A stretch of DNA of 47,331 nucleotides from a candidate division NC10 bacterium CSP1-5. Lineage in GTDB: Bacteria > Methylomirabilota > Methylomirabilia > Methylomirabilales > CSP1-5. The notes under the pieces were generated by a model. It was not told the DNA's origin. It worked only from the letters and a program-made list of their open reading frames with translations, and made no database searches. Positions 1-47,331 of the stretch are shown here, in pieces; positions within the stretch are counted from its first letter, which is position 1, and each line of letters begins with the position of its first letter. The position numbers and the translations under genes are program-made. The DNA is taken from positions 1-47,331 of the forward strand of contig LDXR01000019.1 of NCBI GenBank assembly GCA_001443495.1, given 5' to 3'.

Positions 1-1
1 G

Positions 2-667
2 ACCTTCTTCCTCGACGAGGTGGGCGAGGTGCCGCTCGCCGTCCAGGGGAAGCTGCTTCGGGTCCTCGAGGACGGGGAGTTCGAGCGGGTGGGGGGCGTG
101 AAAACCTTGACCGCCGACGTGCGCCTGATCTGCGCTTCGAACCGCGACCTGAAGCGGGACACGGAACGGGGGCGATTCCGCGAGGACCTGTACTACCGTG
201 TGAGCGGGATCCCGATCCACCTCCCCCCATTGCGGGATCGGCGCGAGGACCTCGTGCCGCTGGCCGAGTTCTTCCTTGCCCGAACGTGCCGGAACCTCGG
301 CGTCGGAAGGAAAACGCTTTCCGACGGGACGGCGGAGGTGCTGGACCGGTACACTTGGCCCGGCAACATCCGCGAGCTGGAGAATGCCGTCGCGCGCGCC
401 GTGGCGCTCTCGGACGAGGATACGCTTACTCCCGCCGACTTGTGCCTCGGGCTCGCGCAGCCGGAGGCGCCGGTCTCCCCGGCCGACATCGAGGGGGAGC
501 GGTTCCACGAATCCGTGCGGGAGCACAAGCGTGCGGTGATCCGACGGGCGATCGCCAAGGCGGGGGGAAGCAAGTCGCGGGCGGCGGAGATCCTCGGGTT
601 GTCGCCGACCTACCTCTCCCGCCTCCTCCGGGTCCTCGGAGTGGAGGGAAAGGGGAACGGCGCATGA
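2..667 (+). CDS. sigma-54-dependent response regulator/activator, C-terminal part (5' end outside window)
   Basis: The reading frame is already open at base 2 and the gene is cut by the window edge. About 221 residues remain. It begins with the Walker B region of an AAA+ domain (TFFLDEVGE), followed by the sensor segment (RLICASNRDL, about residues 40-50) and the FREDLYYRV and LPPLRDR motifs of sigma-54 activators. It ends with a Fis-type helix-turn-helix at about residues 175-215 (GGSKSRAAEILGLSPTYLSRLL). Such proteins hydrolyse ATP to open promoters bound by sigma-54 RNA polymerase. The sensory N-terminus is missing, so the signal cannot be told. The codon use matches the chromosome. Confidence 0.93.
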   Translation, partial: TFFLDEVGEVPLAVQGKLLRVLEDGEFERVGGVKTLTADVRLICASNRDLKRDTERGRFREDLYYRVSGIPIHLPPLRDRREDLVPLAEFFLARTCRNLGVGRKTLSDGTAEVLDRYTWPGNIRELENAVARAVALSDEDTLTPADLCLGLAQPEAPVSPADIEGERFHESVREHKRAVIRRAIAKAGGSKSRAAEILGLSPTYLSRLLRVLGVEGKGNGA

Positions 668-709
668 CGCGGGGGGCCTCCTCGCGGTAAAATCACCTTT
701 CTGCCGCGC

Positions 710-786
710 GCGCCCTTAGCTCAGCTGGATAGAGCGCTTGACTTCGGATCAAGCGGCCGGGGGTTCGAATCCCTCAGGGCGCGCCA
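710..786 (+). tRNA. tRNA-Arg (anticodon UCG)
   Basis: A full 77-nt cloverleaf can be drawn. The acceptor strands GCGCCCU and AGGGCGC pair, followed by discriminator G and an encoded CCA (784-786). The D arm is GCUC/GAGC. The anticodon stem CUUGA/UCAAG encloses the loop CUUCGGA, which gives anticodon UCG (arginine, CGA codons). The T arm is GGGGG-TTCGAAT-CCCTC. It lies 42 bases after the sigma-54 activator and is followed directly by a terminator. Confidence 0.96.
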
Positions 787-797
787 GCAAAAACAAG

Positions 798-826
798 GGG
801 TTACGGTGAGAGCCGTAGCCCTTTTT
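798..826 (+). terminator. rho-independent terminator after tRNA-Arg
   Basis: A 9-bp stem (GGGTTACGG at 798-806 with CCGTAGCCC at 813-821, one G-U pair) has a 6-nt loop and is followed by TTTTT. It lies 11 bases after the tRNA CCA end. From here to 1000 no gene or other structure is visible. Confidence 0.8.
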
Positions 827-1000
827 CTTTGAAAAACGGACAAATGGACGTTTTATAGAAGTTTGGAATGAAAGTCGCTCGCATCTCTTCCCCAAATCAA
901 CCATGCGGAATGGCGAGGACTGGAATTTTCCCTTCCTGCGGAAACCATTTCCTCGAACTATCGACCCGCGAGGGTTATATCTGAATGCGGGAGCCGCCCG

Positions 1001-1477
1001 CTACTTGGCAGGCGGAGGCGCGGCCACCGTCATTCCATGACGCCGGAAAACCTCCATCATCTTCGCGCGGTCAGGCGGTCCACCGGCGGTGGCATTGATT
1101 ACTTCGGCAGCTTCGCGGAAGTACGCGGGGCCCATGATCGCAGGGGATATGACGGCGAGCTGTTTCACATCCTCGCTGCCGAGATTGTCGAAGCGGTGCA
1201 CCGCGCCTCGGGGGATGCACAGTGCCTGCCCGGGACCAACCTCAATAGGCTTGCCATCAACCGTCCAGGTGAGGACGCCCTCGATACCGTAGAGGGTCTC
1301 CTCGTAGGCGTCGTTCTTGTGGGCCGGCGCCGCCAGCTTCTGCCCGGCGGGGACGAGAACCTCGAACACCGACATGTTGTTGTTGGAATCATCGCCAGTG
1401 AGGAGGAACCGGATCCCCAGCGGACCAATATTGATGGTCTCTTCCGAAGGATTGACTCTGGTCATACGCTGCTGCAT
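1001..1477 (-). CDS. cupin-domain protein
   Basis: A 158-residue single-domain cupin. The first cupin motif is visible in the middle (PAHKNDAYEETLYGIEGVLTWTVDG, read in parts) with candidate metal ligands His and Glu. The second is PRGAVHRFDN with His. Cupins of this size are metal-dependent enzymes or small-molecule sensors; the substrate is unknown. The ATG at 1477 is chosen because GAGGGGG lies 5 bases upstream. A longer form starting at 1576 is open and would overlap the small gene upstream in an ATGTTGA junction, so the start is not certain. No partner gene is evident. Confidence 0.8.
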   Translation of the reverse strand: MQQRMTRVNPSEETINIGPLGIRFLLTGDDSNNNMSVFEVLVPAGQKLAAPAHKNDAYEETLYGIEGVLTWTVDGKPIEVGPGQALCIPRGAVHRFDNLGSEDVKQLAVISPAIMGPAYFREAAEVINATAGGPPDRAKMMEVFRRHGMTVAAPPPAK

Positions 1478-1569
1478 AACAGCCCCCTCTTTGAGTAAAG
1501 TTGATCTACTCACCGTCGCCATCCGGAGTTCGAGATTGGCCGGCAGACCGCCCGCCCGGTTCATGGGGG

Positions 1570-1728
1570 TCAACATCCGGTATCCACATCCGCCTTAAGG
1601 AACGCGCGTTCCAGAAACGAATTCAACGCGTCCAGCCACCCGGTGGGGCCGGCGCTCTCCGCCGGGTCCGGGCGCGAGTTCGGGGTCTGTTTCGGGTCGG
1701 TGCTGTTGCTGTCGTCGCTGTAGCTCAT
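1570..1728 (-). CDS. small hypothetical protein
   Basis: A 52-residue frame starting MSYSDDSNSTDPKQ, polar and proline-rich in its first half, with a short amphipathic end (WLDALNSFLERAFLKAD). GGAGAG lies 3 bases before the ATG at 1728; an ATG at 1788 is also open. Its stop overlaps the longest possible start of the cupin gene (ATGTTGA), which is compatible with an operon. No family is recognised. It may not be a gene. Confidence 0.3.
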   Translation of the reverse strand: MSYSDDSNSTDPKQTPNSRPDPAESAGPTGWLDALNSFLERAFLKADVDTGC

Positions 1729-1788
1729 GGACTCTCCGCCGTCAGGACCATGCCTACTCGATTCGCCTGATTCTGCAAAGGAACCCAT

Positions 1789-2153
1789 ATGTCCTTAGGA
1801 TACACGTCCGGAGGGTTTAGATTCCCGTTTCGGACGGTCAAAGTATTAACCTTGTGGGACAACGTGAGGTGGGCATTACGAGGGCCAGGTTTATCGAGTG
1901 GTCTCGATAGCTATCCCCCGCAAAACCAAAAGGTCCCTTGGCCTCGCGCCAGGTTCCCTTTTTCGCGAGATTGGACCGTGGGGCTCACATGATGGCAGCG
2001 GGAATTGGGACCCGCTTAATCTAATTTTTCCAGTTTATTTTGAGTTGATGACTCGATTTCCGTCCGTTCATTTAGAAGACGTTGGGGCGGAATTTCACCA
2101 TTGATTCGGTTATCGGGGGGGAGTGGACCACTTAGCGGCCCAACTCTCCTCTA
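1789..2153. other. gene-free stretch
   Basis: No convincing reading frame on either strand and no RNA gene seen. Composition is more AT-rich in 1990-2100 than in the flanks, marking the transition into the accessory patch that begins at 2154. Confidence 0.5.
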
Positions 2154-2204
2154 TGAGGGGGTGGTGGGGAAACCCGTGGGGGTTCGAGTCCGGAGGACTC
2201 GAAC
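2154..2204 (+). repeat. degenerate copy of tRNA-Leu 3' half, with inverted T-arm (attachment-site-like)
   Basis: Bases from TGAGGGGGTGGTGGGGAAAC onward repeat the sequence at 4113-4145: anticodon-loop end, anticodon-stem 3' strand, variable arm and T-stem of a tRNA-Leu(GAG). Unlike the copy at 4112, the five Gs of the T-stem are intact here. Instead of an acceptor stem and CCA, the T-arm GTTCGAGTCC (2182-2191) is followed, after 3 bases, by its exact inverse GGACTCGAAC (2195-2204), giving a perfect 10-bp hairpin. It marks the left edge of the toxin-antitoxin patch. Confidence 0.65.
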
Positions 2205-2355
2205 AGGCGAGGGCGCCGACCGATGGGCGGGGACACTCCTCTCCCGCATCCCGGAAGTGATTCAGGAATGTCCCCGGTGGTGGATTGACGCCCGGATTGC
2301 CTTTTTTCATGTTTTGGCCACGAAAAACCCGCTGCGGGATTCTGGCTTTCGGTGT

Positions 2356-2700
2356 TCAACTCGCTCGACGTCCCAACCCTTCGGCGATGAGAGATACAAC
2401 CAGGGTGTTCAAGCTCACCCCTTCTTTCTCGGCCTTGGCGGCGAGCTTGGCGTGGAGGCTTTTCGGAACCCGCTGGACCCATTTCCCGCTCAATCCCGCC
2501 GAGGGAGCAGGGACCGGATCTTTGAACTCCTTTGCGGTGGCCAGCCAGGAGCGCAGCGCGTCGGAACCGTTCTCCACCGCCGCCTCGATTGTTTCGCCGT
2601 CGGCGATGCACCCGGGGAGGTCGGGGAATTCAACCAGCCAGCCTCCGCCTTCCGATTTCGAGAGGCGGCGGATCGTGAAGGGGTAATCAATCTTTTTCAT
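2356..2700 (-). CDS. hicB: HicB-family antitoxin
   Basis: 114 residues in two parts. Residues 1-60 are the partial RNase H-like fold typical of HicB (YPFTIRRLSKSEGGGWLVEF, then PDLPGCIADGETIEAAVENG). Residues 72-110 are a ribbon-helix-helix DNA-binding end (VPKSLHAKLAAKAEKEGVSL). HicB binds and neutralises the HicA RNase and represses the operon. The gene follows hicA and overlaps it by 14 bases, so the order is toxin first, as in classical hicAB. The palindrome at 2936-2957 is the likely operator. It is the first module of the patch 2154-4163. Confidence 0.92.
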   Translation of the reverse strand: MKKIDYPFTIRRLSKSEGGGWLVEFPDLPGCIADGETIEAAVENGSDALRSWLATAKEFKDPVPAPSAGLSGKWVQRVPKSLHAKLAAKAEKEGVSLNTLVVSLIAEGLGRRAS

Positions 2701-2929
2701 GGGTCACCTCGTCGGTCAGTTCAATGAACTTTCTCACGTATACCGGCTTGATTGGTTTTCGCGCCGGGACCGTAAGCTTTGCTCCCGAAGGATGGCGGAA
2801 CGTAACGTGACTGGTTTTCGGCTGCCGGTACTCGATTTTATATCTGGCCGCACCGGTTTTGAGGTCCTCGATCCTCCAGCCCGTCGGATTGTTTCGCATC
2901 CTGACGAGGATCTTGGCAGCCACCGTCAT
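2687..2929 (-). CDS. hicA: HicA-family mRNA interferase toxin
   Basis: 80 residues, the usual HicA length, with the dsRBD-like fold: an N-terminal helix (AAKILVRMRNNPTGW), then the catalytic-histidine strand (TSHVTFRHPSG, His near residue 41), then VPARKPIKPVYVRKF. HicA cleaves mRNA independently of translation or with weak ribosome dependence. The ATG at 2929 lies 6 bases inside a perfect inverted repeat upstream, so the transcript leader is very short and autoregulation is likely. It is partner of the HicB at 2356-2700. Confidence 0.9.
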   Translation of the reverse strand: MTVAAKILVRMRNNPTGWRIEDLKTGAARYKIEYRQPKTSHVTFRHPSGAKLTVPARKPIKPVYVRKFIELTDEVTHEKD

Positions 2930-2935
2930 AGGGAA

Positions 2936-2957
2936 ATAGTATCAATGGCGATACTAT
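2936..2957. promoter_or_regulatory. hicAB operator palindrome
   Basis: Perfect 8-bp inverted repeat ATAGTATC-6 nt-GATACTAT just upstream of hicA. Position and symmetry fit binding by the ribbon-helix-helix end of HicB. The role is inferred. Confidence 0.65.
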
Positions 2958-3042
2958 GATTCAAGTGGGTATCGATAATTTTCATGTGGCTCAAATGTGT
3001 CCAATTTCCATGGAAGCCTACGGAAAACTTCCTAAGTCTGCC

Positions 3043-3121
3043 AAATGTGTCATGCTGGCATGGTCGAAACTATTCGATAAGTTAAAGGATTATAGTGCGT
3101 TATAGGGTTGGGGCTGCTTGA
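3043..3121 (+). repeat. attachment-arm repeat, copy A
   Basis: 79 nt that align without gaps to 4037-4115, about 70% identical by eye, sharing blocks such as AAATGTGT, AACTATT, TTATAGGGT and a final GCTTGA or GGCTTGA. In copy B the last bases run straight into the tRNA-Leu anticodon loop; here they run into the second toxin-antitoxin module. Each copy thus closes a unit of about 1 kb. Read as the element-side arm of an integration site; this is inference. Confidence 0.55.
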
Positions 3122-3219
3122 AGGAAATCCGAAAGTGGATCCCGCTCAAATTGATTGGTTTCCATATCGGGTCTAGAGGAAAAATTTCCATGTTGACCCC
3201 GGACCTCGGAGCACTTGTG

Positions 3220-3243
3220 GTTGTATCTCATTTGAGATACAAC
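3220..3243. promoter_or_regulatory. operator palindrome of the second toxin-antitoxin module
   Basis: Perfect 11-bp inverted repeat GTTGTATCTCA-TT-TGAGATACAAC, 34 bases before the antitoxin start at 3278. A further half-like TATCTC follows. It fits binding by the RelB-type N-terminus of the downstream antitoxin. The role is inferred. Confidence 0.65.
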
Positions 3244-3277
3244 TTATCTCGTATATCGAAGAAGGGGGGACTGCCTA

Positions 3278-3727
3278 ATGGCACGGACCGCTATGATCCA
3301 CGCCCGGACGGACGCGGGTCTCAAGGCCGAAGCAGAAGTGATCCTGAAGAGCCTTGGACTCTCGTACACGGAGGCCATCAACCTGTTCCTCAATCAGGTT
3401 CGGATGCGGAAGGGCCTTCCGTTCCCGGTGGAAATCCCTGACTCGGTTTCCATGGCCGTGATCGAGAGAGGACGGCGGCGCTTTATTCTGAAGAAGTCCC
3501 TCAGGGTTCGCATGGGAATCGAGGGAGGCGTCTGGGTCTATGAATATCCTTCCTTGGGAATCCTGGCGTATGGCTCCACGCAGGAGGAGGCGTTGGCTGC
3601 CTTCCGGACGGATTTTGCATCGGCATGGGATCAGGTTGCGAACGAGGTCGATGCGAAGCTCACCCGGGATGCGCGGAGTCTGAAGAAACGGCTCCTTTCC
3701 CTCGTGGATAAGGTCGAGGCCGCCTGA
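3278..3727 (+). CDS. antitoxin with RelB/DinJ-like N-terminus and HicB-like C-terminus
   Basis: 149 residues. Residues 1-55 read as a RelB/DinJ ribbon-helix-helix antitoxin (ARTAMIHARTDAGLKAEAEV, then GLSYTEAINLFLNQV). Residues 70-125 (GIEGGVWVYEYPSLGILAYG, then STQEEALAAFRTDF) resemble the HicB partial RNase H-like domain. The DNA-binding end is therefore N-terminal, the reverse of the HicB at 2356. GAAGGGGGG lies 8 bases before the ATG. Its TGA overlaps the next ATG (ATGA-type, 3727), so antitoxin and toxin are coupled. The likely role is to neutralise the downstream protein and repress from the palindrome at 3220. Confidence 0.75.
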   Translation: MARTAMIHARTDAGLKAEAEVILKSLGLSYTEAINLFLNQVRMRKGLPFPVEIPDSVSMAVIERGRRRFILKKSLRVRMGIEGGVWVYEYPSLGILAYGSTQEEALAAFRTDFASAWDQVANEVDAKLTRDARSLKKRLLSLVDKVEAA

Positions 3728-4014
3728 TGGGTGGACCCCGGAAGACGCGGGCCGTCCGGGCAGCGCTTCTCTCGAAGGGTTTCATCGCCGACGACACTCA
3801 CCACGAGATGTTCTGGCTTGTCGTCGAAGGAAGGAAAACGTCGATCCGTACCCGGATCAGTCACGGTGTCGCGGAGTACGGGGACAACCTTCTGGCACTC
3901 GTTGCCCGTCAGGCCGGTTTGAGCAAGCAGGAGCTATACCGCCTCATCGACTGCCCGATGGATGCCGAAAAACTGAAGCGGCTTTTGGTCGAGCGCGGTA
4001 AAGTTCGTCTATAA
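3727..4014 (+). CDS. probable HicA-like toxin of the second module
   Basis: 95 residues. An N-terminal helix is followed by a strand with paired histidines (KGFIADDTHHEMFWLVVEG), then KTSIRTRISHG. The early helix, the His in a strand and a basic hairpin recall the HicA dsRBD-like fold, but the rest (GDNLLALVARQAGLSKQELY, then DCPMDAEKL) is different and longer. It follows the antitoxin with one-base overlap. The toxin call rests mainly on gene pairing, size and this weak resemblance. Ribonuclease activity is inference. Confidence 0.6.
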   Translation: MGGPRKTRAVRAALLSKGFIADDTHHEMFWLVVEGRKTSIRTRISHGVAEYGDNLLALVARQAGLSKQELYRLIDCPMDAEKLKRLLVERGKVRL

Positions 4015-4036
4015 CCGAAAGTTCCCTGAATCCAAT

Positions 4037-4115
4037 AAATGTGTAATTCCGGCATTGTTATAACTATTTGAATTAATAAAATATTATGGGATTTTATAGG
4101 GTGGGAGCGGCTTGA
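4037..4115 (+). repeat. attachment-arm repeat, copy B
   Basis: Counterpart of 3043-3121, 79 nt, no gaps. It is AT-rich (TTAATAAAATATTATGGGAT region) and ends at CTTGA, where the tRNA-Leu 3' half starts. This is the layout expected of an integrated element end: element arm, then crossover in the anticodon loop, then restored tRNA tail. Confidence 0.6.
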
Positions 4116-4163
4116 GGGGGTGGTGGGGAAACCCGTGGGGTTCGAATCCCCCCTTCGGCACCA
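4112..4163 (+). repeat. 3' half of tRNA-Leu(GAG): putative attachment site, not a whole tRNA
   Basis: 52 nt reading as anticodon loop TTGAGGG (anticodon GAG), stem strand GGTGG, a leucine-type long variable arm, T arm ending TTCGAATCCCCC, acceptor strand CTTCGGC, discriminator A and CCA. The 5' half (which should end CCACC) is absent; the upstream sequence is the AT-rich arm repeat. One G of the T-stem is lost relative to 2154. Integrases often recombine within tRNA genes and leave such 3' halves; the assignment to an att site is inferred. Confidence 0.75.
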
Positions 4164-4272
4164 TCGCAATAACCAAGGAGAGGTCCACAACGAGAGTGCT
4201 GCGGACGCGTGGATCGCGGATACGGTACATCGTGACGATTCTCGTTGACGGGAAACAACCCTCGGCAGTAAC

Positions 4273-4292
4273 ATATAAATAGCTGCTCATAT
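4273..4292. promoter_or_regulatory. possible ArsR-type operator
   Basis: Imperfect 20-bp inverted repeat ATATAAATAG-CTGCTCATAT, seven of ten positions symmetric, 14 bases before the ArsR gene at 4307. ArsR/SmtB regulators often bind AT-rich imperfect repeats over their own promoter. Weak evidence. Confidence 0.35.
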
Positions 4293-4306
4293 AAGGACAC
4301 TCTCAT

Positions 4307-4675
4307 ATGGATCCAAACATGGAGCACATACAGATCTTCTTCAAGCTCATTGGAGACTCGAGTCGGCTGAAGATCCTCTCGAGCATCGGAACGGTCGAGA
4401 AGACTGTTTCGGAGATCATCGGAGAGACGGGTCTGCCCCAGACGCTGGTCTCCTTCCATCTGAAGATTCTGAGGGAGCATCAGATCGTGCAAGCTACTCG
4501 AAAGGGAGGTCCGTTCGTCTATTACCGTCTCCAGGACCCCTCCCTCGTGAACCTGCTGGATGCTTGCGACACATACGCAAGAAGGCTCAAAGGGGGAGCG
4601 ATGGGGGACGTGCCCGATTTCGAATGGCCCCCTTGGAAGGTGATGTGCCGGATGATGCGCCGTGGGCGGCGATAG
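4307..4675 (+). CDS. ArsR-family winged-helix repressor
   Basis: 122 residues with an ArsR fold: GDSSRLKILSSIG, then the recognition region (GLPQTLVSFHLKILREHQIV) and the beta wing (RKGGPFVYYRLQD). ArsR members sense metals, metalloids or redox state and repress nearby genes. No clear CxC metal site is seen in the recognition region; the only Cys are in the last 45 residues. The tail (PWKVMCRMMRRGRR) is basic. AAGGA lies 9 bases before the ATG. Downstream are a second winged-helix protein and a SHOCT membrane protein, probably in the same operon. Confidence 0.88.
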   Translation: MDPNMEHIQIFFKLIGDSSRLKILSSIGTVEKTVSEIIGETGLPQTLVSFHLKILREHQIVQATRKGGPFVYYRLQDPSLVNLLDACDTYARRLKGGAMGDVPDFEWPPWKVMCRMMRRGRR

Positions 4676-4734
4676 GCAGCCTTGCGATCAAAACCCCTGT
4701 TTCCGGCAAGGGAAATCACGGGAAGGGAGGAGTC

Positions 4735-5049
4735 ATGGATCCTCGTGAGATGATGAAGGGCATGATGGGAGAGGGTTTCAACCCGATGGAGATGTGCAAA
4801 AACATGATTGGTTCCATCACCAAGTCGGCGGAGATGGCGGCCTATACCACCCCCGAACTTCGGGCGCGGTTCGAGGAGTGGCTCGGCCAGATCGAGACCG
4901 AGATCCTCGAATTTCTCAAAGGCCGGGATGCGGTTGCCCCGGAAGAGGTGGGAGAACATTTCAAGGTGTCGAAGGAGAGCGTTGTCTTTCTGCTTTCCAA
5001 ACTAGCCCGCGAAGGGAAGATCAAAATCAGCGCCGGAGAACGTCATTGA
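4735..5049 (+). CDS. small winged-helix-like protein, unrecognised family
   Basis: 104 residues. The first 30 are rich in Met (MDPREMMKGMMGEGFNPMEM, then CKNMIG). The middle is helical (ELRARFEEWLGQIETEILEF). Residues 65-100 look like a winged helix (DAVAPEEVGEHFKVSKESVV, then LLSKLAREGKIKI). GGAGG lies 5 bases before the ATG at 4735. The 3' end overlaps the next gene as TTGA. The Met-rich start might bind a soft metal, but that is speculation. It could be a regulator or adaptor for the ArsR and membrane protein beside it. Confidence 0.7.
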   Translation: MDPREMMKGMMGEGFNPMEMCKNMIGSITKSAEMAAYTTPELRARFEEWLGQIETEILEFLKGRDAVAPEEVGEHFKVSKESVVFLLSKLAREGKIKISAGERH

Positions 5050-5444
5050 GGGGCTCCCGGACCTGTTTTGCGGTATGGGTCGCGGCAGTGGTCCTGCTGC
5101 TGTTTCTTGGGATGGCGTATGAAGGTATTTATGGGAGGCATTATACGCATTCCTCTGCGCCTACTTGGGGAGGTTTGCCGATGGTGCCATGGATGGTTTG
5201 GGGAGGGGGAATGTGGATTTTCCCTTTCATCGGACTCTTTGTCTTTTTATTCATGATTTTCTTTAAGTTCAACCGGGTCTTTACCGGGAGCGGGCCTTTC
5301 TGCGGATGGGGAGGGCAGGGTGGCGGGAGCTCCGGCCCTCAATCCCCGCTGGACATTCTCAAGATCCGGTATGCCAAGGGAGAGATCACCCGGGAGGAAT
5401 TCGAGCGGATGAAGAAAGACATTTCCGAAGGCGGTGGACCATAG
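5046..5444 (+). CDS. membrane protein with C-terminal SHOCT domain
   Basis: About 132 residues. One transmembrane helix at residues 8-24 (VWVAAVVLLLFLGMAYEG) and a second at about 50-75 (GMWIFPFIGLFVFLFMIFF), with an aromatic and Gly-rich loop between. A Gly-rich linker precedes a SHOCT domain at about 100-130 (SPLDILKIRYAKGEITREEF). SHOCT domains are short modules often involved in oligomerisation at the membrane. No ATG fits; TTG at 5046 is chosen because it overlaps the upstream stop (TTGA) and has GGAG upstream. Function unknown. Confidence 0.75.
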   Translation: MRGSRTCFAVWVAAVVLLLFLGMAYEGIYGRHYTHSSAPTWGGLPMVPWMVWGGGMWIFPFIGLFVFLFMIFFKFNRVFTGSGPFCGWGGQGGGSSGPQSPLDILKIRYAKGEITREEFERMKKDISEGGGP

Positions 5445-5483
5445 GATGACGGGCGGCGGTCAAGAAGGCCACCGTCTTGCACC

Positions 5484-5511
5484 GGGTGCATCCTTTGCGC
5501 GGATGCAACCC
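5484..5511. terminator. hairpin between convergent genes
   Basis: GGGTGCATCC (5484-5493), 7-nt loop, GGATGCAACC (5501-5510): ten pairs with one mismatch. It sits between the SHOCT gene (+) and the universal stress gene (-), so it could stop transcription from both sides. No T tract on the plus strand. Confidence 0.45.
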
Positions 5512-5512
5512 C

Positions 5513-6208
5513 TTACGGATGTCCCGGGACCACGAGAACCGGGATCGCGGACCGATGGACCACGTGGTTTGCCACCCGCCCCAGGAAAGCCTCCGCCATG
5601 TATCCCCGCCCCTGGCCGCCGATGACGAGAATGCTGTAGCTCCCTTTCCGGATCTTCTCCACGATTAACGGGCCCGGGCGGCCGAATTCCACCTCCTTGT
5701 TCACCACACTGGCCCCCCACTCCTTGAGTCGCACTTCGAGTGCATCCAGCCGCTCCCGGTCGATCCGGTTGAATTCATCGAGACGGTGCGCGAGGTGGGG
5801 TTGAATCCTCACCGGGTCTTGCACGTGGAAGAGGGTCCCCTCCGGAGGGTGGGTGTGCGCCACGACATGTTCCAGGTAATGGAAGGCCCGCTCGGCGGGT
5901 TCGGAGTAATCGGTGGCGAACAGCGGGTGGCGGAAAATGTCGCCGCAGAGGACTTCGCACTTCTTTTCCCCCTTCTCTCCTTCCAGGATCGTGATCGGGA
6001 TCAGCAGAACCAGTTGTTTCTCCTTGTCCTTGAGGAGTGGTTCGACAAGGTTTTTCATCGAGATGTAAAGCCCTCCCACGTCCCGGACGTTCATCACATG
6101 GATAAGGGTTGCGCTTTCCGCTCCCGCAGTCCGAAGGGGACCCACGCAGCGCAGCAGACACATGGACGCGTAAGACAGGTCCATGGCGATCAGCAGGTTC
6201 TTGAACAT
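5513..6208 (-). CDS. universal stress protein, tandem UspA with a shortened first domain
   Basis: 231 residues. The N-terminus (MFKNLLIAMDLSYASMCLLR) begins a UspA domain, but only about 85 residues precede the start of a second one (FRHPLFATDYSEPAERAFHY). The second is complete and ends with the nucleotide-site-like segment GGQGRGYMAEAFLGRVANHV and SAIPVLVVPGHP; the usual Ser/Thr after the last Gly is Arg. Tandem Usp proteins are normally about 280-300 residues, so the first domain seems to have lost its nucleotide-binding half. The ATG at 6208 is chosen over an upstream extension of low quality. It lies just after the ACR3 gene on the same strand and may be cotranscribed. Confidence 0.85.
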   Translation of the reverse strand: MFKNLLIAMDLSYASMCLLRCVGPLRTAGAESATLIHVMNVRDVGGLYISMKNLVEPLLKDKEKQLVLLIPITILEGEKGEKKCEVLCGDIFRHPLFATDYSEPAERAFHYLEHVVAHTHPPEGTLFHVQDPVRIQPHLAHRLDEFNRIDRERLDALEVRLKEWGASVVNKEVEFGRPGPLIVEKIRKGSYSILVIGGQGRGYMAEAFLGRVANHVVHRSAIPVLVVPGHP

Positions 6209-6233
6209 CGTACCCTCATTCCTCCGAGCGAGA

Positions 6234-7310
<1,077 letters not shown>

Positions 7311-7324
7311 GGAGATCCCATGTT

Positions 7325-7346
7325 ACAATTACATATCGCCAGTTGT
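7325..7346. promoter_or_regulatory. likely operator between acr3 and arsR
   Basis: Imperfect inverted repeat with arms ACAATT and AGTTGT (five of six symmetric) in the short AT-rich gap between the divergent acr3 and arsR genes. It is a natural site for the ArsR product to control both. Inference from position. Confidence 0.5.
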
Positions 7347-7364
7347 CAATTTGATGGAGGTGCC

Positions 7365-7796
7365 ATGTCCCTGCGGGATTACGAAGTGGTGATGAAGTCG
7401 GTGGCCGATCCGACACGGGTCCGGATCCTCAAGCTCCTCGAAGCGGGGGAAATGTGCGTATGCCAGGTCGTCGCCGTCCTCGAACTCAGCCAGTCCACGG
7501 TCTCAAAGCATCTCTTTCTGCTGAAGATGGCCGGGCTCGTCCGGGAGCGGCAGGAGAAGAAGTGGGTCCATTACGCCCTCGCCGGTTCCGGAGGATCCCC
7601 GTACGCAAGGAAGATGCTCGCCTCTTTGAAGGGATGGCTCAACGACGATCCGGTGGTCGAGCGGGACCAAAAACGGGGATCGCTGGCCCGGGAAATCGGG
7701 CCTGCCGCGATTTGCGAGCGGGGGATGACGATCCCGGCACGGCGCACCGCGGCGTTCTCCCCGGCCCCGCGCAAAGTCGCAGCCGGATCGAAATGA
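7365..7796 (+). CDS. arsR: arsenic-responsive repressor ArsR
   Basis: 143 residues. Winged helix of ArsR: DPTRVRILKLLEAGEMCVCQ carries the CVC pair that binds As(III) or Sb(III) in E. coli-type ArsR, followed by LELSQSTVSKHLFLLKMAGL and the wing (RQEKKWVHYAL). GGAGG lies 6 bases before the ATG at 7365. It is divergent from acr3 and followed by a CxxC protein and an ArsP-like permease, so it probably represses both directions. The last 40 residues are an unmatched, basic, Ala/Pro-rich tail. Confidence 0.93.
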   Translation: MSLRDYEVVMKSVADPTRVRILKLLEAGEMCVCQVVAVLELSQSTVSKHLFLLKMAGLVRERQEKKWVHYALAGSGGSPYARKMLASLKGWLNDDPVVERDQKRGSLAREIGPAAICERGMTIPARRTAAFSPAPRKVAAGSK

Positions 7797-7809
7797 CGCG
7801 GAGGAATCC

Positions 7810-8055
7810 ATGGAGATCGCCATCCTAGGCACCGGTTGTCCCAAGTGCAGGCAGACCGCCGAGGTGGTCCGCCAGGCCGTCGAACAGGCGGGCGTCGACG
7901 CCACGATCCACAAGGTCGAAGACATCAAGGAAATCATGAAGTTCAAAGTGATGACGACTCCGGCCGTCGCCTTCGACGGCCAGGTGAGGATTTCCGGCAA
8001 GGTTCCGACGGTGGACGAGGTCAAAGCGCTCCTGGCGCACGATGGAAAAGCATGA
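7810..8055 (+). CDS. thioredoxin-like small disulfide protein (MTH895/TM0996 type)
   Basis: 81 residues with a thioredoxin fold in minimal form: MEIAILGTGCPKCRQTAEVV has the active CxxC (residues 10 and 13). The cis-proline region is MTTPAVAFDGQVR. It starts 13 bases after arsR and overlaps the permease by ATGA. Such proteins are often encoded beside DUF318/ArsP permeases and may reduce or pass metalloid thiol ligands to them; the exact partner reaction is not known. Confidence 0.88.
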   Translation: MEIAILGTGCPKCRQTAEVVRQAVEQAGVDATIHKVEDIKEIMKFKVMTTPAVAFDGQVRISGKVPTVDEVKALLAHDGKA

Positions 8056-9185
8056 GCGAGGGCTGTGAAAAAAATCCCGCCGGAGGATCCGGGCCGGGGG
8101 CGAGCTGCTGCGAAGGAGCGGGACCCGGGGAAGCGTCGGTTACGACGGCGGGGGTCGATCCCCGGACGACCGCGAAATATTTCGGCAGCGGGGTCCTTGC
8201 CCTTGGAATCTGGTGGCTGGTGTACCAGGGTCTTTTCCCCTTCGCGAAGTGGTTTACCTTCTCCCTGCTGACCCTGACGCCGGGGTCGCATCTGACATCG
8301 GCCGTACAGTTTTTCGTATTCGAGGCCCCGAAGATCCTGATGCTCCTCACCCTGGTCGTCTTTGCAGTTGGGGTCGTCCGGTCCTTCTTCACGCCGGAGA
8401 GGGCCCGTCGGATCCTCGCCGGGAAGCGGGAGTCGGCGGGGAACATATTGGCGGCGTTGCTGGGCGTCGTCACCCCGTTCTGCTCCTGTTCGGCGGTGCC
8501 CCTTTTCATCGGTTTCGTCACTTCCGGCGTGCCGCTCGGCGTGACGTTCTCCTTCCTCGTTTCCGCGCCCATGGTCAACGAGATTGCCCTCGTTCTCCTC
8601 TACGGCCTGTTCGGCTGGAAGATCGCCGCCGTCTACGCGGGGACGGGGCTTGGGATCGCCATGATTTCCGGGTGGGTCATCGGGCGCCTGGGGATGGAGA
8701 GCCACGTGGAGGAGTGGGTCTACGCCGCCCCGGCGGGCGGCGACGAGGAAGGCGAGGTCCTGAACGTCTCCTGGCGGGACCGCGTTCACTTCGGACTCGA
8801 TTCCGTCCGGGACATAATCGGGAAAGTGTGGCCGTACGTGCTGGCCGGGATTGCCGTCGGCGCCGGAATCCACGGCTACGTGCCGGAGAATTTCATGGCG
8901 GGGATCATGGGGTCGGGAGCGTGGTGGTCCGTTCCGCTGGCCGTCGTTATCGGCATCCCCATGTACTCCAACGCGGCGAGCATCATCCCGGTCGTGCAGG
9001 CCCTCCTCGGGAAGGGGGCGGCGCTGGGGACGGTGCTGGCGTTCATGATGTCGGTGATCGGGCTCTCCCTGCCGGAGATGATCATCCTCCGGAAGGTTCT
9101 CAAGGTCCGCTTGATCGCTACATTCGCCGGGGTTGTCGGGATGGGGATCCTGATCGTGGGGTATCTGTTCAATGTCCTGCTGTGA
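8052..9185 (+). CDS. ArsP-like permease (DUF318 family)
   Basis: 377 residues, about eight to ten membrane helices. After a Cys-rich soluble start (SEGCEKNPAGGS, then ASCCEGAG) comes the first helix (VLALGIWWLVYQGLF). The family motif TPFCSCSAVPLFIGFV is at about residue 140, and the second repeat has GIPMYSNAASIIPVVQ near 315. ArsP exports trivalent organoarsenicals such as methylarsenite; other members are of unknown substrate. ATGA overlap with the thioredoxin-like gene shows coupling. The last gene of the ars operon. Confidence 0.9.
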   Translation: MSEGCEKNPAGGSGPGASCCEGAGPGEASVTTAGVDPRTTAKYFGSGVLALGIWWLVYQGLFPFAKWFTFSLLTLTPGSHLTSAVQFFVFEAPKILMLLTLVVFAVGVVRSFFTPERARRILAGKRESAGNILAALLGVVTPFCSCSAVPLFIGFVTSGVPLGVTFSFLVSAPMVNEIALVLLYGLFGWKIAAVYAGTGLGIAMISGWVIGRLGMESHVEEWVYAAPAGGDEEGEVLNVSWRDRVHFGLDSVRDIIGKVWPYVLAGIAVGAGIHGYVPENFMAGIMGSGAWWSVPLAVVIGIPMYSNAASIIPVVQALLGKGAALGTVLAFMMSVIGLSLPEMIILRKVLKVRLIATFAGVVGMGILIVGYLFNVLL

Positions 9186-9261
9186 TGTGAGGAAGACGAA
9201 GACGTTGGAGATCGAGTGGAAGCATCAGGACAAGGAAGGGGCGACCTGTCTCTTTTCATGG

Positions 9262-9431
9262 GGCTCTGCAGGGACTCGAACCGGCGAGGGCGCCGACACC
9301 CGAAGCCGCGCCGCCCTGCATTTGGCCGATGCCACCCGATGATAGTTGCGTGGCATTTGCGAGCAGCTTGCTGCGAAGCAAGTGGCGTGACCGCCGAGGC
9401 TTAAGGCGGGCGACCCCCTCCTCCGGCACCA
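9262..9431 (+). repeat. tRNA-tail-like structured remnant beside an integrase fragment
   Basis: No gene lies in 9186-9438. Bases 9272-9297 repeat 2195-2220 with one mismatch. Short hairpins follow: GCCAC/GTGGC (9331-9354), GCAGC/GCTGC (9363-9374) and CCGCC/GGCGG (9391-9409). The end, CCCCCTCCTCCGGCACCA, reads as a T-stem strand, acceptor strand, discriminator and CCA (9429-9431) of a tRNA. No cloverleaf can be closed, since the 5' acceptor is missing. Read as an attachment-site relic; a structured RNA is possible. Confidence 0.45.
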
Positions 9432-9438
9432 TTATTTT

Positions 9439-9675
9439 TCAGGCAGTTACGTGCCCCATAGTATTCGCGGAAGGGTCGTTTTGGTCGACTGTGCCACTAA
9501 ACTGTGCCAGTAGACTGCTTGTCTGATTGATTGCACGGTCGATTACCGCGACCGCGCCCTGCAAATGCCCCGGCGAAAGATGGCTGTAGCGTTTGGTCAT
9601 GCTGGCCGTTTTGTGACCAAGGATCGTCCCTATCGCCAGCAGACTGACTCCGCCCATCGCCATGAATGATGCCGC
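9439..9675 (-). pseudogene. tyrosine recombinase (integrase), C-terminal fragment
   Basis: Only the last part of a phage-type integrase is left: the catalytic GH (ILGHKTASMTKRY) and the nucleophile Tyr in TKRYSHLSP. Upstream the frame still reads AASFMAMGGVSLLAI, matching family members, then meets a TGA at 9685-9687, and no Arg-containing core or N-terminal domain is seen. It lies 8 bases from the tRNA-like CCA end at 9431, the usual position of an integrase gene beside its att site. Function is lost. Confidence 0.82.
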
Positions 9676-9793
9676 ATTAAAAACTCACGCGATACAATTG
9701 CTGGCGGCAGAATCTCATCACGACTTGGAACCGTGAAGCGGGTAGGCGGGGCCGGAATATTTTACTCGGAAGAAGTATTTTCACAATAATAGA

Positions 9794-10126
9794 CTAACGG
9801 GACTTCTCCTTCTTCATCGACTTTTTCTTGTCGGATGATTTGTATCCTCCATGACCGTGCCTTGATTGATTCCTCCTTCGTGGACCGAGAACCTTCTCCA
9901 CCAGTGCGTCAAGGTCTATGGCATCGGCACGAAACCTTTCCATATAGGCGTCAAAGCCTGACTTGAATATGATTTGTCGTCCATCCGGTCGATAGTAGAC
10001 AATTTGAGATTGCCGCCCCCTCAACCCTCTGCGTGACAGCCAGAGATAGGCATTCGCAAGGGGAAGAGATAAATACCCGTCGCTTGTAGCGGTTATGTGA
10101 CGGGGGCGAATTTCTTGCTCATCCAT
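9794..10126 (-). CDS. hypothetical protein of the integrative element
   Basis: 110 residues beginning MDEQEIRPRHITATSDGYLS. It has a mixed alpha-beta region (LPLANAYLWLSRRGLRGRQS, then IVYYRPDGRQIIFKSG) and a very basic Lys-rich tail (SSDKKKSMKKEKSR). It overlaps the excisionase-like gene by 8 bases and precedes the integrase remnant, so it was probably part of the xis-int operon. No domain is recognised; a DNA-binding accessory role would fit the tail but is a guess. Confidence 0.65.
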   Translation of the reverse strand: MDEQEIRPRHITATSDGYLSLPLANAYLWLSRRGLRGRQSQIVYYRPDGRQIIFKSGFDAYMERFRADAIDLDALVEKVLGPRRRNQSRHGHGGYKSSDKKKSMKKEKSR

Positions 10127-10322
10127 GTCTTGAACTCTCGCCCGTGGTGAACGTCTTGTGCGCCCGGATGAATGCAACGATCTCCTCCCCGTCGAACCGG
10201 ATGACACGCCCGAACTGCACGGATGGCAGTTTTCCCTTCTTCGCCATGATGTATACGTGGGACTTAGACACCTGGAATCTCTTCGCAACCTGGGCTGCCG
10301 TGAGCGGTGCCTTCGTCATCAC
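10119..10322 (-). CDS. excisionase-like helix-turn-helix protein
   Basis: 67 residues: TAAQVAKRFQVSKSHVYIMA then KKGKLPSVQFGRVIRFD, the pattern of HTH_17/MerR-type excisionases (AlpA/Xis). The C-terminus reads EEIVAFIRAHK. GGAGAGGTGAAG lies before the ATG. Xis proteins bend DNA and direct integrase towards excision. The gene heads a minus-strand set with 9794 and the integrase fragment at 9439, which together look like the decayed recombination module of an integrative element. Confidence 0.85.
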   Translation of the reverse strand: MMTKAPLTAAQVAKRFQVSKSHVYIMAKKGKLPSVQFGRVIRFDGEEIVAFIRAHKTFTTGESSRHG

Positions 10323-10408
10323 TTCACCTCTCCGTGACCATTCACACCGTAATATATCAAGAACTCTCTAACGTCCATACGAAGACGTTCCGCAAGGAGG
10401 AGTCAACG

Positions 10409-10531
10409 ATGAAGGTCGAACTGACGTTCCCGGAGGAGTTCGCAGAGCAGGAAGCGAAGGCGAAGAAGGTCGGCCTGTGGCAAGAGAAGAATCCGGTATC
10501 GCCGTGGGAGTTCAGGTATCCTCCACGGTAA
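10409..10531 (+). CDS. 40-residue hypothetical protein
   Basis: MKVELTFPEEFAEQEAKAKK followed by a Trp- and Pro-containing end (WQEKNPVSPWEF). The near-perfect ribosome site AAGGAGG is 8 bases before the ATG, which is the main support. It is divergent from the excisionase-like gene. No family recognised. Confidence 0.5.
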   Translation: MKVELTFPEEFAEQEAKAKKVGLWQEKNPVSPWEFRYPPR

Positions 10532-10664
10532 CGATCCCTTGCAACCTTCCTCGCTGAAAGGCACATTTCATCCATAATCTTCCTTTAACCATACCCACCC
10601 ATCGACAGTTCTTCATCCCGTGAACCTCCAACCGGGGATGCGATGAAGAAGGCAATCAAGTTTA

Positions 10665-10802
10665 TTGGAGGATCACCTGACGTTTACCGACTGGCTCCGA
10701 GGGCAGATCAACGCCTATCTCGCCGAGAAGGAACCGAAGTGGCCGCTGCGCACGAGGGAGGACGTCAAGTCACGCAAGCGCAAACCCGGAAAGAGGGCGT
10801 GA
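10665..10802 (+). CDS. 45-residue hypothetical protein, possible
   Basis: A frame starting at TTG (10665) reads EDHLTFTDWLRGQINAYLAE then KEPKWPLRTRED and a basic end (VKSRKRKPGKRA). Amino-acid use looks protein-like, better than the overlapping frame from the ATG at 10643. AAGAAGG lies 11 bases before the TTG, which is far. The last 40 bases belong to the repeat described at 10761. Confidence 0.35.
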   Translation: MEDHLTFTDWLRGQINAYLAEKEPKWPLRTREDVKSRKRKPGKRA

Positions 10803-10810
10803 GGGATGGG
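10761..10810 (+). repeat. leader repeat, copy 1 of 4 (upstream of 10806)
   Basis: GACGTCAAGTCACGCAAGCG and on to GGGCGTGAGGGATGGG. It aligns with 11739-11787 over its whole length with only scattered changes (GTCAAG, CGCAA, CCGGAAA, GGGCGTGAGGGATGGG). It ends in the start codon of the membrane-protein gene at 10806. Confidence 0.6.
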
Positions 10811-11066
10811 AGTCTGGGAAAATACAGGTATCTGTGTAATTGCGGCGATCTTGTTTTATGAGAAAGGTCATCATGTTTTGTTTTGGTCTGCTGTAATCAC
10901 CGGAATCGTTGCGTTCGGGAGCCACGGCATAATGCAAAACTATCTGCAGCGAAAGGGATACGGCGACTCGAGAAAAATACCAAATTGGTTGTCTGCATTA
11001 AATATGCTTGCAACATTGATAGGTATTGGCCTACTTATCACGGCAATAGTATTCCGGTACAGGTAA
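10806..11066 (+). CDS. small membrane protein, unrecognised
   Basis: 86 residues with three hydrophobic stretches: GICVIAAILFYEKG (7-18), HHVLFWSAVITGIVAFGSHG (22-41) and LSALNMLATLIGIGLLITAI (63-82), a basic loop between the last two. It starts four bases after the preceding small frame, with GAGGG just before ATG. It is AT-richer than the core genome, as expected of transferred DNA. No family recognised. Confidence 0.6.
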   Translation: MGVWENTGICVIAAILFYEKGHHVLFWSAVITGIVAFGSHGIMQNYLQRKGYGDSRKIPNWLSALNMLATLIGIGLLITAIVFRYR

Positions 11067-11070
11067 ACGC

Positions 11071-11114
11071 GAAAGGAGGTGAGATAAATGGGCGTCAAGG
11101 TGCGGGAGCGCAAA
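11071..11114 (+). repeat. leader repeat, copy 2 of 4 (upstream of the Sel1 gene)
   Basis: GAAAGGAGGTGAGATAAATG then GGCGTCAAGGTGCGGGAGCG CAAA. It holds a strong ribosome site and would encode MGVKVRERK, which resembles the first residues of many tyrosine recombinases. The first 34 bases match 12074-12107 with two changes. Confidence 0.65.
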
Positions 11115-11117
11115 GGG

Positions 11118-11805
11118 ATGGATCGCTATCTGACGTTCGGTTTTCTCATCCTCATGTTCTCTATATCAATGACTGTTTCAGCGTTCGGGGGACAATTCGA
11201 GGATGCTACTGCCGCCTATGAGCGGGGCGACTATGCAACAGCATTTAGATTGATGAAGCCATTGGCCGAAAAAGGGGACGCCAAGGCCCAACACAACCTC
11301 GGCGTCATGTACGATTACGGCCGAGGCGTCCCGCAGGATTACACCAAGGCATTGAAGTGGTACCGAATGTCTGCTGAGCACGGAATCCCCGAAGCCCAGC
11401 ATAACCTCGGCCTCATGTACTACCAAGGTCAGGGCGTACCGCAGAACTACGCCGAGGCGGCGAAAGTGGTACCGAAGGGCCGCCGGGCAGGGAATGGCCG
11501 ATTCTCAGGTGAACCTCGGCATTATGTATTACCAAGGCCAAGGTGTATCGCGGGACTATGTTCTGGCGCACATGTAGCTCAATCTTGCGGCTTCACAGTA
11601 CCCTGCGTCAGTAAGAGAGAACCTGTATGATGCTGTCCATTATAGAGATATCGTCAACTCCCTGATGACCCCCGCCCAGATCGCTGAGGCGCAACGGTTG
11701 GCACGGGAGTGGAAGCCGAAGAAGGAGGGAAAATATTGGAAGTCAAGGTCCGAGAACGCAAGCCTGAAAAGGGGCGTGAGGGATGGGGATGTAGATCATG
11801 AATAA
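11118..11805 (+). pseudogene. Sel1-repeat secreted protein, broken by a frameshift and a stop
   Basis: Residues 1-24 form a signal peptide (MDRYLTFGFLILMFSISMTV SAFG). Sel1 repeats follow (AKAQHNLGVMYDYGRGVPQD, then AQHNLGLMYYQGQGVPQNYA). An extra A in the AAA at 11463-11465 shifts the frame; in the +1 frame the third repeat resumes (KWYRRAAGQGMADSQVNLGI). A TAG at 11575-11577 then replaces the expected Trp of HMWLNLAAS, after which the frame stays open to 11805. Intact Sel1 proteins bind partner proteins in the envelope; this copy is dead unless the base calls are wrong. Confidence 0.8.
11736..11801 (+). repeat. leader repeat, copy 3 of 4, with a possible 21-aa peptide
   Basis: The repeat proper spans 11721-11787. 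A TTG at 11736 after AAGGAGGG opens EVKVRERKPEKGREGWGCRS, whose stop overlaps the ATG at 11798 (ATGA). The VKVRERKP word is again like an integrase N-terminus. It may act as a short leader peptide for the next gene or be a mere relic. Confidence 0.45.
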
Positions 11806-12064
11806 AAAGCAGAAATACATATTGTTGGTGGGACTTTTCATAATCGCAGCTATGGGCCTTTTACCTCCGTGGTATTTCAGTTTCGAAGGAAGTGTTGTTG
11901 TAAATAGACCTGGGCCTTATGCTTTTATTTTTTCACCACCAACGTACAAACCGTATGGCGTCGAAGGGGCGCCCCATATAGATACCTCTCGCCTAATGGT
12001 GCAATGGGCCATCGTCGTGGGCATTTGCTCTGGTTTATTTATTTTTCTGAAGGACAAGGAATAA
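11798..12064 (+). CDS. small membrane protein with two helices
   Basis: 88 residues: first helix YILLVGLFIIAAMGLLPPWY (residues 7-26), a 40-residue loop rich in Pro and aromatic residues (PYAFIFSPPTYKPYGVEG), second helix MVQWAIVVGICSGLFIFLKD (67-86). Codon use is AT-rich compared with the core genome. It is coupled by ATGA to the peptide frame in leader copy 3. Function unknown; it looks like cargo of the integrative patch. Confidence 0.6.
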   Translation: MNKKQKYILLVGLFIIAAMGLLPPWYFSFEGSVVVNRPGPYAFIFSPPTYKPYGVEGAPHIDTSRLMVQWAIVVGICSGLFIFLKDKE

Positions 12065-12073
12065 ACCCAGCCG

Positions 12074-12107
12074 GAAAGGAGGTGAGATAGATGGGAGTCA
12101 AGGTGCG
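12074..12107 (+). repeat. leader repeat, copy 4 of 4, no gene attached
   Basis: GAAAGGAGGTGAGATAGATG then GGAGTCAAGGTGCG, nearly identical to 11071-11104. The frame closes at once (MGVKVR then TAA). It marks the right end of the array. Confidence 0.65.
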
Positions 12108-12994
12108 ATAAAAAAAGGCCCGCACCTGTATGATGGTATTCCTTTCATGACGGACGATGAAGCGTCTTCAATCCGGTCCTGTTTTCAGGGAAGCAAGAAG
12201 AAATTTATAACTATGTTCTGGCAATATCAATATAAAAATAAGGGAACATATTTTAATAGAATAACAGTATTGACTGACCGTCCTCACTTCCTCCCCCCCC
12301 TACACGGAGCGGATAGGGTGCGGAAGGTATGGAATTCGAACAGTGAAAGAAAGAAAAAGCATGCAATAAAAAGGAAATTGTTCTCTTTGCCTATCTTGCC
12401 TCCGGGATGTTTTATAAAATATCATTGCATTTTCAATCAGATAATGATTTTACCCATGTCCCGTACAATGGCATTCTCATTGCTTTACGTATTCTCCGGT
12501 GGCCGCGTTGGGTGAGTGGGTTACTGGATGGTGTTTCGCTGGAATTTCAATCCAACGAACCAAACGACGCTTGGGTGGATGGCGATTCCAGGGTACCGAA
12601 CATCATAGAAGGCCCACTTCACTGCCACCCCTATGGGCGGCTCCAGAGAAGAGCCGCCCATCCATTTTGGAGCCGGCCCCCACGAAATCAATTTTCCTAT
12701 AATTTTTGCCTTCAACCAGGAAGACGCAGCAGCGAATGCAGGACAATCCTTGACTGCAACCCAAACCTTCGCGTAGTTCAGGCGCCGGCCGCCCCTCGTC
12801 TTTCCTTCCTTCCCCTCCGAAATGGTCACATGTCCCCTTGAGTCGTCCATCGTCCTGTTCCTCTTCCCCCACCGGGTCGTATTTCCTATGATGAAAACTG
12901 GCAGCGGCAAGAACCTGCGCAAGGAAAGGAAGGCCACTCTGCGACGGAAAGAGGTCGAAGGGGAAAGGGGAATCGGCAACAACGGGTACAGCCC
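12108..12994. other. stretch without a supported gene
   Basis: 12150-12480 is AT-rich with a run of nine C at 12291-12300 and shows no convincing frame. 12521-12850 on the minus strand is open for 109 residues (start MDDSRGHVTISEGKEG) but has no ribosome site and no family resemblance. From about 12860 the composition returns to that of the core genome. No RNA gene seen. Confidence 0.4.
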
Positions 12995-13729
12995 ATGAGC
13001 AAAAGAAAAATTGTCGTCACCGGCGCGAGCGGCAACATCGGCACAAGGTTGTGTAAGGACCTCGCGGGGCAATACGAACTCGTCCTGCTCGACCGGAAGA
13101 CGGGAAGCACCGGGGAGATACGGCACGCGGATTTCCGGGCGTACGACCCACGGTGGGTCCGCCACTTCGATCAGGTGGACACGGTGATCCACCTCGCGGC
13201 GAACCCGTACACCAATGCGCGGTGGTCGGATCTGGTCCCCGACAACATCGATGCCGTTATGAACGTATGTGCCGCCTGCGCGGAAAAACAGGCTCGGCGT
13301 CTTGTTTACGCCAGTTCCTGCCAGACCATGGAAGGGTATCGGGATTCAGGCCTGAGTCGCATTACGGTGGATATGGAACCCCTCCCGACCAACGATTACG
13401 GAATCAGCAAACTGATCGGGGAACGGATCTGCAGACATTACGGGGAGAGGCATTCCTACTCCGTGGTGTGCCTGCGGATCGGCTGGGTTCCCAGGGGCGA
13501 CAAGGGTCCCGGAGCCGAGGCGGCTCCCTGGCAAAGAAGGAAGTGGCTGAGCAACGGCGACCTGGTCAGGATATTCGTGAACTCGATCGAAGCGAAGCAT
13601 GCGGACTTCGGGGTGTATTTCGCCCTGTCGGAAAATGAGGGGATGGTCTGGGACCTCGGGGAAAGCAAGCGGGTGCTTGGCTACCGGCCCCAGGACGGCT
13701 TGAAATCCGCAAAGACCCCCTCCGGATAG
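12995..13729 (+). CDS. NAD-dependent epimerase/dehydratase (extended SDR)
   Basis: 244 residues. The nucleotide-binding start is VVTGASGNIGTRLCKDL (TGxxGxxG), the HLAANP motif follows near residue 66, and the catalytic pair is in YGISK (about residue 134) after YASSCQTMEG. This set and the length of about 245-265 recall uronate dehydrogenase-like SDRs acting on sugars or sugar nucleotides; the substrate cannot be told. The ribosome site is weak. It is convergent with the ABC transporter gene downstream. Confidence 0.88.
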   Translation: MSKRKIVVTGASGNIGTRLCKDLAGQYELVLLDRKTGSTGEIRHADFRAYDPRWVRHFDQVDTVIHLAANPYTNARWSDLVPDNIDAVMNVCAACAEKQARRLVYASSCQTMEGYRDSGLSRITVDMEPLPTNDYGISKLIGERICRHYGERHSYSVVCLRIGWVPRGDKGPGAEAAPWQRRKWLSNGDLVRIFVNSIEAKHADFGVYFALSENEGMVWDLGESKRVLGYRPQDGLKSAKTPSG

Positions 13730-13818
13730 GGATCCAATTCCTTGAATCCCCCGATGGCTACTTCAGGCATTCGACAGGCAAGAGGCCCCGATGGAGGGGG
13801 CGGGAAAGCGTATTTCTT

Positions 13819-15657
13819 TTATCGACCGTTTGGACGGGAGGTGTGCACTGTTTCGGAGAGTTTGCCGTACAGCCCGGCATAGACCCCCCCTGGGTGTAGA
13901 CTCAGCTCCCGGTGGGTGCCCTGTTCGGCAACCCGGCCGTGATCCATGACAATGATCCGGTCGGCGCGGGCGACGGTGGATGGGCGGTGGGCGATGATGA
14001 GGGTGGTCCGGCCCGCCATCAGGCGCTCCAGGGCCTCGTATACCAGCGTCTCGGAGGGCTGATCCAGGTTGGAGGTCGACTCGTCCAGGATCAGGATGGG
14101 CGCGTTTTTTAAAAACGCTCGGGCGATGGCGATCCGCTGCTTCTGACCCCCCGAGAGCTTTACTCCCCGCTCGCCGATTTCGGTCTGAAACCCTTCGGGG
14201 AACTCGGCAATGAAGGATATGGCATTGGCCCGTTCGGCAGCTTCCATGACCTCCCTGCGGCCGGCGCCGGACTTGCCCACGAGGATGTTGTCCTCGATGC
14301 TGCCGCTGAACAACACCAGGTCCTGCTGCACGAGCGCGACCTGGGAGCGCAGCGAATGGAGGTCCACCCCTGCAATATCCTGCCCGTCAATGGTGATCCG
14401 CCCCTGCCATGGGGCGTGGAAGCGGATGAGGAGTTTCACCAAGGTGCTCTTCCCGGCGCCGCTTTTTCCTACCAAGGCCACGCGGTGACCGGGGGCGATG
14501 TCCAGATCGATATCCTTCAGCACCGGCAGTTTGGGCCTGTAGCCGAAGGTGATCTCCCGGTATAGGATCTTTCCCCGCGGCACCCGCAGCATGGGAACGT
14601 CCCTCCTCGGCCTCACTTCCGGCTCCCGGTCGAAGAACTCGAACAGGCGGTCGATGGCCGCCAGGGAATCGGAGAGCTGAATGTTCATGTCGCTCAGACG
14701 GTTGAGGGGGTTGTAGATCATTTCCAGGTAAGCATAGAACGCCATCAGGGCGCCGATCGTCAGCTCCTCCCGCAGGACAAGGTGGCCACCTGCCCACAAC
14801 ACCAGCACCGGCGGAACGCGGGTGAGAAGAGCGGTCGTCCCCAACGACAGGGTCTGGGTTCGGATGTTGGAAAACGCACTCTCCAGGTAGTGCCGGCAGG
14901 CTTGCCGGAAGCGCAGGGTCTCTTCCCGCTCGCGGGTAAAGCTTTTGATGTCGGCGATGCCGGTGATTGTTTCGTGCAATCCGCCCTCTACCTGCTCCAT
15001 GCGGCGGCGCGCCTCCCGGGAATTCTGGCGCATGCGGTGCCCCAGCCTCTTGTGCAGGACGACATAGAGAGGCAAAGTGGCGAAGGCGACCAAGGCAAGC
15101 TTCCAGTTTATAGCCATCACCACCACGCTGATGGCAAGGAGACTGGTAAGATCCATGAACACGTTCGTTCCGGCCAGGCTTATGAATTTCTGGGAGAGAG
15201 CTGCGTCGGTGATCAGGCGCGAGGCGATGGCGCCGGTTTTCTGTTGCTGGAAAAAATCCATGGAGAGCGTCTGAAGATGCCGGAAGAGGTCGGCCCGCAC
15301 ATCGAGGAGGATGTTCTGCGAAAGGCGATCGGCAACGTATGAGCGAAAATAGGTGATGACCGCGTAGACCACGAACAGCAGGACGGAGAAGGCCATGAGC
15401 TGGTCGAAGCTGAAACCGAGCTGGTTCTCCCGGCCGCTCAGCAGCCGGTCGACAACGTCCTTGAGGATGAGGGGGAAGAGAACGGGCAGGTTGTACTTCA
15501 GGATGCCGAGGCAGGTCGCCAGGACCAGGGTCCTGCGGTACGGTTTTGCGTAGGAGAGAAACCGCCGAAGGTTCGACGACCGGCCAAGGATTGGGGGAAA
15601 GGATATTTCCATTGACATGCCCCGGGTATGGGGGTAAGTACTGATTATAAGGGTCAT
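13819..15657 (-). CDS. ABC exporter, fused membrane and ATPase domains (MsbA-like)
   Basis: 612 residues, the usual length of a half-size exporter that works as a dimer. Residues 30-320 hold six membrane helices (for example LVLATCLGILKYNLPVLFPL, then MAFSVLLFVVYAVITYF). The ATPase domain has Walker A (GKSGAGKST, near 405), the signature LSGGQKQRIAIARAF (near 505), Walker B (ILILDESTSN) and the H-loop (IIAHRPST). It probably moves a lipid or other hydrophobic compound outward. The ATG at 15657 has GGAAAG in front; 15618 is an alternative. It stands alone, with no adaptor or outer-membrane gene. Confidence 0.93.
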   Translation of the reverse strand: MTLIISTYPHTRGMSMEISFPPILGRSSNLRRFLSYAKPYRRTLVLATCLGILKYNLPVLFPLILKDVVDRLLSGRENQLGFSFDQLMAFSVLLFVVYAVITYFRSYVADRLSQNILLDVRADLFRHLQTLSMDFFQQQKTGAIASRLITDAALSQKFISLAGTNVFMDLTSLLAISVVVMAINWKLALVAFATLPLYVVLHKRLGHRMRQNSREARRRMEQVEGGLHETITGIADIKSFTREREETLRFRQACRHYLESAFSNIRTQTLSLGTTALLTRVPPVLVLWAGGHLVLREELTIGALMAFYAYLEMIYNPLNRLSDMNIQLSDSLAAIDRLFEFFDREPEVRPRRDVPMLRVPRGKILYREITFGYRPKLPVLKDIDLDIAPGHRVALVGKSGAGKSTLVKLLIRFHAPWQGRITIDGQDIAGVDLHSLRSQVALVQQDLVLFSGSIEDNILVGKSGAGRREVMEAAERANAISFIAEFPEGFQTEIGERGVKLSGGQKQRIAIARAFLKNAPILILDESTSNLDQPSETLVYEALERLMAGRTTLIIAHRPSTVARADRIIVMDHGRVAEQGTHRELSLHPGGVYAGLYGKLSETVHTSRPNGR

Positions 15658-15873
15658 TCTTTCCGTAAAACAACTAAATTAGCCCTCAGACTTCCGGCTC
15701 CGCCCTTTTTTTCCAGGAGGGACGTGTGACGGTATATAAGGCTCAATCCACTCCAGGGGAAAACAATAATCGACAAAAATGATGCCTCCACCTCTCCGAA
15801 TACCCTCTACTCCCCTGAAATCGTCCTGTGGGGGGGGGATGGGGTACGGAATGATGATGAACTATCCAGGAAA

Positions 15874-16371
15874 ATGCCCAAAGCCGCTCTCGAACCCTGC
15901 CTGAACATCATCCTCGGACCGCCGACGGATGGCCGGCAGAGGGGCATGTTTACCCTGTACCAGCAAGGCTGGAAAGAAGAAGATGAGTCCAAACTCAAAG
16001 ACTGGGAGGAATTTGAACGCGGCACGATAGATTTCCTGTTTCACTGGGAACATGATGCCCCAAGCACGATGGATGAATTGTTTTCCAGGTTGCAGAGGGT
16101 GCCTGTAAAAATTTCCGGATATGAATTGGTAACCGGTTTCCATGGCGGCTATTGGGTCATCGGGATTTCCATACCCGTTTCCCGCGTGTTTGTCGCCGGT
16201 CCGGATGGTGCTTGGCCACCGGACAAGAACATCTGCGATGACGCTGGAAAGGCACTCGGGTATATCCTGAGGAGAGAGTGGGTTCGATGGTATGCAATTC
16301 TTCCATCGAAGGGAATTTCCGAATCTATCGTATGGTTATCAAGTCAGGGGGATCGATCCAAAATGGTGTGA
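15874..16371 (+). CDS. hypothetical protein, start uncertain
   Basis: 165 residues from the ATG at 15874 (MPKAALEPCLNIILGPPTDG). Trp-rich and charged (WKEEDESKLKDWEEFERG, later YWVIGISIPVSRVF). No family is recognised. The same frame remains open and protein-like upstream to a TGA at about 15727 (NTLYSPEIVLWGGDGVRND), but contains no ATG, GTG or TTG, so the gene may have lost its true start. It is divergent from the ABC exporter. Confidence 0.45.
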   Translation: MPKAALEPCLNIILGPPTDGRQRGMFTLYQQGWKEEDESKLKDWEEFERGTIDFLFHWEHDAPSTMDELFSRLQRVPVKISGYELVTGFHGGYWVIGISIPVSRVFVAGPDGAWPPDKNICDDAGKALGYILRREWVRWYAILPSKGISESIVWLSSQGDRSKMV

Positions 16372-16395
16372 TGGTTCACGCGGCCCGGTCATGAT

Positions 16396-16692
16396 CTACT
16401 CGAACCGAATGTCCCGTATGTCTTTTTCCTCCCTATCGCCCGGGGGGCGCTTCGCTTCGATTCTTCCAAGGGACGATTCGATTTTCTTGAGGGTCGATCG
16501 GATTGCGGACAACTCCGAGGAAGCAGACGCGATTTGTCTCTTCAGGCGGTTGATCGATGAAACCATCGAGTACAAAATCACCAAGACAAAAACCGCAAAG
16601 AGTACCCCCCCATAGTTCGGATCGAACAGGGATGCAGATAGGTCGGTAATCGCCTCAACCATCCAGGAAATCAGCATGCCGGGGGTTTCCAT
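16396..16692 (-). CDS. single-helix membrane protein with coiled coil
   Basis: 98 residues: a membrane helix at about 27-45 (GGVLFAVFVLVILYSMV), then a heptad-like segment (INRLKRQIASASSELSAIRS, then LKKIESSLGRIEAK) and a charged end. GGGGA lies 5 bases before the ATG. Such proteins often anchor or brace complexes at the inner membrane. Family unknown. Confidence 0.55.
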   Translation of the reverse strand: METPGMLISWMVEAITDLSASLFDPNYGGVLFAVFVLVILYSMVSSINRLKRQIASASSELSAIRSTLKKIESSLGRIEAKRPPGDREEKDIRDIRFE

Positions 16693-16827
16693 CGTTTTCC
16701 CCTACATCACCAGGATGGAGCTGTCGATGCCTTCTCCCTTTTCAACGAGCATTCCCTCCCTGAAAGGTTTCGGAAAAAGGAGTGTCTACGAAGGGGAAGA
16801 TGGATTTACCGGTGGCACGGGACGGTG

Positions 16828-17403
16828 TCAAGCATCACTGGACCCGGTAATAAGCCGGAACCCTTTTCCCAGGAAGTTTATCCTGTCCCCCGGTATCCTG
16901 ATTACGTTCTTTGCGGTCGATTCCGATTCCGCGCAACCGAAAGAACATTGAAACGCGTTCTGGTAAAACCAACCATCCGGTCGAGTAGAGGGATACCATA
17001 CATCCTTGCACACTTGACATTCAACCTTGCCGCGGTCGAAATCAACGAGTTTTCCTGTCCCTTTCGCCAGCGTCATACTGCCATTCTTCATTGGTTCGGG
17101 GGTTCGGTTTTCCTTGGATATCCGAACCTGTTCCTCGACAGGGGTTGCCTGTCCCACTTCCGGCGAGGGAGAGTGTTCTCTCCTGGCGAGGGAAACGGCA
17201 GGGGCGGTTCTCCGTTTGTCGGATCGATCCCGTGAGGCAGTCACCTGGTTCAACACATACATCTCGGTGATAATTACCCCGGGATTCAAAACGATCATGG
17301 AATTCCCGCAACTGCGGCAGCGGACCTGTATCCCCTTGGATCCCTTGAACATCGCTTCGTCCATACGGTAACGCGCCCGGCAGTTATTGCAATCGACGTT
17401 CAT
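16828..17403 (-). CDS. zinc-ribbon protein (MJ0042-type N-terminus)
   Basis: About 191 residues. The first 40 are a zinc ribbon: CNNCRARYRMDEAMF, then VRCRSCG, as in MJ0042/zinc_ribbon_5 proteins common in deltaproteobacteria. The middle is low-complexity and charged. Near residue 125 are two more Cys pairs (ECQVCKDVWYP and FQCSFGCAE), which could form a second metal site. The ATG at 17403 is preferred over 17418 since GGGAGA precedes it. Function unknown. Confidence 0.65.
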   Translation of the reverse strand: MNVDCNNCRARYRMDEAMFKGSKGIQVRCRSCGNSMIVLNPGVIITEMYVLNQVTASRDRSDKRRTAPAVSLARREHSPSPEVGQATPVEEQVRISKENRTPEPMKNGSMTLAKGTGKLVDFDRGKVECQVCKDVWYPSTRPDGWFYQNAFQCSFGCAESESTAKNVIRIPGDRINFLGKGFRLITGSSDA

Positions 17404-17764
17404 TCCCGAATCTCCCAAATCAACGGGTCATTCAGTGGAGACGTTGGATGAGCATTTTTTCTGCCCTGATTTTTTATTTAGTTAGGCTTTTCCCTATAGC
17501 ATGAAATCGGTCAACTTCCAAATTCTGGAACAACAACTATTCAATTTGCACTTTCCGTGGTGACAATCTAAATGAAAAACAGGGTTACAATAGCAACAAA
17601 ATAAATAGGGGTCAAGAGGTAATCTTTTTGGACCAATCGTGATGTCGCAACCGACCCAACGCCCCCGATGATGCTTTTATTTACGAACAATGTTTCACCC
17701 TTGTACCTTGCTTGCTCCCCCCGGCATCGCGATAATGGCCGTAGCCAGATCGAAGTGGTGCAGA
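17404..17764. other. AT-rich gap between divergent genes
   Basis: No supported gene in this stretch. It must hold the promoters of the zinc-ribbon gene (-) and the alkaline phosphatase (+); no clear motif is picked out. Confidence 0.4.
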
Positions 17765-18946
17765 ATGCCCGGTAGGTCTCATGTCGAATTCGTCCAAACC
17801 CTCGCAATCGCCTTTTTCCTGCTCGTTCTCGCTCCTTTTTCTTGCTCCCAGGAGGGGGTTACCCCCGCTTCTCACCCCGCACCGACCGGGACGGCGAAAA
17901 ACATCATCCTGTTCATTGGGGACGGCATGGGATTCGAACAGGTCAAGGCGGCGGGGATGTATGAGGGCGGGGCGGCCGGAACCTTGTCCTTCGAAGCCTT
18001 CCCCTACCGAGGTTCCACAAAGCCCCTTAACGCGGAAGGAGGCGTGACCGACTCGGCCGCCTCGGCGACCGCCATGGCCACGGGGAACAAGGTCAGCAAC
18101 GGGGTGATCAGCATGTCCATCCCCGGGAACGGAAATCCGTCGGTAACCGTCCTGGAGCTCCTCAAGGCGGAAGGGAAAAGCACCGGGCTGGTGACCACCA
18201 CATTCGTTACCCACGCCACGGCGGCCGCCTTTGGCGCCCACGAACCGGACCGAAACAACTACGTAAACATCGCCGGTGACTATCTACGCGATGCGCGGCC
18301 CAATGTGCTGTTTGGAGGAGCCAAGTACGTAACGAAACCCGCTGCCGCAGCGGCCGGATACACGGTCGTGGCAGACCGGGCAGGGCTGCAAGCCCTCGAC
18401 ACGGAAACAGAATCGATGGTCTCGGGACAGTTCGGCGGGGACCACATGCCCTACGAACTCGACGGGCTGGGGGGGCTACCGCACCTATCGGAGATGACGC
18501 TTGCGGCGCTTCATATCCTGGACAATGACCCCGACGGTTTCTTCCTCATGGTCGAGGGGGGGCGCATCGACCACGCATGCCACGCAAATGACATCGAGCG
18601 GACCATCCGGGAGACGATCGAGTTCTCCCGGGCGGTCGCCAAGGCCGTCGAATGGGGCAGGAACCGGTCCGATGTCTTGATCATCGTCACCGCGGATCAC
18701 GAGGCGGGGGGATTGCAGGTCCTTGCGAACAACGGGATGGGGATTGTGCCCACCGTCACATGGGGCACCACGGGGCATACCGCGAGCGAAATACCGGTCT
18801 ACGGATGGGGGGCAGGCGCCGCATCGATCTCGGGATCCATGGAAACCACGGACATATTCCGTATCCTCATGCAGTCGTCCGCCCTTCCCTCCGTCGTTTT
18901 TTCCTTCCTTTCGATGCGATCTCCAGCATCTTTTCATCCGCCTTGA
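17765..18946 (+). CDS. alkaline phosphatase (PhoA family), exported
   Basis: About 393 residues. An N-terminal hydrophobic signal (FVQTLAIAFFLLVLAPFSCS) with a Cys at its end may be a signal peptide or lipoprotein signal. Catalytic and metal motifs are all present: IGDGMG, the Ser nucleophile in VTDSAASATAMATG, EGGRIDHACHAND, TADHEAGG and TGHTASEIPVY. It hydrolyses phosphate monoesters in the periplasm with two zinc and one magnesium ion. The start is uncertain (17690 and 17735 are also open). Its last 80 bases overlap the convergent threonine synthase gene. Confidence 0.9.
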   Translation: MPGRSHVEFVQTLAIAFFLLVLAPFSCSQEGVTPASHPAPTGTAKNIILFIGDGMGFEQVKAAGMYEGGAAGTLSFEAFPYRGSTKPLNAEGGVTDSAASATAMATGNKVSNGVISMSIPGNGNPSVTVLELLKAEGKSTGLVTTTFVTHATAAAFGAHEPDRNNYVNIAGDYLRDARPNVLFGGAKYVTKPAAAAAGYTVVADRAGLQALDTETESMVSGQFGGDHMPYELDGLGGLPHLSEMTLAALHILDNDPDGFFLMVEGGRIDHACHANDIERTIRETIEFSRAVAKAVEWGRNRSDVLIIVTADHEAGGLQVLANNGMGIVPTVTWGTTGHTASEIPVYGWGAGAASISGSMETTDIFRILMQSSALPSVVFSFLSMRSPASFHPP

Positions 18947-20021
18947 GGCCGTGGCCCGTGAGCGGGGCCACGACGTCGCCAAACCTCACGCCGGGGTACT
19001 TGAGGAAGGCCGCTACCGGCAGGGCGGAGGTCGGTTCCACGTAGAGCCCTTTGCCGCCCAGAAGGATCAGCGCCTTCTCCACCTCCGCGTCGGACACCGC
19101 AAGAACCTCGCCCCCCGTCTCCCGGACGATGTCGACGATCTCCTTCCCGCGGACCGGGTTGGCGATGGCGACTCCCTCGGCGATCGTCTCCCGGGTTGCG
19201 ATCACAGGGACCGAGTCGAGGCCGTTCCGGAACATGGCGAGGAGGGGGGCACAGTTCTCCGCCTGCACGGCGATGTGCCGGGGCATTATGTCGACCAGCC
19301 CGTTCTCCTTCAGCTCCCGGAACCCGATCCAGGAGCCGATCAGGAGCGTTCCGTTTCCCGTGGGAAGCAGGAGTGCGTCTGGTGCACGAAAGCCCAGCTG
19401 CTCCCAGACCTCGTAGGCGAACGTCTTCGTCCCCTGGAAGAAGAAGGGGTTCCAGGAGTGGCTCGCATAGTAGGTCGTCTCCGCTGCCGCAAGAGCCGCG
19501 TTCGCTGTATTTTCCCGGCTTCCGGGGATCCGGCGCAAAGCGGCGCCGTAAAGAAGGATCTGGGCCAGCTTCCCCGGCGAGGTGCTTTCGGGGACGAGGA
19601 TCTCGCATTCGATGCCTGCCTTCGCCGCATAGGCGGCGATCGCGCAACCGGCATTCCCCGAGGAGTCCTCGACGACCCTGGCGATTCCCATTTCCTTCGC
19701 CTTGCTGATCAGCACCGCCGCTCCGCGGTCCTTGTACGACCCCGTCGGGAAGAGCTGCTCGAGCTTGAGAAGCAGGCTCCCCGCCCCGAGGTCGACCGGG
19801 ATCATCGGCGTCATCCCCTCCTCGAAGGACACAACGTGGTCGTCGTCATCGATCGGCAGCGCCTCCCGGTACCGCCACATCGTCGGCTTCCGCCTGACGA
19901 TCTTCTCCCTGTCGAAGCGGGCCCGGAAGCAGACGGTAAGGAGACCCCCGCAGTCGCACCGCCACCTCGGGTCGTTCATCGGGTACATTGTCCCGCATGA
20001 CTTGCACAGAAGCCCGTTCAC
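18867..20021 (-). CDS. thrC: threonine synthase
   Basis: 384 residues. The N-terminal zinc ribbon (CKSCGTMYPMND, then RCDCGGLL) is typical of one thrC class. The PLP lysine is in PTGSYKDRGA (about residue 87) and the phosphate loop is SSGNAG then LLPTGNGT. It converts O-phosphohomoserine to threonine. A GTG at 20021 is chosen as start because GGAGAC lies 6 bases upstream and the protein then begins right at the ribbon. No other threonine genes are next to it. A related PLP lyase of another specificity cannot be excluded. Confidence 0.88.
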   Translation of the reverse strand: MNGLLCKSCGTMYPMNDPRWRCDCGGLLTVCFRARFDREKIVRRKPTMWRYREALPIDDDDHVVSFEEGMTPMIPVDLGAGSLLLKLEQLFPTGSYKDRGAAVLISKAKEMGIARVVEDSSGNAGCAIAAYAAKAGIECEILVPESTSPGKLAQILLYGAALRRIPGSRENTANAALAAAETTYYASHSWNPFFFQGTKTFAYEVWEQLGFRAPDALLLPTGNGTLLIGSWIGFRELKENGLVDIMPRHIAVQAENCAPLLAMFRNGLDSVPVIATRETIAEGVAIANPVRGKEIVDIVRETGGEVLAVSDAEVEKALILLGGKGLYVEPTSALPVAAFLKYPGVRFGDVVAPLTGHGLKADEKMLEIASKGRKKRRREGRTTA

Positions 20022-20192
20022 GGGGGAGTCTCCTTTGTGTCCCGCAGTGTACCACCGATTCAAGGAAGCGGCCTCTCCCGCCGGACGGCGGACGGGGAGG
20101 CCGTTTTCAGGGGACGCAATCAACTGGGGCACCTCGAAGGAAGGACGGGGGGATGGCCCCCCTGGACCGGCACCTCCCGGAGAAAGGAACCG

Positions 20193-20372
20193 TCATGCCT
20201 CCACGAAGCGGATGAGGTCCCTCGCTTTCTGGCTCAGGGCATCCGTGAAATCCAGCTTGTGGACCCTTTTTACGTGATCTCTGATGACCTTCGCGATCTC
20301 TTCCTCGGACTCGTCGTGGACCTCGAAGTTGCAATTCATCCCCAACGCCCTGCAACTCAGCCGCTTTTTCAT
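20193..20372 (-). CDS. DUF1059 family small protein
   Basis: 59 residues: MKKRLSCRALGMNCNFEVHD with two conserved Cys, then ESEEEIAKVIRDHVKRVHKL. This matches DUF1059, small proteins of unknown function found widely in bacteria and archaea. It lies 10 bases after the 41-residue Hsp20-tail gene and is probably in the same operon under the palindrome at 20758. Confidence 0.85.
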   Translation of the reverse strand: MKKRLSCRALGMNCNFEVHDESEEEIAKVIRDHVKRVHKLDFTDALSQKARDLIRFVEA

Positions 20373-20382
20373 CGTTCCCTCC

Positions 20383-20508
20383 CTATTCGATGGTCACCTT
20401 CTTTGTCTTTTGCCTGGCCTCTTCGGTCCTGGGGAGCCGGATTCCGAGAACCCCGTCCCGGAACATATCCACCGACGGGGCGATCTCGCGTACCTGATTG
20501 ATCCTCAT
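20383..20508 (-). CDS. 41-residue protein resembling the tail of small heat-shock proteins
   Basis: Reads MRINQVREIAPSVDMFRDGV then LGIRLPRTEEARQKTKKVTI E. The second half matches the last strand and tail of an Hsp20 alpha-crystallin domain (DGVLxIxLPK, Lys-rich end). AGGAGGG lies 6 bases before the ATG, and the ATG overlaps the upstream stop (ATGA), so it seems to be a translated gene and not a chance remnant. It may be a cut-down Hsp20 or an interfering peptide; neither is shown. Confidence 0.6.
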   Translation of the reverse strand: MRINQVREIAPSVDMFRDGVLGIRLPRTEEARQKTKKVTIE

Positions 20509-20708
20509 CTTGATCCCTCCTGACCCTTGCCGAAGGAGTGAGATTGATCGACGGTTTCCAGAATCCTCCGCACTTCTTCCGCCGAATCGGCGACCGGAAA
20601 GCCCTCCCGAGGGATGCGAACGACAGGAAGAAGGACGATTCCGGCCCCCGGATCAGCAGGAGCCCCCGATGGGGATTCGGTAGGGGCAAGCGGTAATTTG
20701 GCGTCCAT
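20505..20708 (-). CDS. small hypothetical protein, first gene of the DUF1059 operon
   Basis: 67 residues from the ATG at 20708: MDAKLPLAPTESPSGAPADP, then GIVLLPVVRIPREGFPVADS and AEEVRRILETVDQSHSF. Low complexity at first, then strand and helix. Its TGA overlaps the next ATG. No family recognised. An ATG at 20777 within the palindrome is also open but would place the start inside the likely operator. Confidence 0.5.
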   Translation of the reverse strand: MDAKLPLAPTESPSGAPADPGAGIVLLPVVRIPREGFPVADSAEEVRRILETVDQSHSFGKGQEGSR

Positions 20709-20757
20709 CGGACAGCCTTGCGCTCGGCGGGCAGATGGATGGTTCACGATGGGATAC

Positions 20758-20774
20758 TTGTATACTGTATACAA
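20758..20774. promoter_or_regulatory. 17-bp perfect palindrome, likely operator
   Basis: TTGTATAC-T-GTATACAA, every base symmetric, 50 bases upstream of the small operon (20708, -). TTGTATACAA-like words are known binding sites of GntR-type regulators; no such regulator is in the window. It could also serve the plus-strand gene at 20985. Confidence 0.55.
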
Positions 20775-20984
20775 CATTTCTCAAGGAGGATCAAGGAGAA
20801 CTTTCCCCTTTTTCCCAAGATCGCAAGGGTTCGCTCCCTCCACGGGCACCAGAAATGGTTGAGCCCGTGAACGCCGGCTTTTTTATTGGGTACAATGAAC
20901 GCTCGTCCCCCTGCCGGGGAGATCATTGTGGGACGGGGGAATGCAGGGTTGATACCGGAGACAAAGTCGATTCCCGGTTCCGGG

Positions 20985-21656
20985 ATGGCCCAGAGGAAAA
21001 ATCCGCGCCGGCGGATAACCGTTATCGCTGTATTGGCGATCGCGCTTCTGTTTCCCGCCCCGCCGGTTTTCTCCGCGGACCTCGTCTTCGGGAACTTCAG
21101 TGCCGGGGAACTTACCGGGTGGACTCCAAAGGTCTTTAAGGGAGAGACCTCGTACACCCTGGTGTCCGACGGAGACCGGCTCGTCTTGAAGGCGCACAGC
21201 CGCGGGACGGCGTCCGGGCTGTACAAGGAGGTAACCCTCGACCCGCGGAAGTACCCGGTCCTGCGCTGGTCGTGGAAGATCCGGGGAACGATCCCCAACG
21301 GGAACGAGAGGACAAAGGAAGGGGACGACTACGCCGCCCGGGTGTACCTCGTTTTCCCGAGGACGCTCTTCTGGAGGACAAGGGCGATCAATTACATTTG
21401 GGCGAACACGCTCCCAAAAGGGGAAACCCTCCCCAACGCCTACACCGCGAACGCGATGATGGTCGCCGTCGAATCGGGAGACGGAAAGGCGGCGACGTGG
21501 ATCACCGAGGAACGCAACGTGTACGAGGACTACCGGGCGCTCTTCGGGGAGGACCCGCCCTCCATCGGCGCCGTGGCCCTCATGACCGACACGGACAACA
21601 CGGGCGGCGAGGCGGTGGCGCACTACGGGGACATCTTCCTCGGACCAGCGCGGTGA
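20985..21656 (+). CDS. DUF3047 family exported protein
   Basis: 223 residues from the ATG at 20985. A signal peptide (KNPRRRITVIAVLAIALLFP then APPVFSA) is cut near residue 30. The mature part has the DUF3047 pattern: FGNFSAGELTGWTPKVFKG, then LRWSWKIRGTIPNG, then GDDYAARVYLVFP. The family is exported, all-beta and of unknown function; a carbohydrate- or ligand-binding fold is often supposed. A longer start at 20886 is open but would bury the signal peptide. No close partner gene. Confidence 0.85.
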   Translation: MAQRKNPRRRITVIAVLAIALLFPAPPVFSADLVFGNFSAGELTGWTPKVFKGETSYTLVSDGDRLVLKAHSRGTASGLYKEVTLDPRKYPVLRWSWKIRGTIPNGNERTKEGDDYAARVYLVFPRTLFWRTRAINYIWANTLPKGETLPNAYTANAMMVAVESGDGKAATWITEERNVYEDYRALFGEDPPSIGAVALMTDTDNTGGEAVAHYGDIFLGPAR

Positions 21657-21703
21657 CCCCCTGCACCGGGTGATTTCCCGGAGGCGATGCCGGTCCCGGG
21701 GCC

Positions 21704-21723
21704 TTCCCGCCAACGGGCGGGAA
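21704..21723. terminator. hairpin between convergent genes
   Basis: TTCCCGCC-AACG-GGCGGGAA, a perfect 8-bp stem, midway between the DUF3047 gene (+) and the DUF523 gene (-). No long T tract, so a two-way terminator is likely but not proven. Confidence 0.5.
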
Positions 21724-21779
21724 ATGAGCTCCGCTCACGGTCGCCCTTCCAACGGACCTGGGGCCTCGCACGCGGTTCG

Positions 21780-22730
21780 CTACACGTGGTTGCGGAGCAT
21801 CAGTTCGACAGGGTGGGGGTTGAGGAACACCTGCCGCTCGAGGTAGGAAACCTTGTACTTGCGGACATAATGGGCGATCAGGGTCACCGGGACGATCAGC
21901 GGGATCAGCTTCTGCCGGTACCGGGAGATGACCTCGAGGAGTTCCTGTTTTTCATCCGCCGTCAGCACCTTCCTGAAGTGCCCCGTCATGTGGAGCAATA
22001 CGTCGGCGCATTTCTTCTCCGTGGGGCGGGCGGACAGGGCCTCCATGAGAAGGTGCTGGTACCGGTCGTACAGGGCGGAAAGGGAAAGTCCCTTTGCGCC
22101 GGCCACGAGCCGGCCCATCTCCGCGTAGCACTTCCTGCCGTGCGACAAGAGGAGCAGCTTGTGATCGGTGTGGAACGCCACGAGCCCCCCGCGCGTCTTT
22201 CCCACCGCGAGGAGATCGCGGAACCGGCGCAGGATGAACACCTTCTCGATAAACATCTCCCTCAGGACGGGGTCGTTCATGCGACCCTCCTCCTCCACGG
22301 GGACCAGCGGGAAGTGCTCCATGAACGCCCGGGTGAACACCCCGGCGCCCACCTTCGCGGGCGCCCCGGTATCCCCGTACACCTTGACCCGCTCCATCCC
22401 CGAACTCGGAGAATCTTTCTTGCAGATGTAGCCGCATAGCCCCAGGGTTTCCAGCTCCTTGAGCTTCCTTCTGGACCACCCGAGCATCCGCTCCGTGTGG
22501 TCGATCCCGCCCTTGCTCGTAACCAGCCGGGGCGCGGCGGGATTTCCGACGAGCCGCATCGCCTCCCGGGGGGTGGGCAGGCCGCAGTCGACCTCGGGAC
22601 ACACGGGAACCCACTCCACGAACCTCCCCAGCGTCTCCACCAGGAACCCTTCCCGCTTGTGCCCCCCGTCGTAGCGGACCTTCTCCCCCAGCAGGCAGGA
22701 GCTTATGAGGATCCGTATCGGCTCCCCCAT
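21780..22730 (-). CDS. DUF523 and DUF1722 fusion protein
   Basis: 316 residues. N-terminal DUF523 (about 1-150): RILISSCLLGEKVRYDGGHK, then VPVCPEVDCGLPTPREAMRL and CGYICKKDSPSSGMERVKVY, with conserved Cys that could bind a metal or cluster. C-terminal DUF1722 (about 190-305): LLLLSHGRKCYAEMGRLVAG, then YLERQVFLNPHPVELMLRNH. The C-terminal part is like E. coli YbgA, linked to photolyase in some genomes. Biochemical role unknown. The ATG at 22730 has AAGGAAA upstream. Confidence 0.9.
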   Translation of the reverse strand: MGEPIRILISSCLLGEKVRYDGGHKREGFLVETLGRFVEWVPVCPEVDCGLPTPREAMRLVGNPAAPRLVTSKGGIDHTERMLGWSRRKLKELETLGLCGYICKKDSPSSGMERVKVYGDTGAPAKVGAGVFTRAFMEHFPLVPVEEEGRMNDPVLREMFIEKVFILRRFRDLLAVGKTRGGLVAFHTDHKLLLLSHGRKCYAEMGRLVAGAKGLSLSALYDRYQHLLMEALSARPTEKKCADVLLHMTGHFRKVLTADEKQELLEVISRYRQKLIPLIVPVTLIAHYVRKYKVSYLERQVFLNPHPVELMLRNHV

Positions 22731-22883
22731 GATCGTTTCCTTTTCCTGCACTCAGGGCGGTTCCGGGGCACCGGAACCGTGCGCGTGACCATCGTCCCGG
22801 CTCTTCCCCCCCGATGCGTATTGGGATATACATTTACTCCTGGCATTATATTCCCCTGCGTGCCCCACACGGAAGGGCTTGGA

Positions 22884-23957
22884 ATGGACATCGCCATCAC
22901 GCTCGCGACGCCTGAGCAAAGGAGGCAAAAACCCGGGGACGAGTCCTCGTTAGGCTTCGGGAAGTTCTTCTCCGACCACATGTTCCTCATGCGGTACCGG
23001 GAAGGGACGGGATGGCACGACGCGCGGATCGTCCCCTACCGGCCTCTGTCCCTCGACCCGGCGGCCATGGTCCTCCATTACGGGCAGGAGATCTTCGAAG
23101 GGCTCAAAGGCTACCGGGGGGCGGGAGGCACCGTGTGCCTCTTCCGCCCGGAGAAAAACTTCGAGCGAATGAACCTGTCGGCGAGGCGGCTCTGCATGCC
23201 GCAGATCCCCGTGAAAGAAGCACTCGCGGCGGTCACCGCCCTTCTTCGCGTGGACCGGGGATGGATCCCCGGCTCGCGCGGGACGTCGCTGTACATCCGC
23301 CCGACGATGATCGCCACCGAGCCCGGCCTGGGCGTCAGGCCTTCCGCGGAGTATCTCTTCTTTATCATCACCGGCCCCGTCGGGAGCTATTACGCGCGGG
23401 GGCTCGAGCCGGTCCGCATCCTGGTGGAGGAAACGTACGTGCGGGCGGCGAAGGGGGGCCTGGGCGAGGCGAAGGCCGGGGCCAATTACGCCGCCAGCCT
23501 CCTGGCGGCCAAGAACGCCAAAGAGAGCGGGTACGACCAGGTGCTCTGGCTTTCCGCCGACGGACGCGAGGAAGTGGAGGAGGTCGGAACGATGAACATC
23601 TTCTTCGTGATCGGGGACGGGATCGTCACCCCTCCCCTGTCGGGCTCGATTCTGCCGGGGGTGACCCGCGACTCCGTCCTTACGATCACGCGCGACTGGG
23701 GGATGAACGTCTCCGAGCGCCGGATCGGAATGCAGGAACTGCGGCGGGCGGCCGCGGACGGGGCCCTGCGCGAGGTCTTCGGGACCGGGACCGCCGCCGT
23801 GATATCGCCCGTCGGGGCTCTTCGCTACCGGGGAGATGAGCTCGTGGTCAACGGGGGGGCTCCCGGGGATGTCTCCCGGAAGCTTTTCGCCGAGATCAGC
23901 GGGATTCAGTACGGAGAGATCTTCGACCGGTACGGGTGGGTGCACCGGGTGGAGTAG
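22884..23957 (+). CDS. ilvE: branched-chain amino acid aminotransferase
   Basis: 357 residues, the longer BCAT type related to eukaryotic enzymes. FSDHMFLMRYREGTGWHDAR and LHYGQEIFEGLKGYRG are typical. The PLP lysine is in GEAKAGANYAAS (about residue 198). The end has SGSILPGVTRDSVLTITRDW and SPVGALRYRGDELVVNG. It transfers amino groups between glutamate and the keto acids of leucine, isoleucine and valine. It lies 49 bases before an SDR gene in the same direction. Confidence 0.92.
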   Translation: MDIAITLATPEQRRQKPGDESSLGFGKFFSDHMFLMRYREGTGWHDARIVPYRPLSLDPAAMVLHYGQEIFEGLKGYRGAGGTVCLFRPEKNFERMNLSARRLCMPQIPVKEALAAVTALLRVDRGWIPGSRGTSLYIRPTMIATEPGLGVRPSAEYLFFIITGPVGSYYARGLEPVRILVEETYVRAAKGGLGEAKAGANYAASLLAAKNAKESGYDQVLWLSADGREEVEEVGTMNIFFVIGDGIVTPPLSGSILPGVTRDSVLTITRDWGMNVSERRIGMQELRRAAADGALREVFGTGTAAVISPVGALRYRGDELVVNGGAPGDVSRKLFAEISGIQYGEIFDRYGWVHRVE

Positions 23958-24006
23958 CTCCGCCGTTTTCGGGGATCGTACCCCATTTCACGTTGGGGGG
24001 TGCCCG

Positions 24007-24798
24007 ATGGATTTCGGGATACGGGGAAAAGCGGCGCTTGTGTGCGCGGGAAGCAAGGGGATCGGGCGGGCGTGCGCCGAGGCCCTGTCCGCCGAGGGGG
24101 CCCGCGTGGCGGTCTGCGCCCGCAACGAGGAGACGCTCTCCCGGGCGGCGGAGGAGATCGCGGCCAAGACGGGGAACCCGGTTCTTCCCGTCCGGGCGGA
24201 TTTGACACGGAACGAGGAGATCGACGCGCTCTTTGCCCGGATCGGCTCCGAGTTCGGCACGCTGCACATTTTGGTAAACAATGTCGGCGGACCGCACCCA
24301 TCCGGGTTTCTCGGGGCGTCGGACGAGGACTGGGTGAGAAGTTTCCACCTGAATTTCTTAAGCGCGATCCGGTGCATCAGGAAAACCCTCCCCTGGATGA
24401 CCGCCCAGAAGTTCGGCCGCATCGTCAACCTCACCTCGTTTTCCGTCAAGCAGCCGATCGACAACCTGATCCAGTCCAACGCGATCCGCAGCGCGGTGGT
24501 CGCCATGGCCAAGACACTCTCCCGGGAAGTCGCCGAGAACAACGTGACCGTGAACAACATCTGCCCGGGGTACGTGCTGACGGAACGTCTCCGGTCCCTG
24601 ATCGAGAAGCGGGCCGCGGAAAGCCAGGTGTCCGTGGAGGAGGCGATGGCGGCGGGGATCGCCGAGATCCCGGCGGGGAGGTTCGGTACCCCCGAAGAGG
24701 TGGCTGCGCTCGTCACGTTCCTCGCCTCGGAGAGGTCGTCCTACATCACCGGGGCAACGATCCAGGTCGACGGGGGACTAATCCGGGGGCTCCTCTAG
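24007..24798 (+). CDS. SDR-family protein lacking the usual Tyr-Lys catalytic pair
   Basis: 263 residues of classical SDR layout: GSKGIGRACAEALSAEGARV cofactor loop, NNVGG (about residue 92), then the Ser strand (RIVNLTSFSVKQP). Where YxxxK is expected, the sequence is LIQSNAIRSAVVAMAKTLSR, so both Tyr and Lys are replaced. The end is NICPGYVLTERLRSLIEKRA and GATIQVDGG. A subgroup of FabG-like proteins has this change. It may bind cofactor with another chemistry or none. It follows ilvE, 49 bases downstream. Confidence 0.85.
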   Translation: MDFGIRGKAALVCAGSKGIGRACAEALSAEGARVAVCARNEETLSRAAEEIAAKTGNPVLPVRADLTRNEEIDALFARIGSEFGTLHILVNNVGGPHPSGFLGASDEDWVRSFHLNFLSAIRCIRKTLPWMTAQKFGRIVNLTSFSVKQPIDNLIQSNAIRSAVVAMAKTLSREVAENNVTVNNICPGYVLTERLRSLIEKRAAESQVSVEEAMAAGIAEIPAGRFGTPEEVAALVTFLASERSSYITGATIQVDGGLIRGLL

Positions 24799-25065
24799 GC
24801 CGAGACGGCGGAAGAGGCTCGCTCGCGACATTCCGGCGACGCGGACGACTTTCCTGCGCCCCCGGAGCCCGGTGACGATCTCCACGTCGGCCCGGGAGAG
24901 GCCGAGCTCGCCAGCAAGGAACCGGACGAGGGCCTCGTTCGCCCGGTTCGTAAGCGGCGGGGCGGTGAGCCGGATGCGGATCGCCCTCCCGGAGAGGCCC
25001 GCCACTCCTTCCCTCGAGGCGCGGGGCAGCACGTGGACCGTAACCGTCGCGGCCTTCCCGCTCAC
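24778..25065 (-). CDS. yggU: YggU/DUF167 family protein
   Basis: 95 residues: VHVLPRASREGVAGLSGRAI, then RIRLTAPPLTNRANEALVRF and GLRGRRKVVRVAG, the standard DUF167 pattern. Small conserved protein of unknown function. The GTG at 25065 overlaps the stop of yggT (GTGA). The last 21 bases overlap the convergent SDR gene. It is the end of the operon maf-yggS-proC-yggT-yggU. Confidence 0.9.
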   Translation of the reverse strand: MSGKAATVTVHVLPRASREGVAGLSGRAIRIRLTAPPLTNRANEALVRFLAGELGLSRADVEIVTGLRGRRKVVRVAGMSRASLFRRLGLEEPPD

Positions 25066-25361
25066 GACATCCTCATCGCCAGGTCGAACAGAGTCCTCAC
25101 GACGAAGTACTGGAGGAACAGGATGGCGAGAATCGCCACCATGGGAGAGAAGTCGATGCTGCCCGCCATCAGCGGGAACCGCCGTCGAAGCCAGGAGAGG
25201 ACCGGCTCCGTGATGGAGTAGAGACCCCGGACAATGGGGTTGTACGGGTCGGGGTTCACCCAGGAAAGGACCGCCCGGATGATGAGGATCCACATGTAGG
25301 CGGACAGGGCGATGTCCAGGATTCTCGCAACGGCAAAAAAAAGGTTCTTCGCGACGAACAT
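25062..25361 (-). CDS. yggT: YggT family membrane protein
   Basis: 99 residues with two hydrophobic regions (ALSAYMWILIIRAVLSWVNP and FSPMVAILAILFLQYFVV). The family motif RAVLSWVNPDPYNPIVRGLY is clear. YggT proteins are inner-membrane proteins linked to osmotic stress and, in several bacteria, encoded near division genes. GGAGACC precedes the ATG at 25361; proC ends 10 bases upstream. Confidence 0.92.
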   Translation of the reverse strand: MFVAKNLFFAVARILDIALSAYMWILIIRAVLSWVNPDPYNPIVRGLYSITEPVLSWLRRRFPLMAGSIDFSPMVAILAILFLQYFVVRTLFDLAMRMS

Positions 25362-25371
25362 CGTGGTCTCC

Positions 25372-26178
25372 TTACCCGGACAGTTCGCGGCTTCTCTGCC
25401 AGGCGGCGAACACCGCCGACAGCACCGTCCCCCGGAAAGCACCCATCTCGAGCGCCGCGATCCCCGCGGCCGTCGTCCCTCCGGGGGAGGTGACCATGTC
25501 CTTCAGCTCCCCCGGGTGCTTCCCGGACTCCCGCACCATGCGGGCTGCTCCCTCCACGGTGGCCGCGGCAAGCCGGACCGCCTCCTCCCGCCCCATGCCG
25601 GCGCGAACCGCCCCGTCGGCGAGCGCCTCGATGAAAAGGAACGCGTACGCGGGGCCGGATCCGGAGAGCGCCGTGACAACGTCGAGCAGTTCCTCGCGGG
25701 GGAACTCCGCCACCTCCCCGAAGGAGGAGAAGATCTTCCGGGCCCACTCCTTCTGTTCCCGCGAAACTCCTCGGGCGAAGAAGAGGCCGGTGCTCCCCAT
25801 GCCTACCTGGGCCGGGGTATTCGGCATCGCGCGGACCACGCGTGCGCCTTCCCCCAGAGCGGAGAGGAACACCTGGGTCGGCACCCCCGCGGCGATCGTG
25901 ACAAAGAGCTTTCCCTTAACGTCGCCCGCCCGGACCTGGCGGAGCACCTCCCCCACACCTTGCGGCTTGACCGCGAAGACGATCGTGTCGCACTTCCGGA
26001 AGAGGTCCGCCATCCCCCGCGCGGTCGCGACGCCGAAACGCTTGCTGAGCTCCCTCCCGCGTCCGGGCCGGACGTCCAGGACGACCACCTCGCGGGGAGG
26101 GACGAGCTTCGCCGCAAGGATCCCCCGGATCATCGCCTCCCCCATGTTCCCCGCTCCGACGAATCCCAGTCCCTTCAT
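25372..26178 (-). CDS. proC: pyrroline-5-carboxylate reductase
   Basis: 268 residues. The dinucleotide site is GFVGAGNMGEAMIRGIL at the start. AVKPQG, AMPNTPAQVGMGSTGL and the C-terminal LSGSGPAYAFLFIEALADGA and TSPGGTTAAGIAALE are family signatures. It reduces pyrroline-5-carboxylate to proline with NAD(P)H. The ATG at 26178 overlaps the yggS stop (ATGA). Confidence 0.96.
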   Translation of the reverse strand: MKGLGFVGAGNMGEAMIRGILAAKLVPPREVVVLDVRPGRGRELSKRFGVATARGMADLFRKCDTIVFAVKPQGVGEVLRQVRAGDVKGKLFVTIAAGVPTQVFLSALGEGARVVRAMPNTPAQVGMGSTGLFFARGVSREQKEWARKIFSSFGEVAEFPREELLDVVTALSGSGPAYAFLFIEALADGAVRAGMGREEAVRLAAATVEGAARMVRESGKHPGELKDMVTSPGGTTAAGIAALEMGAFRGTVLSAVFAAWQRSRELSG

Positions 26179-26882
26179 GCCTCTCTCCTTGCCCGGCTCC
26201 CGAAGATGGCCGTGCCGACGCGGATCATCGTCGCGCCCTCCTCGATCGCCGTCTCGAAATCGTTCGACATTCCCATCGAAAGCTCCGTCCATCCCGGTCC
26301 GGCCCCGCCCCGTAGGGCGCACTCGTCGAACAGTTCCCGAAGCCGTTTGAAATACGGCCTGCTCTCCTCGGGGTCCTCCGTCCACGGGGGGATGGCCATC
26401 AGCCCCCGCAGGCGGATGCCGGGAAGGCCCGGGGCGGCCTCGATCAGCGCGGGCAACTCCCCTGGGGTCAACCCCGCCTTGGTTCCCTCCCCGGCGATAT
26501 TCACCTCCACCAGGCCGGGGAGGACCTTCCCGGCCTCCCCGGCACGGCGGGAAATATCCAAGAGAAGCCCGAGGGAGTCGACCGTCTGGATCCACGAGAA
26601 GAGCGCGACGGCCTTTTTCACCTTGTTCCTCTGGAGCCTCCCGATCAGGTGCCACTCGGCTGAGGGGAACGCTCGGATCTTTTCTTCGGCCTCCTGGACG
26701 TAATTCTCCCCGATGACGGTGAGTCCGGCCTCGAGGGCCTCTCCGATGCACCAGGCGGGTTGCGTCTTTCCGACCGCCACCAGCCGGATCTCTTCGCCTG
26801 TTCGCCCGGATCGGGCGGCGGCCCTCGCAATCCGGTCGAGGACCCGTGCCGCGCGCTCCCGGATCGATTCCCCGGCGCTCAT
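26175..26882 (-). CDS. yggS: YggS/PLPBP family PLP-homeostasis protein
   Basis: 235 residues. The PLP lysine is in IRLVAVGKTQP (about residue 37). GENYVQEAEEKI, EWHLIGRLQRNKVKK, VEVNIAGEGTKAG and LSMGMSNDFETAIEEGAT then RVGTAIFG are signatures. It binds PLP and balances the vitamin B6 pool. It overlaps maf by 4 bases upstream and proC downstream. Confidence 0.95.
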   Translation of the reverse strand: MSAGESIRERAARVLDRIARAAARSGRTGEEIRLVAVGKTQPAWCIGEALEAGLTVIGENYVQEAEEKIRAFPSAEWHLIGRLQRNKVKKAVALFSWIQTVDSLGLLLDISRRAGEAGKVLPGLVEVNIAGEGTKAGLTPGELPALIEAAPGLPGIRLRGLMAIPPWTEDPEESRPYFKRLRELFDECALRGGAGPGWTELSMGMSNDFETAIEEGATMIRVGTAIFGSRARREA

Positions 26883-27505
26883 TTTCTTCCCGCAAACCCG
26901 TACCAGCCGCGGCCCGTCCGGGAAACAGCGATGAGTTTCGCCCGGAGCAGCATCTCGACCACCCGCGTCATGGGAAGGCCGACGACATTGGTGTACGAGC
27001 CCACGATCCGGTCGATCAGCAGGTTGCCCGTCCCTTGCGCGGCGTACGCGCCGGCCTTGTCGCCCGTCTCCCCCGTCCGGAGATAGGCCGCGATCTCCCG
27101 GCGGGACAGCCCCCGGAAACGGACATGCGTCGTTTCGCACGCCTCGTCCCGGTAGCCGTCGCGCATGCGAAGCAGGAAGACCGCCGTATGCACCAGGTGC
27201 TCCCTGCCCGCAAGCAGCCCGAGCATCCGGGCGCCGTCTTCCGGATCCTTCGGTTTCCCCAGGATCAAGCCGGAGACGACGACGATCGTGTCCGCCGCGA
27301 GGACGAACGATTCCGGGTACCGTCCCGCCACCTCCTCCCCCTTTTCGCGCGCGGCCCGCCTGACGAAGCGTCGGGGGGCTTCGCCCCGCGCGGGAACCTC
27401 CTCGACCCGCGAGGGGACCACGCGGAACGGGATCCCCACCGCGCGCATGAGCGCATCGCGCCGGGGAGAAGAGGAAGCCAGTATCAACGTCGGAGGCGAC
27501 GCCAC
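26879..27505 (-). CDS. maf: Maf-family nucleotide pyrophosphatase
   Basis: About 208 residues. The Maf start ILASSSPRRDALMRAVG, FVLAADTIVVV, GKPKDPEDGARML and DKAGAYAAQG are all visible. Maf proteins hydrolyse non-canonical nucleoside triphosphates and some act in septum control. Start uncertain: GTG at 27505 fits the family, but GGGGAGG is only 2 bases away; TTG at 27532 is the alternative. First gene of the five-gene operon. Confidence 0.92.
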   Translation of the reverse strand: MASPPTLILASSSPRRDALMRAVGIPFRVVPSRVEEVPARGEAPRRFVRRAAREKGEEVAGRYPESFVLAADTIVVVSGLILGKPKDPEDGARMLGLLAGREHLVHTAVFLLRMRDGYRDEACETTHVRFRGLSRREIAAYLRTGETGDKAGAYAAQGTGNLLIDRIVGSYTNVVGLPMTRVVEMLLRAKLIAVSRTGRGWYGFAGRK

Positions 27506-27595
27506 GTCCTCCCCATTATATCGGCAACCCAATTCCTTGACCCACCCAAACTTATTGTGCTACAAGAGGAAAGCCTGATACCGACAGGGGAGCTC

Positions 27596-27997
27596 ATGAG
27601 TCTCAAGACCATCACGGTCCGCACGGAAAACCCCCAGCAGTTGATCGACATCACCCACACCGCGAGGCTCATCGTGCGGGAAAGCGGCGTCACCCGGGGA
27701 ACCTGCCAGGTATTCATCCCGCACACGACCGCCGCGGTCACGATCAACGAGAACACCGATCCGAATGTGAAACAGGATCTCCTGAATATCCTCGAATCGG
27801 TCGTCCCCTCGAAGGGAACCTACCTCCACACCGAGGGAAACGCACACGCGCACGCGAAGGCGAGCCTGATCGGCTCCTCGATCATGGTGTTCATCGAGTC
27901 CGGGCAACTGGTTCTCGGCACGTGGCAGTCGATCTATCTCTGCGAGTTCGACGGGCCGAGGACCCGAAACGTCCTCTTCCGGGTCACCGCCGGATGA
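27596..27997 (+). CDS. YjbQ/UPF0047 family protein
   Basis: 133 residues with a beta-barrel pattern: GTCQVFIPHTTAAVTINENT, then NAHAHAKASLIGSSIMVFIE, then LGTWQSIYLCEFDGPRTRNV. The conserved His and Asn of UPF0047 are present. Some members show weak thiamine phosphate synthase activity; the real role is not settled. It is divergent from maf and its last 14 bases overlap the 3' end of the radical SAM gene. Confidence 0.92.
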   Translation: MSLKTITVRTENPQQLIDITHTARLIVRESGVTRGTCQVFIPHTTAAVTINENTDPNVKQDLLNILESVVPSKGTYLHTEGNAHAHAKASLIGSSIMVFIESGQLVLGTWQSIYLCEFDGPRTRNVLFRVTAG

Positions 27998-29717
27998 TGC
28001 TCTCGTAGCGGGACCGCAGCCCCCGCCGGGGCAGGCCGCCCTCGACCACGTCCCAGGGAAAGTACTCGTCCGCATCCTTCTCCCGGAACACGACCTCGGA
28101 GAGCGCATCCCCGCGGGGGAGCCTGGCCCGTCCCGTTTCCGCCTGCCGGAGAATCCCCTCGACGCGCCGGTCCGAAAGCCCCAGGTAGCCCTGGAAGAGG
28201 GAGGAGCGGGGGGAATCGGCGCGGACGCGAACGTTCGGCAGGGACCGGACCCCTGCGGACACGCCCCGCTGGCGGCCCCTGAGATCTTCCTCCCGGGCCA
28301 TGGGAGCCCATTGCAGCGGGGTGAAGGGCTTGGGGACAAACGGGGAGATGACCGCCGTCACCGTTCCCATCCTCCCGACCGACTTCGCCTCGGCGAGCAC
28401 CTCCCGGCGAAAGGCGGCGAGGAAGTCGACCGCCCCCTCCACCTCCTCGTCCCCCCCGGCGCCGGGGATCCCGCAAAGAAAATACAGCTTGAAGGAGACG
28501 ATCCCGGCGCGGGCCAGAGTCCGGGCGGCCGAGAAGAACACCCCGTCCGCGACCCGCTTCCCGATCCGTGCCCGAAGTTCCTCGCTGCCGGCCTCCGGCG
28601 CCAGGGTGATCGTCCTGTGACCGCTTGCCGAAAGGATTCCGGCGATCTCCTCGTCCACGAGGTCCGCCCGGACGGAGGCGGGGGAAACCGCCCCGCCGCG
28701 AGCCAGGATCTCCTTCGAAAAGCTCCGGAAGTGTCTCCAGTCCAGCACCGCCGCCCCGATGAGCCCGACCGTCTTCCGATGCGGCCAGAGGGCGTCCACG
28801 GCCGCGCGCACGTAGTCCAGGGGAACCTCGCGGAAATCGGGGCAGGCGTGCGCGGCCGCGCAGAACCCGCACCGCTTGGGGCAGCCGCGCGACGTTTCCA
28901 CCAGCGCCATTCTCCCCAGCTCGGCGTCCTCCGCGAGAATGGGAACAACCGGGGGGAACTCCTCGAGAGGAACCGTCTCCCGGATGACCCGCGCGGGGAA
29001 TCCGGGGCGGGGCCGAATGCCCGCAAGCCTCCCGTACCCTTCCGTCTCGCTCCCCTCCGGAAGGACGTACTCGGGAACGTACCCGGCCGGCACGAACAGG
29101 CCGGGGATCGCGGCGAGGGCCTTCAGGTACCTATCGTCGGAGGGCCGGGGAGACCCCAGGTCGAGGATCGATCCGACCGCCCTCTCCCCGTCCCCGACGA
29201 CCACGGCGTCCGCCACGGTTCCCGCCGGTTCGGGGGACAAAGATGCCGCGAATCCCCCCGCCAGGACCAGCGGCCGTTCCCGACGCGAGGGAAGCGTTCC
29301 TCCGCCCCGGGAAGCCCGGTCGACCCGGAAAGGGGGAACTCCTCCCGCGGCAAGCAGACCCGGAAGGTTCAACAGATCGTTCTCGTAGGAGAGGGAGAAG
29401 GCGACGATATCGAAGTCGGAGAGGGGCCGGCTGCTCTCCAGGGTGGAAAGGAGCATTCCCCGTCGCGGAGACCGGTTGCCGCCGCGACGGAGGATATGCT
29501 TCTCTTGCTCCCCGGGCAGGAAGGCCCTCTCGCATACGGCGTCCGCCCGGGCGTTGAACCGGTCGTAGACCGAGAGGAACCCAAGGTTCGACATCGCCGC
29601 CTCGTACCGGTTCGGGTAGACGAGGGCGACCCGGACCCGCCCTCCCCACTCCTTGCGGACCCCACCGACCTCGCGGGACAGGATCTCCTCGTGAAGCCGG
29701 CGAATCTCCCACGTCAT
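27984..29717 (-). CDS. radical SAM protein
   Basis: 577 residues. The N-terminal region (about 25-240: [20 protein letters not shown], later [20 protein letters not shown]) has the shape of the B12-binding-like domain seen in this radical SAM class, without a clear DxHxxG cobalamin motif. The cluster motif is [14 protein letters not shown] (CxxxCxxC, about residue 285). Then [18 protein letters not shown]. Such proteins are often tRNA- or cofactor-modifying; the substrate is unknown. The ATG overlaps the ftsZ stop (ATGA), so it is the last gene of the dcw transcript. Confidence 0.9.
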
Positions 29718-30880
29718 GCGCCGGGGGGCCGGCGGCGAAGGAACGTGGGGATGTCGAACTCCTCCAGGATTTCTTCCTCGATCGGCGACTCGGGCACCGG
29801 GAGCGGCTCAATCCTTTCCGGCTCTCTCGTCTGGGCGGCGCGCAGGAAGGTCGGCTTCTCCAGGTCCTCGCGCCCCACCAGCTTGATCGTGCGGCGCGGG
29901 CTTTTCCAGATGCTCTCGGCCACGCCCGATTCGAACCCGGTGGCAATGACGGTAACCTTCAACTCCTCCCCCATCGTGTCGTCGATCACGGTCCCGAAGA
30001 TGATGTTTGCTTCCTCGTCCGCCTCCTCCTGGATGAGCGTTGCGGCCTCGTGCACCTCGCTCATGGAGAGGGAGGGGCCGGCCGTGATGTTGAAGAGGAC
30101 CCCGCGCGCCCCCCGGATGGCCACATCCTCGAGGAGGGGGCTGGAGATCGCCTTCTCCGCGGCGGCCATCGCCCGGTTCTGGCCCGCGGCGCTTCCGGTA
30201 CCCATCAGGGCCACTCCGGAACCCGACATGATCGTCTTGACGTCGGCGAAGTCGAGATTGATGTACCCCGGCTTGGTCACCAGCTCGGAGATCCCGCGGA
30301 CCGCCTGGTACAGGACCTCGTCGACCTTGCGGAACGCCTCCACAAACCGCATCTCCTTGCCGGCGATCAGGAGGAGCTTCTCGTTCGGGATCACGATGAG
30401 GGTGTCCACGATGCTGCGGAGCTCTTTGAGTCCTATTTCCGCCTGCCTGCGCCGGGTGGCGCCCTCGAACGAGAACGGGCGGGTCACCACCGCGACGGTT
30501 AACGCCCCCAGCTCCCGCGCGACTTCCGCGACGACCGGCCCTCCCCCGGTGCCCGTGCCGCCCCCCAGCCCCGCGGTCATGAACACCATGTCGGCGCCCA
30601 TGAGGGCCTCGCGAAGGATGTCCCGGTCCTCCAGGGCCGCCTGGCGGCCCGTGTCGGGGTTCGCCCCCGCGCCGAGGCCCTTGGTCAGTTTCGCGCCCAT
30701 CTGGATCTTCAGGGGAGCAAGGTTTTTCGAGAGGGCCTGTGCGTCCGTGTTCGCGGAGATGAACTCCACGCCCGTGAGCCCCTCCTCGATCATCGTGTTG
30801 ATTGCGTTTCCGCCGCCGCCTCCGAGGCCGAACACCTTGATGACCGCGCTGCACCTGTTTTCCTCTACGAGAGTGAACAT
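29714..30880 (-). CDS. ftsZ: cell-division GTPase FtsZ
   Basis: 388 residues. The nucleotide loop [18 protein letters not shown] is at about 17-35. The tubulin signature [10 protein letters not shown] is near 108. The T7 loop reads [12 protein letters not shown]-like ([16 protein letters not shown]). The C-terminal peptide DIPTFLRR, which binds FtsA and ZipA-like partners, is intact after an acidic linker. FtsZ polymerises into the Z ring. It lies 30 bases after ftsA. Confidence 0.98.
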
Positions 30881-30910
30881 GTCTGCCTCCTTTTCGCTCT
30901 TCCCGGTGTA

Positions 30911-32140
30911 TTAGAAGAACTCCGATAGGATCTGCTTCACCCGGGCCATCCATCCGCCCGGGGCCTCCTCTTCCGCTCTGCCCATGCCGCTCTCCGCCAG
31001 CTTCGCCCCGTAAAGAGCAAGCCCCACGGCGGTTGCGAAGGTCGGGCTGTTGACCACCTCCACCACCCCCCCGATCCCGATGGGCCCCCCCCGCCGGACG
31101 GGCAGGTGGAAGACCCGTTCCCCCAGATCGGGGAGGCCGTCCAGGCGGGAACCGCCGCCCGTCAGCACGATTCCCGCCCCGAGCATCTCCTCGAATCCCG
31201 AGCGCAGGATCTCCTTCCTCAGGAGGGTGAAGATCTCCTCCGCGCGGGGCTCGATGATCTCGCTCAGGTATTGCCGCCGGATCGGCCTCGGCTGGCGCCC
31301 CCCCACGCCGGGCAATTCCACGAGCTCGTCCCGCCGGACCTTCTGGATCGCGGCGCATCCCGAGGCGATTTTCAGGCTTTCCGCGTCCGCTGCGGGGATC
31401 CGAAGTCCCACCGCCACGTCGGCGGTGATGTTCCCGCCCCCCAGCGGCAGCACGAAGGTGTGACGGAGGGCGCCGTCATAGAAGATGGCCATATCGACGG
31501 TCCCGCCGCCGAAGTCCAGCAACGCCACGCCCACCTCGCGCTCTTCCGGGGTCAGCACGGCCTCCGCGGAGGCCAGGGGGGAGAGCACGATGTCGACGAT
31601 GTTGATCTCCGCCTTCTCGACGCACCGCACGAGATTGCGCGTGCTCGGCAGGTCGTCGGTCACCACGTGCACCCGCGCGTCCAGGCGGATGCCCGTCATG
31701 CCGCGGGGGTCCTTGATTCCGGGCATATCGTCGACGATGAACTCCTGGGTCAGGACATGCAGGATCTCCCGGTCCGCCGGTAGCTCCACCGCCTTTGCCA
31801 GATCGAGGACCCGCGCCACGTCCGTGTCGGTCACTTCCCGCTCGTTCCGCACGGAGACGGCCGCATGGCTGTTGAACGACTTGATCAATGGGCCGGACAC
31901 GCCGACCAGCGCGGAAGAAACCGGGAGGCCCGTCATCTTCTCCGCCTCGGAGACGCTCTGCCTGATCGACTTGACGGTCGCGTCCACGTTGACCACGGAC
32001 CCCTTGCGCATCCCCTCCGTCGGGCAGATCCCCATGCCGAGGATCTCCACCCCCTCCGGGGTTTTCCTCGCGATGACCGTTGCGACCTTGCTCGACCCGA
32101 TATCCAGGCCGGTGATCACCGGCCCCGTCGCCGATTCCAT
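30911..32140 (-). CDS. ftsA: cell-division protein FtsA
   Basis: 409 residues, actin-like. ITGLDIGSSKVATVIAR phosphate loop at the start, LLDFGGGTVDMAIFYDG in the middle, and GIVLTGGGSRLDGLPDL near 340. The last residues (GGWMARVKQILSEFF) form the amphipathic helix that tethers FtsA to the membrane. It links FtsZ to the inner membrane. Its start directly follows the ftsQ stop. Confidence 0.98.
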   Translation of the reverse strand: MESATGPVITGLDIGSSKVATVIARKTPEGVEILGMGICPTEGMRKGSVVNVDATVKSIRQSVSEAEKMTGLPVSSALVGVSGPLIKSFNSHAAVSVRNEREVTDTDVARVLDLAKAVELPADREILHVLTQEFIVDDMPGIKDPRGMTGIRLDARVHVVTDDLPSTRNLVRCVEKAEINIVDIVLSPLASAEAVLTPEEREVGVALLDFGGGTVDMAIFYDGALRHTFVLPLGGGNITADVAVGLRIPAADAESLKIASGCAAIQKVRRDELVELPGVGGRQPRPIRRQYLSEIIEPRAEEIFTLLRKEILRSGFEEMLGAGIVLTGGGSRLDGLPDLGERVFHLPVRRGGPIGIGGVVEVVNSPTFATAVGLALYGAKLAESGMGRAEEEAPGGWMARVKQILSEFF

Positions 32141-32980
32141 TTATTCCCCCGGCCGCACGAAGATGCGGCCCTCCGTTTTCAGGTCGACGACCCCCTTCGC
32201 CTGGCCGAGACTCGCCAGTTTCGGCATCGCCTCCTCCACCCGCTGCATCGCCTTGGTGAAATCCATCGTCCCGATCTTCAGCCGGAGGCCGAAATCCCGG
32301 GTCACCAGCGTGTACCCGTCCTGCGCATCGTAGTGAACCTCCGAGAGATTCCGGCGCAGGACCCCGGCTTCCGCGTTCTGCAGGAGATCGATCGTCTTCT
32401 TCAGGTTCCGGATCGCGACCGGGTCCTTCGCCGCCAGGTCCTTCCGCGAGAATCCGGTGAGGATCGGGAGGTTCTTCGCGTCGTACGCGGTCAGACGCTT
32501 GAAGATGCTTCCCCGATCGTCCACGTAGTAGAGGGCGTCCAGGTTGATCATCGCGACCGGCTCCCGCTCCTCGATTCGCACCACGAGCTTGTCCGGGAAC
32601 GCCTTCCGCACGGCCACCTCCCGCACGAACGGATGGGACAGGATCCGCCGGCCGATCTCCTCCCTGGAAAGCGACCAGATGTTCCCCCGGCCGACCCCCT
32701 TGAGAACTCCCGCGATCTCGTCGCTCGAGACGTGGTTGCACGGGTTCATGTCGACGATCCGCACCGAGAAGATGTCGGAACGGCCCAGCCAGGAGTAGGC
32801 GGCCGCCCCGGCCGCCCCCAGGAGGAGAATGACCAGTGCCACCGCGGCGATCGGGATCGCCTGCCGGAACCGGGACCGGCCGGGGCTCGCCTCCTTTCCC
32901 TTCTTCTTCTTTTTTCTCGCCGCGTGCGGCCGCATTCGCTTTCCGAGCGATTTCTTGTGATATGCCTTGTACTCGATCAT
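32141..32980 (-). CDS. ftsQ: cell-division protein FtsQ
   Basis: 279 residues. A basic cytoplasmic start (RPHAARKKKKKGKEA), one membrane helix (AIPIAAVALVILLLGAAGAA, about 40-60), the POTRA domain (FSVRIVDMNPCNHVSSDEIA) and the FtsQ domain (FVREVAVRKAFPDKLVVRIE). FtsQ joins with FtsL and FtsB at the septum. It abuts ftsA and ddl. Confidence 0.95.
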   Translation of the reverse strand: MIEYKAYHKKSLGKRMRPHAARKKKKKGKEASPGRSRFRQAIPIAAVALVILLLGAAGAAAYSWLGRSDIFSVRIVDMNPCNHVSSDEIAGVLKGVGRGNIWSLSREEIGRRILSHPFVREVAVRKAFPDKLVVRIEEREPVAMINLDALYYVDDRGSIFKRLTAYDAKNLPILTGFSRKDLAAKDPVAIRNLKKTIDLLQNAEAGVLRRNLSEVHYDAQDGYTLVTRDFGLRLKIGTMDFTKAMQRVEEAMPKLASLGQAKGVVDLKTEGRIFVRPGE

Positions 32981-33916
32981 CTACTTGGTCAACCCCGCAT
33001 CGTCCAGGATCTCCTCGACGAGGTCCTCGAAGGAGACGCCGTCGAACCGGGCCGCCTTCGGCAGCAGGCTCGTTTCCGTCATTCCCGGGATCGTGTTCGC
33101 CTCCAGGAAGAAGAGGTTCCCTGCCGGGTCGACCCGGTAATCCAGCCTTGCCGCGCCGCGCAGCGAGAGGGCGGAAGCCGCCGCCCGAGTGAACTCCGCA
33201 GCCCGCAGGAGGATGTCGCGGTCCATCGGAACGGGGATCACGTACTCCGTTTGCCCGACCGTGTACTTGGAATGGTAGTCGTAGAGACCCGAGGCGGACT
33301 TCGGCACGATTTCGATCGCGGGGAGGACCCTGCCGTTCACGATCCCCACCGTGATTTCCCTGCCCGGCACGTAGGCCTCGACCAGCACACGGGTGTCGTA
33401 TCTCCCCGCTTCGGCCATGGCGCCGGCCCATCCCCCGAGATCCCGGACGACACTGACCCCCACCGTGGATCCTTCCCGGTCCGGTTTCACCACGAGGGGG
33501 AAGCCGAACGCCGGCGGGGCGGGTGCGGCGAGCGCCTCCCCTTCGAATACGGTGTCCGGCGCGCAGGGGACTCCGACGGCGGCCACAACCCTTTTGGCAA
33601 GCACCTTGCTCATCGAGACGGCGGAGGCGGCGACGCCCGACCCCGTGTACGGCACGCGGGCAAGCTCCAAGGCGCCCTGGATGCAACCGTCCTCCCCCAG
33701 GCGGCCGTGGAGCGCGATGAAGGCCACGTCGATCTCCGCCTTCCGGATCGCCGAAAGCCAATCTCCCCGGATGTCGATCTCCACCACCGGATATCCCTTC
33801 CGGCGAAGCGCTGACGCGGCGGCGCCCCCCGTCCGGAGCGACACCTCCCGCTCCGAGGACTCTCCGCCGAGGAACACCCCCACCGTCTTCCCCCGAAACC
33901 GTCCCTTCTCACTCAT
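32981..33916 (-). CDS. ddl: D-alanine--D-alanine ligase
   Basis: 311 residues, ATP-grasp. GGESSEREVSLRTGGA at the start, FIALHGRLGEDGCIQGALE, and ALSLRGAARLDYRVDPAGNL then LEANTIPGMTETSLLPKAA at the end. It joins two D-Ala for the pentapeptide. The start overlaps the murB end by 8 bases. Confidence 0.97.
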   Translation of the reverse strand: MSEKGRFRGKTVGVFLGGESSEREVSLRTGGAAASALRRKGYPVVEIDIRGDWLSAIRKAEIDVAFIALHGRLGEDGCIQGALELARVPYTGSGVAASAVSMSKVLAKRVVAAVGVPCAPDTVFEGEALAAPAPPAFGFPLVVKPDREGSTVGVSVVRDLGGWAGAMAEAGRYDTRVLVEAYVPGREITVGIVNGRVLPAIEIVPKSASGLYDYHSKYTVGQTEYVIPVPMDRDILLRAAEFTRAAASALSLRGAARLDYRVDPAGNLFFLEANTIPGMTETSLLPKAARFDGVSFEDLVEEILDDAGLTK

Positions 33917-34793
33917 CGGCGAATCCCCACATCTTCACCTCGGTGGCAAGCGTGATGTCCGCCAGCTTCCGCACCGCCTCCCTCCCGCGCGCGATGAGCC
34001 GCAAGATGTCGGACGCGCCGGCCCGCCCCCTGTTGATCATGAAATTGGCGTGCTTCTCCGAAAACATCGCGTCTCCCTCGCGGGCGCCCTTCATCCCCAC
34101 CCGCTCCAGAAGGACCGCCGCCCTCTCCAAGCCGGGGGGATTCCGGAAGGTGGAGCCGAACGTCCGCTCCCCCCAGGGCTGGCTGGCGCGGCGCCCCTCG
34201 TTGAGCGTCTTCATGCGGGAAAACGCGTCGTCGGAATGCCCCGGACGGAGCCGGAACCCCGCACGGGCGATGATCCCCCCCACGGGGTACTCGGCCGTCC
34301 TGTAGGAAAAACGGATGTCCCTCGCCGCGACCCGGTGCAGCGTCCCCTCGGGATCCACGATTTCCACCCACTCGACGATATCCCCGATGGCACGGCCGTA
34401 CGCCCCGGCGTTCATCGTCAGCGCTCCGCCCACCGTACCCGGGATCCCACCCAGTTCCTCGGCCCCGGAGAGGGCGGACAGGGCGCACAGGACCGCGAAC
34501 CTCGGGAGCATCACACCCGCGTCGGCAACCGTCGTCCCCCCCGAAGCGAAGAGAACCTTTCCCATGTTCTTCTTGAGGCAGACCACCGTGCCGCGAACGC
34601 CGCCGTCCGACACGAGCAGGTTGCTGCCCCCCCCCAGCGCCCTCACTTCCCGGTTCGCGGCGCGCTCCGACGCGAGGATCTCCTGGATCTCCCGCACCGA
34701 GCGGGGGAAGACCAATCGTTCGGCCGCCCCACCGATTCCGACGGTGGTGAACTCCCGCATCTTGGCGCCGAACATCTCCTCGATCCTCTTCAT
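33909..34793 (-). CDS. murB: UDP-N-acetylenolpyruvoylglucosamine reductase
   Basis: 294 residues, FAD-binding. TTVGIGGAAERLVFPRSV, LGGGSNLLVSDGG, GIPGTVGGALTMNAGAYG and the late SGGFRNP-type segment (GSTFRNPPGLERAAVLLE, type II-like) are visible. It reduces UDP-GlcNAc-enolpyruvate to UDP-MurNAc with NADPH. The ATG at 34793 follows GGAGGGGGG; a start at 34865 would overlap murC by 38 bases and is less likely. Confidence 0.96.
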   Translation of the reverse strand: MKRIEEMFGAKMREFTTVGIGGAAERLVFPRSVREIQEILASERAANREVRALGGGSNLLVSDGGVRGTVVCLKKNMGKVLFASGGTTVADAGVMLPRFAVLCALSALSGAEELGGIPGTVGGALTMNAGAYGRAIGDIVEWVEIVDPEGTLHRVAARDIRFSYRTAEYPVGGIIARAGFRLRPGHSDDAFSRMKTLNEGRRASQPWGERTFGSTFRNPPGLERAAVLLERVGMKGAREGDAMFSEKHANFMINRGRAGASDILRLIARGREAVRKLADITLATEVKMWGFADE

Positions 34794-34827
34794 CCCCCCT
34801 CCCGGCTGGCTCCGACTCTCCCGGCCC

Positions 34828-36195
34828 TTAACGGGATACAACACCTTCTGCCAGTTTCCAGACATCTCCGGCCCCCATGGTCAGAAATATGTCGCCCGAT
34901 AGCAGTCGGGGCAGAACCTCCCCCGCCGCTTCCCCGGCCTTCCCTGCGAAAAAGGTCGCCTTGTGTCCGTGGTCCCGTATCGCATCGCAGAGCCGCTCGC
35001 CCGAGGCCCCCGGGATCGGCTCTTCTCCCGCGGGGTACACCTCGAAAACGAAGAGCAGGTCCGCGTCATGGAACGCGGAGACGAACTCCTGGAACAGGGC
35101 ATGTGTCCGGGAGTACCGGTGCGGCTGGAAGCCGACGACGATCCGGCGGCCTGGCCACACTTCCCGGGCAGCAGCGAGCGTTGCCCGGATCTCCGCAGGG
35201 TGATGCCCGTAATCGTCCACGACCGTCACGCCTTCCCGTTCTCCCTTGATCTGGAACCGCCTGTGCACCCCCCGGTAGTCGGAAAGCCCCTCCCGGATCT
35301 TGTCGAAGGAGATCCCCAGCTCCGAGGCCACCGCAACCGCTGCGAGCGCGTTGCTCACGTTATGGCGGCCGGGCGCGGAAAGCGAAACCTCTCCGAGGCT
35401 CTTCCCGCGGTGGATCACCCGGAACCGGTTCGTCATGCCCTCGGGCGCGACGCCGTCGGCCCGGTAATCCGCCTGCAGGGAGAAACCGTAGGTGACGTAC
35501 GTCTTCTGGAGCGCGGGGATGAGCTCCTGGACGTTCGGGTGGTCCACGCACAGGACGGCGAACCCGTAGAAAGGAACCTTGTTGAGGAAATGGAGGAACG
35601 TCTCCTTGATCTGTCCGATGCCCGAGTAGTAGTCGAGGTGCTCCGGATCGATGTTGGTCACAACCGCCACGGTGGGAGAGAGCCGAAAGAACGACCCGTC
35701 GCTCTCGTCGGCCTCGGCCACCAGGAAATCCCCGGATCCGAGCTTGGCGTTGGAGCCGAGGCTGTTGAGCTTCCCCCCCACCACGGCGGTCGGGTCCCAC
35801 CCGGCCGTCGCGAGGATGGTGGCCACCATCGAGGTCGTGGTCGTCTTGCCGTGCGTTCCCGCGATGGCAATCCCGTATTTCATCCGCATGAGCTCGGCAA
35901 GCATCTCCGCCCGGGGGATTACCGGGATTTTCCTGCGGTGCGCCTCGATCACTTCCGGGTTGTCCGGGCGGACGGCCGAGGAGACCACCACCACGTGGCC
36001 GTCCTCCGGTATGTTGCCAGACGCGTGCCCGGCCCGGATCTCCGCTCCGAGACGCGTAAGCCGGTCCGTCGTGTCGGAGAGACGCAGGTCCGATCCGGAG
36101 ACGCGGTATCCGAGGTTCAGGAGGAGCTCCGCGATTCCGCTCATCCCGATCCCGCCGATTCCGACGAAATGAATCCGCAACCCCTTTCTATACAC
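34828..36195 (-). CDS. murC: UDP-N-acetylmuramate--L-alanine ligase
   Basis: 455 residues. [20 protein letters not shown] at the start, ATP loop [19 protein letters not shown] (about residue 112), [20 protein letters not shown] late. It adds L-Ala to UDP-MurNAc. A GTG at 36195 is chosen: it lies just after GAGGAG and overlaps the murG end by 8 bases. Longer forms upstream lie wholly within murG. Confidence 0.96.
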
Positions 36196-37297
36196 CCCCG
36201 TCCACTCCTCTCCCCATCTCGCGCAGGGCCGACCGGATGATTGCCTGGGCCGCTCCCGGCCGGGAGAACCCCGCAGCACCCTCCTCCGCCAACTTCCTCC
36301 GGGCGGGATCCCCTGCCCAAAGGGAAAGCGCCTCGCGCACCTTCGTAACGGACGCCTGCTCCTGCCGAAGGAAGATCCCGCCCCCTCCCGCGCAAAACTC
36401 CTCGGCGTTTTTTTCCTGGTGGCGATCGGCGGCAAAGGGGTACGGGATCAGCACGCACGGCTTGCCGAAAAGCGCCGCCTCCGCGATGGAGAGGGCTCCG
36501 GCCCGCATCAGGACCGCGTGGCACCGGGCGAAAAAGTCCCCGATCCGATCCGTGAAGGGAAACGGCTCGATGGGGAGCCCCTCCTCCCTCACAACGTTCT
36601 CCACGGCGGCGAACTCCTTTTCGCCGGTCTGCAGGAGGAACCGCATTTCGCCCTCCCCGCCCTTTCCTTCCCTTCCCATGCCGAGCACGAGCTCGTTGAT
36701 CGCCCTCGCTCCCTGGGACCCCCCCATCGCGAAGACGGTGAAGGGTCCGGGGGGCGGAACCCGTTTCCGGGACTCCGCGGCCGCTTCCACGATTTCCCGC
36801 CGTACGGGGTTCCCGGACACCGACGCCCGCCCCGGGGGAAAGTACGGGACCGCCCCCCCGAATCCCGTGTACACGCCCCTGGCGATCCTCCCGAGCATCC
36901 GGTTCGATCTTCCCGGTACGGCATTCTGTTCCTGAAGAAAAAGCGAAACCCCTGTGGCTGCCGCCGCCAGAGAGACGGGCACGGAGGCGTATCCGCCGAC
37001 TCCGAACACAAAGTCGGGGCGCCTGCGGCGCAATACCCGGAAGGAGGCGCTAAGCCCGCCGATCATTTTGGCCACCCCCGTAAGCCCGCCCGCTCCCCGG
37101 CCCCGGACCTGGCCCGAGGAGACGAAATCGATCTCGATCCCGCGGGACGGCACCGCCCTCGCCTCGAGGCCTCCTTCCGTCCCGACGAAGGATACGGATC
37201 CTCCCGGGGAGAGGGAGAGAAACGCCTCAGCAAGCGCTATCCCCGGGAACACGTGCCCGCCGGTTCCCCCGCCTGCGATTACCAGGTTCAGCGACAA
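36188..37297 (-). CDS. murG: undecaprenyldiphospho-muramoylpentapeptide glucosaminyltransferase
   Basis: 369 residues. [18 protein letters not shown] at the start, [29 protein letters not shown] and the donor site [20 protein letters not shown] then HQEKNAEEF. It adds GlcNAc to lipid I to give lipid II at the inner membrane. A TTG at 37297 serves as start, with GGAAGG upstream. The first 71 bases overlap the tail of ftsW in another frame. Confidence 0.95.
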
Positions 37298-38408
37298 AAC
37301 CTTCCGCTCCTTTCATCGAGATGTTGGTGAGGACCCCGACCGCCGCCAGGTGGAGGATCAGCGAGCTTCCCCCGTAGCTCAGGAACGGCAGGACCATTCC
37401 CTTCGGCGGGAGCATCTTCAAGCCCACCATCATGTTCGCGAGGGCCTGCACGCCGATCACGGTCGATATGCCCATCGCGAGATACTTCCCGAACGGGTCG
37501 CGGGCGCGCCGGCCGATCCGAAAACCCACCCAGACGAGCGTCATGAAGCAGGCGCCCACGACGACGACTCCCGCGAACCCGAGTTCCTCACCGATGACGG
37601 AAAAGATATAGTCCGTGTGCATCTCCGGAAGGTAGAAGAGCTTCTGCTTCCCGGCACCGATCCCCGTCCCGAGAAGACCGCCGTTCGAGAACGCGATCAG
37701 GGACTGCACTACCTGGTATCCCGCCGCCTGTGCCTGGGAGAACGGGTCGAAGAAAGCCGAAAGGCGCGCCATCCGGTACGGTTTCGCGGCGATCGCGAGA
37801 GCCACGCCGATCACCCCCAGGATGCCGCATCCCGCGAGGAGTTTCCACGGGAACCCGGCGATATACAGCAGCGCCAGGAACGACGCGGTTACGACCACCG
37901 CCATCCCGAAATCCGGCTCCTTGAGGATCAGCACCACGGTGGCAGCCAGGACCGCGAGCATCGGCAGGAACGCCCGCCCGCTCTCGCGGAAGTTCTCCCC
38001 CCTCCGGTCGATGGTGTAGGCCGCGTAGGCAATGAGGGAGAACTTGGCCAGCTCGGAAGGCTGGAAGGTGAAGAGCCGCAAGTTGATCCACCGGGACGCG
38101 CCGTTGGCCGTGTGCCGGATCCCGGGGACGTAGACGAGGATCAGGAGGACGAAGGTTCCCCCCAGAAGGAGAGGGATGTGCCGGCGAAAGATGTCGTAAT
38201 CGATCCGGGAAAGGAAAAGGGCCAGGGAGGCTCCCACCACGAAGAAGAGAACCTGCCGTTTGAAATAGTACGCCGCGTCGTGCCCGAGCCGATCGGACGC
38301 CCCTGCCGTGATTGACGATGCGCTATACACCATCACGGCTCCCAGGCCCACAAGGATCAGCGTGCAGAGAGTGAGGATCAGGTTTTCGTGCCGTTTCCCG
38401 ATGTTCAT
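37227..38408 (-). CDS. ftsW: FtsW, septal peptidoglycan glycosyltransferase (SEDS)
   Basis: 393 residues, ten membrane helices. MVYSASSITAG near the start, GASRWINLRLFTFQPSELAK (about 105-125), LKEPDFGMAVVV with the SEDS Asp-Asp-type loop later, and the end motif PKGMVLPFLSYGGSSLI. It polymerises lipid II with FtsI. The ATG overlaps the murD stop (ATGA). The last 24 residues are basic ([14 protein letters not shown]) and lie within murG. Confidence 0.96.
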   Translation of the reverse strand: MNIGKRHENLILTLCTLILVGLGAVMVYSASSITAGASDRLGHDAAYYFKRQVLFFVVGASLALFLSRIDYDIFRRHIPLLLGGTFVLLILVYVPGIRHTANGASRWINLRLFTFQPSELAKFSLIAYAAYTIDRRGENFRESGRAFLPMLAVLAATVVLILKEPDFGMAVVVTASFLALLYIAGFPWKLLAGCGILGVIGVALAIAAKPYRMARLSAFFDPFSQAQAAGYQVVQSLIAFSNGGLLGTGIGAGKQKLFYLPEMHTDYIFSVIGEELGFAGVVVVGACFMTLVWVGFRIGRRARDPFGKYLAMGISTVIGVQALANMMVGLKMLPPKGMVLPFLSYGGSSLILHLAAVGVLTNISMKGAEGFVAEPGNRRRGNRRARVPGDSAC

Positions 38409-39751
38409 TCCGGCAACCTCATCACCACCTCCCGGAACACCTCGCCGCGCTCCTCGAAGTTGCGGAACATATCGAAGCTCGAGCAAGCCGGGGAGAACAC
38501 CACAACGTCGCCTTCCCGCGCGCACTCCGCGGCCTCCCGGACCGCTTCGTCCAGGGAGCCGGCCAGCAGGAGGGGCACCGACCCCGCGAGTTCCCGTTTC
38601 ATTCTCTCCCGTGCCTCTCCCAGGAGGATCGCCGCCCGGGCTTTCCGCCTCAAGGGATCGCGAAGGGGTCGGAAATCCACCCCCTTGTCCTTCCCTCCGG
38701 CGATGAGCACCACCGGCTCGGGGAACCCCTCCAGACATTTGAGTACCGCGCCGACATTGGTCCCTTTCGAGTCGTTGAAGAAGGACACCCCGTGCACCTT
38801 CCGGACGAACTCCACGCGGTGCGGCAGCCCGGCGAACGCCGATAGGCTTTCCCGGACGGTGTCGGGAGGGATCCCCATGCGGCGGGCCGCCCCGATCGCG
38901 GCCATGGCGTTCTCCACGTTCTGGAGCCCCCGGACCCGGAGAAGTGAAGACTTGTACCTCTCCTCGACGGAGCCGTCCCGGTAGACCATGTCCTCCCCGT
39001 CCCGGAACACTCCCGCCACAAGCGGCCGGGAGAGGGAAAAAGGGATCCGCACGGAGGGGACCGCGCGGAGCCTTGCGGACACCTCCCGATCGTCGGCGTT
39101 CACGATGGCCACATCGGCGGGACCCTGATTCCGGAAGATCCCCATCTTCGTGGCGGCGTAGGTGGAAAAATCGGGGTACCGGTCCCGATGGTCCTCCGTG
39201 ATGTTCAGGAGGACGGCGACGGAAGGCCGGAAGGCGTCGATCGTCTCCAGCTGGAAGCTCGAAACCTCCACCACGGCCCAGTCATGCGAGCCGCCTGCCG
39301 CGCTGGCGAAGGGGGTTCCCAGGTTTCCCCCGATGAAGACCCGGGGAAAAACGCGCGACGCCATGTCGCCCAACAGCGTCGTGACCGTGGATTTGCCGTT
39401 CGTCCCCGTCACGGCAGCCACTTTCCCGCCGAACCGGCGGAAACCGAGCTCCAGTTCCCCCCACACGGGCGTCCCGGCGCGGACCAGCGCCGGGAGAGGG
39501 AGCTTCTCCCTGGGGACCCCGGGAGAGAGGACGACGAGTGCCGTCTCAAGCGCCGCCTTCTCGGTCATCCTCCCGTGGACGAACGCGATCTGCGGGGGGA
39601 CGGGGTGCCCGAGGGACCGCTCCACGGCCTCCTTCGGACGCTCGTCGAAAAGCGTGACCCGGGCTCCCTCGCGCAGAAGGAGGAGGGCCGAGACGAACCC
39701 CGAGATCCCGGCCCCGATCACGAACGCGTCCCTCCCGCCGAAGGTCTCCAT
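38405..39751 (-). CDS. murD: UDP-N-acetylmuramoylalanine--D-glutamate ligase
   Basis: 448 residues. FVIGAGISGFVSALLLL at the start, ATP loop AAVTGTNGKSTVTTLLG (about 112), LNITEDHRDRYPDFSTYAAT, GLPHRVEFVRKVHGVSFFND then SKGTN. It adds D-Glu. It follows mraY by one base and overlaps ftsW by ATGA. Confidence 0.97.
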   Translation of the reverse strand: METFGGRDAFVIGAGISGFVSALLLLREGARVTLFDERPKEAVERSLGHPVPPQIAFVHGRMTEKAALETALVVLSPGVPREKLPLPALVRAGTPVWGELELGFRRFGGKVAAVTGTNGKSTVTTLLGDMASRVFPRVFIGGNLGTPFASAAGGSHDWAVVEVSSFQLETIDAFRPSVAVLLNITEDHRDRYPDFSTYAATKMGIFRNQGPADVAIVNADDREVSARLRAVPSVRIPFSLSRPLVAGVFRDGEDMVYRDGSVEERYKSSLLRVRGLQNVENAMAAIGAARRMGIPPDTVRESLSAFAGLPHRVEFVRKVHGVSFFNDSKGTNVGAVLKCLEGFPEPVVLIAGGKDKGVDFRPLRDPLRRKARAAILLGEARERMKRELAGSVPLLLAGSLDEAVREAAECAREGDVVVFSPACSSFDMFRNFEERGEVFREVVMRLPE

Positions 39752-39752
39752 C

Positions 39753-40829
39753 TCACCGTATCTTGAGGGTGCTGATGGCCAGCAGCGCCAGGATGATCGA
39801 GATGATCCAGAAACGAACGATGATCTTCGGCTCCGCCCATCCCTTGAGTTCGAAGTGGTGGTGGACCGGCGCCATCCGGAAGATCCGCTTCCGGGTGGTC
39901 TTGTAGGAGAAGACCTGAAAAATCACCGAGAGAGCCTCCATCACGAACACCCCCCCCACCAGCACCAGGACGATCTCCTGCTTCACCATCACGGCCACGA
40001 CGCCGAGCGCGGCACCCAGGGAAAGCGACCCGGTGTCCCCCATGAACACCTGGGCGGGATAGGTGTTGAACCAGAGAAAGCCGATCCCCGCCCCGGCCAT
40101 GGCGCCACAGAAGATGGTGAGCTCCCCCGCCCCCGGGACATAGGGAATCTGCAGGTAGTTCGCGATCTTCACGTGCCCGGTGAGATACGCGAACAGCATG
40201 TAGGTCCCGGCGGCGATGATGGAAGGGCCGACGGCAAGCCCGTCGAGACCGTCGGTCAGATTGACGGCGTTCGACGCCCCCACGATCACCAGGATAATAA
40301 ACGGGATGTACAGGATCCCCAGTCTCGGGTTGAGCTTCTTGAAAAAGGGGATGCTCACCTTGTCCTGGATCCCGATGTCCATGTAGATCAGCGTCGCCGC
40401 CATCCCTGCGAGGATGATCTGGCTCGTGAATTTTGCCTTCGCGCTCAAGCCCTTCGGATCCTTCCGGATGACCTTCTTGAAGTCGTCGAGGAAGCCGATT
40501 GCCCCATATCCGACGGTCACGAAAATCGCGATCCATATATAGGGGTTCGAGAGGTTCGCCCAGAGCAGGGTCGGGATCACGACGGCGATGACGATCAGGA
40601 GGCCTCCCATCGTCGGGGTTCCCTCCTTCGCGAGGTGTCTCTCCGGCCCGTCCCTCCGGATGGTCTGCCCGATCTGGTGGGAGCTGAGCTCGCGGATAAG
40701 CCACGGCCCGAGGATGAAACACAGGAGGAGCGCGGTGATCGAGGCGTAGATCGTGCGGAACGTGATGTACCGGAACACGTTGAAAAACGAATACTCCACG
40801 TGCAGCGGGAAGAGCAGGTGGTACAGCAT
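39753..40829 (-). CDS. mraY: phospho-N-acetylmuramoyl-pentapeptide transferase
   Basis: 358 residues, ten membrane helices. [20 protein letters not shown], the metal-binding [11 protein letters not shown] (about 105), [33 protein letters not shown] and the late [13 protein letters not shown]. It makes lipid I from UDP-MurNAc-pentapeptide and undecaprenyl phosphate. It lies 4 bases after murF. Confidence 0.98.
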
Positions 40830-40833
40830 CAGA

Positions 40834-42243
40834 CTAGGCCCACTCCTTTTCCACGGCCTCGGCGATCTCCTCGAGCCGCATTCCTCGGGATCCTTTCACC
40901 AGGATGATATCCCCTTGCCGCAATGCACCCGCCACCGCCTCGCGCAGCGCGCTCCGGTCTTCGGCGTGCTGGATCCGGCCAGGGTCCATCCCGCCCTCCC
41001 GGGCCCCGCCGGCGATCGCCGCCGCCTCGTTTCCGTGGGTGAACAGGAGGTCCGGCCTCATCCCGGCGAGCAAATGCCCGATCCGGAAATGGGAGGCACC
41101 GGACGCCTCCCCCAGTTCGAGCATGTCCGCCAGGACCACGACGATTCTTCGCCCCCGCCGAAGGGCCATCAGGCTCCGCAGGGCCGCCTCTACGGAAGCG
41201 GGATTCGCGTTGTAGGTGTCGTCCAGGAGCAGCCCCCCTCCCCGCAGGGGGACGGGGCGGAATCTCCCGCGGGCGGGGTCCACGGAACGGAATCCCTCCT
41301 CCATATCCCCCGGACGCAAGCCCAGGGCATATGCGGCGGCAACGGCAGCCAGCGCATTCATCAGGTTGTGCTCGCCCGTGAGCCGGAGGGAGGAGATGAA
41401 CCGCCCGGAAGGGGTCCGGACCGCGATCTGCATCCCCTGGTCGTCCATGGACAGCACCCGCCCCGATATCTCGTTTTGCGCGACGCCGTAGTAGATCTTC
41501 GCGGCCCGGCAGCGGCCCGCCTCCCGCATCACCCGCAGGTCCATCGCGTTCACCACCGCCGTCCCCGATTCCGGAAGGGCCCGGTAGAGGTCCCCTTTCT
41601 CCCGGGCCACCCCCTCGAGGCTGCCGAGTCCCTGGAGGTGCGCGGGCGCGATGTTGGTGATGACCGCCACGTCGGGAGCGGAGATCGCCGAAAGCCTCGC
41701 GATCTCGCCCGGATGGTTCGTTCCCATCTCCAGCACCGCGACGTCATGGTCCCCGGAGAGTTCCAGCAGGGCAAGCGGCAATCCGATCAGGTTGTTGCGA
41801 TTCCCGGGATTCTTGAGAACCTTCCTGCTCCGGAAAAGCAGAGCCGCGAGCATCTCCTTCGTGGACGTCTTGCCGGAGCTGCCCGTGATCCCCACGAGGG
41901 GGATGTGGCGGAGCCGCTCCCGATGCGCCCTGGCCAGATCCCCCAGCGCCTCGACCGAGTTGCGCACGACGAACACCGGCTTCCCGGCCAGAATTTCGTG
42001 GGGGACCTTCCGCGCACCCTCCTCCGACACGATCGCCGCCCGAGCCCCCTTGCGGATCGCTTCCTCCACGTAATCGGCGCCGTCGACCCGCTCCCCGGGG
42101 AGGGCAACGAAGAGGCCCCCGGGCGCTACTTCCCTGCTGTCGGCAGTCACGGATCCGATGGGCTCCCGGGCGGAAATCTCCCCTCCCCCACGCAGCGGAT
42201 GGAGGACCCCGATCACGTCCCCCAGCGTCAACCTACCCGTCAC
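40834..42243 (-). CDS. murF: UDP-N-acetylmuramoyl-tripeptide--D-alanyl-D-alanine ligase
   Basis: 469 residues. [20 protein letters not shown] early, ATP loop [15 protein letters not shown] (about 110), [32 protein letters not shown]. It adds D-Ala-D-Ala. A GTG at 42243, overlapping the murE stop by 11 bases, is taken as start; the ribosome site is weak and a TTG 12 bases downstream is possible. Confidence 0.96.
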
Positions 42244-43729
42244 CGGCCAGGATCGCCCTGACCGTTTCCCTGTCGTCAAACGGCAGGCACCGGTCCCCGA
42301 TGAGCTGGACATTCTCGTGTCCTTTCCCGGCGATCGCGACCGTATCCCCAGGCCGGGCGATCTGAAGCGCCCGCGCGATGGCCGATTTCCTGTCCGGGAT
42401 AACCGTGTAATACCCATCTTCCCACGAGACGGGCCCCGAGGCCTTAAGGAACCCTTCCGCGACGATCCCCGGAACAATGTCCCGCAGGATCGCCTCGGGG
42501 TCCTCGTTCCGGGGGTTGTCGGAGGTGACGATCACCACGTGGGACCTGCGCGCGGCAATCCGCCCCATCTCCGGCCGTTTCGCCCGGTCCCGGTTCCCTC
42601 CGCAGCCGAAGACGGTGATCATCCTCGCCTCGGCAAGCCCGCAGAGGGCGGTGAGCAAGCGGTCGAGCCCGTCGGGGGTGTGGGCGTAGTCCACGAAAAC
42701 GTGCAACCCGCGGGCGTTGGAAATCTCCTCCATCCTCCCGGGGATCGCCGGCAATTTCTCCACCCCTTCGCGGATCGCCCGGGGAGGGACGCCGAGCAGG
42801 ATTGCCCCGCAGACGGCCGCCATGATGTTCGACGTGTTGTAGGCCCCGATGATTTTCGCCCGTAGCTCGATCGGCCCCACGGGGGTGGAAAGGGAAAGAG
42901 ATGTCCCCTCCCACGTCATGTCCACCGAGAGGGGATGCACCGTCCGCTCCCGGGAGAACCCGAAGGTCAGGGCGTCCGGATACTCGCGCGCAAGCCTCAC
43001 CCCGTACGGGTCGTCCGCGTTGAATGCCATGCCGGTCCTCTTCCCTCCCGCCGGGAGAAACTCCCTGAAAAACCGGGCCTTGGCATGGAAGTACGACTCC
43101 ATGTTCCCGTGGAAGTCGAGGTGGTCGTGCGACAGGTTCGTAAACAGCCCCGCGTCGAACCGCACCCCCGCGACCCTCCCCTGGGCCGTGCTGTGGGACG
43201 ACACTTCCATCACGAGGTGGCTTGCGCCCGCGGACACCGCGGCCGCCATCACCTCCTGGAGCTCGTGGGGAAAGGGCGTGGTCAGCCCCGTCCGCAGAAC
43301 CTCCCCGGCCAGTCGGTAATTGATCGACCCGATCACGGCCGTCCTGCACCCGGCAGCTTCGAGGATCGACTCGAGAAGATAGGTGACGGTCGTCTTTCCG
43401 TTGGTGCCCGTGACCCCGATCACCGCGAGCACAGAAGACGGGTCGCCGAAGAAACGGACCGCCACGGCGGGCAGGATCGCGGACGTCGACGCAACCCGCA
43501 CGCAGGGAAGCGGGGGAGGGGGGACTTCCCGTTCCACGAGGGCCGTCGCCGCGCCTGCCCGCGCGGCGGCGGCGAGAAAAACATGGCCGTCCGAACGCTC
43601 TCCGCGGATGGCGACGAACAGGTCGCCGGGCCGGGTCTTGCGGGAATCGATGGAAATGCCGCCTATCTCGAGCGATCCGAGAGAACTCTCCACCGGTGTG
43701 ATGCCCGCCAGGACATTCGCCAATCTCAT
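42233..43729 (-). CDS. murE: UDP-MurNAc-L-Ala-D-Glu--meso-diaminopimelate ligase
   Basis: 498 residues. IDSRKTRPGDLFVAIRGERS early, ATP loop GVTGTNGKTTVTYLLES (about 115), MEVSSHSTAQGRVAGVRFDA, DYAHTPDGLDRLL, and TSDNPRNEDPEAI, where DNPR is the mark of meso-DAP-specific enzymes. The ATG at 43729 overlaps the ftsI stop (ATGA); the frame is open far upstream, inside ftsI, by chance. Confidence 0.97.
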   Translation of the reverse strand: MRLANVLAGITPVESSLGSLEIGGISIDSRKTRPGDLFVAIRGERSDGHVFLAAAARAGAATALVEREVPPPPLPCVRVASTSAILPAVAVRFFGDPSSVLAVIGVTGTNGKTTVTYLLESILEAAGCRTAVIGSINYRLAGEVLRTGLTTPFPHELQEVMAAAVSAGASHLVMEVSSHSTAQGRVAGVRFDAGLFTNLSHDHLDFHGNMESYFHAKARFFREFLPAGGKRTGMAFNADDPYGVRLAREYPDALTFGFSRERTVHPLSVDMTWEGTSLSLSTPVGPIELRAKIIGAYNTSNIMAAVCGAILLGVPPRAIREGVEKLPAIPGRMEEISNARGLHVFVDYAHTPDGLDRLLTALCGLAEARMITVFGCGGNRDRAKRPEMGRIAARRSHVVIVTSDNPRNEDPEAILRDIVPGIVAEGFLKASGPVSWEDGYYTVIPDRKSAIARALQIARPGDTVAIAGKGHENVQLIGDRCLPFDDRETVRAILAGDG

Positions 43730-45714
43730 CTCTCGCCTTGCTCTGCCCCGAAGGTCACGGTGACTTCCGTGCCGGGGGCCAGAATCGCACCGGGTGCGGG
43801 GGACTGTACTCGGGCCAATCCGGTACCGACCAGCCGGATCTTTACCGAATACCGCCCCATGAGGTCGACCACCCTTCCCATGCTTATGCCCTGGAGGTCC
43901 GGCATGACCAGCGCACCCCCTCCGGGGCCCATTGCCACGCGGGACATCCGGATGCCGTAGGGTCCGGTCTCCTCCCGGATCGCCTTGGCCACGTCTCCCC
44001 CGACCTGCTCCGTGGGCGTGATCCCCAGGTAGTAGGCCGTCTTCAACGTGATCTGGTTGAAGGCGGGGGCCGCGACCACGCCGCCGTATACCGCGCCCTT
44101 CGGTTCGTCGATGACGACGAGGATGAGAAGTTCGGGGTCCTGCAGGGGGAGAAATCCGATGAAGGAGGCGATCCGCTTGTCCGGGGAGTACCGTCCGGTC
44201 CCCTCCTCCACCTTCTGCGCCGTCCCCGTTTTCCCGCCGATGTGAAAGCCCTTGATGCGGGCCTGGGTGCCGGTTCCGTCCTCCTGGACCACTTTCCCCA
44301 GGATTTCCCGCATCTGCGCCGACGTCTTCGGGGAAATCGTCCTCCGGAGCTCCTTCGGCTCGCCGCGGTATACCACCCTCCCCTCCGGATCCGCGATTTC
44401 CTTCACGATGTACGGCTTCATGATCTTCCCTCCGTTGACCACGGAAGCCATCGCGGAGGCAAGCTGGAGGGGCGTCACCGCGATCCCCTGCCCGAAGGCG
44501 ACGGTAGCGCGGCGGATCCGGCTGAACTTGTCGCGGGGTGGAACCAGGCCGCCCGATTCCCCGTTCAGCTCCACCCCCGTCTTCGTCCCGAACCCGAAGG
44601 CCTGGATCATGTCGTGGAACCGTTCGGGGGCCATCTTCTCGCTCACCTTGATCATCCCGATATTGCTCGAGAACTTGATCACCTCGGGGACGGTGAGCCA
44701 TCCGTACTTGTGGGTGTCGTGGATCGTCCGCCCGGCGTACCGGTACGTTCCGTTCTCGCAGAAGATCTTTTGTCGGGTGTCGATCGCGCCCAGCTCCAGC
44801 GCGGAGGCCAGCGTGAACACCTTGAAGGTGGACCCCGGTTCGAGGCAGTCGGTGATCACCCGGTTCTTCCTCGCCTCCGGCCGGGCCGCGGAGAGGCTGT
44901 TCGGGTTGAAGGTGGGCAGACTCGCCATCGCGAGGATCTCCCCGGTCTTGGGCTGCATGACCAAGGCCATTCCCCCGCGGGCCTTGTACTTTTTCACCGC
45001 TTCCATGAGCTCGGTCTGGGCCACGTGCTGGATGTTCCGGTCGACCGTAAGGGACACGGAGTGCCCCTCCGAATTCACCTCGATCGGCGTGTCCGCCGGG
45101 ACCATGATGCGACCCCGGGCATCCCTTTCGCACACGAGATACGCGCTCTCTCCCCGCAGATACTTGTCCAGCGACAGTTCGATCCCCTCGATCCCGGCGC
45201 TGTCCACGTCGGTAAACCCGATGATCGACGAGGCGAGTTCGCGGTTCGGGTAGAAGCGTTTCGGCTCCTCGACCGTGCCGATCCCGTCCGCTCCTCCGCC
45301 GCCCTTTCCTTTGCCCACCGCTTCCCGCACCTCCCGGACGATCTCCTCGGCCATCGAGGAGGGCATCTGCCGCTTCACCCAGAGGAAATTTTTGTCCGAC
45401 GCAAGCTCCTTCCGAAGTTCGGCGGCGGGGCGGGAAATCCGGCGGGAGAGCAGGTTCGCGGCGACATCCGGCGAAGAGAGCTTGGACGGCTGGACGAAGA
45501 TCGACTTCGTGGAAAGGCTTACGGCGAACTCGTTCCCGGTCCTGTCGAGGATCACCCCCCGCTTCGGGAGGAGCGGGATCTTCACGCAGTATTGCCTGGC
45601 CCCCCGGTCGCGGATCCCCTTGACGCCGAGAACCTGGATGTGGAACGCCCGGAAGACAATGAGAACATAGACCCCCGCCAGCACGCCGAGGATGATCCGG
45701 GCGCGGGGGTTCAT
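43726..45714 (-). CDS. ftsI: septal penicillin-binding protein FtsI/PBP3 with PASTA domain
   Basis: 662 residues. Short cytoplasmic start, one membrane helix (RIILGVLAGVYVLIVFRAF), a pedestal domain, then the transpeptidase with SxxK in EPGSTFKVF (about 300), SSN in FSSNIGMIKV and KTGTAQK near 500. Residues about 590-655 form a PASTA domain (MPDLQGISMGRVVDLMGRYS, then APGTEVTV). It cross-links septal peptidoglycan; the PASTA end may bind muropeptides or the wall. It overlaps ftsL and murE by 4 bases each. Confidence 0.97.
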   Translation of the reverse strand: MNPRARIILGVLAGVYVLIVFRAFHIQVLGVKGIRDRGARQYCVKIPLLPKRGVILDRTGNEFAVSLSTKSIFVQPSKLSSPDVAANLLSRRISRPAAELRKELASDKNFLWVKRQMPSSMAEEIVREVREAVGKGKGGGGADGIGTVEEPKRFYPNRELASSIIGFTDVDSAGIEGIELSLDKYLRGESAYLVCERDARGRIMVPADTPIEVNSEGHSVSLTVDRNIQHVAQTELMEAVKKYKARGGMALVMQPKTGEILAMASLPTFNPNSLSAARPEARKNRVITDCLEPGSTFKVFTLASALELGAIDTRQKIFCENGTYRYAGRTIHDTHKYGWLTVPEVIKFSSNIGMIKVSEKMAPERFHDMIQAFGFGTKTGVELNGESGGLVPPRDKFSRIRRATVAFGQGIAVTPLQLASAMASVVNGGKIMKPYIVKEIADPEGRVVYRGEPKELRRTISPKTSAQMREILGKVVQEDGTGTQARIKGFHIGGKTGTAQKVEEGTGRYSPDKRIASFIGFLPLQDPELLILVVIDEPKGAVYGGVVAAPAFNQITLKTAYYLGITPTEQVGGDVAKAIREETGPYGIRMSRVAMGPGGGALVMPDLQGISMGRVVDLMGRYSVKIRLVGTGLARVQSPAPGAILAPGTEVTVTFGAEQGER

Positions 45715-46052
45715 TTCACCCGGATGATCCTTTCCGTCTTCGGGTCCACCATGCCGAGCTGACCCCGGGCGATCGCCTCGATGCGCGCGGGGCTCCTAAG
45801 CGTCATGATCTCCGTTTTCAGGAGCGCCTGCTCTTTCTGGAGGGCCTGCTTCTCCTCGAGGGCGACCGACACCGCGTAGCCGACCCGGTAGTACTTCCCC
45901 GACAGCCAGACGCTGAACAGGGCTACGGCGAGGACCAAAACGGCCAGCCCCACGATCCCGCGTCTCCGGGGAACCGTCGGGAACACGGGAGCCTCCCGCC
46001 GGATCTCGGTGATCATGCCGATGCTGTTTCCGATCAGGATCCTTCTCATCAT
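45711..46052 (-). CDS. ftsL: cell-division protein FtsL
   Basis: 113 residues. One membrane helix (GIVGLAVLVLAVALFSVWLS, about 33-52) and a heptad-rich periplasmic part (ALEEKQALQKEQALLKTEIM, then RSPARIEAIARGQLGMVDP), typical of FtsL. It pairs with FtsQ and a DivIC/FtsB-type partner. The ATG at 46052 overlaps the rsmH stop (ATGATGA) after GGAGGG. Confidence 0.9.
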   Translation of the reverse strand: MMRRILIGNSIGMITEIRREAPVFPTVPRRRGIVGLAVLVLAVALFSVWLSGKYYRVGYAVSVALEEKQALQKEQALLKTEIMTLRSPARIEAIARGQLGMVDPKTERIIRVK

Positions 46053-46960
46053 TTCCCTCCTGTGCGTTTCGCCTTCGCCGCGCGGAGCCTTGCGCTGGCG
46101 GCCCTCGGGTTCCTTGCGATTTCCGTCTCCCCGGGGACTACCGGCTTGCGCGTGAGCAGGCACAGCGAAGCCGTGATTCCCGCCGACATCGTCCTGAATG
46201 CGACTTTCACCATCCGATCCTCCAGCGAATGAAAACTGATTACCACCACCCTTCCGCCCGGCGCCAGATGCGATGCGAAACGGTCAAGAAAGGCGGCGAG
46301 CGACTCGAGCTCCCGGTTCACGGCGATCCGGAGCGCCTGGAACACCCGGGTGGCGGGGTGGATCGACCGCGGCCACGCCTTCCGGGGGATGGCCGATTTG
46401 ACCAGGTCGGCAAGCTGGGCGGTGCGCTCGACCGGCTCCTTTCGCCTCCGCTCCACGATCGCCCGTGCGATCCGCCTCGAAAACCTCTCTTCCCCGAACC
46501 GGAAGAAGATGTCCGCCAGCTCCCGTTCGGTCGACCGTCTCAGGATCTCCCGCGCGTCCCTCCCCCCCGCCCCGGGATCGCGCCGCATGTCCAGGGGGCC
46601 GTCGCCGCGAAACGAGAATCCGCGGGAGGGATCGTCCAACTGCCGGGAAGAGAGCCCGAGGTCGAGCAGCATCCCGTCGAACATCCTCCCGCCCGCCGCT
46701 TCCCGAAACCTTTCGAGGTCGGAGTAGTCGGCATGGACCATCCGGACCCAGGGGAACCGGCGGAGACGTTCCGACGCCGTCGCAAGCATCGCGGGGTCGG
46801 CATCCGCGCAGATGAGCAGGCCGGCCGGGCCTACCCCTTCCGCGATCCGTTCCGCGTGCCCGCCCCCGCCCGCCGTCCCGTCGAGGAACACCTCTCCGGG
46901 AACGGGAGCCAGCAATCCCAACGTCTCCTGGAAAAGAACGGGGACGTGGCTGTTCGCCAC
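46049..46960 (-). CDS. rsmH: 16S rRNA (cytosine1402-N4)-methyltransferase
   Basis: 303 residues. HVPVLFQETLGLL at the start, SAM site FLDGTAGGGGHAERIAEG, LLDLGLSSRQLDDPSRGFSF, RIAVNRELESLAAFL and VVISFHSLEDRMVK. It methylates C1402 of 16S rRNA. It lies 3 bases after mraZ. Confidence 0.97.
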   Translation of the reverse strand: MANSHVPVLFQETLGLLAPVPGEVFLDGTAGGGGHAERIAEGVGPAGLLICADADPAMLATASERLRRFPWVRMVHADYSDLERFREAAGGRMFDGMLLDLGLSSRQLDDPSRGFSFRGDGPLDMRRDPGAGGRDAREILRRSTERELADIFFRFGEERFSRRIARAIVERRRKEPVERTAQLADLVKSAIPRKAWPRSIHPATRVFQALRIAVNRELESLAAFLDRFASHLAPGGRVVVISFHSLEDRMVKVAFRTMSAGITASLCLLTRKPVVPGETEIARNPRAASARLRAAKAKRTGGK

Positions 46961-46963
46961 ACC

Positions 46964-47331
46964 CTATATCCCCAGGGAATCGATCTCCCGGGCCAGCTCG
47001 GGATCCTCGAATCCTTCCTTCTCGAACCTGCTGATTTCCCCATCCCATCTCTGCCGGTCCCAGATCTCGAACCGGTTCGGCATCCCGATGATGACGACAT
47101 CCCGGTCGAGCCCCGCGTAGGAACGGAGCGAGGGGGGGATCAGGATCCGTCCCTGCTTGTCGGGCGTGACCTCGACGGCCCCGCCCACGAAGAACCGCAC
47201 GAAGGCATTCTTCTTCCGGTTGACGCTCGACACCTTGGCCGCGAGCTTCTCTTCAATCCTTTCCCACTCCTCCGCCGGATAGGCGTAGATGCAGTGCTCG
47301 TAGTTCGTTATCACGACGGATTCCTTGCCTG
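46964..47331 (-). CDS. mraZ: transcriptional regulator MraZ (5' end outside window)
   Basis: About 122 residues are present; a full MraZ is about 145-155, so some 25-30 N-terminal residues lie beyond the window edge. VITNYEHCIYAYPAEEWERI is the end of the first SpoVT/AbrB half. FFVGGAVEVTPDKQGRILIP and PSLRSYAGLDRDVVIIGMPN are the second half with the DxxGR motif. MraZ binds repeats in front of the dcw operon, its own promoter, and controls it. The GTG at 47314 is not the true start. Confidence 0.95.
   Translation of the reverse strand, partial: GKESVVITNYEHCIYAYPAEEWERIEEKLAAKVSSVNRKKNAFVRFFVGGAVEVTPDKQGRILIPPSLRSYAGLDRDVVIIGMPNRFEIWDRQRWDGEISRFEKEGFEDPELAREIDSLGI

Follow-up and report, generated by a model that had tools for sequence, protein, structure and literature searches.

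The stretch of DNA analysed here (the window: 47,331 nt, contig LDXR01000019.1 of assembly GCA_001443495.1, from the candidate division NC10 bacterium CSP1-5) carries two predicted toxin-antitoxin (TA) pairs between two tRNA-Leu(GAG) 3' fragments (Table 1). An initial annotation had placed two such pairs between fragments of this kind and had seen no integrase inside the 2-kb patch; the former is borne out by the matches of both fragments to a consensus tRNA half, and the latter is confirmed.

Table 1. Features of the tRNA-Leu locus and its TA units in the window.
Feature	Position	Strand	Evidence
Terminator-like stretch TTGGCCTCGCGCCAGGTTCCCTTTTT	1938-1966	+	4 mismatches in 29 to stretch beside L166 fragment
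Left end of unit 1: tRNA-Leu(GAG) 3' half cut short in the T arm	2154-2191	+	38/38 to consensus half
Left-end segment of unit 1 with terminator-like stem	2224-2307	+	89% over 84 nt to unit 3 (L135 9338-9255)
HicB-family antitoxin, 114 aa	2356-2700	-	PF05534 E 3.2e-11, PF15919 E 7.2e-10
HicA-family toxin, 80 aa	2687-2929	-	PF07927 E 7.3e-5, under Pfam cut-off; overlaps hicB
Right arm of unit 1, ending in core CTTGA	2986-3121	+	77% over 136 nt to L133 94-229
Core CTTGAAGG, boundary of units 1 and 2	3117-3124	+	one mismatch to CTTGAGGG of unit 2, L133 and L134
Putative left end of unit 2; tRNA half and terminator lacking	3122-3175	+	left-arm motif GCTCAAAT at 3144-3151
RelB/DinJ-type antitoxin with extra C-terminal part, 149 aa	3278-3727	+	TIGR02384 E 3.2e-15, above cut-off; PF04221 E 4.1e-10
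Candidate toxin of unit 2, 95 aa	3727-4014	+	adjoins antitoxin gene
Right arm of unit 2, core CTTGAGGG	4014-4118	+	arm alignment, pattern search
tRNA-Leu(GAG) 3' half, anticodon loop to CCA	4111-4163	+	96% to 54-nt consensus half

The left tRNA-Leu fragment includes 28 nt identical to 4113-4140, and the window fragments carry GGTGG, as does family f3 of the same order; the genome's own tRNA-Leu(GAG), located on another contig, has GCGTG in the anticodon stem and is of a type unlike the fragments. ARAGORN calls neither fragment as a tRNA, and the sole tRNA that it reports in the window is a tRNA-Arg(TCG) at 710-786. No tRNA 5' half lies upstream of 2154, and 3121 is not directly followed by a tRNA 3' half. 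In 18 stretches downstream of intact tRNA-Leu(GAG) genes (17 from relatives and one from this genome), a search for a second half gave matches of only 11-14 nt.

Unit 1 encodes a predicted type II TA pair of the HicAB class, with HicB above the family cut-off, HicA below it, and overlapping genes. Relatives of HicB occur in plasmid collections, and the HicA protein has no match in a PDB sequence search. No arm was found by profile scan in the stretch around a HicAB relative in another genome (G025), nor in the stretch scanned of a viral contig with a HicA relative (43%). In unit 2, the 95-aa partner of the RelB/DinJ-type antitoxin matches no library family above cut-off and no RelE family, which leaves the pair outside the RelBE type II class; its fold model, too low in confidence (pLDDT 61) to bear on this, has no structural match at E 0.001. 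This protein has relatives in two other genomes (47%, and 51% over 35 residues) and none found in plasmids; relatives of the RelB part do occur in plasmid collections.

The right ends of the two units are alike over an arm of 105 nt (3020-3124 versus 4014-4118; local score 40, against a best of 24 in 300 shuffles), 68% identical without gaps, into which local alignment puts two small gaps. The arms end in CTTGAAGG in unit 1 and CTTGAGGG in unit 2, each arm preceding CTTGARGG (at 3121 and 4115), and their likeness stops at the anticodon-loop point where the tRNA half starts. The related sequence that had been described as closing each module is thus found at both positions, and is longer than the 79 nt first given. 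The window has just two occurrences of TTATAGGGTKGGRGCKGCTTGA when up to 3 mismatches are allowed, at 3100 and 4094, and 100 shuffles have none. All three copies of AAATGTGT in the window lie in arms (~0.4 expected), two of them, at 2993 and 3043, in the right arm of unit 1, where GCTCAAAT also occurs at 2989. The latter motif, which was picked out after the fact, has two copies in 47 kb, a count no higher than composition would permit (~1.0 expected, both strands); both copies, however, lie within 165 nt of sequence in 2901-4200, where 0.03 is expected, and the motif recurs in the left ends of unit 3 (described below) and L166. The left end of unit 2 is taken to lack a tRNA half, because its score of 7 against that half is equalled by 412 of 1000 shuffles.

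A second assembly, CSP1-8, holds the same locus. Positions 1-9007 of the window are 99.94% identical to CSP1-8 DNA despite the two genomes differing elsewhere where compared, which points to transfer or to a chimeric contig; all arm and unit copies stem from these two draft assemblies. Three further arms were found in CSP1-8 outside the profile model (E 6.2e-18, 9.2e-10 and 7.9e-6), one of them in a third unit (L135) of ~1 kb that contains a predicted pair of ribbon-helix-helix and PIN proteins, the latter with no match in a PDB sequence search. This unit has both a right arm and a left end that matches that of unit 1, in agreement with the earlier suggestion that the arms are recurrent unit ends. 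Its core reads CTTCCCGGG, not CTTGAGGGG. By the borders chosen here, units 1, 2 and 3 measure 968, 994 and ~1,008 nt, respectively, as compared with the 967 and 994 originally annotated for the first two. The three predicted TA pairs differ from each other in family or gene order, and the units contain no integrase or transfer genes, only the TA pairs. Right arms are kept in all three; left ends are partial in units 1 and 3, and unit 2 has the arm motif only.

A MAFFT alignment of the two window arms and the three of CSP1-8 covers 105 columns with no internal gap (48-76% identity); cmsearch introduces gaps in the weakest of them. Four of the five lead into a tRNA-Leu 3' half, and three directly adjoin a complete and distinct TA pair; the fifth arm (L134) has no TA pair among ORFs of at least 60 aa. 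One of the five lies near a contig end, 127 nt upstream. Chance likeness of the arms is ruled out by the shuffles, the pattern counts and the profile E-values in CSP1-8. Folding gave no consistent hairpin (z -0.9, 0.6 and 0.6, with -2.05 for the minus strand of arm 1 alone).

Elsewhere in CSP1-8, tRNA-Leu fragments border longer stretches with ordinary genes (~1.4, 2.9 and 5.2 kb). Several fragments lie in the same orientation on one contig, with matches on C1, C8, C10 and C41 too, and a stretch of the TTGGCCTCGCGCCAGGTTCCCTTTTT type in this assembly comes after a tRNA-Leu-like 3' fragment. No empty site was found, and the two genomes differ in the right flank of unit 3.

Under strict filters, the arm profile found nothing in 93 other genomes of the phylum. 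With profile R1, arms were recorded in 1/94 and 1/41 genomes (stricter filters) and in 1/3 (laxer filters), the last being CSP1-8; with profile R2, CSP1-8 and the genome of the window were the two of 26 to show strong arms. A few weak R2 matches (E 0.002 or worse, for example in G020, G006, G032 and G030) extend into arm positions. A 22-nt pattern, at most 2 mismatches being allowed, matched 14 genomes besides the window's own, of 95; these matches are attributed to chance, since TTCTTGGGNNGGAGCAGCTTGA is the reading in nine of them and the reversed control matched 16 genomes. Neither arm nor unit was found in viral, plasmid and phage collections, where a single plasmid match covers the tRNA half only, and no TA unit bounded by a tRNA half was among the literature matches listed. 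In the window's genome, a tyrosine recombinase family search returned XerD (above cut-off) and XerC (just below), neither of them an integron integrase, and no integrase with matching arms was found. Two integrase remnants occur near such sites, at 9439-9663 in the window and at L166.

These features, from two uncultured bacteria, suggest that tiny mobile elements once served to move or stabilise single TA pairs. The units may be TA mini-elements that have att flanks but no integrase inside, and that belong to a tyrosine integrase whose target is the tRNA-Leu anticodon loop, a reading to which a probability of roughly 0.5 is assigned. Their order, fullest in unit 3, would be the terminal part of a tRNA-Leu(GAG) 3' half, then terminator, left arm, TA pair, and a right arm of ~105-136 nt, with the anticodon-loop core CTTGA(R)GG closing those arms that are intact. 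This would be the arrangement of an attP that has been opened at the anticodon loop, which tRNA-targeting islands also show. Crossover in the anticodon loop is a standard site, accounting for 2083 of the 3919 islands tabulated in Islander (PMC4383910). The spare 3' half and terminator brought by the element would restore the tRNA gene entered, and a tyrosine integrase acting in trans would recombine the core, by which units would be gained, lost and stacked in tandem, the TA pair making loss of a unit costly. We infer that the arms bind an integrase, that CTTGARGG was the place of recombination, and that units moved singly. The core of unit 1 (TTGAAGG) is one base off and that of unit 3 is altered further, and recombination would therefore be hindered unless these cores mutated later; the window units are probably immobile now.

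The capture of single units at the tRNA site, as first proposed, is partly supported: it agrees with the recurrent ends, but not with the lack of a tRNA 5' half, the altered core of unit 3, XerD and XerC as the two recombinase matches of the genome, or integrases being present as remnants. The missing left half of unit 2 and the lack of an empty site count both against such capture and against mini-elements, as do, for the latter, the L134 arm without a TA pair, the longer tRNA-Leu-bounded segments, the failure to find an integrase with matching arms, and the origin of all copies in two draft assemblies. The main rival is that larger tRNA-Leu islands stood in tandem and lost their integrase and most of their cargo by deletion, nothing having ever moved at unit size, with right ends that hold TA pairs persisting because toxin release punishes deletion. 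This has a substantial though lesser chance of being correct, and was given slightly more weight, at the expense of mini-elements, in view of the altered core of unit 3. It would follow the series of insertion, decay to a CIME and accretion set out in a review of IMEs (PMC5704250), and is favoured by the incomplete left end of unit 2, the truncation of several fragments, the integrase remnants, and the longer segments in CSP1-8. It accounts less well for unit 3, where ~1 kb accommodates the terminator, both arms and the TA pair and hardly anything besides, for the similar sizes of the three units by the chosen borders, and for the space between ends and TA pairs, in which no leftover island genes were seen. 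Sequential capture in trans and decay that leaves TA-bearing ends are two live readings.

RecA-type exchange between dispersed tRNA-Leu 3' halves could have shuffled TA segments without any integrase, since shared repeats permit it, and the same-orientation fragments on one CSP1-8 contig, with matches on four further contigs, are in keeping with this; it is improbable, however, as it leaves unexplained both the conserved 105-136-nt non-tRNA arm at a fixed position and the three different TA pairs beside it. TA pairs often cluster in variable regions, and the arm function is putative, so that unrelated pairs might have gathered by tRNA debris in a variable region, with the arms as old duplicated intergenic DNA. 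The third unit, the five places of the arm, four of them with a tRNA half, and its restriction to one of 94 phylum genomes make such an ordinary cluster very improbable.

Among known systems, CIMEs and accreted tRNA islands, described for decayed ICEs and IMEs, are likewise att-flanked, without integration or transfer genes, and in tandem at the end of a target gene (PMC5704250). Unlike these, the units here are ~1 kb with a TA pair only, occur several per genome and at several places, and have no tRNA 5' half. The dif modules (pdif) of Acinetobacter plasmids are similarly small units between recombination sites that are moved in trans, and one of them, the 768-bp 'add' module, has a TA pair as its only cargo (PMC6449649). 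In contrast, the ends here are tRNA halves and arms rather than 28-bp dif sites, and the contigs are of chromosomal type, not known plasmids. On the mini-element reading, the units would resemble CIMEs in mechanism and dif modules in size and cargo, and they show neither dif nor attC sites. The best matches to a dif of the E. coli type had 9-12 mismatches, about the shuffle mean, a comparison that a strongly diverged dif could escape. Integron TA cassettes likewise carry single TA pairs in tandem units of ~1 kb; the likeness to integrons that was originally drawn holds in function only, as no attC core pair (RYYYAAC/GTTRRRY) was found in four regions, and there is neither a consistent fold nor an integron integrase. 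Tycheposons are cargo islands associated with tRNA genes, some of which contain hardly anything except cargo; they differ by description in size and host. Islander islands share the displaced 3' tRNA fragment and the anticodon-loop crossover (PMC4383910). Islander demands an integrase as well as an intact tRNA gene with a matching fragment, whereas no integrase gene lies within the units and no intact tRNA-Leu(GAG) beside them.

It is possible, though less likely than not, that there is a cassette-like system in which tRNA-Leu anticodon-loop sites replace attC or dif. A tyrosine integrase acting in trans would then collect compact TA units of ~1 kb that have standard ends, stack them and spread them, also between species. 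If true, this would be a third route, beside integrons and dif modules, by which single TA pairs travel as minimal units. With nothing but the TA pair remaining between the ends, it would also become possible to test directly whether such pairs are selfish cargo or serve to stabilise tRNA islands. Upstream of unit 1, the terminator-like stretch at 1938-1966 is possibly the left end of an emptied unit.

The window carries two toxin-antitoxin (TA) pairs between two tRNA-Leu(GAG) 3' fragments (2154-4163); the pairs are different and so bounded, as the initial annotation had proposed, and family matches tell them apart, with the partner in pair 2 assigned by gene order. This 95-aa partner, named by no library above its cut-off, is on gene order a candidate toxin, with relatives in the genome collection that are identical (in CSP1-8, a second assembly with the same locus), 47%, and 51% over 35 residues.

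TA pairs of the window, and the third unit in CSP1-8 (locus L135)
Feature	Location	Strand	Description
Pair 1 (unit 1)		minus	HicB above Pfam's cut-off, HicA-like protein below Pfam's cut-off
Pair 2 (unit 2)		plus	RelB/DinJ-type antitoxin (TIGR02384, above cut-off), 95-aa partner
Unit 3	L135, 9343 to about 8336	minus	about 1 kb; same CSP1-8 contig as window-like locus
Unit 3, start			end of tRNA-Leu 3' half, 22 nt, TCGAGTCCCCCCTTCGGCACCA
Unit 3, left segment			89% over 84 nt to window 2224-2307
Unit 3, TA pair			ribbon-helix-helix (RHH) gene overlapping PIN-domain gene (PF13470, E 1.3e-17; RHH just below cut-off)
Unit 3, right end			arm, then 26 nt of tRNA-Leu half

Both window units end on the right in an arm of 105 nt preceding the anticodon-loop core CTTGARGG (score 40 versus at most 24 in 300 shuffles). 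Of the related sequence formerly described as closing the modules at 3121 and 4115, the shared part proved longer (105 nt), but a tRNA half follows only at 4115: the unit 2 arm leads into a full tRNA-Leu 3' half, and the unit 1 arm does not. Similarity between the arms stops where the tRNA half starts, in the anticodon loop. The intergenic DNA bearing the arms is AT-rich (34-41% GC versus 59% in the TA genes), and AAATGTGT has three copies in 47 kb, every one inside the arms and on a single strand.

The left end of unit 2 lacks both tRNA half and terminator, yet GCTCAAAT at 3144 (23 nt after the core, in unit 2) supports 3121 as its boundary. The other copy in the window is at 2989, within unit 1's right arm; for this motif, picked out after the fact, a count of two in 47 kb is nothing unusual (expectation about 1.0 over both strands), but both copies lie where 0.03 would be expected. 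At L166, a CSP1-8 locus, a terminator-like stem and then GACTGGCTCAAATCTGGCTCGCG come after a tRNA-Leu-like fragment, and unit 3 has a stretch nearly equal to this stem plus GACTGGCTCAAATCTGGCTCGCG. L166 also has, about 4 kb from a tRNA-Leu-like fragment, an integrase catalytic remnant (9049-9960), overlapped by an ORF that is transposase-like by eye.

The arms recur in CSP1-8. R1, a sequence-only profile of the two window arms, found no further arm in the window and none in the other 93 genomes of the phylum under strict filters; in the genome of Deltaproteobacteria bacterium CSP1-8 (source of locus L063) it matched five: besides both known arms, three new ones (E 6.2e-18, 9.2e-10 and 7.9e-6), which, being absent from the model, test recurrence independently. 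The proposed search for the arm elsewhere yielded three further arms, all in CSP1-8, one bounding a third TA unit. With R2, a second profile that covered the tRNA half as well and drew on two of the three new arms, strong arms were found under laxer filters in two of 26 genomes, the window's own and CSP1-8; 22 of the other 24 match through tRNA-Leu-like 3' halves or weak hits, and two have no match. A different TA pair adjoins the arm at three of five distinct places; at L134 none was seen beside the arm among ORFs of at least 60 aa, and the L133 contig begins 127 nt before the arm. Near these two CSP1-8 arms is a 269-nt repeat, 88% identical (L133 681-947; L134 7381-7647).

In build, a unit would correspond to an attP opened at its anticodon-loop core, flanked by an arm on either side and supplied with a terminator and a spare tRNA 3' half; PMC4383910 describes crossover in the anticodon loop as common for tRNA islands. 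The units were originally described as integrase-free, and indeed no integrase lies inside any of them; a Phage_integrase search of the window's genome gave two matches, one assigned by NCBIfam to XerD, above its cut-off, and the other to XerC, at a score just under it, so movement, if any, would be in trans. Because losing a TA pair is toxic, units would keep theirs.

The nearest known kinds are cis-mobilizable elements (CIMEs; att-flanked, without integrase or transfer genes), closest in mechanism; dif modules carrying one TA pair, as described in PMC6449649, closest in scale; and integron TA cassettes. A test of the units for dif sites was negative. The likeness to integron cassettes suggested earlier is functional only: the attC test was negative, and among four strands the minus strand of arm 1 alone outdid 195 of 200 shuffles in folding.

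That the units are products of CIME-like decay seems rather unlikely, and is kept as a rival because units 1 and 3 have cores that deviate from CTTGAGGG (unit 3 reads CTTCCCGGG), further fragments of tRNA-Leu in CSP1-8 flank longer segments with ordinary genes, and comparison with CSP1-8 found no empty site, the two genomes carrying different DNA past window position 9432. Between two tRNA-Leu fragments, L135 6836-8306 holds two ORFs without a Pfam match (221 aa, membrane-protein-like by eye, and 152 aa) and is a possible non-TA unit.

The first 9 kb of the window look foreign to its genome, through recent transfer or a chimeric contig, because of near-identity to CSP1-8, unlike the tRNA-Leu(CAG) loci, and because of a second tRNA-Arg(TCG). 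Against CSP1-8 contig LDXO01000025.1, window 1-9432 has 27 differences (5 before 9008, 22 in the next 425 nt), with no similarity beyond. At tRNA-Leu(CAG), the 10-kb loci compared between the genomes differ in their tRNAs and show no similarity within the limits applied. The second tRNA-Arg(TCG) is on another contig of the window's genome (G000:C2, locus L170). The choice between transfer and chimera bears on any host or mobility claim; either leaves the unit structure intact, since CSP1-8's own assembly shows the units. The window's tRNA-Arg(TCG) (710-786) differs from the L170 copy and is 90% identical to tRNA-Arg(ACG) of CSP1-8.

Window 9254-9684 is probably another dead island: a tRNA-3'-end-like stretch ending in CCGGCACCA at about 9432 precedes what is left of a tyrosine integrase, a C-terminal remnant (74 aa, 9439-9663, minus strand) that is not among the two Phage_integrase matches. 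An excisionase-like HTH_17 protein is encoded at 10119-10322. tRNA-like fragments of a second kind, which appear to be inverted, occur at 2195-2220, where the fragment joins the tRNA-Leu T arm at position 2191, and at 9272-9297 (26 nt at 96% in common). Directly right of the tRNA half, 4307-7310 encodes an ArsR-type regulator and includes small ORFs; inspection by eye adds an arsenite-permease-like gene and a universal-stress-like protein.

Follow-up and report, generated by a model that had tools for sequence, protein, structure and literature searches.

Diverged repeats beside tRNA-Leu(GAG) fragments as probable attachment arms of small toxin-antitoxin-bearing integrative elements

The window (the whole analysed stretch of 47,331 nt) carries two copies of a diverged repeat, A and B, which are very probably the eroded right-end arms of neighbouring integrative elements stacked as a tandem array on tRNA-Leu(GAG). 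Copies of this arm share common ends and the same tRNA junction, occur in tandem arrays, and are accompanied by an associated integrase and by adjacent toxin-antitoxin (TA) genes. Mobility of the units was inferred, since neither an excised circle nor a pair of empty and occupied strains was seen.

Copies A (3043-3121) and B (4037-4115) align without gaps and share 56 of 79 bases (70.9%). In 5000 dinucleotide-preserving shuffles the mean identity was 23.9 (sd 3.9) and the maximum 39, so that no shuffle came near the observed value and the gap-free repeat of about 70% identity, which the initial annotation had recognised by eye, is borne out. Local gapped alignment of the surroundings of both copies yielded a score of 76 versus a maximum of 41 in 1000 shuffles, and A and B form the top pair of 79-mers within positions 1-12000 of the window, excepting a local tandem repeat at 11272-11543. 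The latter has a period of about 108 bp and lies inside a Sel1-repeat gene. As had been noted, CTTGA represents the last five bases of both copies, and copy B indeed ends in the anticodon loop of a tRNA-Leu: C4111 is the final base of the anticodon stem, and TTGA provides the first four loop bases of a tRNA-Leu(GAG) 3' half. The proposed extent of 79 nt describes a real inner part of the arm, but the whole homologous unit is longer, comprising about 125-135 bp; it begins near 2987 in copy A and near 3987 in copy B, and the two differ by a small indel. No tRNA half follows the end of copy A; the window contains a second tRNA-Leu 3' fragment at the left edge of unit 1.

Judged by its sequence, the contig is a contaminant of its bin and its true source is Deltaproteobacteria bacterium CSP1-8. 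Of the two ftsA genes in the bin, the foreign one lies in the window, and CSP1-8 contigs match the window at 99.7-99.9% identity. NCBI leaves CSP1-8 among the unclassified Deltaproteobacteria; in GTDB it presumably belongs to the class formerly named MBNT15 and now Deferrimicrobia. A search for the repeat in the bin's own class was unsuccessful because the contig is a contaminant, and the class of CSP1-8 was therefore searched. The window and the CSP1-8 contig part exactly at the 3' end of a tRNA-Leu (window 9380-9432; contigs C25 and C20 of G095, loci L180 and L209). Past this point the array of the window joins the sequence downstream of tRNA-Leu(CAA), and on C25 an RHH-PIN unit and a third arm follow instead. 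This divergence may be due to either strain recombination or an assembly chimera. The third arm (copy C) is not found in the window and belongs to the other assembly, CSP1-8.

BLAST of 13 relatives revealed homologous sequence adjoining the same tRNA half. An arm profile built from 11 BLAST-found stretches recovered 18 full-length arms plus one partial arm in 10 of 26 genomes of the CSP1-8 class, a group of little-known soil and groundwater bacteria. A sample of 395 genomes from across the phylum contained no convincing arm; the matches outside this class were weak and did not exceed about 20 bits. On contigs that extend beyond the arm, nearly all arms directly precede a tRNA-Leu(GAG) 3' half and break at one and the same anticodon-loop base. 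Exceptions are copy A, a copy in G109 (core lost, tRNA half 26 bp further on), copy C of CSP1-8, whose core is degenerate, and copies truncated at the end of a contig. Since nearly all copies abut this 3' half, the repeat is considered to be the attachment arm at the right end of elements whose integration site is tRNA-Leu(GAG). The identical orientation and loop-base end of the 18 full-length copies in 10 related genomes support its earlier assignment to the element side, and conservation of the arm is strongest at the anticodon-loop end. Intact tRNA-Leu(GAG) genes of other genomes of the class have the stem/loop sequence ..GCCATC-TTGAGGG-GGTGG..; the CSP1-8 assembly, by contrast, yielded no intact copy of this gene. 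Displaced 3' halves of this tRNA mark element boundaries in the window (end of unit 2) and at L182, L185, L230, L231, L232 and other loci, and at L230 and L186 the intact tRNA is followed by an element left end. Unrelated right-end sequences stand on the same 3' half at L183, L194 and L195, and several element families therefore use the tRNA-Leu(GAG) site.

In related elements the tRNA half is followed by a terminator (GGGAATCCGG...CCGGGTTCCCTTTTTTCGT), and an element would therefore be able to rebuild a working tRNA 3' end. The left-end motif CCGACTGGCTCATTTGTGGCTCGCGG comes after the terminator. The right arm opens with CCGAGTGGCTCATTTGTGGCT, a 20-bp motif that also occurs at the left end. 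Repeats resembling integrase arm sites, which had been expected inside the arm, are present: in addition to the 20-bp motif, the CTACGGAA box occurs three times in six well-kept arms, at positions -110, -100 and -80 relative to the loop and with a spacing of 10 and 20 bp, the phased direct repeats typical of integrase arm sites. A total of 25 CTACGGAA boxes compares with 1.2 in shuffles, a test which is not independent, as the boxes were chosen from the alignment. By analogy, the boxes and the 20-bp motif are candidate arm sites to which an integrase would bind.

The arrangement of whole units can be followed in G112 (L230), where seven junctions are distributed over about 14.5 kb downstream of an intact tRNA-Leu(GAG) (18645-18558). 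Here tRNA 3' halves are located at 17773, 12629, 11398, 10049, 5429 and 4079. The arm precedes three of these halves, and exact or near left-end motifs occur at five units (18473, 12492, 10961, 9919, 5159). Some units of about 1 kb consist of a left end, a TA pair and a right arm only (C25 of CSP1-8, 9984-10990; G112, 5403-4079). They keep both attachment ends and have neither integrase nor transfer genes, as is characteristic for cis-mobilizable elements (CIMEs), which are usually far larger than about 1 kb.

A TA gene lies at most 68 bp away from 15 of the 18 full-length arms. Seven families are represented, assigned by Pfam or NCBIfam or by DNA similarity to assigned copies: HicBA (3), HigBA (5, including one gene end), RHH-PIN (2), AbiE (2) and one each of HipBA, Phd-PIN and a RelB-like pair. 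The partial arm at L187 follows a MazE/Fic-DOC pair. Full-length arms without TA genes are L185a (PDDEXK protein and an unassigned gene), L184 (none seen) and a G112 arm with an integrase remnant. The HicBA cassette of the window has counterparts in L187 (87% identity) and L189 (84%). The value of 87% for HicBA compares with 79% for ftsA (CSP1-8 and SKS1.bin8), and RHH-PIN cassettes are 86% identical versus 78% for ftsA (CSP1-8 and WY2.bin79). In different species the same TA cassettes stand among different neighbours. Together with the similarity exceeding that of ftsA, this favours horizontal movement of the shared cassettes without proving it. In some copies the linkage of TA genes and arm may result from shared descent.

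The unit at L185 (G099) encodes a full-length tyrosine recombinase of 389 aa (PF00589, E 9e-29), which is the only full-length member of its family found in the 26 genomes of the class. Its N-terminus contains a short DUF433-like stretch, as if fused to a neighbouring DUF433 gene fragment (L185:4518-5687; cf. L187:3267-3491). Within the class, other relatives with at least 60% identity are confined to arrays in G099, G114 and G112, and in two genomes other than G099 such a relative adjoins this arm. Integrase remnants are present at L230 and L231, and at L185, L230 and L231 the 5' end of the integrase gene faces the right arm. An integrase of the L185 family was found neither in the units of the window nor in CSP1-8, and the units of CSP1-8 are therefore either fossils or reliant on an integrase supplied in trans. 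The integrase family rules out an integron cassette array with attC cassettes: the L185 protein scores 81 bits against the integron model TIGR02249 (cut-off 265). Assignment to pdif modules was rejected on account of 94 and 92 bits against the XerC and XerD models (cut-offs 335 and 330), and a Dehalococcoides-type ssrA island on account of the target, tRNA-Leu(GAG), and of the integrase, which belongs to PF00589.

The features of the window are summarised in Table 1. Unit 1 consists of the tRNA fragment, a terminator remnant, HicBA and copy A, and unit 2 of a RelB-type antitoxin and its 95-aa partner, closing in copy B. The partner gene gave no family match; its predicted structure is of low confidence (pLDDT 59) and a fold search with it returned no match. 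Beyond the tRNA half of copy B another left-end remnant is followed by arsenic genes; this remnant, TCGCAATAACCAAGGAGA, has the same start as the corresponding sequence at L185, L186, L191 and L230. The cargo preceding A (HicBA) differs from that preceding B (RelB-like pair), the whole arms diverge by roughly 45%, and each of the two copies is nearer to arms on other contigs than to the other one. A recent duplication is excluded by these differences, which support the earlier view that A and B probably arose by separate insertions; the branching order in a tree of the arms is not settled. As copy A has lost its tRNA half and the arm boxes of copy B are eroded, the window's own units are probably fossils. 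A deletion as the origin of the missing half, with CTTGA directly joined to the terminator-like AGGAAATCCG, was rejected, as only an 11-nt match was obtained, not above shuffles. An integrase remnant of another site is located at 9433-9700 of the window, downstream of the tRNA-Leu(CAA) end.

Table 1 Positions of the units' components in the window
Feature	Position	Strand	Evidence
Left edge of unit 1: fragment of tRNA-Leu(GAG) 3' half reaching from anticodon loop to T loop	2154..2191	+	95% identical to tRNA half at 4113-4149
Left-end segment, terminator-like, follows tRNA half in related elements	2281..2318	+	Local alignment 47 vs maximum 26, 300 shuffles
HicB-like antitoxin, unit 1 cargo	2356..2700	-	Pfam PF05534, PF15919
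HicA-like toxin, unit 1 cargo	2687..2929	-	Pfam PF07927, E 7e-5, under curated cut-off
Right arm copy A; 3043-3121 is the inner part, ends CTTGA	2987..3121	+	Profile match m2-139
RelB/DinJ-type antitoxin with C-terminal extension, unit 2 cargo	3278..3727	+	Pfam PF04221; TIGR02384 above cut-off
Candidate toxin gene (95-aa partner), overlapping the antitoxin stop codon	3727..4014	+	Toxin role suggested by position only
Right arm copy B	3987..4111	+	Profile match m4-143
tRNA-Leu(GAG) 3' half, anticodon loop to CCA	4112..4163	+	Cf. intact relatives, ..GCCATC-TTGAGGG-GGTGG..
TCGCAATAACCAAGGAGA, remnant of sequence after tRNA 3' end in related elements	4164..4181	+	Start-anchored match, 28 vs shuffle maximum 26

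According to the proposed mechanism, a dedicated tyrosine integrase would bind the arm boxes and strand exchange would take place within the 7-nt loop TTGAGGG. Integration would swap the 3' half of the chromosomal tRNA for the copy provided by the element, whereby the tRNA would stay functional and the old half would be left at the far end of the element. Repeated integration, or shared att sites, could then give rise to tandem arrays. Units of about 1 kb carrying only TA genes would need an integrase supplied in trans. The TA pairs would likely serve as an anti-loss device that penalises the loss of a unit, as mosAT does for SXT.

The neighbourhood of TA genes at 15 of the 18 full-length arms would also be expected if the repeat served TA regulation, as a conserved operator or regulatory region, and stood beside tRNA fragments by chance. 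We regard this as highly improbable, since it is largely refuted by the constant tRNA junction. Furthermore, the TA genes belong to seven non-homologous families in either orientation (HicBA pointing away from the arm, HigBA toward it), the arm lies downstream of the stop codon in many units, its conservation peaks at the anticodon-loop end, and the G112 arm at 12629 is accompanied by an integrase remnant and not by TA genes. The abutment of other right ends on the same tRNA half (L183, L194, L195) is compatible with degenerate repeats of an unrelated insertion sequence or prophage sharing the target site. This explanation is hardly credible, as no transposase was found, a search of phage and plasmid DNA revealed nothing beyond ordinary tRNA-Leu, and two conserved arm patterns had zero matches in 2.9 million viral contigs. 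A group I intron in the anticodon loop was rejected, because there is no 5' tRNA half upstream and Rfam finds no intron.

It is also conceivable, albeit unlikely, that the arms were captured once and that the array grew by homologous recombination or duplication between tRNA fragments, with no site-specific integration being involved. Such growth would agree with the damage seen at several junctions, with the exact divergence of window and CSP1-8 contigs at a tRNA-Leu 3' end and with the lack of the integrase in most genomes. However, cargo is unrelated between units of the same array, the arrays are accompanied by a specific integrase family, and the phased boxes and the matching left-end motif persist.

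Integrative elements using tRNA-Leu(GAG), the reading preferred here, have counterparts among known systems. Islands of the anticodon-loop class in tRNA genes, including small tandem arrays, are already known from Islander, and the units described here share with them the presumed crossover in the anticodon loop, the displaced tRNA 3' half, the occasional tandem arrangement and, at L185, a tyrosine integrase (PMC4383910). In contrast, many of our units are only about 1 kb long and lack an integrase, and most have a TA pair just inside the right arm. Of 2083 anticodon-centred islands in Islander only 4 arrays contain three or more, and its filters discard anything shorter than 2 kb or devoid of an integrase, so that many of the integrase-less units of about 1 kb would be rejected (PMC4383910). 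Long tandem arrays bounded by repeats of an RNA-gene 3' end also occur in the ssrA islands of Dehalococcoides, about half of which have no integration module and were read as cis-mobilizable (PMC3146451). Those islands depend on a serine recombinase, ssrA and large reductive-dehalogenase cargo, whereas a tyrosine integrase, tRNA-Leu(GAG) and TA genes are found here (PMC3146451). As far as they are described in work cited in PMC3146451, CIMEs formed by tandem accretion (ICESt1 type) likewise keep both ends, have no integrase and lie adjacent to complete relatives; our units differ in their size of only about 1 kb and have no known conjugative parent. The pdif (dif) modules of Acinetobacter plasmids are also small, shuffled, often TA-bearing and bounded by recombination sites, but they use the XerCD of the host and short dif sites instead of arms of about 130 bp, a tRNA core and a dedicated integrase (PMC13141974, PMC12907356). 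A TA pair promoting maintenance of an integrative element, the role proposed here, is known from mosAT of SXT; that is one TA system in an ICE of about 100 kb, whereas here the TA pair stands beside the attachment arm and is sometimes the entire cargo (PMC2654960).

New compared to known islands are the TA-only mini-units and the regular adjacency of TA genes and arm. Tentatively, and with some reserve, we consider an integron-like economy, in which a tRNA-Leu(GAG) integrase may move units of about 1 kb (standard left end, TA pair and standard right arm) in trans and, throughout a bacterial class, stack them in shuffled order. If this were true, TA pairs would travel as minimal units equipped with docking ends of a standard type, instead of only riding on large elements, which bears on the spread of TA systems and their clustering on chromosomes. 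Island finders requiring an integrase and at least 2 kb would miss such units, and similar arrays may therefore be common. The arms supply exact sequences for tests of integrase binding and excision.

Besides the arms, a repeat of about 200 bp was observed, with a degenerate tRNA 3' end in inverted orientation at its start and a direct tRNA 3' end at its close. It is located beside tRNA-Leu at L190, L196, L197, L230 and L233, and in the window at 2195-2220 and 9272-9297.
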